DNA from: Spiroplasma taiwanense CT-1
GTDB lineage: Bacteria; Bacillota_I; Bacilli_A; Mycoplasmatales; Mycoplasmataceae
Assembly (NCBI RefSeq): GCF_000439435.1
Contig: NC_021846.1
Coordinates: 806,001-870,000, forward strand
Length of the DNA: 64,000 bases
Direction of reading: 5' to 3'
Under the pieces are notes generated by a model, which worked only from the letters and a program-made list of their open reading frames with translations, had not been told where the DNA came from and searched no databases. Of the stretch, positions 1-64,000 are shown one piece after another (the first letter of the stretch is position 1; every line of letters begins with the position of its first letter). The position numbers and the translations under genes were made by a program.

Positions 1-105
1 AAAAGACATAAAAAATCCACGAGCTATTCCAAAAATAGTACAACCTATTATTACAGAAATTGCTATTAAATCAAATAGTCATCAAGGTCCAATATTAATT
101 AGCAT
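1..105 (-). CDS. CvpA-family membrane protein, N-terminal fragment
   Basis: The first 35 codons of a minus-strand gene that runs off the window edge. The start MLINIGPWWLFDLIA is followed by a hydrophobic segment and GIARGF, like the first helix and Gly-rich turn of CvpA (colicin V production) proteins. It uses TGA for both Trp residues. It diverges from rnhC; in Bacillus subtilis cvpA lies close to rnhC, which supports the call. An ATTATA at 133-138 is a TATAAT -10 in the right orientation. The family role is poorly defined. With only the N-terminus visible the identification is tentative. Confidence 0.5.
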
Positions 106-177
106 ATTTCACAAACCCTTCTACTAAAAATTATTATACCAATTTTATTAGTATGATACCTAATACTTATTTTACTT

Positions 178-183
178 TATAAT
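178..183 (+). promoter_or_regulatory. -10 box of rnhC
   Basis: A perfect TATAAT lies 23 bases before the preferred ATG of rnhC. The -35 position (about 155-160) holds no good match. The intergenic region with cvpA is under 100 bp and carries a TATAAT for each direction. Confidence 0.5.
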
Positions 184-206
184 TTATTAAAAGAACGGTG
201 GTTACT

Positions 207-1106
207 ATGAATAGCTTTAAAAACGTTGAAATTTCAATAATAAATACAATTATCAAAGATAATAAAAAATTTTTAATAAGTAAAAATAATAATGCTAATA
301 TAAGATATTTTTTTCGTTTAGAAGATAATACAGTTATAAATATTTATAATAATAAAACCATTTTATTTCAAGGAAAAAGTGCTAATTTACTAGCAAATAA
401 ATATAATTTATTAAAAGATAAAAATTTAATTAATAAAATAGTAAACAATAAAATTATAGAATTACCTAATATTGGTTGTGATGAAGTTGGTGTTGGTGAT
501 TTTTTTGGTCCTTTAGTTACTTGTGCTTGTTATTTGGACAAGGACTTTGAAAAAAATAACTTAAATTTAATAAATATGATAAAAGATTCAAAAACTATTT
601 CAAATGAAAAAATTGAAAAATTATTTTTTCAATTAAAAGATAAGGTTAAATTTAGTGTTTATATAATGAAAAATAAGGAATACAATGAAAAATATACTTT
701 TTATAAAAATACACATTTTTTAAAAGCAATCGCTCATAATAATTCACTAAAAAAAGTAATTGAGTTAAATAATGATTTAAAAACAGTGCCTATAATTATG
801 GATCAATTTGTTAATGAGAATAAATATTTTTATTATTTAGAAAAAGAAAAAGATATTGTTAAAAATATTTATTTTCAAACAAAAGCAGAGTCAAAATATT
901 TAGCTGTTGCTTGTGCAAGCATAATTGCAAGATATTTTTTTCTAAGTGAAATAGAAAACCTGCAAAACACTTATAAAATTAAACTTCCTTTAGGAGCTGG
1001 GAATAATGTTAAATTATTTGTACAAAAATATAAAAAAGAATTTAAAGTTGAATCTATTAATTTTATAAAATTGCATTTTAATGATGAAATTAAAAAAAAG
1101 ATTTAA
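207..1106 (+). CDS. rnhC: Ribonuclease HIII
   Basis: Cleaves the RNA strand of RNA-DNA hybrids in the cytoplasm. The catalytic region shows IGCDEVGVGDFFGPL (residues about 89-103 from the ATG), matching the DEVGxGxxxGP motif of type 2 RNases H. Further acidic candidates are in IIMDQF and in the AESKYLAVACASIIAR region. The first 85 residues form the N-terminal substrate-binding domain that separates HIII from HII. Length (299 aa) is normal. An upstream GTG at 198 could add three residues, but it lies inside the GGTGG that would serve as ribosome binding site, so ATG 207 is preferred. This is one of only two plus-strand genes in the window. The stop codon touches a terminator hairpin. Confidence 0.93.
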   Translation: MNSFKNVEISIINTIIKDNKKFLISKNNNANIRYFFRLEDNTVINIYNNKTILFQGKSANLLANKYNLLKDKNLINKIVNNKIIELPNIGCDEVGVGDFFGPLVTCACYLDKDFEKNNLNLINMIKDSKTISNEKIEKLFFQLKDKVKFSVYIMKNKEYNEKYTFYKNTHFLKAIAHNNSLKKVIELNNDLKTVPIIMDQFVNENKYFYYLEKEKDIVKNIYFQTKAESKYLAVACASIIARYFFLSEIENLQNTYKIKLPLGAGNNVKLFVQKYKKEFKVESINFIKLHFNDEIKKKI

Positions 1107-1121
1107 ATTAAATCTTTTTTT
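1093..1121. terminator. Bidirectional intrinsic terminator
   Basis: Two 12-base arms (1093-1104 and 1110-1121) are exact complements around a five-base loop, with A-runs outside on one strand and T-runs on the other. The hairpin sits between the convergent ends of rnhC and the dCMP deaminase gene and can serve both. Confidence 0.8.
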
Positions 1122-1591
1122 TAATCCATTATTTTTAGTTTAACTTCTTTTTTATTTTCATAAATAATTCCCGCATCATCAAGCATTCTTTTTGCAATTT
1201 TATTTTCAATTGTTCCATTATATTTATCATTAGAATATATTATTTTTTTTATACCTGATTGAATTATACTTTTTGTACATTCATTACAAGGAAATAAACT
1301 CGTATAAATAATACAATTTATAACTGATTCTTTTGAAGATAATATTGCATTTAATTCAGCATGTACTACATAAGGATATTTAGTATTTTCTAATTCGCCT
1401 TTTCTATTTCAAGGATAATTATCATCGCTTAATCCTCTTGGAAGACCATTATAACCTGTTGAAATAATTTGTTTTAAATCATTAACAATGACAGAACCAA
1501 CTTGAGTATCTGGATCTTTACTTCTCATTGCATTTAATTGAACCATTGCAAGAAAATATGTGTCTCAATCAATATAATTTTTTCTTTTCAT
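1121..1591 (-). CDS. dCMP deaminase (ComEB family)
   Basis: Zinc-dependent deaminase converting dCMP to dUMP, the substrate of thymidylate synthase. The zinc site is complete: HAE at residues 77-79 and PCNEC at 101-105. The early DPDTQVGSVIV motif and GYNGLPRG loop are typical. Length is 156 aa, normal for the family. TGA codes for Trp9 and Trp61. It is the last gene of a long minus-strand cluster: its ATG lies four bases from the stop of the rhomboid-like gene and it ends in the bidirectional terminator. Together with the dUTPase-like gene at 63.1 kb it belongs to the dUMP supply route. Confidence 0.93.
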
Positions 1592-1594
1592 ATT

Positions 1595-2938
1595 TTATAA
1601 CCCACTATGTAAAGTGCCACTAGTATCATATCACCAGTATCAACCGTTTAAATTAAATAGTTTATTTGCACCTTCAATTGAAATATAACCTTTTTGTTTA
1701 TATAAACTAATTGCATTTAATGAATAAATATCATGTGCTGAAGAAAATGATGGTATAAAAGTAAATGTAAATGCTGCCAAAATACATGCTGCTAATATAA
1801 AAATTGGTAAAATAAATAATTTATCTCTACTATTTTTTCAATCATATGTTAAAAGTACAGTAATACTTGTACTAATTGCAGCAGAAGCAATTATTAAGAT
1901 GTATTGAAAGTATGAAGAAGTAAATAGTGGATAAATTACAAGCATAATGATTGGAATAACTAATCTATTTTTTGAGAACAATTGGATTGCTTCTCTTTTT
2001 TTAGATCAAGTTGTAACACCCAAAATACCAACAATACTTGCTAAGAATCCAAGACTACCAGAATAAATATAAGTTTCAGAAACAGAACTTGTTGATACAA
2101 AAAAACCTGCTAATGGATATGTAATAAATACTGCTGCAGCAAATTTAATTGAGCCAACAAGTCCCTCAGTATATCGAGATAGTTTAATTGCCATTCCTGA
2201 AATAAAGAAAATTTGAATTAAAGCAAAAATTATTCCACCAGAATTTGTTGTAAACCCATAAGTAAAAACTCTTCACCATTGTTGACCATTAATTGTTAAA
2301 TTTCTATTTGTTCCACCAAAAAATAAATCAACAACATAACCATTTATTGATGAATTTGAAAAAAACATAAAAGATAAAATAACTGTAACAATTGGCATAA
2401 TTATAAAAATTAATGAAAGAACTATTGAAATATTACTATGACGATTCATTCTTGCTACTGCATTTTTTAACTTAAGATTTGAAGATTTTGAAGGATTTGT
2501 TAACATTTCAATAACTTCTTCTGTTGAAATATTTTCAATTCCGTCTTCGTCCTCTTCTTTTAATTGATTTTTAAATCTTTTTTCTAATGAATTAATTTTT
2601 GGAAAAATTTTAACTAACCTTTTCATAGCTAATTCAACTGAGTCAACTATAACCAATTTCCCTTCAAATTCCAATTCAATTTTATCTGAAGTAATTGCAA
2701 TATTCAAAATTTGAATTTTTTGTCTTTTTGCTTCTTTTAGTTCTTCTTTCAATTGTTCAAGATTTTTATCTGAACTAACAGGTGATCCAATAGTAATTCT
2801 AATTATTTTGTACTGATTTTTTTTATTTACTAAATAAGAAACATAATCAGAGCTAAATTTCTCAACTGCTTTATATTTTTCAACTTTAACAAAATAATTA
2901 ACTAAATTAAGTTTAAGTTCATTAAAATTTGTTTTCAT
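1595..2938 (-). CDS. Rhomboid-like membrane protein, catalytic serine lost
   Basis: 447 aa read through several TGA codons. Residues 1-170 form a soluble domain resembling the cytosolic N-terminus of GluP/YqgP-type rhomboids (YFVKVEKYKAVEKF, then alternating strands and helices). A polytopic membrane domain of six or more helices follows. The loop-1 signature NGQQWWRVFTYGFTT corresponds to the rhomboid EWWRLFT element, and TEG follows the second helix. Where proteases have GxSG this protein reads SGSLGFL, with Leu at the catalytic serine position. The conserved HxxxN of the second helix is absent and no His was found in the last helices. I infer a pseudoprotease that may bind or retain membrane proteins. 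It lies between rluD and dCMP deaminase. Confidence 0.6.
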
Positions 2939-2955
2939 ATTTTATACACCTATCT

Positions 2956-3864
2956 TTATAACTCTTTTATTTTATCATTAAATTCCTTTGGTAATTCACA
3001 TATTAATTCTAATTTTTTATTTGTAATAGGATGATTAAATTCAAGCTTGTAAGCATGCAAATATTGACCAAATTCTAACTTTTGATCTTCTCTATAGGAA
3101 TAAAGATAATCTCCTAAAACTGGATGTTTAATGTAATTCATATGAACTCTAATTTGATGTGTTCTTCCTGTTTCAATAACACAGCTAATTAAAGTATGTT
3201 TTTCAAATCTTTGAATTACCTTAAAATTAGTTTTGGCATGTTTTGAATTAATGTCTGTTACGGTCATTTTTTTTCTATCAGTTTTGTGCCTACCAATTGG
3301 TGCATCAATTAATCCTGCATTTGGTTCAATTACTCCATGTACAATTGCATAATACTCTTTGTGAATTTCATTTTTTGATAACATATCTGTTAGTTTTTTA
3401 TGTGCATTATCATTTTTTGCAACAATCATTATTCCTGTTGTCATTTTATCCAATCTATGAACAATTCCAGGTCTTAAAACTCCACCAATTGAAGATAGAT
3501 CCTTAATTTTATAAAGTAAAGCATTAACTAATGTTCCTGAAGGATTTCCAGCAGCTGGATGAACTACTAAATTATTAGGTTTATTTAAAACTAAAATATC
3601 ATTATCCTGATATAAAATTTCAAAATCAATATTTTCTGGTTTAGCACTCATTTCTTCAGGTTCATTAATATTTATTGTAATGATATCTCCAACTAAAAGA
3701 TTATATTTTGAAGTTGTAAAAGTATTATTTATTAAAATTTCTCCTGAATCAATCATTTTTTGAATATAACTTCTTGAAAAATTATATTCCTGTTTTAAAT
3801 AATTTGTGAGATATTTATCTAATCTTTCTGAATCATAATCAATCTTTATTTCTATATGATTCAT
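2956..3864 (-). CDS. rluD: 23S rRNA pseudouridine synthase, RluD family
   Basis: Converts specific uridines of large-subunit rRNA to pseudouridine. Residues 1-65 form an S4 RNA-binding domain (RLDKYLT, SRSYIQKMIDSGEILIN). The synthase domain carries HRLDKMTTG with catalytic Asp139, preceded by VLNKPNNLVVHPA and followed by ETGRTHQIRVH. Length is 302 aa, normal. Its start codon overlaps the lspA stop (TAATG), so the two are translationally coupled. The lspA-rluD pair is a conserved order in Firmicutes and mollicutes. Confidence 0.95.
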   Translation of the reverse strand: MNHIEIKIDYDSERLDKYLTNYLKQEYNFSRSYIQKMIDSGEILINNTFTTSKYNLLVGDIITININEPEEMSAKPENIDFEILYQDNDILVLNKPNNLVVHPAAGNPSGTLVNALLYKIKDLSSIGGVLRPGIVHRLDKMTTGIMIVAKNDNAHKKLTDMLSKNEIHKEYYAIVHGVIEPNAGLIDAPIGRHKTDRKKMTVTDINSKHAKTNFKVIQRFEKHTLISCVIETGRTHQIRVHMNYIKHPVLGDYLYSYREDQKLEFGQYLHAYKLEFNHPITNKKLELICELPKEFNDKIKEL

Positions 3865-4610
3865 TAATTATTCTCCTTTTTTTCATTTTTTCATTTCATA
3901 TTAAAACTTTTCATTTTTTGAATATATTCTTTGTAAGAAATTTTATTTTCTGAGTCTTTTTTATAAAAAGTTGATCAATATATTTCAAAAGTAAGTAATT
4001 TTTGTGATTGAACATCATTGTATATTTCAAAAAGTTTTTCATTCTTTTTTAATTTTAATTCATAAATTTCACAATATAAATAAATAATTAAAGCAATAAT
4101 AATTAATATTACCGAGATTGTAACTCAAGCATCAGCTAAATTAAAAATATAACTATCTGATCCTAAAAAACTAAAATCGAATTTTAAAAAATCAACAACA
4201 CCACCATAAATTCCATTTTCTGTTGGAGGTGCTCAAATTCTAGCAATTAAATTTCCAAGGCTTCCTGCTAACATAAAATTTATACCTAGTATTCATCATT
4301 TGTCTTTAACAAAAATAAAAGCAACTATTATAAATAAACTCACAAATATTGCAATAGAAATAGCCAATGTTGGTAAATCTGCATTTATCCCATAAGCTGC
4401 GCCAGGATTAATTGTATACTCAAAATTAATTAATCCTGAAATAAATTCTTTATCATCACCCAAATTCATTGTTGAAGTAACTATTCCTTTGCTCAATCAG
4501 TCTAAAAAAAGTAAAAAAAGTATGATTGGTAAACATCATACTAATTTGTACTTTAAGATATAATTATAGTTTTTTAAAGTTCCCTTTAAATTAAAAAAGA
4601 ATTCTTTCAT
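3864..4610 (-). CDS. lspA: Lipoprotein signal peptidase (signal peptidase II)
   Basis: Membrane aspartyl protease that cleaves prolipoproteins before the lipidated cysteine. The two catalytic aspartates are visible as VVDF (Asp140) and FNLADAW (Asp160); GNLIAR (119-124) and NPGAAYG (69-75) are also family motifs. Four membrane helices are present. It is 248 aa, longer than the usual 150-170, because of a 20-30 residue cytoplasmic N-terminus and a charged C-terminal tail of about 65 residues. The protein is needed for the Opp-binding and other lipoproteins encoded in this window. It starts 12 bases after the ileS stop and overlaps rluD by one base. Confidence 0.93.
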
Positions 4611-4621
4611 TATTTCACTTC

Positions 4622-7327
<2,706 letters not shown>

Positions 7328-7351
7328 TTTTTAAATTCCCTTCTTAAAAAT

Positions 7352-7545
7352 AAAACACTCCTAAATATAGGAGCGTTTAACCGCGGTACCATCCTATTTA
7401 TATAATCAAAAAATGATTATATATCTTTTAATAGATTTATACGCAATCCTAACGAGGAGTTCTAATCAGTGTAAAACCTTTCTTCTCCTAATAAAATGAG
7501 TGATAAGCTTAAAAACTCCTTGTTAATTCACACCAAACATTAACT
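7352..7545 (-). promoter_or_regulatory. T-box leader of ileS
   Basis: On the minus strand the conserved T-box AGGATGGTACCGCGG lies at 7381-7395. It is followed by a terminator hairpin (7353-7378, arms around ATATTTA) and a T-run, 25 bases before ileS. Upstream, AAGGAGTTTTTAAG (7508-7521) and AGAACTCCT (7455-7463) can pair as the base of stem I. The triplet beside the 3' arm is ATT (7464-7466), an isoleucine codon in the specifier position. Uncharged tRNA-Ile is expected to stabilise the antiterminator and allow ileS-lspA-rluD transcription. The 5' limit is approximate. Confidence 0.87.
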
Positions 7546-7561
7546 CTCTGAAAAGTGTTTT

Positions 7562-9060
7562 TTAAACTTGTGTCTCATTATTTTCTTCTTTTATTAATTC
7601 ATCAACCAAAGTTGAGAAATAATCACTGTAATTAAATTTTAAAGTTTCAGAATTAATTGGAAACTCATTTGAAATAACTTGATCAATATTTATTGCAAAG
7701 TTGTTTAAGCCAACAAAATTTTTTAATTTACTTTGATCAACATCTTCTTTTAACTGATCTAGTGCTTTTTTATATTTGTTGGTTCGTTAGTTTCACTATT
7801 TATATCTTCTACTGTTCCTGCAATTGCACCATATTTATCTGCTAAACCAATTCTTACAGGTTTATTTACAAGTGAATAATAACCTGATCCATTATTTCAA
7901 GACAAATCAATTAAACTTCTAATTATTAAATAAAAATATTCAGGTTCTTGAGCACCTAGAGCAGAATATATTATTTCACCCTTTTTTAAATTAACATTTT
8001 TACTTGTAATTGTTTCCTTTGCAATAATGCTATATTTAGTTCTAAATATATTTGTAATTAATACATTTATATCTTCATACCATCCTTGTAATGATTCAAT
8101 AAAAGGAATATAACTTGCAGAATTTCTTTCATAATCTTTTAAAAATAAATATTGTAATTTTGGAGATAATGTTAGATAAAAATTTTTATTTTCTAATCAC
8201 TTTTCAATCATTACTTCTCTAATAGCTTGAGAAATAGTTTCTTGGCTTTCTCTATTATATAAAGTTTGACCAGAAATTGCTAAATCAATTCCATCTAAAT
8301 TTAAAGTATCTATTTTTTCTTTTAAAGAAATTTTTAAATCATTTTTTTGGTCTCATGAAAAAAGCATTCTATCTCCTGTTGCGCCACCAAAAAAAGCTAT
8401 GTATTTTTTTTGATCAATATTTTTATTTCTAGTATTTAAATAATCAATATTTTCCTTAGTTAATCACAAATCAAGATTTGTATCATAATTTTTAGTTGAT
8501 AATAAATAAGCTAAATTAATAATTGAGTAGCTTGAATCTTTTAAATTTACTAGTAATGTATCTTCTGCAGATAAAGTTTTTGATTCAATTTTAGTTTCTC
8601 ATTGATACCAATAACCTGATATATTATGCTCAGTATATTCAATTGGTGATTTTGCCTTTATAATATCTGAAACTTTTGCTTTAAAAGTAATTGTTTGATT
8701 TCTTTTAACTATTTTTGAATTTAAATTTGATGAAATTTTTGCAGTATATTGCATTATTTCATCTTCTCTTGGTTGAATTGTAGAATTTAGTAAAGTTATT
8801 GAAGAAAAATCAAAATAAATATTTACAAGTTTTTCAATATCACTTTCATTTTCTATACTAATTTTATTAATTTCTGCAAGTTTTTTAATAATGTATTTTT
8901 GATTAATTATTTCATCATCATTAACTTCAAAATTTCCTAAATCTCATTTTCAATTTAAAGATGAGAGATCTAATATTGTGTTATCAGAACAAGCAATTAC
9001 AGATGTTGTTGAAGTTGCTACTAAACTTGTTACTGCCAATAAACTAAGTAGTTTTTTCAT
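7562..9060 (-). pseudogene. Lipoprotein gene with a one-base frameshift
   Basis: The N-terminus is a lipoprotein signal peptide (MKKLLSLLAVTSLVAT, lipobox VIAC), so the product would be anchored on the outer face of the membrane. The rest is hydrophilic with no recognised domain. Translation in the first frame gives 433 aa and stops at a TAG at 7759-7761. The -1 frame resumes coding-like sequence (YKKALDQLKEDVD) for about 65 more codons to a TAA at 7562-7564. Loss of one A from the A-run near 7776-7782 explains this. The near-complete first frame could still give a working protein lacking its tail, and a sequencing error is also possible. Confidence 0.7.
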
Positions 9061-9110
9061 TTTAAAATCTCTCCCATATATAAAATTATTATACAATAAA
9101 ACAATTAGTT

Positions 9111-9461
9111 TTATGAAGTAGTATCTTTATAAATTTTATCAACAATTTTTTTTATTAATTCTTTTAATTCATCTATTTCATCTGTAAGAAAATAATTATT
9201 TTTTTCAATAAATTCATCAACATATTTTTCAAAATTATTTTTATCTTTTTGGATTAAATAAAGAGTTTCTGAAATACTTTTTTTAAAATCATGTGTAAAG
9301 GTTACTGCTTTAAAGATGATTTTTTCTGCATTTTGTCTTGCAATATCATAAACTTCTTTTGTTTTTTTAATACCTGCTTCTGTATATTCTTCTTTTTTAT
9401 AATAATTCTCTAATTCTTTTTCTAATTTTTTTATTTTCATTTGTAATTCATTTTTTTCCAT
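9111..9461 (-). CDS. Small coiled-coil protein of unknown function
   Basis: 116 aa, highly charged, predicted almost entirely helical, with a heptad-like start (LQMKIKKLEKELENYY). The segment KKTKEVYDIARQNAEKII loosely resembles the coiled coils of DivIVA-like proteins, but without the family's N-terminal motif, so no name is given. Its ATG overlaps the stop of the RpiR-type regulator by one base (TAATG), indicating translational coupling. It could be a partner of the regulator or part of the neighbouring exporter locus. Confidence 0.7.
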   Translation of the reverse strand: MEKNELQMKIKKLEKELENYYKKEEYTEAGIKKTKEVYDIARQNAEKIIFKAVTFTHDFKKSISETLYLIQKDKNNFEKYVDEFIEKNNYFLTDEIDELKELIKKIVDKIYKDTTS

Positions 9462-10318
9462 TATAAATGTCCTTCAAAATTCCAATTTAAAGAAATTTCT
9501 GCAGTTTTTGCAAATTTTTCCTTAAATTCGTCATTTAAACTAACTATTATATTAAAAATTAAGTCAAAAATAATCATCTCTCCAGGAACTGAAGAAATTG
9601 ATGGATATTTTATCTTATCATCTTTAATAGTTTGAGTTTCTATTATATAAATTTCTTTAATATTAACTTCTGGCTCTAATTGTTTTTTTGTTACTTCAAT
9701 ATCAGCAGTCAATATTAAAATAGGTATTTTTTTTGAGTATGTTCACTTAATTGATTCAATAATTTCTTTTGTTCAACCAGTTCTTGTAATAAAAATTGCA
9801 AAATCATTTTCATCAAAAAATATAACTCTTTGAGCATAAGTATGAATATTAGATACTCCTTGAGCTGGGATATCAATTCTTCCTAAGTTAAAAACAAATG
9901 AATTTGCACTAGTTTGTTGTTGCTCTAAACCAAAAATAATTATACGATTTGATATATACATTCTTCTTGAAATATCTTCAATTGTTTTATAATGAATATT
10001 ACTTAAAGTTTCATTAATTGTATAAAGTGCAGCACCTCTAACATTATGAACAATTTGTTCAATTGTTTTATCATCACCCAATTGATAATAATCACTTTCT
10101 AATCTTGATTTTTCATAAACAAACATTTGAATTGATTTAAAAGATTTAAATCCCAATTTTTGACAAACTCGCGTCATTGTTGAAGGACTAACATTACTTT
10201 CTTTTGAGACTTCTTGAATTGAATGAGTACAAAAAAAAGTCGGATCATTATTGATTAAATTTAAAATTGATTCTTCAGTTGCATTTAACTCTGTTTTATC
10301 TAAATCTATAATTTTCAT
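9461..10318 (-). CDS. MurR/RpiR-family transcriptional regulator
   Basis: 285 aa with two TGA-coded Trp residues near 177-189. Residues 1-80 form the RpiR helix-turn-helix domain (VSKESNVSPSTMTRVCQKLGFKSF). Residues 110-260 correspond to a sugar isomerase (SIS) fold, starting RIIIFGLEQQQTSAN. In typical members this first loop is Gly/Ser-rich (GxGxS) and the second reads SxSGxT; here they are GLEQQQT and TRTGWT, so the sugar-phosphate site looks altered. The gene follows the two ABC-2 permeases by 10 bp and is coupled to the coiled-coil gene. It may regulate this exporter locus or distant sugar genes. Confidence 0.85.
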
Positions 10319-10328
10319 AAATTTCTCC

Positions 10329-11357
10329 TTATCTATTTTTACCCTTTTTATGCTTTAAATTTTTAAAATTGCTATAACCTTCATTATTTTTAATATAATT
10401 ACTATCAAAACCTAATTGAGTTAGATGTTGACTTCTTAAATTATTTAATTCTTCAATATTAGTACACCTTTTGATATCTCTAATATATTTTGAAGATAAT
10501 TTCAAAACAATATTTGCACCATAACCATCTTTTTTTCTTCTTTGCACGTTAATAATTATAAATGTAATTAGTAAAATTGAAAGTATTAGAATAAAAGAAA
10601 ATGTAATTAAATAAGGAATTAATAAATTTTCTCTTAATTTAAAATCTACTTTATATTGTCCATTATTCTTTCCAAGGTAATTTAAATTTGTTGCATCAAC
10701 TCAACCAGCCTGCATAACATTCATCATATATCTTTGAGGAACAAAATATAAGACAAAATTTAATCAAGGAGCATTACCTGCAATTGTTTCATAAGGAAAT
10801 GCACAACCTAGTAAATTATATGAAATCAAATATATTAAACTTGCAATAATATTTCCTCAAGTTTGATTTTTACAAAATACATAAATTGAGTAACTTATTA
10901 AAACTGATAAAATTCAAAGTAAAAATGCTCCTGTTAAAAACATAGTCCAATTAACATGTTCAAACATATTCCTTTGTTCTTTAAAAAAGATTATTATTAT
11001 TGTTAACATTAACATAAGAATTAAAGCATTTATTGTAAATGATGCCAAGATATTTGCAAAAGGCCTTAAAAAACCATTCATACCTGTAAATTTCATTCTT
11101 TGACTAAAACCAACAGTTCTGTTCATATTAACATTTCTATAGAAAGTATGAACACCATTTCGTGCTATTAAAGTCCCAATTGCACTTGCAAAAATAAATG
11201 GGTCATCACTTTTAAAAAGTAATCAAATTATTAAAATAAAAAGTATTAAAAAAACTCCTAAAAACATATTTAAAGGTGAATAAAGAAAGGATTTTATTGA
11301 CAAAATATATAAATTATAAAAAATCTTTAAATTTAATTTGAATTTTGTTTTTGTCAT
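10329..11357 (-). CDS. ABC-2 type exporter permease (second copy)
   Basis: 342 aa with six predicted membrane helices and a cytoplasmic C-terminal tail. The motif NRTVGFSQRMKFTGMNGF followed by FVPQRYMMNVMQAGW is typical of ABC-2 permeases, with the PQRYMMN stretch near the fifth and sixth helices. The upstream gene is a paralogue: it shares FPQRYVLNIMDSGW and a C-terminal helix with a similar TxxELxxxxxxW/H pattern. Both tails are rich in Lys. It sits three bases after the upstream permease and 10 before the regulator. It probably pairs with that paralogue as a heterodimeric membrane unit driven by the ATPase at 12.4-13.6 kb. The substrate is unknown. Confidence 0.85.
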
Positions 11358-11360
11358 TCT

Positions 11361-12344
11361 TTATTCTCCTTTTTTTATTTTCTTAATTTTTATTTTCTTA
11401 ATTCTTAATTTTTTCATTTTTTCATTTTTTGGTAATAATGAATTTCATATTTTCATTGCTTCTTCAAGTTCACTAATAGTTGAAGCTCTTTTTATTGAAT
11501 AAATAATTGCTAAGTGTTTTTTTGTATTTGAATATCTTTTGTATTTTTTGTTTTCATATTCAAATTTCCTTCTAAAAATAAATATCAAAATAATTAAAAA
11601 AACTAAAATTAAAATAAAGCTTACAACATAAGGAATTCAAAAATTTCCATTATAACCAAAGGATTCATTTTGCATATAAAAATCATTAATTCAACCTGAA
11701 TCCATAATATTTAAAACATATCTTTGTGGAAAAAGAAAACTGATTATTATAATAGTTTGAGAGCTTGACAATGTACTGTATGGAATACCCAAACCAAGTA
11801 AGTAAACAGAACCAAAATAATAGATATTTCCATAAACTGCTGCTATTTCATATTTTTTTATTGTAAATGCTAAAATGAAGGCAATTAAATTTGACATTAA
11901 AAGCAATAAAATAAAGCCAAGAAAAAATGAAAATCAATTAACACTTTGTATAGATTGTCTTTGTTCTGGAAATAACATAGATAAACCAACTAAAAATAAA
12001 GTGACACAAGAATTCATAATTTGATTGAATAATATCATTGTTCCAAAAATAAATGTTTTTGATATCTTTGTATTAAAAAGCCTTTCAAAAAATAAAGTTG
12101 ATTTAAAATCATGAAGAGTTTTATGAAAATTAAATAAACAATTTCTTATTCCACTAATACCAATAGCACTAGCAAGAACGAATTCATCATAAGTCATTGA
12201 ACCAGAATTTTTGAATGCTAATCACACAACTAAAGTAATTGTTGTAATTACTCAACCAGAAAAAATATTAAAGCTATCTTTTTTATAATTATCTCATTGA
12301 ATTTTTCAAATAGATTTAAAAATACTTCATCTTGATTGTTGCAT
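11361..12344 (-). CDS. ABC-2 type exporter permease (first copy)
   Basis: 327 aa. A first helix (GWVITTITLVVWLAF) is followed by an amphipathic segment (FFERLFNTKIS) and five more hydrophobic stretches, ending in a Lys-rich tail. It has the same plan as the next gene, with which it shares the FPQRYVLNIMDSGW motif, so the two are old duplicates. The start ATG gives MQQSRWSIF, 13 bases after the ATPase stop. It is likely half of a heterodimeric exporter. No substrate can be inferred from the sequence. Confidence 0.83.
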
Positions 12345-12357
12345 AATTCATTCTCCA

Positions 12358-13641
12358 TTAATTAGTAGTTTGTTTTTTTATTTTTTCTTGTCTTTTAAAA
12401 TTTCTGTTTTCTAATTTCATTATTCTTATTTCTTCTTGAATATACTTTTTCTTTAAAAAAAATAACTCTGTGACTTCCTTTTTAGTCAATTCTGCTGTTA
12501 ATTCATTTTCATTAACTAAAAATTTACTTGATTTAAAATTGAGGTATAATTCTTCTTCTAGATATTTTAAAAACATTGCAATTTTTTTAAAAAAAGTTAA
12601 GGCAGATTTTTTGTACTCTACTTTATTATCCATTTTATTAAATTGTCTTTTAGTTTTTTTGATTAATTTAATTAATTTTTTTGTGTTATTTTTAACATCA
12701 TCAACATTTTTTTTATTTAAGGCTGATGTTGAAATATTAATTAATTGGTCATGTAATTCATTAACATGAAAATTTATATTTTTTATATAAATAATTTTTT
12801 CTTCATTTTCAAATTGAACATTTTTTTCTAAAAAAGTTAAAAATTTTGCTCTAAATTTTTCTAATTGACTTTCATATTTTCTTAAAATTGGTTTAAAAAC
12901 TGGATCTGGATTAATATTGACTTCTTTTTCTGCAATTGCTTGCATTATTTGCAATGAATATTTATCAAAATCTAAATTTTCATTTCATTCAGAAATATAA
13001 TCATCAGATATAATAAGTCCATTATCTAAAACAATAATTCTTTTACATAAATAATTAAAAGTAGTTTCATCTGGTGAAATTATTATAAAAGTTGCCTTGT
13101 TTTCATCTCTATATTTTTTTAAAAAACTTAATACTTTCACTTTAAAGTCTATTCCTATAGTAGATGAAACTTCATCTAAAACAACAAATTCTGGTTTATG
13201 AAGTATGGCAAGGGCTATAGAAAATAATTGTAATCAAGAATTATTACACATTGATAAAGTTTTTTCTCACCTTGATGAAATATCAAAAACATTTAAGATT
13301 TCATCTAATCATTCCTTATCTTTCATATTATAAATATTTTTATACAATTCAAAAATATCTTTAACTTTAAAACCATCAGGTCAAGATGTTTGTCTAAATT
13401 GAAAACCAATTGAACTTAATGCATCTCCATTTGAAAAGTAATATTCTATGATTCCACCTGTTTGTTTTATTTGACTTGCAATTAATCTTCCTAAAACACT
13501 TTTACCAGATTGATTTGGTCCAATAAGAGCAATACCTTCACCTTTATAAATTTTCAAATTTATCTTTTTAATTGCTCAAACTTTTTTGTTAAATATTTTT
13601 GAAACATTTTCTAAAACTACAATTAATTCTTTTTTATTCAT
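12358..13641 (-). CDS. ABC transporter ATPase with degenerate signature motif
   Basis: 427 aa. Residues 1-225 are an ABC ATPase domain: Walker A GPNQSGKS, Q-loop FQFRQTSW and Walker B EFVVLDEVSS are all readable. The signature motif, normally LSGGQ, reads MCNNSWLQL. The H-loop histidine is replaced in IIISPDE. Residues 230-427 are a Lys/Glu-rich, largely helical extension unlike ordinary exporter ATPases. It is followed by two ABC-2 permeases. With an altered C-loop and no H-loop His, normal two-site hydrolysis is doubtful. It could act as one degenerate half of a pair, but no canonical partner ATPase is seen beside it. Confidence 0.85.
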
Positions 13642-13649
13642 ATACTCAC

Positions 13650-14588
13650 CTATTTAACTTTTTTAATAAAATCCTCTACAAGTTTTCAATACATTTTATT
13701 ATGACTAATTTGTGTTCTAATATGTTCTCCTGTTTGAAAAATATGAATCACATCTTTTTCATTTAAAATTTTTCTTAAACTATAAAGTTTTTCACTATCA
13801 ACATAATCTGTAATTTTATCTTCTTTGGAATGAATAAATAAAATAGGAAAAGATTCTTTACATAAAGGTAACATGTATTTTGGTGTATTTCCTTTTACAT
13901 CGATATTATGATTTTGATTATACACTTCTATTACGTCTTCTACTAGTCCATCTAAAAAATTTCCAACTAGAGGTCCTCCAATTGTATTTATTATTTTTTT
14001 TAAAACTTTTTCTGTTTCAAAATAGGAAGAATCAGAAATTCCAAATGAAATTTTATATTTTTTTGGATTTATATCTAATGCTAATCTATTTAAAGTATGA
14101 GCACCCATACTAAAACCAATAAAAGCAATTTCTTTTGGATTAAAATTTTCTTTAAGGTAGTTTAGAGTTGCTTCTAAATCTTTTTGTTCATTTATTCCTA
14201 AAGTAATTTGAGCATCATCTGATTCTCCATGATTTCTAAAATCGAATGAAAAAATATTATATCCTAAACTATTAAAATAATATGCTCCCACAGCTGATGC
14301 TTCTTTTGAAGAAGAATAACCATGAATTGATATAATTCATTTTTTTGTTTTTTTTGGATTCAAATGATAAATGCCAACAATATTTTTATTGTCAAAAGAT
14401 TTATATTCTACTCTATTAAAATTATTTAGATTTAACTCAAGAATTTTTTCATCTTTAATTTCATTTGCAATCGCTTGTAAATAAATTTTAAGTAAATTTT
14501 TATATCCTTGATTTTTATATAATTCAAAATTATTTCTATTTTTATCATTTAAAATTTGAACTATTTTTTCAGTTATTTTACTAGCCAT
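13650..14588 (-). CDS. Alpha/beta hydrolase
   Basis: 312 aa. A predicted helical N-terminus (about 60 aa) precedes an alpha/beta hydrolase fold. The oxyanion region is ISIHGYSSSKEA, the nucleophile elbow is GFSMGA (Ser160), an acid lies in HSKEDKITD (about 250-260), and the catalytic His is probably in TGEHIRTQIS. The FDFRNHGESD strand-loop is typical of esterase/lipase-like members. The gene ends eight bases before the ATPase gene. A lysophospholipase- or esterase-type substrate is possible. The predicted start, after GAGGTG, follows the terminator of the opp locus 1 transcript. Confidence 0.88.
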
Positions 14589-14608
14589 TTTTACACCTCA
14601 ATAATATA

Positions 14609-14646
14609 ATAAAATAAAAATTCTACATTAGTAGAATTTTTATTTT
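14609..14646 (-). terminator. Intrinsic terminator after opp locus 1
   Basis: The arms AAAATTCTAC and GTAGAATTTT surround ATTA and are flanked by A/T runs on both sides. It begins two bases after the stop codon of the last opp gene, in the minus direction. Confidence 0.8.
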
Positions 14647-14647
14647 A

Positions 14648-16930
14648 TTATAGTCAGTGTACTATTCCTTCTCTATGAGTAGTCCAATCAGCATCGACTT
14701 CTTTTTTATTTTGATTAAATGTTTTCATAAAATCATTTATTTGTTCTCTTGTTCATAATTTTTGACTTATTTTTGCACCATAATAACTATATTGTGCAGT
14801 TCCAAATGCTTCATAAGATTTTGAATATGGAATTAAATTGCTAACTGTTCAAGTAATTGGCATTGCTCTTGTATACAAAGGAAGTCCAATAAATGTTTCA
14901 TAGAAAAATGAATATTCTTGTTCTGCAAAATTTTTATAACGCTCTTGTTCTTCAGTTATATTTGCATCAATATCTGAAGTTTTATTTGTATAATTAATTC
15001 ATGCTTCTAATAAATCTTTTGCAGCTGAACTGTTATCATTATTAGTAGCAGAAAATGCTATTTCATAATCATCTACAGAAATTGCTTTTGTTAAATTAGA
15101 TTTAGTTTCTCCTTTCTTTTTAAATAATTTTGTATTTCCATTATAATTTGAATATGCTCCACCAAGAAATTGTGTTTCTAAGAATGAAGAAGGATCTTTA
15201 TAGTCAGGTGATCATCCAGATATGAATAGATCAAATTTTCCAGATTGTGCTTTTGTAACATATTCATCTGTTGAAACTGGTGTTGTACTTTCAACATAAA
15301 TTGGATTATTTTCTATTGAATTAAATGTTTTAATCATGTAGTTTACATATGGATTTGTAGAAACACTTCCTGATGGTGAAAGTAAAAATGATAATTTAAC
15401 TTTTCCATCTTTATTTTTTACTAATTCATTTTTTGAAATAAATTGATTAATTGAATCCATTAATTCATTTCTAGATTTTCCATATAATTTTTGAGAGTTA
15501 TCCAAGAATACATCTTTTCCATCTTGTAATGAATACGAATCATCAGTTGGTGGAGTAGTTCCTGTTTTATTATCATAAACATCTGAAACAAATTTTGTGT
15601 AATCTTTTCCTTCAAAACCAGCAACTTCTGTTCCTGTAAATGTATTTCTAAGCATTTTTGAAGGTTCACCAACTTCATCAATTGTTTTTGAAAAGTATCT
15701 TACAAATTTACTTCTGTCAAATGTAGTTGATAGAAAAGCTCTTACATCCTTTGATTGTAATAATTTTGAAGCTGATTCAGCAATTTTTTGCTCAGTTGGA
15801 TTTGAAGCATCATTCATATTTCAATTATAAAAATTGTAAAATATTAAAAATGACGCTGCACTATCTGCAGATTTAGTTGTATATGCTCCATCAAAAATTG
15901 GATTTTCATAATCATCTCCGATATATGTTTTTCAACCTTTTAAATCATCTGCTGAAATATTAAATCCTGTAGTTGAACCTGATTCAAATAATGTTCTTGT
16001 TCTAGATGAAGAAGAACCTTCAAGATAACTATATTCAATTGTTTCAATATTTACATTATCTTTTAAAGGATAATCTTTATTTTTTTGAAGAATTATTTTT
16101 CCATTTGGATTAACTTCTTTTGGTAAAAATGCTCCATTATATCAAGTTTTAGTATAGTCAGTAATTACACCTGAGTATGCTTCAATAATTGGTGAAAACA
16201 CTGAATATGTTAACAAACTTTCAAAGTATGGTGCAGATTTAACTAACTTAAAAGTTACAGTTTTTTCTTCATCATTTGCTATAATTCCAAATTTATTATT
16301 ATTGATATAATCTTTAAATATTCTTTCTACAATTTCTTCTGAACTTTTTTTACTTTCTTTACTTTCTTTACTTTCTTTACTTTCTTTATCAATTTGTGCA
16401 TTTATTTCTGCTGCTCCAACAATAAATGATGTTCATAAACTACTAACATCAGAACCATTTGCTGAAACTAAAGCATATTTTGCAGCTGTTATAATATCAC
16501 TTGGTAAAACATCTCTTTGTATCACACCATTATGATCACTTCATTTAGCTTCATTTCTTATTTTATAAGTTCACTCTGTTTTATTATCATTTGTATCTCC
16601 AACATATGAATATTTATCATCATTTGAATGTTTTGATTGACCATATGTACTTTCAACAAGAGAACCATAAATTCTCCCATATTCATCAGTTTTTAATAGT
16701 GTATCAAATACATTTGATAATACTCTTTGATCTTCTGCTTGCATAGTGTGTGCAGTATTTCAACTTGTAATATTAAATGAATAAGTATCTTTAAACACAT
16801 TTGGGTCAACAATTCTATTCATAAGTGAATCAAGAGAAATTCCACAAGCAACAATCGAAGAAGTAACTAATGTAGTTCCTAATGTAAAGCTAAATAACCC
16901 TAATGTTTTTTTCAAAAAATTTTTTGCCAT
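14648..16930 (-). CDS. oppA: Oligopeptide ABC transporter substrate-binding lipoprotein (locus 1)
   Basis: 760 aa solute-binding protein of the OppA/DppA type, exported and lipid-anchored: the signal peptide ends in lipobox IVAC (about Cys29). Family features are the N-terminal SWNTAHTMQAED region, DEYGRIYGSLVE, WTYKIRNEAKWSD, TFKLVKSAPYFESLLTY, and the C-terminal SGWSPDYKDPSSFL segment. It is longer than typical OppA (about 540 aa), as is usual in mollicutes. Around residues 181-195 four KES units are encoded by a 9-bp tandem repeat absent from the other two OppA copies. It is the last gene of locus 1 and ends in a terminator. It shares domain order with the OppA of locus 2 but is clearly diverged. 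Confidence 0.9.
16352..16387 (+). repeat. 9-bp tandem repeat inside oppA of locus 1
   Basis: Four exact copies of ACTTTCTTT in a row, with a degenerate fifth copy on the low side. On the coding strand each unit encodes Lys-Glu-Ser. The unit length is a multiple of three, so copy-number changes would preserve the frame. Confidence 0.95.
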
Positions 16931-16946
16931 AGTTATTTTCCTTTCT

Positions 16947-19112
16947 CTATTTTAACTTTCTTTTAATTTCTCTAATCTCTCTCTTATTTGCTCATACAAA
17001 ATGACCTGGTAGAACTTCTTTAAAATAAGGTAAATCAAAAATATAATCTCTATGTTCTTCTTCTGGAATATAAACAATTAATTCTGTTTGCTTTGCAAGT
17101 TCAGGAACTGGAATTGGAATTGCAGATAACAATGCTTTTGTATATGGGTGTAAAGGATTTCTAAATAATTCCTCAGCAGGAGCTAATTCAACAATTTCAC
17201 CATGATATATTACAGCAATTCTATCAGCAATGTGTCTTACAACTGAAAGATCGTGAGCGATAAATACATATGTTAAATCCAATTCTTCTTGAAATTTTTT
17301 AAATAAATTTAAAACCTGTGCTCTAATTGAAACATCAAGAGCACTAATTGGTTCATCAGCAATAATTAATTTTGGCTTCATTGCTAAGCTTCTTGCAATT
17401 CCAACACGTTGTCTTTGACCTCCCGAAAATTCATGTGGGTATCTTGACAGATGTTCTGGTAATAAACCAACAGATTTAATTAATTTTAAAATAATATGTT
17501 TTTTTACTAAATTTGGAGTTGCTTGTTCTATTGTTATCATACTATCGGGATTTTGTTCATTAAATTCCTTAACATACAATTCCTTAAAAATTTCTCCTTT
17601 ATATAATTCAGGGAAATTTTCCATACCTTCTGCAATTATTTCTTCAATTGCCATTCTATCATTTAATGATGAACCTGGATCTTGAAAAATCATTTGAATA
17701 TTTTTTCTAATTTCTCTTTTTTCTTTTTTTGTTTGTTTTTGAAAAAAGAAAGATTTTTTTACTATTTCATCAATTGATGGTAATTCTAAAAAATCACTAA
17801 GTTCTATAAATGATTGAATTTCTTCTTCTGTATAATTTCTTTCTATACCTTTTCATTTATAAAAGTACTCAATTAATTCTTTATCTTTTATGATATTTTT
17901 TTCAATAATTTTTTCAATACTTTTAAGTTCATCCTTCAATTGTTTTAATTGATTTTCAGTAATAGATTTTTTTTCTTTTATTATTAATTTTAATTTATCC
18001 TCAAATTCAGTATTTTTTAAACTTGAAGATAAAATTTCTAATTGTGAATAATCAATATTTTGATTTTCAAATATTTTAAGAATTTTTTTACAATTATTTA
18101 AATTCATATTTTTTCTTGATCAAAAATCAGTCTTAAAGTAATTTATTTTTTTAAATTCTAAATCATTAAAATCTGTATTATTACTCTCTAAAATTTTTAA
18201 TTGTTTATTGCACTCTTGAAAAAAATCATCACGTCTTACATAAAGTAATTTATTATAATAATTAATAAACTTTTCACGGCTCTTTAATGGAGCTGATAAG
18301 GCATGCAATTGAAATTGCATTTCCTTAACTCAAACTAGTTTTGCTAAAAATTCCTTATGATTTTCAACCATTTCTTTTCAAAGAGCAAATAAAATTTTAA
18401 AAGTTTCTTCCACATTTTTAGATTTTAATTTAAAATATTTTTCTCTTTCTTTTGCGATATTATTACAAATTTTATAAATATTTTCAGCATTCTCTTTTAA
18501 ATCTAACACTGCTTCTTTTGTTTCTTTTAATTTTGAAATAACAGAAGTTTCTAATTTTTTTGATAACTCAGGAATATAACTATTTAAATTATCTACAAAT
18601 TTAATCATTTTATCTTCATTTTTGATAATTTTATTTATATACTTTAAGTTTGACAATAAAATTCCATTTAAATAAGTTAATTTTCCTGCTTTTAACTTCA
18701 TTTCCAATTCTTTTTCAATATCTAAAGATAAATTATTTTTAAATTTATTATAAACTTCTTTTAAAGCTTTAATTCTTGATTGAATTTCTTGAGTTGTAAT
18801 ATCCATTTTTAATGACATATTATCAACTTTTTTTGAAATTTCTTTATTTAAATTATATAAACTTGTTGGTTTTCCAACAACAATAGAATCCTCCATATAA
18901 ATTGCACCATTTTTTAAAGGTTGTACTCCAACAATTGCTCTTCCAATTGTTGTTTTTCCACTTCCTGATTCACCAACTAAACCAAATATTTCTCCTTTAT
19001 AGATATCAAAACTAGTTTCTTTTACAGCATTAAATTTTTTGCCCTTATTGCGAAATTCAATCACTATATCTCTAATATTTAATAATACATCTTTATTAAT
19101 TTCTATTGACAT
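16947..19112 (-). CDS. oppF: Oligopeptide ABC transporter ATPase OppF with large insertion (locus 1)
   Basis: 721 aa. Walker A GESGSGKT is at 47-54, the Q-loop [10 protein letters not shown] near 473, signature FSGGQRQR near 562, Walker B LIIADEP near 585 and the H-loop IAHDLS after it. The C-terminal peptide-transporter motif [15 protein letters not shown] is present. Between residues about 90 and 465 lies an insertion of helical, Lys/Glu-rich sequence that splits the ATPase core. A short [12 protein letters not shown] motif inside it recurs in both other OppF copies. Ordinary OppF proteins are about 330 aa; enlarged OppF proteins are known in mycoplasmas. The gene lies between oppD and oppA and energises uptake together with OppD. 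Confidence 0.93.
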
Positions 19113-19116
19113 AATA

Positions 19117-21006
19117 TTAACCTACCTTTTCTGCTTCTATAATTCTTTGAGTTAAATTTTTTAAAATATTTGGTTTTTCTATTTTTGGTGATCTTGAATC
19201 TAAAAGTCAAGTTTTAGCAAAATGAGTTTCAGAAATTTTAAACATTGGAGGTTCTTTAATATAATCAAGTTCTAATGCATATTTATTTCTTGGAGCAAAT
19301 GCATCTCCTACAATTTCATTAAATAGTGATGGAGGAGTTCCTTCAATTGAGTACAATTCATCTCCTTTTTTACCAAGTTGAGGTAAAGAAGATAATAACG
19401 CTCAAGTATAAGGATGTTTTGCATTTTCAAAAATATCTGTTGCTGTTCCAACTTCAACAATTTGTCCTGCATACATAACAGCAACTCTATCTGCAATTTT
19501 TGCAACAACTCCTAAATCATGAGTTATAAAAATTACAGTAAATTTATATTCTTTTTGTAAATTTTTAATTAAATCTAAAATTTGAGCTTGAATTGTAACA
19601 TCAAGTGCTGTTGTTGGTTCATCACAAATTAATATCTTTGGTCTACATGCTAAAGCAATTGCAATTACAACTCTTTGTCTCATACCCCCAGAATATCTTC
19701 CAGGAATATCTTTAAAACGTTTTTCAGGATCTGGAATACCAACTTTTCTTAAAAGTTCTATTGCCTCCTTTTTAGCCTCCACTTTTGAAAGTCCTATTTG
19801 CTTTCTTAAAACTTCAGTTATTTGAAATCCAACAGGCAATAAGGGATTTAAAGAAGTCATGGGATCTTGAAAAATTGTAGAAATAGTTTTCCCTCTTAAT
19901 TGTCTTATTTCTTTTAAAGCTTTAATTTTATTTACTACATCAGAATTTTTTACTCTCTTTCAATCAACTAAAATATTATAAAAGTGAGCTTGATCAAGTT
20001 TTTGTGTATTGATAATTGAATAAGAAAGAATTTGTAATTCCTTTTCAAATCTATTTAAATATTCTTTTGTTGAAAAATATTCATTAACAAATTTGACTTC
20101 TTCATCATTTCAAGCCATATTAGTTGATATAAAATTTTCAATCATTGCAATTATTTTTGAAATCTTATTTCTACTTTTTAAAGTTAAGGGTTTAATTTTA
20201 TTAATATCAATTTTATATTTTAAAATTTCTAAATATTTCTCTTTTATAACTTCATCTCTATAATTATTATCATTAATAAATTTTATAGTATCTTTAATAA
20301 CCAAAATTTTAGCCTTTGTTTTTAAAATTTTATTATTTCTTTTATTACTTCCATTAAAATCGACATTTGATTCCAATATACTTAATTCTTCTTCTTTTTT
20401 AGTTAAATAATTTTTAAATTTCAAATTATTTTCCTCTTTTATTTGTTTAATATTATGTTCATTAATTAAAAAATCTTGAAAATAATTATCATAAGTTTGA
20501 ATATTTGCTTTTATTAGTTCTGTAATTTGCTCATTTGTTTCATTTAATAATGAATTTTCTAATCTGAATAAATCAAGCTCCTTTTTAATAATATTTTTTG
20601 AATATTTTGGATTTAATTTATAAATTTTTTTAATTTCCTCAATAAGATTTTTAATCTTTAAATTATTTATTTTAACAACAGTTTTAATTGAATCTTTTGT
20701 AATTAATGGACTTTGTAAATTTACAATATCAATTGGTTCTTTAAAGTAAGTTTTTTCATCACTAATTGAATTTTGATTTGGTCTATAAACAATTGAACCA
20801 TTACTAATTCATCCATTTGCTTCAAGCATTCCAGTAAATGTTTTTGTAATAACTGATTTTCCACTTCCCGATTCACCAACAATTGCCAAAACTTCTTGAT
20901 CATAAATTTCTAAATCCACATTTCTAATTGCAGTAAGAAATCTTCCTCTTACTTGAAATTTTACTTCCATATTTCTTACAGATAAAATTCTATTTTCTTT
21001 ATTCAT
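19117..21006 (-). CDS. oppD: Oligopeptide ABC transporter ATPase OppD with insertion (locus 1)
   Basis: 629 aa. Walker A GESGSGKS is at 44-51, the Q-loop IFQDPMTSLNP near 380, signature YSGGMRQR near 438, Walker B ILICDEP and H-loop FITHDLGVV follow, and the C-terminus has GTPPSLF and the DAFAPRNKYAL segment. An insertion of about 300 residues (70-370), rich in Lys, Glu, Asn and Ile and mostly helical, separates Walker A from the Q-loop. It lacks clear similarity to the OppF insertion. The gene starts 14 bases after oppC and ends four bases before oppF. A 101-base stretch (19586-19686) is identical to oppD of locus 2. Confidence 0.93.
19586..19686 (+). repeat. 101-bp tract identical between oppD of loci 1 and 2
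   Basis: This segment of oppD matches 29048-29148 at every base, including third codon positions. The flanking coding sequence of the two genes differs frequently, and locus 3 differs within the tract. It covers the signature-Walker B core. Confidence 0.9.
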
Positions 21007-21019
21007 AAAAATTTTTTTC

Positions 21020-21982
21020 CTATCTATGTGTTTTTGGGTCTAATGAATCTGCAAATACTTTTCCAACAAGGAAAAATAATAATGAAATTCCACCAACAAA
21101 AACTACTGGAATAATTAAAAGATGTGGATAAACTTCTCAGTCTGAACCTAATAATAATTCATTAAGAATTGAACCAAGAGAAGCTTGATCTAAAGTATTT
21201 GTTACAAATCCAAAGTTATAATAAGCTAATAATGAATCTATTGCTATTGCTGTTGGTATTGCAAAAGTTGAAGTTTGGATAACTATTGGCAAAATTTTTG
21301 GCATAATATTTTTTCTAATAATTTTAGGTCCTCTTGTTCCTAAAACTCTTGAAGCAATATTATATTCTGCATTTCTAATAATCATAATTTGAACTCTTAT
21401 AATTCCTGCAAGAGCAATTCAACTTGTTATTGATATTGCAAAAATTAAAATTGGTAATGAAGTGGAACCTCCAAATAAAAATATAACAATTAATCATAAG
21501 ATTAATGATGGAATAAGACTTAAAAATCTTGTTATTTCAATAAACACCATATCTAATTTTGAGTAAAATCCTCAAATGGCTCCTAATAAAATTCCTAATA
21601 AAATTTGAATTGATGCAACAAATAAAGTAAATATTAATGTTGTTCTAGTTCCAACTCACATTTTTGTTCATAAGTCTTCTCCAAATTTTCCCAATCCAAA
21701 TAAATGATCTCAACTTGGTGATTCAATATCAACTCCTGGTGTATCTACTGGAACAGGTTCTGCACCAATTCCTATAGAAAATGCCATTAAAATAATTGTA
21801 ATTAATAAAATTGATGAAATAATAAATGTCTTTGATTTAATAATTCTTGCAAATACTGATTTTCAATAACTATATGGTTTATTGCTTATTTTTTCTGCTT
21901 CCTCAAGTTTGCTTCCCACAACTGTAAATAATGAATTATTAATAGAATTCATTTCTTCTTGTGAATATTGTTTTTGTTCCAT
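21020..21982 (-). CDS. oppC: Oligopeptide ABC transporter permease OppC (locus 1)
   Basis: 320 aa, six membrane helices. The cytoplasmic N-terminus contains KPYSYWKSVF (Trp from TGA), conserved in all three copies. The coupling loop that contacts the ATPases reads NAEYNIASRVLGTRGPKI, followed by RKNIMPKILPI. The C-terminus ends DSLDPKTHR. It follows oppB by 11 bases with a good AGGAGG ribosome binding site, and precedes oppD. Together with OppB it forms the peptide channel. Confidence 0.95.
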
Positions 21983-21993
21983 AATAATTCCTC

Positions 21994-23223
21994 CTATTTT
22001 TTAGTTAATTTAATTCTTGGATCTAACATTGCTAGTAGTAAATCTCCAACTAAACTTGAAAATACTCCAGCAGAAGCAGAAACAAAAATATATCCTAAAA
22101 CAACAAATGTATCTTTATTTGCAACACCATTTAAAATGAACTTACTCATTCCATCAATTGATCAATGTCTTTCAACCAAGATACTTGAACCAAATAATGT
22201 AATTATAAACACTTCAGGCATAGTTTTAATTAATCTAATACCTGCATTTCTAAAGATATGAATATAAAATACATATTTTTCACTTAATCCTTTTGATAAA
22301 GCAAATTTTGCATAATCTGCTGTCATTTCATCAATTACATATCTTCGAGTACTTACAATAATCATTGGCATTATAAGTAACATAACCCCAATTACTGGTC
22401 AAATTTTAGTTCCAAAAGAAGAACCATCATATGTTCCATTTGCACCAAATACATAAATTGACATTTTATATAATAGTGAAATCAATACTAATGCAGGAAT
22501 TGCACTAATTATTAAACTTGTACCATTAATTGCACTATCCGATGATTTATCTTTATTTTTTGCAGCAAGAATCCCCAAAGGAACACCTAAAATATAAGAA
22601 AATACAACTGCAATAGATCCAACTGCAAATGATGTTGGAATAGATCTTGCAAATGCATCTTGAACAAGAGATAAAACTTGTCCTCCACTTGCTTTATTCA
22701 TAAACACACCTAAATAAAATCACATTTGTTTATGTTCTCCAAGAACATTTCCTGAAGTATCAACAACAGGATTTAATAAAATGTCTTTAGGTATAAATGG
22801 TGTTATATTTCTTAAATAAATAAATAATTGAGTAATTAAAGAACCATCTACTCCAAATGCTTTCATTCTATTATTTAGCAAATTATAGTATGCATCTGTT
22901 CCAAATTCTATTCCCATTTTTTCTAGATTAATATCTGCTAAATAAGCAGAATCTGTTGTTACAATTCTTAACATTATAAATACAAAAGCTATTGCAATAT
23001 ATAATGTTATAAAAGCATAAAATATTCTTTTTAATGAGTAACTAAAAAGTGGTGTCTTATCCATAAAATCTTCAAATGAAGAGTTAACTTTATTTAATCC
23101 AAATTTTAGTTTTTCAAATTTACTAGTTCTCAAATTAATTATTTCATTATCTAAATTTGTACTTTCTACAAGTTCATCTAACGAGAGATCACTAATTTCT
23201 GAACTATTTTTTTCTAGTTTCAT
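21994..23223 (-). CDS. oppB: Oligopeptide ABC transporter permease OppB (locus 1)
   Basis: 409 aa with a cytoplasmic N-terminus of about 65 residues, then YSLKRIFYAFITLYIAIAF as the first membrane helix. The coupling loop DYAKFALSKGLSEKYVF and HIFRNAGIR are typical of OppB/DppB permeases. The C-terminal LLAMLDPRIKL is shared with the other copies. It is the first gene of locus 1 and diverges from the small membrane protein gene at 23.3 kb; an AAGGAAAT ribosome binding site precedes the ATG. Confidence 0.95.
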
Positions 23224-23269
23224 ATTGATAAAATTTCCTTTCTATATTAGCTTTTATATGCTACTCTTA

Positions 23270-23275
23270 TATAAT
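23270..23275 (+). promoter_or_regulatory. -10 box of the small membrane protein gene
   Basis: A perfect TATAAT lies 18 bases before the ATG, and GAGGAG lies between them. The leader is therefore very short. No strong -35 match is seen. Confidence 0.5.
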
Positions 23276-23293
23276 AAATAGAGGAGTAAACAC

Positions 23294-23776
23294 ATGAAAG
23301 AACAAAAAAATACAAGTAATTTAAAAAAATTAAAAGATTTACGTGAGCAAGAAAAGTTAGCTCACAAACAAGAGATATCAGATAAAGTTAAAAAACTTAA
23401 TTCAGATCCTCTTGAAACTAGAACAAAGTTTATTCATTCTAAAAAACTTCGCTGATATGATTATTTAATCATATTTGGTTTTAGTACATTTATTATAGGT
23501 TTAGCTTTTATTTTAGGTATTTTTGCTTTCCAAAACATTGAAAAAACTGAATGAATTATAACTGCAATTGCAGTATTTGGTTTACTAGTTTGATTAATTC
23601 TTGGATGATACAAAAATAAACAAGTTGCTAAATTTTATAATGATGTACGAAGAAGATATCAATCTTCTCTTTCTGAAGAAGAAGGACATTTAAGAAGAAT
23701 TTCTAAAATTATTCTTCTTATTTGTTTAATATTGGTTATAACTTCAATAATTCTTGGACTTATACTTTGAGTATAA
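23294..23776 (+). CDS. Small two-helix membrane protein of unknown function
   Basis: 160 aa, readable only with TGA as Trp (Trp codons at four or more sites). Residues 1-45 are charged and cytoplasmic (KLKDLREQEKLAHKQE). Helices are at about 57-78 (IIFGFSTFIIGLAFILGIF) and 87-105, then a charged loop (VRRRYQSSLSEEEGHL), and a third hydrophobic stretch ends the protein (ILLICLILVITSIILGLIL). I do not recognise a family. It is one of two plus-strand genes, diverges from opp locus 1, has a clear GAGGAG site before ATG, and is followed by a long hairpin. A link with peptide uptake is only positional. Confidence 0.8.
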
Positions 23777-23799
23777 GTTTTTTTATATTCTTAAAAAAA

Positions 23800-23862
23800 G
23801 AGTATTTTAATTTAGAAGTGTAGTAAATTTTATTACCTAATTACTTATAAATTAAAATACTC
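23800..23862. repeat. Long inverted repeat after the plus-strand gene
   Basis: The 15-base arms 23800-23814 and 23848-23862 are exact complements around a 33-base loop. An A-run precedes it. It could terminate the small membrane protein transcript, but the loop is long and no clean T-run follows on the plus strand, so a structured RNA or cruciform is also possible. Confidence 0.6.
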
Positions 23863-24164
23863 TTAGTATTATTAGAAACCTATTAAAAATTAAATATTTT
23901 ATATCAATATCATTTAGAATAGTTTTTTAAATTTTATAAACAACTGGGTCATTTTACCATATCTTTTTCATTTCATTTATACGCTCTACGACTCATTACA
24001 TTGCCTTTAAAAAACTTATTTTTAAATGACAATGGAGAAAACACAAAAAAGACACAAAATTTATTAACTTTTTTTAATATAGAATGCACCATTTATTCTG
24101 GTCTCCTTCATCGTCTAAAACAATAGTACCAAATATAGAAAAATTTTCAATCATTAGATATAAA
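23863..24164. other. Intergenic stretch with a less AT-rich island, no gene called
   Basis: No complete reading frame is convincing here. Positions 23940-24010 and 24095-24125 are visibly richer in G and C than other spacers. Read on the minus strand with TGA as Trp, 23930-24040 gives about 35 codons (…MSRRAYKWNEKDMV…) without a plausible start. This may be a decayed gene or an RNA element. Confidence 0.35.
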
Positions 24165-24205
24165 AAAATAAAATTAAAAAACTTTACATTAAAAATGTAA
24201 AGTTT
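24165..24205 (-). terminator. Intrinsic terminator after opp locus 2
   Basis: Exact 12-base arms (AAACTTTACATT and its complement, 24179-24205) surround a three-base loop and are followed on the minus strand by a T-rich tail. It lies 11 bases beyond the stop of oppA in locus 2. Confidence 0.8.
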
Positions 24206-24215
24206 AATAAATTAT

Positions 24216-26411
24216 TTAAGCTTTTCAAGCAGATGAATTTTGATGTAATTTTGGATCACCTATAACATCTGCTAATGCACTTTCAAATGCTGCTTTTAAT
24301 TCTTTTATTTTTTCTGCAGACAATAATTCAGTATTTAATTCAACATCTCAATATCTATATTTTCCAAGCCCATATGGAGCTGTTGATTTTGAAAATGGTT
24401 GACTATATGAAACACTAAATTCTACTGGTGCAGCTTTTGTAAAAATTGGTAATAAATATGCATTTTCATATATTAATGTTGCTTCTTCATCAGCAAAATG
24501 TTCCATTCTTATATCTTCTGATTCACTTTCATCAATTGATTTAATTTTTTGTGAATAATTTGAAAGTAGTTCAAAATGATTTTTACTTACATCATCAGTT
24601 TCTACAAGAACTTTCGAATTAATATCAGTTTTAACACTATCTCATTTATTTTCATCTAATGAAAGATCCACTGAAGAATCTAAATTTTTATACATTCTGT
24701 TTGAACCCACATAGTTCTCTAAATCTCCACCAATTCTGTAAGTTGATAGATATGTATATGGATCTGCATAATCAGCACTTCATCCACTTAATGATAAGTA
24801 AATTTTTCCTTCATTTGTAATTTGTTTGTAATCATTTGCACTATTTACTCCTGAAGATTGAATAATTTCAATTTGATTTCCAGCAATACTATTAAATCCA
24901 GCAAACATATCTAATAATTTTGGATTTAAAGTACTATTATCATCTGGATTCAATGGAAACTCTAACTTTAATTTTCCACCATTTGCAGCTAAATAACTTT
25001 TTATAGCTTCATCTTTTTCAAAGTAATCTGCAACAGCTTTTAGCTGTTCTTGAAGAGTTCCTCCAGCATAATTTTCATTTTCATAGAAAAATTCTTTTCC
25101 ATCTGCTAAATCACCATTTTTTATATCACTAAAGTCATCTTTTTTCTGTAATGATTCTGTCAAGAAACTAACATAATCTTTTCCATTTGATTCAATAAAA
25201 TCAGGTGTATATGTATTTCTTATCATTTTTGAAGGTTCACCATCTTTATCAAAAGCAGATGAAAAGTAAGATACATATTTTGATCTATCTAAATTTGCAG
25301 ATATAAACTTTCTTACTACTGGATTTTGTAAAGCTCTACTTGCAATAACTGCTTTTTGACTTACAGCTGAATTTGTTGATTCAATGTTTGAATTATATAT
25401 ATTAAACATTAATGTCATTGACGAAGAAACATCGAGTGAAGCACTTGAAGACATTCCTGCTGTTGCATTAGGGTTTTCTCAGTTTCCAACATACTTTTGT
25501 CACCCCGCAGTATCTGCAACTGCTGGTCTAAATGCATCAAGTGCTTTAGATTCAAATAATGTTCTTGTTTTATCTGACCCCCCAGTAATATAAACATATT
25601 TTAATCTATTTATATGTGTATCTTCTACTAAGTGATAGTTTGGGTTTTTATCAAGTATAATGTTACCTGTATTTACATAACTTGTTGGTAAAAATGCTCC
25701 TGAGTAATAACCTTTTCTATAGTCACTATCTGCTAATGGATTTGTAACTGCTGCTGAGTAAATTGGTGAAAACACTGAATATGTTAATAGTGTTTCAAAA
25801 TAACTAGCAGATTTTTTTAATTTAAAAGTTACTGTATTTGCAGATTCATCAACCACAATTCCAAGACCAGCTTTATTTGCTTCTCAAATTGAATCAAAAC
25901 TTCCATTTGGATCTGCTTTTGAAGCTACATATATTTCATCAGTTCCTTTTATAAATGATGTTCAAATACTAATAACTTCAGAACCATTTGACGCATTTAA
26001 AACATATTTTGCTGCATTTAAAAAGTCCGAAGCTGTTAATGTTGCAATTTTATTTCCTTGATAATCACTTCAAGTCGCATCACTTCTAACTTTATAAGTA
26101 AATTCTGTAAAATTCTCATTGTGATTACCGATATATGTATTTGTTTTACTATAATCTGTATTTGTCAATTCAAATATATCACCATAAATTCTTCCATATT
26201 GATCTGAAGCAAGTGGTGTAGCATTTGTATTTGCCAATATTGTATGATCTTCTGAGTGCATTGTATATGCTGTATTTCAGTGACCAACAGGCAATGAATA
26301 GCCTAGTTTAAAAGTATTTTCTGGATCTGCATTTGATCCACAAGCAATAACGCTTAAAGTTGTTGAACTAATTAGAGTTACACCCATTAGTCCAAATAAT
26401 AATTTTTTCAT
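24216..26411 (-). CDS. oppA: Oligopeptide ABC transporter substrate-binding lipoprotein (locus 2)
   Basis: 731 aa. The signal peptide MKKLLFGLMGVTLISSTT ends in lipobox VIAC. Solute-binding family segments appear in order: GHWNTAYTMHSED, DQYGRIYGDIFE, FTYKVRSDATWSD, TVTFKLKKSASYFETLLTY, KTRTLFESK, SGWSADYADPYTYLS and PIFTKAAPVEF. It is collinear with OppA of locus 1 but lacks the KES repeat and differs widely in surface regions, which suggests a different peptide preference. It is the last gene of locus 2, so it would still be transcribed despite the frameshift in oppC, unless polarity reduces it. Confidence 0.9.
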
Positions 26412-26427
26412 TTTCTTTTCTCCTTTT

Positions 26428-28581
26428 TTATAATTTATCTTTTATTTCTTTTAATTCTCTTTTGTTTAAATAAACAAAGTGATTTGGTTTAATTTCTGTA
26501 AATCTTGGTAAATCGAACATATAATCACTATGTTCTTTTTCAGAATTATAAATAATACTTTTTTCTTTTTTTGCCAATTCTGGTTCGGGAATTGGAATTG
26601 AACTTAATAATGCTTTTGTATAAGGATGCAATGGATTAATAAATAATTCATTTGCATCTGCTAATTCTACAATTTGACCATGATAAATAACTGCAATTCT
26701 ATCAGCTATAAAATGCACAACACTTAAATCATGTGCCACAAATATAAAAGTAATACCTAATTCTTCTTTAAATTTTTTAAATAAATTTAAAACTTGTGCT
26801 CTAATTGAAACATCCAAAGCACTAATTGGTTCATCAGCAACAATAATTTTTGGTTTCATAATCAAACTTCTTGCAATTCCAATTCTTTGACGTTGACCAC
26901 CTGAGAATTCATGTGGATATCTTGATAAATGCTCGGGAATTAAGCCAACAGATGTTAATGCATTTAAAATTAAATATTTTTTAACATCTTTATTTTTAAC
27001 TTGCTCTAATGTAATTTTTTGTTCTGGATTTAATTGATTATAATTAATCATATATTCATTCCTAATTTCCTCAGATTTATATAATTCGGGGAAATTCTCT
27101 AATCCTTCGCCAATAATTTCTTCAACAGCCATTCTATCATTTAATGATGAGCCTGGATCTTGAAAAATCATTTGAACATTTTTTCTAATCTGTTTTTTTT
27201 CTTTTTTTGTTTGTCCTTTAAAAAGATATGATTTATTAACTATTTCATCAATTGAAGGCATCTCCAAAAATTGCACAAATTCCTCTAAATTTTGTCATTC
27301 TTCTAAAGAAATATCTGATTCAATATTTTTTCAAAGCATATATTCATCAATAAGTTCTCTATCCTTAATAATATTTCTTTTAACAATTTTTTTTATATAA
27401 TCAAATTCCTTAACTTTATCATTCAAATTTTTTTGAGAAATATTATTATTAATTAAAATATCTTTCAATTCATTTTCAAAATCAGTATTTTTCAAATCCT
27501 TTGAAATTGATTTTAACATTGAAAAATTTGGATTTACCTTTTGCATTTCAGTTAAAATTTTTGTACAACCATTGATATTCATATTATTTTTTGATCAAAA
27601 ATCATTAATAAAATAATTATATTTTGCAAGAGTTTCATCTTTTTCAAAATTTGGTTTTTCTTTCAATAATTCTATTTGTCTTTTGCATTCAATTAAAAAA
27701 TCATTTCTATTAATAAATATTTTTTTATAATAATAATTTAAAAATTTATTTTTTCTTTTAAAAGGTGCAGATAACGCTTGATTTTCATATTGATAGTTTA
27801 TTGTTTCATCAAGTTTTTCTAAAAATTTCTTATGATTTATTATTATTTTATCCAATTTTTGAAAAATATTTATAAAAATTGTTTTAACATCAATATCTTC
27901 ACAAGTGTATTTTTTTTGTAATTTTAAAATTGGCTGTGCAATTTCATAAATTTCATCTAATAGTTTCTTTAGCTGTAAAATACTATTTTTTACCTGATTT
28001 TGTTTTAATAAAATTGTTTTTTCTAAGTCTAATGAGATTTCATCAATTGATTTACTTATATTTGTAATAAATCTAATAATTCTTTCTTCATTAAGAAGAA
28101 TTCTATTAATATACTTTAAATTTGAAAGAAATATATTATCAATAAATTCAACTTCATTTTTTTTAAAATTTTTTTTAAAATCTTCATTTGAAAAATTTTC
28201 AAAATTTGGATTTTGTTTATAATTTTTTTTTAAATTATTTATAAAATCATTTAAATAAATAGTTGTTGCATTCATTTTTATTTTCATGCTATACAATTTT
28301 TTTGTAATTTCTTTATTTAAAATAAATAATCTTGCAGATTTTCCAGCAATAATATCATTTTCCATATAAATTGCACCATCTTTTAATTGTTGAATTCCTA
28401 CAATTGCTCTTTCTAAAGTAGTTTTTCCACTACCTGACTCTCCTACTAAACCTAAAATCTCTCCCTTTTTTATATTAAGATTAGTTTCTTTTACGGCATT
28501 TAATTTAGAACCTTTTGATCTAAAGACAACTTTTGCGTCTCTTATTTTCAAAAATGCATTTTCTTCATAAAATTTACTCAT
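26428..28581 (-). CDS. oppF: Oligopeptide ABC transporter ATPase OppF with large insertion (locus 2)
   Basis: 717 aa. Walker A GESGSGKT is at 47-54, the Q-loop [10 protein letters not shown] near 470, signature FSGGQRQR, Walker B IIVADEP and [15 protein letters not shown] follow. The insertion (about 90-465) is even more Asn/Ile/Lys-rich than in locus 1 but keeps the internal QALSAPFKRKNKF motif and the flanking LNKEITKKL and ELPSIDE/EMPSIDE edges. The residue after Walker A differs (TTLERAIVG against TTIGRAIVG in the other loci). ATP-binding residues are intact. The gene begins 12 bases after the oppD stop and ends 16 bases before oppA. Confidence 0.93.
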
Positions 28582-28593
28582 AAAATTCCCTTT

Positions 28594-30279
28594 CTATTCT
28601 TTCATTTTAGATTTTAAATTTATAATTTCTTTTGGTTTTTCAACTTTAGGAGCTCTTTTATCAAGCAATCAAGTCTTTGCAAAATGAGTTTCAGAAACTT
28701 TAAACATCGGTGGTTCAAAATTTAAATCAACTTCCATTGCATAATTACTTCTTGATGCAAATGCATCCCCCTCAATTTTGTTAAATAAAGATGGAGGTGT
28801 TCCTTTAATAAAGAATAAATCATCTCCCTTTGTACCAAGTTGAGGTAAAGAATACAACAATGCTCATGTATATGGGTGTTTTGGATCATAGAAAATATCT
28901 TCTGTTGTTCCAATTTCAATTATTTGTCCTGCATACATAACTGCTATTCTATCAGCTAATTTTGCAACAACACCTAAGTCATGAGTTATAAAAATTACTG
29001 TAAATTTATATTCTTCTTGTAATTCTTTTATTAAATCTAAAATTTGTGCTTGAATTGTAACATCAAGTGCTGTTGTTGGTTCATCACAAATTAATATCTT
29101 TGGTCTACATGCTAAAGCAATTGCAATTACAACTCTTTGTCTCATACCTCCAGAATATCTTCCAGGTATATCTTTATATCTCTTTTCTGGATCTGGTATT
29201 CCAACTTTTCTTAAAAGTTCTATTGCCTCTTTTTTCGCAGAACTTCTACTCATTTTAAGTTGCTTTATTAAAATTTCAGAAATCTGAAAGCCCACTGATA
29301 ATAATGGATTTAATGAAGTCATTGGATCTTGAAAAATTGTTGAAATAGTTTTTCCACGTAATTTTCTTATTTCTTTTATTGCTTTAATTTTATTAATAAA
29401 ACTAAAATTTTTAATTTTACTTCAATCTAATAAAATATTATTTAAATGATCTTCATCTATTTTTTTTTCATTTATGAAATTATCAATTAGGTCTTTTAAT
29501 TCTAATTCAAATTTCTTAAAATGTTTCTTATTTATAAAATAATTATTTATAAAATCAATATTTTCCTGATTTAATTCAACATTATTTTCATAACTTTTCT
29601 TTAGAACTTCAATCATTATTGATATTTTTCTTCTTTCAAAAAAGTTTAAGTGTTTAATTTTTGAAATATCAATTTTTAATAATTCAATACTATTTTGTAA
29701 ATCACTAATTATGTCATTTTTATATTCATCGTTAGAAGATATTTTTTTCAGTTCTTCTAAGTTATTTAGTCTAAATGTCAATCTATCAATTTTAATACTA
29801 GCATTATTTTTTTTAGAGAAAAAAATTTTCTCTTGTTGTTCAGTAATTTTTCTTCCAATTTCTAAAATTTGATTTTCGGTTTTTTGACTGTCTATTCCAT
29901 TTATTTTTTTTATTTTTTTATCAATTTTTCTTATCTTTCTTTTAGTAATTTTGATAATTGATTTAATTGTAGTTTTTTCCATTAATTGATTTTGAAAATT
30001 AACTAAATCAATTGGTTTTTTAAAATATGTATTTTTATCATTTTGGGACTCAAAGTTTGGAGAATAAACTATTGACCCATCACTTATTCACCCATTATTT
30101 TCAAGCATTCCTGTAAAAGTTTTTGTAATAACTGATTTTCCACTACCCGATTCCCCAACAATTGCAATAATTTCCTTATCATAAATATCAAGTGAAACAT
30201 TTCTAATAGCTGTTAGAAAATTTGATCTTACTTGAAATTTAACCTCTATATTTCTAATTGATAAAATTTTATTTTTCAT
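28594..30279 (-). CDS. oppD: Oligopeptide ABC transporter ATPase OppD with insertion (locus 2)
   Basis: 561 aa from ATG 30279; a TTG two codons upstream (30285) is less likely because it would sit on the ribosome binding site. Walker A is at 42-49, IFQDPMTSLNP near 316, YSGGMRQR near 375, ILICDEP after it, and the C-terminus has GTPPSLF and the DAFASRSNYAM segment. The insertion (about 70-305) is shorter than in locus 1 and very Lys/Ile-rich (SIIKITKRKIRKIDKKI). All catalytic motifs are intact. Positions 29048-29148 are base-for-base identical with oppD of locus 1. Confidence 0.92.
29048..29148 (+). repeat. 101-bp tract identical between oppD of loci 2 and 1
   Basis: Partner of 19586-19686. 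The two copies are about 9.5 kb apart in the same orientation, so recombination between them would delete or duplicate most of an opp locus. Confidence 0.9.
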
Positions 30280-30292
30280 ATTCAATATTTCC

Positions 30293-31263
30293 TTATCTAT
30301 GTAATTTTGGATCTAATGAATCTGCAAAAACTTTTCCTACAAAAAAGAATAATAGTGATATACCACCAATAAAACAAATTGGTATTATTAACAAGTATGG
30401 ATAAGCCTGTCATGTTCCATCAGCAATAACCTCATTTAAAATAACTCCTAATGAAGTTTCAGTTAAAGGATTTTTTACAAATCCAAAGTTATAAAATGAC
30501 AATAATGAATCAAGCGCTATAGCTGTTGGAATTGCAAAAGTTGAAACTTGAATTATAATAGGCAGTATTTTGGGAAGAATATTTTTTCTAATAATCTTTG
30601 GACCTTTAGTTCCTAAAACTTTTGATGCAATATTATACTCTGCATTTTTTACAAGAATAATTTGTACTCTTATAATTGAAGCCAATGAAATTCAACTTGT
30701 TAGTGAGATAGCAAATACTAAAATACCAAAACTTGAATTACCTCCAAAAACAAATATAATGATTAGCCATAAAATAAGTGATGGTATCATATTTAAAAAT
30801 CTTACAATTTCAATAAATAAGATATCCAATTTTGTATAAAATCCCCAAATTGAACCAATAAATATTCCTATCAAAATTTGAATACTTGCAATAATTAATG
30901 TAAATAATAATGTAGTTCTTGTTCCTATTCACATTTTATTTCATAGTGATTCACCTAGTTTTCCAAGTCCAAATCATTCATCTGCATTTGGTTTGGCAGG
31001 GCTATTATTTGGTCTATCAACTGGAACAGGCACTTCATCTAAGGCAATACTACACGCTAAAACCAAAAATACAACTAAAATTAAAAATGATACGATAAAT
31101 AGTCTATTCAGTAAAATTCTTTTAAATACAGATTTTAATAACTATATGGTTTAGAATTAATTTTTTCTACTGTCTGATCTTTTATTTCAATAAATTTAAA
31201 CATGGAACTATCTATTTGATTAAATTTTTGAATTTCTTTTTCTTTACTATAAATTATCTCCAT
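30293..31263 (-). pseudogene. oppC: oppC of locus 2, disrupted by a one-base deletion
   Basis: The sequence is a clear OppC: coupling loop NAEYNIASKVLGTKGPKI, RKNILPKILPI, and C-terminus DSLDPKLHR, like the intact copies in loci 1 and 3. From ATG 31263 the frame reads 42 codons to KPYSY and then hits TAA at 31135-31137. Both other copies have KPYSYWKSVF here. Inserting one G between 31137 and 31136 restores TGA (Trp) and the full-length frame of about 323 aa. The break is before the first membrane helix. No obvious ATG restart precedes that helix. Either this permease is lost, or the base is a sequencing error in a short A-run. Confidence 0.85.
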
Positions 31264-31276
31264 AAATAATTCCCTT

Positions 31277-32494
31277 CTATTTTGTTAATTTTATTCTTGG
31301 ATCTAATAATGCCATTAATAGGTCACTCAATAATGAAGTAAAAACTCCACTAGCTGAAGAAATAACAATATAACCTAAAACAACATATATATCATTTGTA
31401 CTTACACCACTTAAAATATATTTGCTCATTCCAGGAACATTTCAAAATCTTTCAACAAGAATACTTGAACCAAATAAACATAATATAAAGGCTTCAGGTA
31501 AAGTTTTTATAACTCTAATTCCTGCATTTCTAAATATATGAACATAAAATACATATTTAGAACTTAAACCTTTTGAAATTGCAAATCTTGTATATTCTGA
31601 AGTCATCTCATCAATAACAAATCTTCTTGTATCTACAACAATTATAGAAATCATTAAGAAAACAACCCCAATAATGGCAAAGAAATCTGAATAAGAATTT
31701 TCACCTCAAATTCCCATAGAACCAAATACTTTAATTGATATTATTCAAATCATGGTAATTAAAACTGTTGCGGGAATTGAGCTAATTCCTAAGAAAAAAC
31801 CTTTTATTCCATTATCAATTGTTTTTTCTTTATACTTTGCAGAAAGTATACCTAATGGTATTCCAATTACATAAGATAATAAAAGAGCGACTCCACCTAA
31901 TAAAAATGAAATTGGAATAGCTCCTTTAAATTCATCTAGAACATTTGAATTTACAAAACCATTATTCTTATTCATTATTACTCCAAGAAAAAATCAAGTT
32001 TTTTCATATGTTCCTTCAATTACTAAATTATTTATTCTAATTGGTAAAAAAACTTCCTTAGGTATAAATGGTGTTATATTTCTTCAATATATTAAGACTT
32101 GTTTTATAAGTGACCCACTTAAACCATAACCAATTTTTCTATTTTCAATCAAAGCATAATATTCAACACTTCCAGGTTTAATTGAAGTTGGTTTTCCAAA
32201 ATCATAATCTGAAACTAGTGCTGAATCTGGCATAAACAATACAAGCAATATATAAACTATTGCAATTGATAAATACAAAGTAATAAAAGCATACAATATT
32301 CTTTTTAAAGAATAGCTGAATAAAGGTGCTTTTTCAAAAAATTCTTTTCTGGTAGAATTCAATTTTAAAACTGAAAACTTAAATTTTTCAAAAAATGATC
32401 CTTTAGTTTTTTTTACTTCTTCGTTTAAATCAACAGATTCAAGTAACTTCTCTAACTCCAAATCACTGAGTTTGTCTTTTGATACATTTTCCAT
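31277..32494 (-). CDS. oppB: Oligopeptide ABC transporter permease OppB (locus 2)
   Basis: 405 aa. The cytoplasmic N-terminus (about 65 aa) precedes the helix YSLKRILYAFITLYLSIAI. The coupling loop is EYTRFAISKGLSSKYVF followed by HIFRNAGIR; the C-terminus is LLMALLDPRIKL. The periplasmic segment between helices 1 and 2 (about 95-170) is the most divergent part compared with loci 1 and 3. It is the first gene of locus 2. Its partner oppC is frameshifted, so the channel may need OppC from another locus. Confidence 0.94.
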
Positions 32495-32702
32495 AATTTC
32501 CCCTTTCTGAATAAATATTTTGATAATTTAATTAATATACTAAAATTTAAAAATTGTAATTTTATTTAGAATTAGTTAAATTAATTTTTTCCTTAAACTA
32601 TTTTGAATTATGTTGTTTTATTGTATTTATAAATTTCTTTTCTTTCTTATTCATTTCCTATTTTATAATAAGTTTTCTATTCCAATATTAGTTTCCCTTC
32701 TA
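32495..32702. other. Spacer upstream of opp locus 2
   Basis: AT-rich spacer between oppB and the terminator of the decayed leader module. No convincing promoter hexamer pair or reading frame was found, so it is unclear whether locus 2 has its own promoter or depends on read-through. Confidence 0.4.
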
Positions 32703-32775
32703 CTAATAAAAAAATAGTATATCCTTTAGAATTTATTTAAAATTTATTTAAATATTTTCTGTAGATATACTATTC
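32703..32775 (-). terminator. Terminator-like hairpin of the decayed leader module
   Basis: The 11-base arms AATAGTATATC (32713-32723) and GATATACTATT (32764-32774) pair across an AT-rich 40-base loop, with a T-run following on the minus strand. The same arms occur at 42621-42631 and 42670-42680 before opp locus 3. Confidence 0.72.
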
Positions 32776-32805
32776 TTGTAATTATTTTACCTGGTTCACT
32801 TTATT

Positions 32806-32990
32806 TTAGTTTGAACTCGAATTTCAATCTACATAAAAAGATTTTTTTATAATATTTTTTAAAATTAGGCGTGTTAAAAAAATAATTGTGAACAATTTTT
32901 ATTTGTTAATTTTAGTAAATGAAAAAGATCACCAGCTGCTTGTGATTCATAAATTTTTCCTTCAAGTGCAAATAATCTTATACTAATCAT
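32806..32990 (-). pseudogene. Decayed copy of the small ORF preceding opp locus 3
   Basis: It begins MISIRLFALEGKIYES… after GAGG and resembles the intact copy at 42712-42930 (SILERKVYQSQ, then LFxLLKLT in both). After KLTN the frame stops at TAA following about 39 codons. Homology to the intact copy resumes at the DNA level, ending in GTAGATTGA and AAAATAAAGTGA shared by both, so deletions and a frameshift have shortened it. Promoter and terminator of the module are still recognisable. Confidence 0.72.
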
Positions 32991-33017
32991 TACTTATTAC
33001 CTCAATTAAATTTTTTT

Positions 33018-33046
33018 ATAATATAAAAATATTTTATGTTTGTCAA
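33018..33046 (-). promoter_or_regulatory. Promoter of the decayed leader module
   Basis: On the minus strand TTGACA (33041-33046) and TATTAT (33018-33023) are separated by 17 bases, upstream of the decayed small ORF. The spacing and the -35 match those of the intact module at 42957-42985. Confidence 0.75.
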
Positions 33047-33106
33047 CTGTTTTTATAAAATTAGTTTATTTTATGTATATTACAACAGAAATTTTAAAAA
33101 ATTAGT

Positions 33107-33134
33107 CAAAAAAAAAGTGCAAATTTGCACTTTT
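33107..33134 (-). terminator. Intrinsic terminator after opp locus 3
   Basis: A 22-base perfect palindrome (33113-33134, AAAAGTGCAAA and complement) is followed on the minus strand by a T-run. It lies about 45 bases beyond the stop of oppF in locus 3. Confidence 0.8.
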
Positions 33135-33178
33135 ATGAATAATTTATAATTATTGATAACATCGAATTATTTTTTCAA

Positions 33179-35347
33179 TTATAAGTTTTTACTATTTCTC
33201 ATTTTTTTAAATTCTCTTTGATTACCATACACAAAATGATTTTTACTTACTTCTTTAAAATATGGAATATCAATTTCATAATCAAAGTGTTCTTTTTCGT
33301 AGTTATAAACTAATAGTTTTCTATTTTGTGATAAATCTGGATCTGGTATTGGAATTGCACTAAGTAAAGATTTTGTATAAGGGTGTAATGGGTTTTTAAA
33401 TAATTCTTCTGACTCCGCTAATTCAACTATTTTTCCCTTATAAATAACAGCAATTCTATCAGCAAAGTATTTCACAACAGATAAGTCATGTGTAATAAAT
33501 AAATAAGTTAAATCAAATTGTTCTCTAAATTTTTTAAATAAATTTAAAACTTGTGCTCTAATTGAAACATCAAGAGCACTAATTGGTTCATCAGCAATAA
33601 TAATTTTTGGTTTTAAAGATAAAGCTCTTGCAATACCAATTCTTTGTTTTTGACCTCCAGAAAATTCATGTGGATATCTTGACAAGTGTTCTTCTGATAA
33701 ACCAACTGATTTAATAAGTTCTAATATTAAATCATTTTTAATTTTCGAAGATTTAATATCTTTTAAAGTTATTTTATTTTCATACACTGCATTATATTTT
33801 TCAAGAAATTCTTGCTTTGCTTCTTTTGATTTATAAAGAAAACTAAAATTATCAATACCTTCAGATAATATTTCAGAAATTGACATTTTATCATTTAATG
33901 ATGAGCCTGGATCTTGAAAAATCACCTGTGTATTTTTTCTATTCATTCATTTTTCCTTCTTAATTCTTTTTCTAAATAGGAATGAATTTGTAACAAGTTC
34001 ATCAATTGATGGCAATTCTAAAAAATTAATAAATTTAAGTATTTCCTCTTTTTCTAAACCTTCAAGAAGTTTCTTTTCTGGTTTTCAATTTAAATAGCTT
34101 TGTATACTTTCTTCATCTTTTAGAATATCATTTTTAATAATTTTTAAAATATATTCATATTCTTTTTTATATTCTTTTAATTTTAATAAATCTACTTTTG
34201 AATTATTATATAAAAAACTTTTTAATGATAATTCAAATTCTGTTTGTTTTAATGAGTTTAAAAGTGAATTAATTTGATTCTGAGTATAATTATTTTTATT
34301 GATTAGCTTAAATATTTTATTAATTGATGCTAAGTTCATATTTGATTTTGATCAAAAATCTTTTAAATAAAAATTCAGCTTTTCAATTTCTTTATTATCA
34401 CTAATATTCGATTTCAATAATAAATTAAGTTGTTTTAAAATTTCTTCATAAAACAATTCTCTTCTAATAAAGACTAAATCATAATATTTTTTTGAAATTT
34501 TATTTCTTTTTCTTAAAGGTGATGATAATGCCAGATTTTGTTCCTCTAAATTAACAATTTTCTTATAATTTTCTACTATATTTGTAAAGAAGTTAGATAC
34601 TGATTTTATATTTTCCAAAATACGAATTAAATAACTATTTGAAATACTTTCTAAATTATTAGATTTACTTAGCATTTCTTTAAATAATTCTAATATATTT
34701 AATAAATATTCATAGCTTGAAACAAGATTATCTTTAACAAAAATAACTGAATTTTTTGTTTCATTATTCTTTGAAATAATAGCTTTTTCTAATTCTTTTG
34801 GTACCTCTGGAATATAAGAGTCAATATTCATAATAAATTTATTGATTCTGTCAAAATTTATTAATATTGAATTTATTGCTTTTAAGTTCTTAGAAATTAA
34901 TAAAACTAATATTTTATTTTTTTGCTCTAAAAATTTTAAAGCATTTTTTATTTTTTCTTCACTTATTTTTTCAAGATAATAATCATCTGAAATTAATTTA
35001 ATATCTATTAATTCTATAAATTCATTAAACAATAATAATAATGAATCAATTTTTAAATTCATTTCCTTTAATTTTTTTGTAATTTTCTTATTTAATTTAA
35101 ATAAACTAGTTGGAGTTCCTGCAATAATTTGACTTTCCAAATAAATGGCACCATCTTTTAATTGTTGAACACCAGCAATTGCTCTTCCAATTGTTGTTTT
35201 TCCACTTCCCGATTCTCCAACAAGCCCAAAAACTTCACCTTTATATATATCAAAACTCACATTACTAACAGCTGTATTTTTTTTACTTCTATTTCTAAAT
35301 TGAACAACAATATCTCTAACATTTAATAATTCTTCTCTATTACTCAT
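33179..35347 (-). CDS. oppF: Oligopeptide ABC transporter ATPase OppF with large insertion (locus 3)
   Basis: 722 aa from ATG 35347, chosen because [12 protein letters not shown] aligns with the starts of the other two OppF copies; an ATG at 35365 would add six residues deeper inside oppD. The preferred start overlaps the oppD stop by eight bases. Walker A is at 44-51, [10 protein letters not shown] near 474, signature [15 protein letters not shown] and FITHDLS follow. The insertion (about 88-465) again contains the motif [13 protein letters not shown]. It is the most diverged OppF and the last gene of the locus. Confidence 0.92.
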
Positions 35348-37049
35348 TTTCTGTTCCATATCCATGTTGTTGTTTAATAAATTGATGTAAATTATCTAAT
35401 GCAACTGGCCTTTCTAATTTTGGTGCTCTTTCATCTAATAATCAAGTTTTTACTAAATGTGTATCTGATACTTTAAAAATTGGTGGTTCATATAAATAAT
35501 CAATTTTTAATGCATATTTATTTCTTGGAGCAAATGCATCTCCATTTATTTTTGAAAATAGTGATGGTGGAGTTCCTTCTATTGAATATAAGTTTTCTCC
35601 TTTTGTTCCAAGTTGAGGTAACGATAACAATAAGGCTCAAGTATATGGGTGTTTTGCATCATAAAATATTTCTTTTGTTTTTCCCATTTCTACAATTTGT
35701 CCACAATACATAACTAGTATTCTTGTTGCAATTGATGCAACAACTCCTAAATCATGTGTAATAAATACAACTGAAAAATTATACTCATTTTGTAAATCCT
35801 TTATTAATTGCAAAATTTGAGCTTGAATTGTAACATCAAGTGCTGTTGTTGGTTCGTCACAAATCAATATTTTTGGTTTACATGCTAATGCAATAGCAAT
35901 TACCACTCTTTGTCTCATACCACCTGAATACATTCCTGGAATATCTTTATATCTTTTTTCAGGTTCAGAAATTCCAACTTTTCTAAGTAGTTCTATAGCC
36001 TCAACTTTTGCTTCTCTTTTTGATAACTTATGATGTTTTCTTAATACTTCAGAAATTTGAAATCCTACTGATAATAATGGATTTAATGAAGTCATTGGAT
36101 CTTGAAAAATTGTAGCAATAGTTTTTCCTCTTAATTTTGTAACTTCTTTTAAAGATGTTCTTCTATTTAAAAAATTAAAGCTTTTAATTTTTTTTCAATC
36201 TTGCATAATATTTAAAAAATGTTCCTTATCTTCAAAAACATTTTTTTTCAAATCAAAGTAAATTTTTTTAAGTTGTGAGATAAATCTAACCGAATCGGAT
36301 TTTGAAACTAAGTATTTTTCTATAAAGTAATCTTCTTGTTTTGTAAATTCCAAATTATTCTTAATTTTAGATTTTATAATTTTTGTTATTTTATTTAATG
36401 TAAATCTTTCAAAAATATTTAAAGTTTTATATTTAAAGTAATCAGATTTCTCTTCATTAATTTTTGTATTAATTTTTTCTAACTCTTTATTTTTAAAATC
36501 TTCATTTTTTAATTCATTTTTATATTTAATCAATTTCAAATTTTTTTCTAATTTACTAATTTTAAAATTTATAAATCATGAATTTTTAAATAAATTTTTT
36601 TCTTTTAATGTTTTTAATGTTTTTTCATTTTCAATGATCATTTTATCTCAATCATTTAATTTTTCTTTTAAATCACTTTTATTAATAAAGTTTATTTTGG
36701 AATTCATTTTTCTTATTTTTTTCTTACAATTTCTAAGAATAAATTTTCTTGTTGGTTTGTCAATTAATTGTTTTTGAGTATTAACTACATCAATTGAACT
36801 TTTAAAATCTTTATCATCTACATTTGGAATATATATAATTGAGCCCTCACTTATTCAACCATTACTTTCTAACATACCCGTAAAAGTTTTTGTAATAACT
36901 GATTTGCCACTTCCTGATTCTCCAACAATAGCCAATATTTCTTTTTCATATAAATCAAAAGAAATACCTCTAATAGCAGTTAATAACTTACTTCTTACTC
37001 TAAATTTAACTTCCACATTATTAACTACTAAAATTTTTTTACTTTCCAT
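35340..37049 (-). CDS. oppD: Oligopeptide ABC transporter ATPase OppD with insertion (locus 3)
   Basis: 569 aa. Walker A is at 43-50, IFQDPMTSLNP near 315, signature YSGGMRQR near 374, ILICDEP and FITHDLGVV after it, with GTPPSLF and the DAFAPRNKYAL segment near the C-terminus. The insertion (about 70-305) is a Lys/Asn-rich helical segment. Within locus 3, oppD and oppF are separated from oppB-oppC by oppA and a second lipoprotein, and a terminator-like hairpin lies upstream at 37115-37147. The two ATPases may therefore be transcribed less, or separately. Confidence 0.93.
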
Positions 37050-37114
37050 TTTATTGTTACTCCTTATTTCTTTCTATTCCTGGCTTAAAAACTTATTTTT
37101 TATAATAATCTTAT

Positions 37115-37147
37115 TTATAAAAACCACCCCCTATTATAAGGTGGTGG
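37115..37147 (-). terminator. Terminator between the lipoprotein gene and oppD (locus 3)
   Basis: ACCACC (37123-37128) and GGTGGT (37140-37145) pair around an 11-base loop and are followed on the minus strand by a T-rich tail. It splits locus 3 into B-C-A-lipoprotein and D-F parts. The surrounding spacer 37050-37256 holds nothing else that I can identify. Confidence 0.65.
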
Positions 37148-37256
37148 TGTATAAATTTCTTTATTGAATTCAAACATTAAATTATTACTTAAACTCTTTA
37201 AAATTTAGTAATACACTCACTAAAAATAGTTTATTTTTTAAATACAATTAAATATA

Positions 37257-37970
37257 TTAAAGTGATGGGTTAATAGTAATTTCTTTTTGATCTGATAAAT
37301 ATTTAGAAACATTTGCTGCCTTTATATTTACTTTTTTTCCTTCCACTAAAACTTGTGGATTATCTGATGACAAAGCACTATCAGATTCATAATCAATTTC
37401 AAAATCAGTTGGTGATACAGCAGAATTTACATTTTCTAAAGTTTTTATAGCGTTAAGAACTGCAGCATCTGATTCTTCTTTTGATTGACCTGCTCTTAAA
37501 GTAAGATTTAAAGTATCTAATGAAATTTTAACAACCTCAGGAACTTCAACTTCACTTTCAGTAGCAATTACTTTTAATTTAAAATCAACAGAAGGAGCAT
37601 TTCCATATGATAGTTTAATTGATACATTTCCAACTTTAAATGCTTCAAGTTTTAATCTTAACTTTTTAGCAGGAACTTTTACTGTACTTCCATCAGATAC
37701 ATAACTTAATTCATCAGTTTGTACTATTTCTAGAACTTTTAATACTGAATCATCTGATGAAATAACTGCTAATTCAATGCTTTCTTCATAACCTCCTACA
37801 AAAACATCTGCATCCATTTTTTCACCAACATGAATTACTTGAATATCATTTGGTGCTGTTAAGACATTTTTAGGTTGTGTACTTACAGAATCACTACCAC
37901 AAGCTACAACAAATGAACTAGATAAAGAAACAATACTTACTGATCCAATTAATGATAATAATTTTTTCAT
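37257..37970 (-). CDS. Surface lipoprotein with Ig-like and spiralin-like parts
   Basis: 237 aa. The signal peptide MKKLLSLIGSVSIVSLS ends in lipobox VVAC, so it is anchored outside. Residues about 45-135 resemble a bacterial Ig-like (BIG2-type) strand repeat: AVISSDDSVLKVLEI, then VGNVSIKLSYG. Residues about 145-230 resemble a spiralin repeat: a helix AVLNAIKTLENV, then SPTDFEIDYE, and a strand pair ending in KEITI. It lies directly between oppA and the oppD-oppF pair of locus 3, a position with no equivalent in loci 1 and 2. It may be an accessory binding or adhesion protein. Function is inferred only from domain appearance and position. Confidence 0.78.
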   Translation of the reverse strand: MKKLLSLIGSVSIVSLSSSFVVACGSDSVSTQPKNVLTAPNDIQVIHVGEKMDADVFVGGYEESIELAVISSDDSVLKVLEIVQTDELSYVSDGSTVKVPAKKLRLKLEAFKVGNVSIKLSYGNAPSVDFKLKVIATESEVEVPEVVKISLDTLNLTLRAGQSKEESDAAVLNAIKTLENVNSAVSPTDFEIDYESDSALSSDNPQVLVEGKKVNIKAANVSKYLSDQKEITINPSL

Positions 37971-37988
37971 CTCTTTTTCTCCTTTATT

Positions 37989-40334
37989 CTAATCTTCGTA
38001 AAAGATATTTCCATTTTTTTTATAACTTATATCAGTATTAATTTTTTCTTTTTCTGCTTTATACAAATCACTTCAATCTTTTAATTGTTGTTTTGTTCAT
38101 AATTGTTCATTTATTCTTCTTGTAAATAATTTATTTGGGCTTACACCATAAGTTGCATATCCATATGTATACTGTCTTAAGTAAGATATTGAATAACTTT
38201 TCAATGGCGCTGCATTAAAGTTTGGTAAAACATAAAAATTTTCATAAATTATTTCAGTTTCTAATTCACCAAAACCTTTTAATCTTTCTACTAAATCATA
38301 TTTTTCTGCTCTATCGATTTCATAAAATTTATCTGTAGTATCTTCAATACTTGCAACAAATGAGTCACTTACAGTTGTTTTAAATTTATCATTTACTTTA
38401 TATGTTAAATTTTCTTCTCCAACACCTTCACTTGCATCATCTCTTTTAAGCAATAATGGTGTTGAAGAACTTAATTCAGTTTGGAACCCTGTAAATTTAG
38501 ATAAATCTCCATCAATTCCTAATGTTCCAACAAAACTACCAGGATCTGAGAAATCTGGTGTTCAAGCAATATTAAATAAATGAAATTTTCCTCCAAAATA
38601 AGCTTGTAGATAATCATTATAGGCTAGAATATTAAATTTAATTTCTATTGGATTATTTGGAATTTCATTAAATTGAGCAATTGTTCTTGTTAAATATGGG
38701 TTTATAGATGTATTATGTGTATCTGAACCAACATATTCTAACTCAATTTTTCCTTTTGAATTTTTAGTTAAATTATTTTCTTCTATAAATTTACTTATAC
38801 TTTCAACTAATTCTGCTTTTGTTTTTCCAACATAAACACTTTCTTTATTTAAAAATGAATCTGTACCATCAACAAGTGTAGTTACAGAATTAGGTTTTGC
38901 ACCAAATTTCTCCTTGTATGAATCTTCAATATATTTTACATAATCTTTTCCATTAGCATCATATGTTAATTCCGGTGCTGTAAATGTATTTCTAACATTT
39001 CCTGATAAATTAGGATCACTATCATATTTTTCAGAATAATATTTTGCCAAAACATTTCTATTAAATCCTGTTGATATAAAAGCTCTAGCTTCATTAAATT
39101 GAAGTAATTTACTTCCTGAAATTTTGGCTGCATCATCAACTGCACCAGAATTATAATTTGTATTATATGAAAGTGCAAAAGTTTGAGTTGAAAGTGCTTT
39201 TCCAACTGAAACTTCATCAATTTTGGGATTATTTATATCACTTCCCACATATCTTTCTCAACCCACAGCATCTGCTGGATTAATATTATATGAAATTGTT
39301 TCACCAGTTTCAAATAACGTTCTTGTTAAGTCAGTTGATTGTGTTGTAATTTTTTTATAAATAATTGTTTCAATTTCAGTTTTATTTGCAAAATAGTGAC
39401 TATTATTTTTTTTGAAAACCATTTTTGTTCCATTTAAAATATTTTCCACATCATTTGGTAAATATGGCCCTGAAAACAATGTTTTTGATGGATCTGGTAC
39501 AACCCCATTTGCTCCATTTGCATAATTTTCAATTGGAGATGGAGAAAATACGTTATATGTTAATAATGATTCAAAATAAGGTGCAGGTTTTTCTAAATGG
39601 AATGTAACGTTGTATCCATCATTACCATCATCTGCAATAATTCCAAATTTAAAATCCGCTATTCCTGCTTCATTTTTTTGAACATCATTACCATTTGCAT
39701 CTTTAACAGTATATAAATAACCACTTTTAACTTTTTCAATAATTTGATCAAAAGTTAAAGTTGCATCCTTAAGTCTTCCAATTGCAGTTGATACTTCGTT
39801 TGCCCCTTTAATGAATTGCAATCATAAAAAAGATGTAGCAACATTATTTGCAGGAGTTAACGCAAATTTTGCTGAATTTAAAAAGTCACCCGCAGTAATT
39901 CTTCTTACTTTTGAACCATCTGCTTTATATCAATAAGCTTCATCTCTTAATTTATATTTTCATGTTGTTAAATCAATATTTGAATTTGTTGAATCGTTTC
40001 CAACATAAATACTTTTCCCACTGCTTGATCCTGAAACTCCAGCATAAGCTGACTCAACAAGATCTCCATATGTTCTTCCATATTCATCAACACTTAATAT
40101 AGTTCCAAAAATATTTGCTAAATATTCTGTATCACTTGCTGATGAAGTTGCAATTGGGTTTCATGATTTTGGAGGAGCTGTATATACTGCTACATACTCC
40201 TTTGTATTAATTTTTTTATTTCTAATACTGGCAAAGTCAAATCCAACTTTACATGCAACAACAGAGGAAGTCGTTGTTGAAACTAATGTGACAGCTGAAA
40301 TTGCACTTAATAACCTTCTTAATTTTATTTCCAT
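37989..40334 (-). CDS. oppA: Oligopeptide ABC transporter substrate-binding lipoprotein (locus 3)
   Basis: 781 aa. The signal peptide ends in lipobox VVAC (about Cys28). Solute-binding segments are DEYGRTYGDLVES, TTWKYKLRDEAYW, NVTFHLEKPAPYFESLLTYN, LTRTLFETGE, WTPDFSDPGSF and a C-terminal LPNFNAAPLKSYS. It lies between oppC and the spiralin-like lipoprotein, not at the end of the locus as in loci 1 and 2. It is the most diverged of the three OppA proteins, in line with a different ligand set. Confidence 0.9.
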
Positions 40335-40348
40335 ATTATTTTTTCCTT

Positions 40349-41320
40349 TTATCTATGATTTTTTGGATCAAGAGAATCAGCAAATATTTTACCAACAATG
40401 TAAAATACTAATGATAATCCTCCAATAAATACGACTGGTACTATTAATAAATGAGGTGCTATTTGTCAATCAGATCCACTTAATAAATCAGTTAACATAG
40501 AACCAAGTGATGCTGATTTTGCATCTGAAACAGAAACGAAACCAAAACCTAAGTATGCAAGTGATGAATCAATTCCAATAGCTGCAGGAATTGAAAAAGC
40601 AATTGACTGAACTATTATTGGTAAAATTGAAGGTAAAATATTTTTTCTAATTATTTTTCCTCCCTTTGAACCTAAAACTTTTGATGCAATATTAAATTCC
40701 TTACTTTTATTTAAAAGAATTTGAAATCTAATTAAGGATGCTAATCCAATCCAATTTGTAATAGATACTGCTAAAACAGCTACCCACATACCTCTATTTC
40801 CTGAAAACAGAAATATAATAAATAATCATAATACAAGTTGTGGAATAATTGATATAAATCTAATTGCTTCTATAAAAGCAATATCAAATCTAGTATTATA
40901 TCCTCAAATTGATCCAATAATAATTCCAAGTACTATTTGTATTAAAACAATTATTACTGTAAATAGTAAAGTTGTTCGAGTAGCAATTCATGTTTTATTC
41001 CATAAATCCTCTCCCATTTTTCCAATCCCAAATCAATGTTCACTTGATGGAGCTTGATTTATTGGGCCATCTGGATATGTTGGAATTGCATATTGTCCTA
41101 ATGCAATTGTCATTGAACATATAATTATCAAAATTATTAAGACTAATGAAATTAGAAAAGCTGGATTTTTAAAAACCTTTAGAAATACTGATTTCCAATA
41201 ACTATAAGGTTTTGTAACAATATGTTCAGCAGTAACTTTATCTTCACCAACAATAAGAAATAATTCTGAATCTAATTTCTCAAAATCATAATTTGTATTT
41301 TTATTTAAAATTACTTTCAT
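40349..41320 (-). CDS. oppC: Oligopeptide ABC transporter permease OppC (locus 3)
   Basis: 323 aa. The N-terminus contains KPYSYWKSVF; six membrane helices follow. The coupling loop reads SKEFNIASKVLGSKGGKI, then RKNILPSILPI, and the C-terminus is DSLDPKNHR. It starts three bases after the oppB stop and is followed by oppA. The frame is intact and provides the reference for the frameshift in locus 2. Confidence 0.95.
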
Positions 41321-41322
41321 AA

Positions 41323-42597
41323 TTATCCTTTCTTTTTCTCCATTAGTTTTACTCTTGGATCTAGTAATGCCATTAAAAGATCACTAATTAAACTTAATAA
41401 TAATGATATTGAAGCACTAACTAATACAATTCCCAAAATTAAGAAAAGATCAGTTTGACTAATTGCAGAAACTGTTGTATTTGCCATTCCAAGAACACTT
41501 CAACTTTGTTCAACAAGTAAACTTGCTCCAAATAAATTGGCAATTAATGCTGCAGGAATACTTCTAATAATAGCAATTCCTGCAATTCTAAATATATGAA
41601 CAAAGAAAACATATCTATTTGTCATTCCTTTTGATAAAGCAAACTTTGTATAATCTGCACTCATTTCATTAACAATGTATCTTCTTGTTTCAAAAATAAT
41701 TGCGGGTGTTCCTAATAAAACTAAAAGTAAAACTGGGAATATCTTTGTATATAATGTTGAATCAGTTCATAACGACCCTGCTCCAAGATAGTATATTGAA
41801 AATTGGAAAAATAACCTAACAATAACTAATGCAGGTAATGCAAACATAATTAAACAAAACCAAGTTATAAAATTATCTTTAACATTTTCCTTATTTATTG
41901 CAGCATAAATACCAATTGGAATACCTATAAAAAATGATATTACTGTAGCAATTGCACCAAGTTGAAAAGAAACAGGCATATTATTTGATAAAATTGTCTG
42001 CACAAATGTTCCTTTTGCAAATCCACCACTATCAGTAAAAGTAATACCTAAGTAGAAAAGCTTAGTGACCATTGTTCCTGTAATTGAACCATCAGATTCA
42101 TAATGAGCATCTGTTAAAATTTCTTTTGGTATAAATGGTGTTATATTTCTTAAATAAATAATAATTTGTGATAGTAATGATCCATCAACACCTAATAATT
42201 TTTTTCTATTTTCAATTAAATTGTAGTATTGTTCTGAACCATAAATAATATTATTTTTATTTAAATCAATATCTCCAATATAAATACTGTCACTTGCAAC
42301 AATATTTAATAATGCATATAAAACAGCAATAGCAATATATAAAGTTATAATTGCATAAAATATTCTTTTTAAAGAATATGTCAGTAGTGGATAACTACTT
42401 AAAAAATCATTTTTCTTATTATTTAAGACCCCTATTTTATAATTTAAAATATTTAAATTCACTTTCTTTTTCTTAAATAATTTGTTCTTTTTTATATCTA
42501 AAATTAATATTTTTATTCTTTCTTTCTCTTTCTCATTTTTATTTATATATTCATTCTCATTTTCTTTTAATTTTTTTATATTATTTTTCTCATTCAT
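41323..42597 (-). CDS. oppB: Oligopeptide ABC transporter permease OppB (locus 3)
   Basis: 424 aa. A very basic, charged N-terminus of about 65 residues (KKLKENENEYINKNEKEKE) precedes the helix YSLKRIFYAIITLYIAIAV. The coupling loop is DYTKFALSKGMTNRYVF with HIFRIAGIA; the C-terminus is LLMALLDPRVKLMEKKKG. It is the first gene of locus 3, starting 14 bases after the leader-module hairpin. The N-terminal extension differs in sequence from loci 1 and 2. Confidence 0.94.
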
Positions 42598-42610
42598 TTT
42601 TTCCTTTCTA

Positions 42611-42681
42611 ATAATAAAAAAATAGTATATCTTAGAAAATTATTTAAAACTAATTTAAATATTTCTGTAGATATACTATTC
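42611..42681 (-). terminator. Terminator-like hairpin of the intact leader module
   Basis: The 11-base arms AATAGTATATC (42621-42631) and GATATACTATT (42670-42680) pair across a 38-base AT-rich loop, with a T-run on the minus strand. It lies between the small ORF and oppB, where it could terminate the small transcript or attenuate entry into locus 3. Confidence 0.72.
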
Positions 42682-42711
42682 TTGTAATTATTTTACTTGG
42701 CTCACTTTATT

Positions 42712-42930
42712 TTAATAGGAACCCGAATCTCAATCTACATCAAAAAAAACTTCCATGCTTTCATCATTCATGAAAATATTTTTTTTGGTAATATTATTGA
42801 AAATTGGACATTGTAAAAAAATAATTGCAAACAGTTCTTTTTTTGTTAATTTTAGTAAATTAAAAAGTTCACCACATAATTGTGATTGATAAACTTTTCT
42901 TTCAAGTATAGATATTTTTATACCACTCAT
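42712..42930 (-). CDS. Small protein of the leader module before opp locus 3
   Basis: 72 aa, starting MSGIKISILERKVYQSQ and ending DVDWDSGSY with TGA as Trp. No signal peptide, membrane helix or recognised domain is seen. It is preceded by GGAGGT and a strong promoter (TTGACA, 17 bases, TAATAT) and followed by a hairpin terminator, so it is a complete transcription unit just upstream of oppB. A decayed homologue with the same promoter and hairpin precedes locus 2. It might be a leader peptide or small regulator for the opp genes, or a toxin-like or mobile remnant. I do not recognise it from any family. Confidence 0.7.
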
Positions 42931-42956
42931 TACTCATTACCTCCATTAACTTTTTT

Positions 42957-42985
42957 ATATTAAAAAAATAATTTGCCTTTGTCAA
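42957..42985 (-). promoter_or_regulatory. Promoter of the intact leader module
   Basis: TTGACA (42980-42985) and TAATAT (42957-42962) on the minus strand with a 17-base spacer, about 30 bases before the small ORF. This is the best consensus promoter in the window outside the rRNA operon. Confidence 0.82.
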
Positions 42986-43006
42986 CTTTTTTGAAAAAGA
43001 ATAAAT

Positions 43007-43315
43007 TTATTTACTTATTCAAAAATAATATATACTTTTATCAATTTTTTTGTAATTTCCATTAAAACCATACATAACACCTGTTAAAAAATCAATAAGT
43101 CTTTTTCTTTCATCAATATTAATCAATTTTAAGCTAATAGTTACGTGATTAAATTTTAAAAGACAGTCTGCTATTTGTTTTGTTTCACCATAATTTAAAG
43201 GTTCGAAATGTGTTTTATTTAATTTATCAAATTCAATATCATCAATAAAATCTGAATTTTCATCATTTAAAATACTTTTATTATTTTTTTCAATTTCTTT
43301 ATTGAAAAAACCCAT
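43007..43315 (-). CDS. sepF: Cell division protein SepF
   Basis: 102 aa. The conserved SepF core is visible: YGETKQIADCLLKFNHVTISLKLINIDERKRLIDFLTG, then YGFNGNYKKI. SepF links FtsZ to the membrane in Gram-positives. The N-terminal membrane-binding stretch is short (MGFFNKEIEK). The C-terminus uses a TGA-coded Trp (YYFWISK). The gene starts three bases after the ftsZ stop and is the last gene of the division cluster. Since FtsA here looks degenerate, SepF may be the main membrane tether. Confidence 0.85.
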
Positions 43316-43318
43316 TAA

Positions 43319-44575
43319 TTATCAGCTCTTTCTTAAAAAAGTTGGAAAATCTCCATCTTCATCATCAGAAGATTCTTCAATTTTTTGTGCAACTGGTTGT
43401 TCATTATGATTATTATTTCATTGTTCAATTTTTTCTGGCACTATTTTTAATTCTTCTTCTGCTTGTCTAACATACTCAGGTCTTTTATCTTGATTATTCA
43501 TAAATGAAGTTCTTTGTTCATAGACAGTTTCTACTTTTGAATTGTCACTATATTCCATTTGACCTTGATTTGAAATATCCTTTCTCTCATTAAATTGATT
43601 TGATTGATTTAGATTTGGGGCAACATAATCTTCATCAAATCCAGTTGCTATAACTGTAACTATTAAATCATCATCTAAATGTTCATTAATTGCAATACCA
43701 AAAATAATATTTACATCTTCTCCACTTGCTTGTTGAACAATATCAACTGCATCATATGCATCATTTAATGAAACTGTTTTTCCACCAGTTACATTAATAA
43801 TTGCATCTTTTGCTCCACGAATTGATGTTTCTAATAACGATGAGGTTATTGCTTTATTTGCAGCTTCTATTGCTTTATCTTCACCTGAACCAATTCCAAT
43901 TCCAAATAAAGCATTTCCTTTACCTTTCATTACTGTTCTTACATCAGCAAAGTCTAAATTAATAACAGCTGGAACAGCAATTAAATCTGTTATTGTCTGA
44001 ACACCCTGTTTTAAGATATTATCAGCTTCTCTAAATGAGTCTTGAACTGGAATTCCTCCAATTATTTCCAATAATCTATCATTTGAAATGATTATTATTG
44101 AATCTACATATTTTCTTAATTCACTTACACCTTGAATTGCATATGAATTTCTCATTCTTCCTTCAAATCTAAATGGTTTTGTAACAATTGCAATAACTAA
44201 TGCACCAGTCTCCATTGCCATTCTTGCAATTTCAGGTGCAGCACCAGTTCCAGTTCCTCCACCCATTCCTGCTGCTACAAAAATCAAATCTGCTCCTTTT
44301 AAAGCTTCTTTTATTTCAGTCTCAGATTCAATTGCTGCTTGCTTTCCTACTTCAGGATTTGCACCTGCTCCAAGTCCCTTCGATATCTCTTTTCCTAAAA
44401 TTATTTTTGTTGAAGCAGAACTTGCCCCTAAAACTTGCATATCAGTATTTGCAACTATAAATTCAACTCCTTGAACATTATCATCAACCATACGATTAAC
44501 AGCGTTGCAACCTCCGCCTCCAACTCCAATAACTTTTATATTAGCATTTTGATTAAAATCTAAATTTATAGCCAT
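43319..44575 (-). CDS. ftsZ: Cell division GTPase FtsZ
   Basis: 418 aa tubulin-like GTPase forming the division ring. GVGGGGCNAV (17-26) and the tubulin signature GGGTGTGAAP (105-114) bind GTP; NLDFADVRTVM is the T7 catalytic loop. After about residue 320 comes a Gln/Asn/Glu-rich linker. The C-terminus DFPTFLRKSW carries the conserved peptide that binds FtsA and SepF. A TGA-coded Trp lies in the linker. It follows ftsA and overlaps no neighbour; sepF follows at three bases. Confidence 0.97.
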
Positions 44576-44592
44576 TTTATTACCTCACTTAA

Positions 44593-45912
44593 TTATCTAT
44601 TTCTTTGTGTATTTATAATACCATTTTGTTGTGGTATGTTTCTATTGTTTTGAAAATTTGAAACTATTCTTTGATTGTTGTTTACAATTTTATTTCTTAA
44701 TTGATTATTTTCAATATCTCTAATTAACTCACTTTTAGAAATACTAAATGTACTTGTTTTTATTTCTTTATTATTTTTATTTGCAATATGTGCACATTTT
44801 ATCATTCCACATATAGCAGTTGTTCATATTTCACTTGCTCCTGTAACAAGTGAAAAATATATTTGACACACATCTTTAAATTGACTTCTAAAAAGAATTT
44901 TTTCAAAGCCAGCAATTGTTGTAACTTTGCCAGTATGATGAATTTGAAAATTTTTAATTCTTTCAAATTCCCTTTTGATTAAAATATCTGACTTATCAAT
45001 AATTGAATTTATTTCTTCTAAAATAATATTTTTTAAATCTTTTGATCTTAATTCATAATTAAAACCCTTTGAACTAATATATTTTCTATAAACTACTGTA
45101 TCATCCAATGTATTTGATGAAAAATCTAGTATCTTAAATAAATATTTTTCTGCTATATCAAATTTTGCTTGCATTCTTTCTGCAACATTTTGAATTATGT
45201 TTTTTATTCCAAAATTTATTGTATCTTTTTTTGCAAGAGTTTCTTTTGAAAAATAACCAATATCAGTTTTTTCTCAATCCCAATTAATTATTGCAAAATT
45301 TTGTCTAAATGTTTGATCACTATTTGATTGACGAGCTAAAGCATATAATTCATTTGTTGAAATTAACTCTTCAAGTTTTAATGATTTTAAAATTTGATTA
45401 AAAGATTCTTTTACTTTTTTAGAGATTGTATAAACTTTTGCCTTCATTACAATATTTTTTGCTCTGTGGTTCAATGGAACGGTTCCCATTTGAGTTACAT
45501 TATCTAAAGTAAATAAATATGGTTTTATATTTATTACTACATGCTTATCATCATAAATAATTTTTCTAGCTGTTGAATATAAAGTTTTAATATTTTCTTC
45601 TTTTATAACAAAATCAGCACTATTAATAAATTCTGTTGCTATTGCATCTTTAATTTGCATTGTTAATGTAGGATAAACAATTGAAATTCTTTCAATTTTT
45701 TGTTGAAATGTGGTATTGAATTTATGAATAATTTTACTTAATCTATGAGAAATTTGATTTGGATCTATAATTTCATCCTCATTTGTTAATCAATTTCCAG
45801 AAATTTTTTCCTTAAAGATAACTTTTAAACCTGTATTAATTTTATACTTACCTACTACAAATCTAATATCTTTTTTTGTCACTTGTAATACAGCATAAAT
45901 TTCTGTTTGCAT
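44593..45912 (-). CDS. ftsA: FtsA-like division protein with eroded nucleotide site
   Basis: 439 aa, located between rsmH and ftsZ where FtsA normally lies. The overall length and order of elements fit an actin-like FtsA, but the nucleotide-binding motifs are not conserved: phosphate-1 (usually DIGTSxTK) reads VLQVTKKDIRF, phosphate-2 (usually DIGGGTTD) reads IINWDWEKTDIGYF, and the adenosine motif reads TTIAGFEKI. A C-terminal Asn/Gln-rich tail replaces the usual linker, and the membrane helix at the end is not obvious. Three TGA-coded Trp codons occur. I infer an FtsA that has lost or weakened ATP binding. The name rests mainly on position and collinearity. Confidence 0.72.
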
Positions 45913-45937
45913 ATTAATCTTCCACCTTTCTAATTGC

Positions 45938-46858
45938 TCATAGTTTTGCACTATGAGATCTCCTATTTTCTTCTAATTCTTGACTACTTGGTAAAATAGG
46001 TTTTTTAATAACCAATTCAAAATATCTTTTTGCTTCAATTGAAATTGGTAATTTTTTTAAAAACTTATCTTCTTTTAAAATAGTTTTAGTTTTAAAAATA
46101 TCTTTAATTATTTTTTCTTCTAAAGAGTGAAAAGTAATTACTACTAGAACTCCATTTGGTTTTAATAATTCTAATGAATTACTTAAAGATTTTTTTAAAA
46201 CTTCAAGTTCATTATTTACATAAATTCTTAGAGCTTGAAAAACTTTTTTTGCTGGGTGTTTTTTTTGTTTAAGGACTTTTTGAGGAAGTGAATTTTTAAT
46301 TATTTCTACTAATTCAAAAGTTGTTTCAAGTTTCTTTTTTTTTCTGTATTCTATAATTTTTTTAGCAATATTATAGGAAAATTTTTCTTCTCCAAATTTA
46401 AAAAAAATATCCGCTAACTGCTTTTCTTCATAATTGTTTAAAACAAATTTCGCAGTTTTTATATTATTTTTCTGATCCATTCTCATATCCAACTCAGAAT
46501 TAAATCTATAACTAAATCCCCTATGTCCTTGATCAAATTGTGGACTAGAGACACCTAAATCATATAAAATTCCATTAACTTTTTCTACACTATTTAATGC
46601 TAATAGAACTTTTATATCCATAAAATTTCCCTCTAAAATAGTAAAATTACTTGATATTTTTTCAAGTTTTTTTCTACTTATTTCAATAGCTTCAGCATCT
46701 TGATCAATTGAAAAAAGATGACCATTTTCTATTTTTTTTAAAATCTCTGCACTATGACCACCTCGCCCAAGAGAGCAGTCAACATATATACCATTTTTAT
46801 CTATATTCAATAATTCAATTGATTCTTTTAATAAAACAGATTTATGCTCATGTTCCAT
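45938..46858 (-). CDS. rsmH: 16S rRNA m4C1402 methyltransferase RsmH (MraW)
   Basis: 306 aa SAM-dependent N4-methyltransferase modifying C1402 of 16S rRNA. The SAM site is YVDCSLGRGGHSAEIL (about 25-40), with FSIDQDAEAI after it, GILYDLGVSSPQFD, and FQALRIYVNNEL plus VITFHSLEEKIIK near the C-terminus. Length is normal. Its ATG overlaps the mraZ stop by one base (TAATG), the conserved arrangement at the head of the division cluster. Confidence 0.96.
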   Translation of the reverse strand: MEHEHKSVLLKESIELLNIDKNGIYVDCSLGRGGHSAEILKKIENGHLFSIDQDAEAIEISRKKLEKISSNFTILEGNFMDIKVLLALNSVEKVNGILYDLGVSSPQFDQGHRGFSYRFNSELDMRMDQKNNIKTAKFVLNNYEEKQLADIFFKFGEEKFSYNIAKKIIEYRKKKKLETTFELVEIIKNSLPQKVLKQKKHPAKKVFQALRIYVNNELEVLKKSLSNSLELLKPNGVLVVITFHSLEEKIIKDIFKTKTILKEDKFLKKLPISIEAKRYFELVIKKPILPSSQELEENRRSHSAKL

Positions 46859-47289
46859 TACTTAACTCCGCCCAATATTTCAGCTGCATCCACTAATTGA
46901 TTTTTAATCAATTTATTATATGCTTGATGTTTTTCCTTATCTCAAATTTCAATTCATTCACCAGCCCCAGTTATTTGAACTGTTTTTGAGATTCCAACTT
47001 CTTCTAATAGATTTGATGGCAGTTTAATTCTTCCTGAATTATCTATTGATAATTCATCAGTATTAGAAAAAATTGTACGAACTATAGTTCGTGTAGAAGA
47101 TAAAAGTTTATTTTGAGATTGTAATTCTTCATATCATTTTTTAAAAACTTCAGGAGTTCTCAATTCCAAACATTGCCCATCAATGCTTCTTGTTACATAA
47201 ATTAATTCTCCTAATTTATTACGTAATTTTGAAGGTATTGTAACTCTTAATTTATTGTCCAAATTATGTTCAAATGATCCAAATAACAT
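46858..47289 (-). CDS. mraZ: Transcriptional regulator MraZ
   Basis: 143 aa with two SpoVT/AbrB-like beta motifs: LDNKLRVTIPSKLRN (about 10-24) and IDNSGRIKLPSNLLEEVG (about 80-97). MraZ is a DNA-binding regulator of its own division cluster and forms ring-shaped oligomers. It is first in the mraZ-rsmH-ftsA-ftsZ-sepF series and has a GGGAGA ribosome binding site. The promoter region carries TGGGA boxes consistent with self-regulation. Confidence 0.95.
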
Positions 47290-47296
47290 ATTAATC

Positions 47297-47349
47297 TCCC
47301 ACTTTTTCCCACACTTCTACAATTATATACCACTTTTAAACATAATCAA
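47297..47349 (-). promoter_or_regulatory. mraZ promoter with MraZ-type boxes
   Basis: On the minus strand TTGATT (47344-47349), 16 bases, TATAAT (47322-47327). Downstream of the -10 are two TGGGA boxes (47307-47311 and 47297-47301) exactly 10 bases apart, as in known TGGGN-N5 MraZ operators. AAAGTGG, the form reported for mollicutes, occurs at 47299-47305 and 47330-47336. MraZ bound here would cover the transcription start. Confidence 0.75.
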
Positions 47350-47916
47350 GTATTTCATTAAAAATAGTCCCACAAAATAGAAAAAATGAACAAATTTTAA
47401 ACAAGTGAAGATAAATTTTGCATGCAAAAACAAGTGTAGAATTTATTTATAACAAAAAATTAAATATTAAGTAATTAATATCTGTTATACAAACCTATCA
47501 CAAATATGAAATATATTGTGCAATTAAAAAATAATATCAAAATTAATTCTAGTAATTGTGACGTTGTATAAAAAGATAAAGTCTAATAACTTTAAATTAA
47601 AAGAAAAAAAGAAAATTAAAATTTAAGAATTTTGTAAAAAACTATAGACTAAAAAAAGACGATAATATAATTGCAATAAATTTATCAAATACAACTTAAA
47701 ATAATCTTTATTTATCTACTGCTATTAACCTTAATAATTTTGCATAAAGTAAAGAAATATCAATGAGTAGAAATAGACATTGGATAATCAAGAAATTAAA
47801 TATTTTTTGTTGCTTAAAAGGGGAAATACTTAAATAACATTTAAAATCAAAATATAATATAGCAGAAATATATGCCCATATTAATTGATACAATAATAAA
47901 ATATAAAAAGATTAAA
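47350..47916. other. Gene-poor AT-rich stretch
   Basis: About 570 bases without a supportable gene between the mraZ promoter and a terminator. A 61-codon hydrophobic frame at 47708-47893 on the minus strand would need a TTG start and has no ribosome binding site, so it is not called. No repeats, tRNA or clear hairpins were seen inside. Confidence 0.4.
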
Positions 47917-47948
47917 ATAAAAAAACACCAGCTTATGCTAGTGTTTTT
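47917..47948 (-). terminator. Intrinsic terminator
   Basis: AAAACACCAGC and GCTAGTGTTTT pair with one mismatch around TTAT, with A/T runs at both sides. It closes the transcript of the unknown gene at 48.0-48.35 kb on the minus strand. Confidence 0.75.
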
Positions 47949-47997
47949 ATTAATCTTTATTAAAGTATAAAATTTATTTTTCCTACTTTATTTTTTT

Positions 47998-48354
47998 CTA
48001 ATGCACAATTTTAGATTCAATTGTTTTAATAGATTTGGCTAATTCTTCACCAAATATCTTTTCTGATTCTAAAACTCATTCAAGTGCAGTACTATTTTTT
48101 TCTTTTAATTTAAAAATTAAATATTTTGATAAAAATATTTTGTAGTATAAATAAAAAGCTTTTAATAAATCTGCACAAACAACAGGATTAGAATTGTTAA
48201 CAATTTCCCTAAATTTTTCCATGCTCACTTCACATTCTAAGATGCTAAAACCATTTTCTCTTAATGAATGAAAAACTGATAATGGAACAATGTAATTTGA
48301 AATTTGATTTACAAAATTTAAAATAATTTTCACCTCCAATAATATAATCGTCAT
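47998..48354 (-). CDS. Small protein of unknown function, possible AUU start
   Basis: 118 aa if begun at ATG 48354. However, a strong GGAGGTG ribosome binding site lies inside this frame at 48331-48337. It is followed by in-frame ATT ATT codons at 48322-48327, with no ATG, GTG or TTG at normal spacing. I therefore suspect initiation at AUU, giving about 109 aa (IILNFVNQISNYIVPLS…). The product is a helical protein with one Trp from TGA and no recognised domain. It lies downstream of the rpmF terminator and ends in its own terminator, so it is probably a separate unit. Confidence 0.65.
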
Positions 48355-48384
48355 ATATAAAAAAAATAAAAATTTTTTTAAAAT

Positions 48385-48413
48385 AAAAATACAACCTTAA
48401 AGGTTGTATTTTT
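48385..48413 (-). terminator. Intrinsic terminator after rpmF
   Basis: Perfect 14-base arms (48385-48398 and 48400-48413) with a T-run on the minus strand, 10 bases after the rpmF stop. Confidence 0.85.
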
Positions 48414-48422
48414 AAAAATTGA

Positions 48423-48599
48423 TTAATCAACTTTTTTTGCTTCTTTATTTTTATAATAACCACATTCACGACAAACTCTATGTGGTTTTATCATACTACC
48501 GCAATTTTGACATGGAATAATCGATGAACTCACTAATGATAAATGACTTCTTCTTTTATTTTTTGCAGCTTTACTGGTCTTTCTAAATGGTACAGCCAT
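48423..48599 (-). CDS. rpmF: 50S ribosomal protein L32
   Basis: 58 aa. The typical start MAVPFRKTSKAAKNKRRSH and a zinc ribbon, CQNC and CREC (about residues 30-48), are present. ATG 48599 is chosen; GTG 48608 lies on the GGAGGTG ribosome binding site. It follows the YceD gene by 14 bases, the conserved yceD-rpmF order, and ends at a strong terminator. Confidence 0.96.
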   Translation of the reverse strand: MAVPFRKTSKAAKNKRRSHLSLVSSSIIPCQNCGSMIKPHRVCRECGYYKNKEAKKVD

Positions 48600-48613
48600 A
48601 TTCTCCACCTCCG

Positions 48614-49114
48614 TTATTCTTTAAATTTAAAATCTTTAAGTTTTTCTCATCTTTGATTAATTTGATTCATTTGTTCTTGTTGGTATTCTTCTTCAGACAT
48701 AAGAATATAATCTTTACCGACAAATGAAATTTTACCATAATTAATGGTCAAATTCATAGGAATATTTAAAACAATTTGTTCCATTGTATAATCTAAAATA
48801 TTAAATTTTTCCCCAAAAACAACATTTGACTGATCATTATTTATATTTTCAAAATAATATTCATCAACTCATTCAAATTCTTGATTAATTAAATTAATTA
48901 AATTTCCATCACGTGCATCAATTGCTTCAATATCTGTTTGAATTTTTGCTTTTACAATTAAAGATTTAATAGAATCTCGATAATCAAAAGTGCCTCGAAC
49001 TTTTAGGTTTGAAATTTTTTTTATTAAATCATGATTATAGTTATAATTTAACGGTACTTCTATTTTTTTATCAAATTTTATGTGTTTTTTAAATATAATT
49101 TCTTTTTTAAGCAT
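48614..49114 (-). CDS. YceD/DUF177 family protein
   Basis: 166 aa. YceD-type proteins nearly always precede rpmF and are linked to 23S rRNA accumulation in other organisms. The visible features are a beta-rich N-terminal half (KFDKKIEVPLNYNY, VRGTFDYRDSIKSLIVKAKI) and an acidic C-terminus (MSEEEYQQEQMNQINQRW). The four-cysteine set of some members is absent. ATG 49114 lies four bases after the pheT stop; an upstream TTG at 49132 overlaps pheT and is less likely. The assignment rests on position and length. Confidence 0.8.
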
Positions 49115-49118
49115 AAAA

Positions 49119-51527
49119 TTATCTAACCTCAATTTTTAATTTTTTAAAATTATCTAATAATTTTTCTCACTCTATTTGAACATCTTGGGTTGTTAATTGA
49201 TTTAACACATTATTAAATTCAAATGACACAGAAATAGATTTTGAATTTGTCTTTTTAAGTTCATCATCTTGATATATATCAATTAATTGGATATTTGTAA
49301 TAAATGAAACATTATTTGTAATTGATTTTATAATTTCATCATATTTTTGATTATTATCTAAAATAAATGAAACATCTCTTGCAGTTTTTTGAAATTTTGA
49401 AATTTCTTCTGCTCTAATAAATGAATTCATATTTTCTTGGAGTTTTGTTATATTTAATTCTAAAATGAAGGTTGAATCTAATTTTTGAGATTGTTCAAAT
49501 CTTGGATTTAATTTAAAAATATACCCAATTAATGTATTTTTAATAACTATTTTTGCATTAATAAAAGGATGCATATCACTATTTACATTTTCATATGTTT
49601 CAAATTTTATATCATTATCTTTTATATTGTAGTGGTTTAGTATTTCATCACAAATTCCTTTTAAGTATTGATAACTTGCTTTTATATCTAAATTATAACT
49701 TTTTTGCTTTAAAATATCACCACTAATTAAAACAGCTAAATGCCTTTCTCTTAAATTTTTTAAATTATATATATCTGCAAATTCATATAATTTTAAATTT
49801 CTATTTCCTCTTGAGTAATTCAAAGAAGCCGTCTCTATTATTGATGATGCCAGACTCAATCTGTAAACTTCTCTTAATTTACTTAAAGGAGACATTAATT
49901 TAATTGAATATGTAATATTAAATAAATTTCATCTTTCCATTAATTCATTTGAAATTAATGAGTAACTTTTAATATTATTAAATCCCAGACCTACTAAAAA
50001 ATTTTCAATTTGATATTGTAAATTTAAATTTAGATTTTTATTTTTATAGTTTGAAACAATAACTGGGGGGACTGATTTGATATTATCATATCCATAAATT
50101 CTTGAAATTTCTTCCACTATATCTGCAGAATGATTAATATCTCTTCTATATTGATCTACTTCAAAATGAAGCTTACCATTTTTTTCTGTTACTTTAAAAT
50201 CCAAAGTTTTAAACAGTTTTATAATTTCTTTTGTTGTTAATTCAATTCCAATTAATTTATTTATATATTCAAGTTCAACTTCAATTAATGTTTGTTTTTC
50301 ATCTATTTCTTTGAAAATTTCCATTTTACTATTTGATTCATAAATATTGTATTGATCTAATCAATACAATACTCTATTTTCTGCAAGATTATAAAGTCTT
50401 GAGCTAATTGGTTTCATATAACGTTGTAAATCAATAGAGGATATATTAAATTCTTTTTGTTGTTTTCTCATAAAAATAGGATCTAAAGATAAATAAATAA
50501 TCATTATTTCTTCTGATTTAGCTGTTGGTAAAAAATCTAAATTAAAATCTACACCTAAGGTTGAAATTATTTCATTTTCACACATTAGTTGTAAATTAGT
50601 TTGATGAGTTTCAGTTTTATTATTCCTAATTTCCAATTGAGCTGTTAATTTTTTTGGGTCTAGAAAAATAATAGGTTGCCCTGTTTCAATAGCAATTACA
50701 TTTGCTAAATCTAATCAAAAATTATGAGTAGTTTTTACATTGTTAAATTTTAATCATATGTCATGATTAGAATATATTTCATTTTTAATTTGTTCAATAC
50801 TTAAAATTTTCTTTTTTAAGACTATTTGTGAAGCAATTGTTTTTACATATTTTTCAATTGATTTCTCACATTTTATTGAAACTGGTAATGATAATTCATT
50901 TTGCTTATGTTTATAATTCTTTGTTAAATCCGATATATCTTTATTAAAGTAATTTGCTATTTCTTTAACCAATTGTAAAGCTGCTAAAGCATCACTTCTA
51001 TTTAAAGTTAAGTCTATTTCTCAAACTGCATCTAAAAAGCCAATTTCTTCTAATGCTGTCTCGCTACCAATTAATGAATATAAATCTTTTTTTGATTTGA
51101 TTGAATAAATTTGTTCTTTTTCTTTATCACTTAAAACCTTTACATTTATACCAATTTCTTCCAATGAACAAATCATTCCTTCTGAAATTTTGCCCTTAAT
51201 TTCTTTTTTTTCTAATTTCATTCCTGTTGAAATAGTTTTTCCGGGTTCTGCTAAAATTATATATTGACCTTCTTTAACATTACTTGCACCACAAACTATT
51301 GGAGATACAAGTTCTTCACCTTTATCAATAAAGCAAAAATTTAAATGTGTATTTTCAATTGGGCTAACATTTCCAACATGTGCAATTTTAAGTTTGTCAT
51401 TTAATTTTGAATAATCTTTAAATGAATCAACTTCAAAACCAAGAGAATTAAGTGCAATTGTTATTTGTTCATTTTCAATTCCCACTAAATCAATAAATTT
51501 ATTCAATCATTTTCTTGTAATATACAT
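49119..51527 (-). CDS. pheT: Phenylalanyl-tRNA synthetase beta subunit
   Basis: 802 aa. In order: an N-terminal EMAP/OB tRNA-binding-like domain (MYITRKWLNKF, HVGNVSPIENTHLNFCFID, VCGASNV), B3/B4 domain, B5 domain (IEVELEYINKLIGIE, FEVDQYRRDINHSADIVEEISRIYGYDNI), the catalytic-like domain (SPLSKLREVYRLSLASSI) and a C-terminal anticodon-binding-like domain (KFQKTARDVSFIL). Trp codons are TGA in several places. It starts 13 bases after pheS, with which it forms the alpha2beta2 enzyme. Confidence 0.96.
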
Positions 51528-51540
51528 ATTCTAATTACCT

Positions 51541-52587
51541 CTAATTTCCAAAAAACTTAAATTGTTCAAGAAATCTTATATCATTTTCATATAAATCTCT
51601 TATATTTTTTAAACCATATTTTAACATAGCTAAGCGTTCTATTCCTACTCCAAATGCTAGACCACTCACTTTATTTGAATCTAATCCATTTGCTTGTAAA
51701 ACCTCTGGTGCTAACATTCCTGAACCCAATATTTCAATAAATCCAGTAAATTTACAAATTGAACATCCTTTTCCATTACAATTCATACAACTTACATCAA
51801 CTTCTGCTGATGGTTCAGTAAATGGAAAAAAACTAGGTCTCATTCTAATAACTGTATCATTTGAAAATAATCTTTTACACATATATTCTAAAACTCATTT
51901 TAAATTTGCAAAACTCATTTTTTCACTTATTGCAAAAACATCCATTTGCATAAATTGATGTGAATGTGTTGCATCATCATCATCACGTCTATAAACATTA
52001 CCATAACTTAATGCAGCAACATTAATATTTTTTGAAATAGCAGCATTTGTTAACATTCTTGCTGTCATATTTGTAGCATGTGTTCTTAAAACAGTATTTT
52101 CATCTATATAAAAAGTATCTTGCATATCTCTTGCTGGGTGGCCTATTGGCATATTCAATTTTTGAAAACAATATTCATCCGTTTCAAATTCAGTTCCATC
52201 AACTATTTCATATCCTAATTCACTAAAAATTTTGGAAACTTCTTCAATAACTAAATTTAAAGGGTGTTTTGAACCTAATTTTAGATTAATACCTTTCATT
52301 GTTAAATCAATTTTTTCAGCTTTTAAAATAGATTTTAATTCATCTTGATTCAATTTTTCATAAATTATATTTAATTTTTCATTAATAGTTATTTTAACTT
52401 CATTTGCTTTTAAACCCGCAATTTTTCTTTCATCTGGAGAAAATGATTTCAAACTTTTCAGAACTTCCATTAATTTTGAATTTTTTCCAGTAAATTCTTT
52501 TTTTATTTCTTCTAAATCATTTTTTGAATTAATTTTATCTACTTTTTTATTAAACTCTATTAATATTTGATCAATTTTTTCTAACAT
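51541..52587 (-). CDS. pheS: Phenylalanyl-tRNA synthetase alpha subunit
   Basis: 348 aa. A coiled-coil N-terminus (1-90) precedes the class II core: motif 1 region [26 protein letters not shown], motif 2 [16 protein letters not shown], and motif 3 [27 protein letters not shown] / CSIC cysteine cluster lies near residues 270-285, as in other mollicute or Firmicute members. A TATAAT -10 candidate is at 52618-52623 on the minus strand. A ribosome binding site AAGGTG precedes the ATG. No T-box is visible upstream. Confidence 0.96.
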
Positions 52588-52623
52588 AATGCACCTTTTC
52601 TAATGTAAAGCATATTTATTATA

Positions 52624-53202
52624 CTAAATTATTGCTTTAATATAACACTCAGATATTTTAATTTTTGAGTTTTCAATATTTTTTTGCTCTTGAATAATGT
52701 TTTTTTCAAATTTTTTATTATAGTTTAAAGACTTTAATAAAATAAGATTATGTTTAATTAATTCAAATTTTAATATTTCAAGTTTTCACTCATAAAATAA
52801 ATCATTATCAAAATACTTTTCATTTTCAAAAATTGATTCATGAATTTTTTCAAAAAATAAGTAAGTAACTATTATATTATTAATAAATTTTTTAATACTA
52901 TTGTATATTGAGGATAATAAATTATCTAAAATAGTTATTTTATATTCAAAAAAATCTAAATTTTTGATTTTATTTAAATAATAATTAATTATATTTCTTA
53001 ATTCATGAATTTTTTCCTTAATATCATCTTCTTGTTTTTTATTATATTCAGTATTTAAGGCCTTTTTAAACATTTTTATAAAATTATTAGTATTTACTAT
53101 ATCTGTAAAATTAATAAATTCTCAATAAAAGTTAATTGAATTGTATTTTACTTTTAAAATTTTTTTACTGTATTTATTAATTAAATAATCTAAATTTTTC
53201 AT
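52624..53202 (-). CDS. Protein of unknown function
   Basis: 192 aa, Asn/Lys/Ile-rich and mostly helical, with one hydrophobic stretch (NNIIVTYLFFE) too short to be a sure membrane helix. TGA codes for Trp twice (INFYWEF and LFYEWKL). A GAGGAT ribosome binding site lies before ATG 53202. It lies between the 5S rRNA terminator and pheS. No domain is recognised. Composition is that of the surrounding genome. Confidence 0.7.
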
Positions 53203-53227
53203 TTTATATCCTCTTTAAAATTATAAA

Positions 53228-53257
53228 CAAAAACCTACCCTTTTATGAGTAGGTTTT
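53228..53257 (-). terminator. rRNA operon terminator
   Basis: AAAACCTAC and GTAGGTTTT pair around a 10-base loop, with a T-rich tail on the minus strand, just beyond the 5S rRNA. Confidence 0.85.
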
Positions 53258-53262
53258 GATTG

Positions 53263-53369
53263 AACTGGCAACTTCCTATTTTCGCATTATACTATCGTCG
53301 GCGTAGTTGATCTTAACTTCTGTGTTCGACATGGGAACAGGTGTGACCTCAACGCTATGATCACCAGAT
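53263..53369 (-). rRNA. rrf: 5S ribosomal RNA
   Basis: About 107 bases. The minus strand begins TCTGGTGATCATAGCG and contains the conserved ACCTGTTCCCATGTCGAACA and GTTAAG segments, ending in GCCAGTT. It is third in the 16S-23S-5S order. Ends are estimated from terminal pairing. Confidence 0.93.
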
Positions 53370-53410
53370 CTTTTTCTTTGAGAGAAAAGTTATTAAATAT
53401 AATAACTAAA

Positions 53411-53434
53411 TCGTTCTCTCAAAACTGAATATTA
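53411..53434 (+). repeat. 23S processing-stem half (3' side)
   Basis: Complementary to 56524-56547 at 21 of 24 positions. The pair brackets the 23S gene and can form the stem cut by RNase III. Confidence 0.78.
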
Positions 53435-53483
53435 AATGATTTATATATCTATACAAGCAATTATGTTTATAGGTTTCTTTCTT

Positions 53484-56390
<2,907 letters not shown>

Positions 56391-56523
56391 AAGAAAAACC
56401 TATTTGCATATATAGATAATCTATAAAATTAATGAAATTTTAGTTTTCTTAGTAATTGTTTTTAAGTTACTAAATACGTTTTCATATATGAAACGTAAGA
56501 AAAATAAAATGTCTATTTTCATC

Positions 56524-56547
56524 TAATATTCAGTTTTCAAAGAACGA
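56524..56547 (+). repeat. 23S processing-stem half (5' side)
   Basis: Partner of 53411-53434; the TAATATTCAGTTTT core is exact. Confidence 0.78.
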
Positions 56548-56597
56548 TTTTCTTTTCAGAAATTGTCTGGGCCAAAAGGCCCATAAAAAACAATCTC

Positions 56598-56614
56598 TGA
56601 AAACTAGATAGAAC
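56598..56614 (+). repeat. 16S processing-stem half (3' side)
   Basis: TGAAAACTAGATAGAAC, the exact 17-base complement of 58290-58306. The two halves flank the 16S gene. Confidence 0.82.
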
Positions 56615-56680
56615 TTAGATATAACCAAAAGCTGTTTTATATTTCACACAGCTTTTTCTCTAAATCTACGAATACTCCAT

Positions 56681-58206
<1,526 letters not shown>

Positions 58207-58289
58207 TAATGTGAAAATTTTGATTCTTGGCTATATCTCTATCTCAAAAAATTGAACTTGTATAAATTGTACAAATTAAATTGGTTGTT

Positions 58290-58306
58290 GTTCTATCTAG
58301 TTTTCA
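58290..58306 (+). repeat. 16S processing-stem half (5' side)
   Basis: Exact complement of 56598-56614, located in the 16S leader. Confidence 0.82.
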
Positions 58307-58343
58307 AAGATCGTTTCTTCACTCATAACGAGCGACATATAAT

Positions 58344-58372
58344 AATATATATGATTTATTTTCAATAATCAA
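58344..58372 (-). promoter_or_regulatory. rRNA operon promoter
   Basis: TTGATT (58367-58372), 17 bases, TATATT (58344-58349) on the minus strand, about 140 bases before the 16S gene. The rest of the leader (58207-58497) holds the 16S stem half, the promoter and AT-runs. Confidence 0.75.
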
Positions 58373-58461
58373 TACTTTTTCTGAAATTTTTTATTTTTTT
58401 TTATTTCAAAAAGCAGACTTATTGACAAGATTTATAATAGCATACTTTTTAAAAAAAAAAT

Positions 58462-58499
58462 AAAAAAAAGCAAAAATTTTAATTTTTTTTTGCTTTTTT
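58462..58499 (-). terminator. Terminator of the membrane protein gene
   Basis: AAAAAAGCAAAAA and TTTTTGCTTTTTT pair across a T-rich loop directly after the stop codon, followed by a long T-run on the minus strand. Confidence 0.78.
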
Positions 58500-59703
58500 A
58501 ATCATCTCAATCAATTGTTGGCATAAAATCTGACTTTTTTTCATTTACTGGATCTAAAATTTTATTCAAATCTACATCAATTGTTTTTGTTTTTTGTTTT
58601 TTTGTACTATTTGCTAAAGAATTTACTTTACTTTGATTTATTGGTAAAGCAATATTATTATTAATTAAATTTCTTTCTTTTTTTTTCATAGCCTCTCAAA
58701 TTTTGTCAGAATCACCAAGAAAAACTTTACCCTCATAATTACTATCATATTTTGGGACTTTTCTTTGAGAATTTACATTATTTTGATTTGCAACGACATT
58801 CCCAATTGGTTTTTGAAATTTTTCAGCTCTATATTGTGATCTTCTCGGAACAATTGTTTCTTTATATGGATCTTTTGGAACTAAAATTGGGGGTAAATCA
58901 TTTTCTTTTGGAATATTATTTGGAGATACTACATTACTAAAATTATTTTTACTAATTTCATCATTTTTTTGATTATTTGATAAATTATCAATAATTTCAA
59001 TTTTCTCACTAACTTCATCATTTAAAGACTTTAAATCTAATTCCTTTGTTTTTTGAGTCTCAACCTCATTAATAACAGAATTCATATGTTCTTCTTGAAA
59101 AACATTATTATTTAAATTATTTTTTAATTGTTCTAATTTATCAGCAATATTAAAAGTTTCTTCATTTGGAGTTGAAGTGAAATTTGGATTTATATTAAGT
59201 GCCCTTTGAATATTATTATTATTTTGTTCTGCTACAATTTCAGTTTGCAAATTAACTTTTCTATCTTTATCTTTTACTTTTTCTTCTATTTTATCTTTTG
59301 TTAATATTAATAAAAAACTTATTACTATTATCATAAAAACTATTGATAACCCAGATAATAAATAGTTTAAATATAATTTTTCAAAAATTATAGATAATTC
59401 TATACTGTTATTAAAAATAATAATTATAAAAACTAATGGATTAACTAAATTTAATAAAGCAATACCAACTGTAATAAACCATAACTTTTTAAATTTTTGA
59501 TTAATTACATGAAAAGTTGTTGTTAAAAGTAAAAACAAACAAAATAATATTGATAAAATTGGCAAAATGTTTAGCATTGAAAATTGCCAACCCCCAAAAA
59601 TAAAAACTATTGTTTCATTATGTAAGAAAAAAGATTGACCAAAAAATGAAAAAAGTCCTCCCATTAATATAAATAAAAAACTTAAAACTTTCATCATTTT
59701 CAT
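58498..59703 (-). CDS. Membrane protein with long disordered cytoplasmic tail
   Basis: 401 aa. Four or five membrane helices occupy residues 1-135 (VLSFLFILMGGLFSFFG, ILPILSILFCLFLLLTT, LWFITVGIALLNLV, YLLSGLSIVFMIIVIS). The remaining 260 residues are hydrophilic, Asn/Glu/Lys-rich and probably disordered (QTEIVAEQNNNNIQRAL). Near the end is a short conserved-looking patch, RRSQYRAEKFQKP, then KVFLGDSDKIWEAMKKKERN with Trp from TGA. I do not recognise a family. The topology suggests a scaffold or anchor with a cytoplasmic tail. It is transcribed toward the rRNA promoter and ends in its own terminator. Confidence 0.75.
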
Positions 59704-59798
59704 AAAACTTCCCCCATCTTATTTGCCCTACAATATATTACTATTTTAGCATAATTTTATTTATTACAAACCCTAAAAATTATTAATTATATATAAAT

Positions 59799-59820
59799 AA
59801 AAAAAGTCAATTGACTTTTT
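59799..59820 (-). terminator. Terminator after gapN
   Basis: AAAAAAGTCAA and TTGACTTTTT form a palindromic hairpin adjacent to the gapN stop, with a T-run on the minus strand. Confidence 0.78.
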
Positions 59821-61234
59821 AATAATTTAAAACTATTCCTCTATATCTTGTCATGCTTAGTAATGATTCTCTAATTCCTTGAACACCTTCACCAGAATTT
59901 TTAATGCCTAAAAAAGGAAAAGAATCAGGACCTCTTTGAGATTTTGAATTTATATTAATTGTTCCTGTCTTTATTTTTTTTGCAGTATTTATTGCTGTTG
60001 AAATATCTTGGCAAAAAATACTTGCTTGAAGTCCAAATTCAGATTCATTTGAAATTTTAATCATTTCATCAATTGAATTTAATCTAATTATTGGCAAAAC
60101 TGGACCAAAAGGTTCTTCTCATGCAACTCTCATTTTAATTGAAACATTATCAATTAGTGTTGGTCAAATTAAATTTTTTTCAGATTTATATCCTGTGATT
60201 ATTTTTGCACCATTTTGTTTTGCATTATCAATTAAACCTAAAATGTAATTTGCTGATTTTTCATCAATAACTGGTGTTATATCACAATTATCAAAAGGTG
60301 AACCTACAGTTAATTTTTCAATTTTTTGCTTTAAAATTGGCAATAATTTATCTGCAATTTGATTTGTAGTTAAAACTCTTTTGATAGCCGTACATCTTTG
60401 TCCTGAATAACTAAATGCCCCTGAAATTATTTCCTCTGCATATTTTTCTAAATTTAAATCATCTAAAACTAGTGCTGGATCTTTTCCTCCCAACTCCAAA
60501 ACTAAATCAGTTGTGCTTCCATTTTTTCTAATTTGATTCCCTATATTTACACTTCCTGTAAAAGAAATCATATCAATTTCTTTATTTGCAGTTATGATAT
60601 CTCCAATTTCTCTTCCTCGTCCTGTAACGATATTAAAAATTCCTTTTGGTAAATTTGCTTTAATTACAAGTTTTGATATAAATGCTCCAACCAAACTTCC
60701 TGCAGTTGCTGGTTTAAAAACAACTGTATTTCCCATAACTAATGCTGGGATTATTTTTGCAAAAGCTAAATTAAAAGGATAATTAAAAGGAGAAATTGCA
60801 AGAATTACACCTTTTGCAACCCTTGAAAAAACACCAATTTTATTTTTTGCTCCCATTCCTTCTCCAGTTTGAGAATGTGGATCAATTCTTTTTGCCTCTT
60901 CAAACGTATAATCAATTATTTCAATAGTTCTTTCAACCTCATTTAATGAATCTTTTAAGGATTTTGCAATTTCTTCTGTCATAATTTGTGCAATTTCATT
61001 TTTATTTTCCACAATTAAATCTTTAAATTTTTTTAAAATATTAATTCTATCTAATAAATGTTTTGCTTCTCAAGCTTCTTGTGAAAGTCTTGCATATTTA
61101 AAAGCATTATCAATATCTTTTGCACTTAAAGCACTAACTTTACCTGCAATTTCTAAAGTTGTTGGATTCATAATTTCTAATCATTGCCCATTATCAATTA
61201 ATTCATTATTAATTAAAGCATTATATTTTCTCAT
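59819..61234 (-). CDS. gapN: NADP-dependent glyceraldehyde-3-phosphate dehydrogenase (non-phosphorylating)
   Basis: 471 aa aldehyde dehydrogenase. It oxidises glyceraldehyde 3-phosphate directly to 3-phosphoglycerate and yields NADPH. Asn151 (SPFNYP), Glu247 (LELGGKDP) and the nucleophile Cys281 (SGQRCTA) are in place. FTGSVNIGNQI is the NAD(P) loop. The C-terminal INSKSQRGPDSFPF and KNSGEGVQGIRESL are typical of GapN rather than other members. The product would supply NADPH in a cell with few other sources. The gene has its own terminator; the SpoU-type gene starts upstream on the same strand. Confidence 0.92.
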
Positions 61235-61253
61235 TTTTTCCACCTCTTATAAA

Positions 61254-62006
61254 TTATACACCCTTATTTTTTGAATATATTTCATTCATTAAAATTGAGC
61301 CTGCAACACCCACATTCAAACTTTCCACCTCAGGATTTATTTTAATTTTTGCATTTAATTGTATTAAATCCCTAACTTCTTTTGAAATTCCATTTCCTTC
61401 ATTTCCTAAAATTAAAGCAATTTTTTTCTTTTTTATTTTTTCATAATTAAAATTACTTTCATTTTGCAAAATAGTTCCAATAATAACGACTTCCTTTTGG
61501 ATTAACTCTTCTAAAAATTTTTTTAAATCCGTATTTATTAAATTTAATTCAAAATGATTCGATTGAGTGGCTCTTAATACTTTTGAATTATAAAAATTTA
61601 CACAATCATTTGAACAAATAATATTTTTAAATTCAAAAGCTAAAGCACTTCTTAATAATGTTCCTAGATTTCCTGGATCTTGTATTCCATCTAGAATTAA
61701 ATAATTAGAATCAATTTCCTTAAAATCTTGAATTTTACATATTGCAAAAATTCCTTGTGATGATTTTAGTGAAGATATTTTTTTTGAAATATTATCTGTA
61801 ATTTCAAAAGAATTAGTAAAATCTTTATATTTATCAATATATTGTTTTTCTATAAAAATAGATTCTACAACTCCTTTTGATATTGCCAAATCCACCATTT
61901 TAAGCCCTTCTATCAAATATTTTTTAGTTTCTTTTTGATAACTTATCTCTTTTAATAAAATTAACTCTTGAATGAGCTTATTTGCCACAGAAGTTATTTT
62001 TTGCAT
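61254..62006 (-). CDS. SpoU-family RNA 2'-O-methyltransferase
   Basis: 250 aa from ATG 62006 (MQKITSVANKL); a GTG at 62018 would add four residues and overlap the previous gene. An N-terminal substrate-binding domain (1-95) precedes the SPOUT domain with motif 1 DPGNLGTLLRSALAF, motif 2 ALILGNEGNGIS and motif 3 SLNVGVAGSILMNE. It methylates ribose in rRNA or tRNA; the exact target cannot be read from sequence. Members of this type are often labelled RlmB- or TsnR-like. It lies 20 bases upstream of gapN. Confidence 0.93.
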   Translation of the reverse strand: MQKITSVANKLIQELILLKEISYQKETKKYLIEGLKMVDLAISKGVVESIFIEKQYIDKYKDFTNSFEITDNISKKISSLKSSQGIFAICKIQDFKEIDSNYLILDGIQDPGNLGTLLRSALAFEFKNIICSNDCVNFYNSKVLRATQSNHFELNLINTDLKKFLEELIQKEVVIIGTILQNESNFNYEKIKKKKIALILGNEGNGISKEVRDLIQLNAKIKINPEVESLNVGVAGSILMNEIYSKNKGV

Positions 62007-62010
62007 GTAT

Positions 62011-63108
62011 TTACTCACTAAATCCGAAAGCTATTTCATATAGCTTATTTTCAGGATTTTCATAGTCCTTTCCTTTATATTTTGGATTTTCAACAGGATA
62101 ACTAAAAATATAATTAGCTTTTCTTGGTGGTTCTATTAATTTTGCTTGAATTTCAAATAATGGCGAAAGTTGTTCTCCATTTTTTCTTTTTTCTTTTGCT
62201 TCTTGCATTATATCTTCATAATCTTTAATTTTTTCTTGTTTAACAAGTATTCAAATTTTATTTTCATGATATCACTTTACTATTTTTTTATACTCTTCAT
62301 ATGTAAATTTTTTAGCTTTATCTGCTACAATAAACCTCTTTGTTTCTTTATTTCAATCTACGACAAAATCTTTTCAAATTATATTTCCCGTTTTACCACT
62401 AACCATTAATTTTTTTGTTTCTTCAATACATTGATCTAATGTATTAAAACCATATCCAATAAAAGAATTTCCACTTCATAAATTTATATAGTTTATTTTT
62501 CTAGGATTTCATAATTCTTCAAAACAAATTGTAATTACTCAATATCTTTTATCTGTATTATTATGATGAATTTCAAAGCCATATTTGCTGTTCTTTATAA
62601 GAATTTCTCTATTTGTAACTTTTACAATTTTATATTTAAAATTTTTCATTATTTTTATTTTTTCTTCTTCAGTTAATTTAATATGTGGTTCATTTTTTAA
62701 AGTTTTCATAACTTCTTGTGTTTTATTAATTAAATTAACAGATTTTTCTCTTTTTTTACTAAATGAATTTAAAATGTTTAAATCAGAATTTGGATCTGGA
62801 AGAATAAGTTTACTTTGAGTTTCTAAATTTTCTTCATGTACTTGATTTTTAATTTCATTCGAATTAGATAAAGGATTTTTTACAAAATTACTACTTTCCT
62901 TTAATTTTTGAATAAGATTTTTTGCCTTTGAATTATCAATTTTTAGGTCTTCATTCAATTGTTCGTTGTTTATTTTATTTATTTTAACTTTAACTTCTTT
63001 ATTTTCTAATTCCTGAGGTTCAGTTTTATTAATATCTAAAGAAGGAATTCTTGGATCTTTTGAATTTGAGGGTTTATAATCAAAAATTTCATTTCTTTTA
63101 TTTTTCAT
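62011..63108 (-). CDS. Protein of unknown function with disordered N-terminus
   Basis: 365 aa with many TGA-coded Trp residues. Residues 1-150 are Lys/Asn/Glu-rich and probably disordered (KDPRIPSLDINKTEPQEL, later ILPDPNSDLNIL). Residues 160-365 look folded, rich in aromatic residues, with two similar strand-helix units (IVKVTNREILIKNSKYGFEI and WKDFVVDWNKETKRFIVADK) and a Pro-rich end. No family is recognised. It overlaps the SpoU-type gene only if that starts at GTG 62018. The composition is that of the rest of the chromosome. Confidence 0.72.
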
Positions 63109-63126
63109 TTTTGAACCCCCTTTTTA

Positions 63127-63633
63127 TTAATAACCAGTATTTTGTCTTTTAAAATTTATTTCATTTTTATTGTTATAAATTTCTAATAATTCTTCATCTG
63201 AAACATTTAATAAATCTACTAAAACTAAAAAAACATTAAATAAAATTGAAAATGAATTGAAATCTTGGTTTTTTTGAAATTCTAATATTTTTAAATAAAC
63301 TTCAATTGTTCAATCATCAATATTTAATATATTTAAAGTAGATTGATTTTTAAATTTTTCAAAATTAAAATTCAAATCATTTCCTAAACTTAATATAAAA
63401 TGAAGTGCATCTATATATTCTTCTAGAAGGATATTTCTCTCACTTGGCTTCTTATTTGATCAATATTTAAATGATCTATACTCATTGACAAATTCTGAAA
63501 TTTCAACCAATAATGCAATTATTTTTTTCTTTGTTATTTCAGAATTCACTACTAAACCTTTATTTTCCATAATATATTTATCTAAAATTATTTGTTTATC
63601 TTTTAAATAAATTAAATTTTTATTTTTTAACAT
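63127..63633 (-). CDS. dUTPase-like all-alpha NTP pyrophosphohydrolase
   Basis: 168 aa. The metal-binding pattern of dimeric dUTPase/MazG-type enzymes is visible: LLVEISEFVNEYRSFKYW (Glu44, Glu47, Glu51) and LLEEYIDALHFILSLGN (Glu71, Glu72, Asp75). This is the helical Mg-binding site that hydrolyses dUTP to dUMP and pyrophosphate. Trp58 and Trp107 are TGA. With the dCMP deaminase at 1.1 kb it would supply dUMP for thymidylate synthesis. It is the first gene after the pgi terminator. Substrate is inferred from the motif. Confidence 0.82.
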
Positions 63634-63663
63634 TTCACACCTACTTCAAATATAATTTTAATT

Positions 63664-63693
63664 TAAAAAAACGATATTCAACTATCGTTTTTT
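63664..63693 (-). terminator. Terminator after pgi
   Basis: AAAAAACGATA (63665-63675) and TATCGTTTTTT (63683-63693) pair around a seven-base loop; T-run on the minus strand. It lies eight bases after the pgi stop. Confidence 0.85.
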
Positions 63694-63700
63694 AAAATTT

Positions 63701-64000
63701 TTAGAATCCTGGTTTTTTTAATAGTTTAAACATATTTGTTTTATAAACCTCAACACCTGGTTGATTAAATGGATTTACTTCAAGTAAGTATCCACTCATT
63801 GCACAAGCCTTCATAAATCAATATGCTGCATAACCAAACATTTCTGAATCCATTTTTTCAAATTCTAAAATAATATTTGAAACTTGACCCACATTTGCAT
63901 GAGCATCAACTACTCCTTCTAATGCTGTTCTATTAATTTCATGAAATGAATTTTTGGTTAAATAATTTAAACCATCTAAATCTTCATCATTTAGTGGTAC
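63701..64000 (-). CDS. pgi: Glucose-6-phosphate isomerase, C-terminal part
   Basis: The last 99 codons of a minus-strand gene that continues past the window edge. It ends [24 protein letters not shown], with the glucose-6-phosphate isomerase C-terminal signature QPGVEVYK containing the conserved lysine. [16 protein letters not shown] has a TGA-coded Trp. The enzyme interconverts glucose 6-phosphate and fructose 6-phosphate in glycolysis. A terminator follows directly. Confidence 0.94.

Follow-up and report, generated by a model that had tools for sequence, protein, structure and literature searches.

Leaders that act through a premature terminator are reported to evolve fast, and in Firmicutes and Proteobacteria one and the same gene can have different sensing systems in different species (PMC2965389). 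Short ORFs annotated ahead of operons are in many cases mis-annotated leader peptides (PMC2965389), and T-boxes are known in Mollicutes (PMC2494555). In T-box leaders (RF00230), as in the leader M3 described here, the terminator stands about 20-25 nt before the start codon and would have to be read through. The T-box leader of ileS in the DNA that we analysed (Table 1) has its terminator at 7378-7352, ending 25 nt before the ileS start, a spacing similar to that of M3.

Mollicutes have few transcription factors and depend on imported peptides; to our knowledge, little is known about how their peptide importers are regulated. In the open-access literature we came across no description of a Spiroplasma opp leader or attenuator. 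The window (the whole stretch of DNA analysed, 64,000 nucleotides, at 806001-870000 in a 1.075-Mb mollicute contig read with genetic code 4) contains three oligopeptide permease (opp) operons. Module M3 lies before opp3, module M2 before opp2, and a further element, E1, upstream of opp1. By sequence, M2 and M3 have several features of an attenuator: a promoter, a Shine-Dalgarno (SD) site and a short ORF, then a predicted intrinsic terminator before the first gene. This is the order found in premature-terminator attenuators (trp/his-type and the Firmicutes leader-peptide systems), which the opp leaders also resemble in that sequence turns over rapidly and position is kept. They differ from these attenuators in that the ORF (69-72 aa) is long for a leader peptide and the operon to be controlled encodes a mollicute oligopeptide permease. 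No run of one codon occurs in the ORFs. Because the M3 ORF has no run of regulatory codons (no run exceeds two identical residues), M3 is not filed as a trp/his-type attenuator. They differ from T-boxes in having an ORF in place of a tRNA-binding structure; in Rfam searches at relaxed thresholds M3 had no match (E up to 5), and neither M2 (E up to 1) nor E1 had a plausible one; searched in the same way, the ileS T-box gives E=7e-16.

What we describe is a copied leader at Spiroplasma opp operons, probably of attenuator type, for which the sequence of the peptide seems irrelevant. In our reading, to which we give a probability of roughly 0.55, M3 would be a terminator leader that limits opp3, with its ORF acting in cis, and M2 a frameshifted copy of it at opp2.

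The opp operons and their paired leaders

NCBIfam and Pfam models place opp3, then opp2, then opp1 on the minus strand, 3' of ftsA-ftsZ-sepF (Table 1). The operons do not all have the same gene order, which fits separate origins: opp1 shares the order of opp2, and opp3 has another. The promoter, GAGG site, small ORF and hairpin that a preliminary description of this DNA had listed for both loci are all present on the minus strand, in the same order, and in each module the hairpin is followed by a U tract. GAGG is SD-like, and the 16S rRNA 3' end within the window carries CACCTCCTTTCT. Within its region no site resembles a sigma-70 promoter better than that of M2, which has 11 of 12 consensus positions (-35 plus -10) and is nearer consensus than that of M3 (10 of 12).

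Table 1. Coordinates of the opp operons, their leaders and the ileS leader, as positions in the window
Feature	Position	Strand	Remarks
T-box leader of ileS	7352..7585	-	RF00230, E=7e-16, below Rfam gathering cut-off
opp cluster	14648-42597	-	opp3, opp2 and opp1
opp1 operon		-	order B, C, D, F, A
oppB1	start 23223	-	
E1 element	23798..24150	-	small ORF and hairpin, upstream of opp1
E1 TTGAAA	24150	-	
E1 TACTAT	24128	-	
E1 SD GAAGGAG	24109	-	
E1 ORF	24092-23934	-	52 aa
E1 hairpin	23864-23798	-	17-bp stem
opp2 operon	down to 24216	-	oppB2 first; order B, C, D, F, A
oppB2	31277..32494	-	405 aa; NF043081 OppB; opp2 clade
M2 module	33046-32703	-	before opp2
M2 -35 box TTGACA	33041..33046	-	sequence
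M2 -10 box TATTAT	33018..33023	-	17-nt spacer
M2 SD-like GAGG	33000..33003	-	9 nt before ATG (32990)
M2 small ORF	32874..32990	-	38 aa, truncated by 1-nt frameshift
M2 terminator-like hairpin	32777-32709	-	U tract to 32703; -21 kcal/mol; 215 nt before oppB2
Terminator 3' of oppF3	33113..33134	-	67 nt before M2 -35 box; separates opp3 from M2
opp3 operon	down to 33179	-	oppB3 first; order B, C, A, D, F
oppB3	41323..42597	-	424 aa; NF043081 OppB; opp3 clade
M3 module	42985-42611	-	before opp3
M3 -35 box TTGACA	42980..42985	-	sequence
M3 -10 box TAATAT	42957..42962	-	17-nt spacer
M3 SD-like GAGG	42940..42943	-	9 nt before ATG
M3 small ORF	42712..42930	-	72 aa with code 4 (a single TGA codes for Trp); no family
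M3 terminator-like hairpin	42683-42617	-	U tract to 42611; -21 kcal/mol; 20 nt between its end and the oppB3 start

Are the two modules homologous, or merely both AT-rich? The preliminary description had proposed a base-by-base alignment, and this puts the similarity far above chance: the local alignment score is 364, against a maximum of 55 in 500 dinucleotide shuffles. Overall M2 and M3 are about 80% alike, and the similarity runs end to end. It begins some 10 nt upstream of the -35 box and stops at the SD of oppB3; oppB itself is outside. When M3 was used to query the whole genome, M2 was found at E=5e-86 and the next best match at E=4e-4, setting aside two other-strand hairpin self-matches. 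The 11-mer that forms the hairpin arm occurs five times in the genome, four of these being the arms of M2 and M3; since about five occurrences are expected by chance from base composition (our own estimate), the weight of evidence is on the alignment and the fold, not on the 11-mer.

Each hairpin has an outer stem of 15 bp, rich in A and U, then an inner stem and the U tract. The predicted folding energy is about -21 kcal/mol for both (z about -6.7), and none of 200 shuffles was as good. In the intergenic parts of the window no other terminator-like hairpin is as strong as these two and that of E1. Elsewhere on the minus strand, genes begin 27-30 nt after each of the hairpins 53257-53202, 14642-14588 and 48414-48354; some of these have a TATAAT-like sequence in or just after them and are compact terminator/promoter overlaps.

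Leaders at opp loci of related species

The preliminary description had also pointed to the regions upstream of oppB in relatives. There the architecture is present; the module sequence is not. Among 20 genomes of the genus no relative of the module DNA rises above AT-rich noise, and the M3 peptide has no convincing relative in 60 genomes, Pfam, NCBIfam or PHROGs. A single ortholog of oppB3 was found, 68% identical, in a genome of another species (G003). Directly before it stand TTGACA-17-TACTAT, GAGG, an ORF of 69 aa and a hairpin (-21.8 kcal/mol, z -4.7) that lies a few bases before the oppB3 SD. Neither this ORF nor this hairpin is similar to that of M3, and the leader DNA matches at shuffle level. 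The three hairpins with U tract (G003, M2 and M3) have z from -4.7 to -6.8. Two loci of the opp2 clade (G014 and G012) have a promoter, SD, 32-aa ORF and terminator before oppB. Homology of M3 to the leaders of G003, G014, G012 or to E1 was rejected, the similarity being at chance level by shuffles and by profile. In two loci of the opp1 clade (L083 and L084, genomes G005 and G011) short SD-preceded ORFs beginning MPF lie just upstream of oppB, without a clear terminator; that of G011 comes directly after an ftsZ-like end. These are possibly another leader type.

In a tree of 31 OppB proteins the products of oppB1, oppB2 and oppB3 fall into three separate clades, and of the opp leader pairs tested all except M2/M3 are at chance similarity. 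Had M2 and M3 come down with their operons, they ought to be as dissimilar as the other leaders. They are therefore not an inherited pair: the operons are old, and the leader was copied from one opp locus to the other, recently on this scale. The direction opp3 to opp2 is more likely, since M3, unlike M2, sits flush against its oppB and since M2 is broken. The earlier suggestion that the decay is recent is compatible with the closeness of these two copies and the chance-level similarity of every other pair.

The preliminary description overlooked E1, and it is E1 that is the genus-conserved module, the sequence of M2/M3 not being conserved across the 20 genomes. Relatives of the E1 ORF occur in 14 of the 20, this genome included (relatives L127-L138), in every case on the strand of oppB1 and about 0.57-0.87 kb upstream of it. 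E1 thus shows that small-ORF and terminator elements accompany opp loci across the genus. In codons 16-33 even the silent positions are conserved, and this stretch is able to fold into a CATTGTC/GACAATG hairpin, which suggests that the core of this ORF functions at the RNA level. The E1 terminator stem has some paired changes, with an overall covariation term of about zero. E1 is like M2 and M3 in its promoter, strong SD, small ORF, long-stem terminator, location on the oppB strand and association with opp. It differs in its unrelated sequence (no similarity to M2 or M3 was detected), in an ORF core kept at silent positions and in having an opposite-strand gene between it and oppB1, because of which E1 cannot be a simple oppB1 leader. 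We found no published name for it. The intervening gene (23294-23776, plus strand) encodes a small putative membrane protein and is convergent to E1 and divergent from oppB1; it is apparently present in relatives too and seems decayed in G018.

The small ORF and the alternative explanations

The M2 ORF follows that of M3 codon by codon for 31 codons; one base is then missing (about 32897), and later 33 bases, in frame, at 32842/32841. In the frame of M3, M2 stays open until a TAA (32806) that matches the M3 stop in position. These two lesions account for the shortened ORF that the preliminary description had reported alongside a preserved promoter and preserved hairpin arms. From this comparison of two copies we infer loss in M2 rather than gain in M3.

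All the large gaps between M2 and M3 fall in the ORF. Substitutions per site are 0.195 in the ORF, 0.164 in the promoter-SD part and 0.089 from the stop codon to the oppB SD (p=0.02 for ORF versus 3' part), so that, judged by these rates, the module is best preserved at its hairpin end and least conserved in the ORF. The first 30 codons after the start differ at 17 positions, and all 17 differences change an amino acid; none of 19 silent sites has changed (Fisher p=0.02, with small numbers and an AT bias that slows silent sites). No purifying selection on the peptide is therefore visible, and the sequence of the M3 peptide looks dispensable. The earlier contrast between an intact and a decayed module obscures the fact that the M3 peptide, too, bears no mark of constraint. 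The companion claim, that the regulatory DNA may matter more than the peptide, is borne out in part, by the greater divergence of the ORF, by the unchanged silent sites and by the G003 layout with its unrelated peptide.

The same pattern could arise if each module were an independent small gene, its promoter, ORF and terminator encoding a small, fast-evolving protein, with an oppB promoter overlapping the hairpin and M2 as a pseudogene copy. The excess of nonsynonymous changes could then mean positive selection, and promoter, SD, ORF and terminator are indeed complete in each module. E1 offers a parallel, since the other-strand gene that separates it from oppB1 makes it no simple leader. Furthermore, the sequence TATACT inside the 3' arm of the M3 hairpin could serve oppB3 as a -10 box, and several genes begin 25-33 nt after a terminator-like hairpin (counted within the window); from these two observations, oppB3 might have its own promoter. 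Set against this, an unrelated ORF in the same order in G003 would be odd for a functional protein, the position flush before oppB3 is kept in both species, and the ORF is less conserved than the non-coding 3' part and has no protein relatives. We regard the independent gene as rather unlikely, though it is the most serious of the alternatives.

Alternatively, M2 could be a functionless scar of tandem duplication or recombination with opp3, similar to M3 only because the event was recent. Its place between opp3 and opp2 is the one that a tandem duplicate of M3 would take, its ORF is broken and the copies are about 80% alike; the stretch 3' of M2 also has a weak, AT-rich similarity to the 5' end of oppB3, a score that 9 of 300 shuffles reach. 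A mere scar, however, would not be expected to keep its hairpin and stop-to-SD region better than its ORF (p=0.02), nor a promoter nearer consensus than that of M3, and between the M2 hairpin and oppB2 there is no other promoter-like site scoring at least 9 of 12. This explanation we judge improbable. Finally, it is very improbable that the inverted repeat AATAGTATATC/GATATACTATT, perfect in both copies of a module that is present twice, is the DNA site of a regulator or marks the ends of a mobile element (a small MITE-like element was considered and rejected), because the arms enclose only the last 67-69 nt, inside the module and not at its ends, the inner stem and directional U tract fit RNA, the genome has two copies only with none in plasmid or phage records, and at the G003 ortholog the hairpin in this position has another sequence.

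A possible mode of action

On our preferred reading, M3 would be the 5' leader of the opp3 operon, with its own promoter, a translatable small ORF and a predicted intrinsic terminator. As the terminator lies directly before the oppB3 ribosome-binding site, polymerase starting at the M3 promoter would have to pass it to express opp3. The small ORF would most likely act as a cis leader ORF, through its translation and not through the sequence of its peptide. M2 would be a second copy of the leader, carried to opp2, whose ORF was later frameshifted while promoter and terminator were kept. The hairpin would thus terminate transcription, translation of the ORF would regulate read-through, and M2 may still drive opp2. 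Since one ORF is broken, and since a related species has the same layout with unrelated sequence, the leader probably works as a switch of the operon and not by encoding a peptide that is useful in itself.

How might translation be sensed? In both M2 and M3 the best upstream pairing with the 5' arm of the terminator is that of UGUAGAU, near the ORF end, with AUCUACA. This candidate antiterminator pairing stands at a level matched by about 10% of shuffles in M3 and in M2, a test that the T-box also fails. The counterpart in G003, AUGUACUUUU with AAAAGUCUACA, is weak and worse than the average shuffle. In minimum free energy folds without the 3' arm, M2 and M3 choose different partners, and RNA structure in the ORF part is not significant (z -1.0 in M3, +0.2 in M2 and -0.4 in G003). 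If the UGUAGAU/AUCUACA antiterminator is real, termination would be favoured where ribosomes reach the stop codon fast; we predict that the M2 frameshift, by stopping ribosomes early, would favour read-through.

A broader proposal, which we offer tentatively, is that Spiroplasma opp operons are under a class of translation-sensing leaders. In these the position and the layout (promoter, small ORF, terminator, oppB) would persist although the sequences of ORF and hairpin are replaced almost completely, and such leaders could be moved from one operon to another; the M2 frameshift would then uncouple the leader from translation and fix opp2 in one state. The M2/M3 pair amounts to a natural experiment, having the same promoter and terminator with the reading frame intact or broken. 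RNA-seq of S. taiwanense has been published (runs SRR3466528-SRR3466531; PMC5726471), and these mosquito-spiroplasma data might already bear on the leader hypothesis. An opp leader whose layout is kept in position across species, and which was copied between operons, provides a concrete hypothesis for the regulation of opp.
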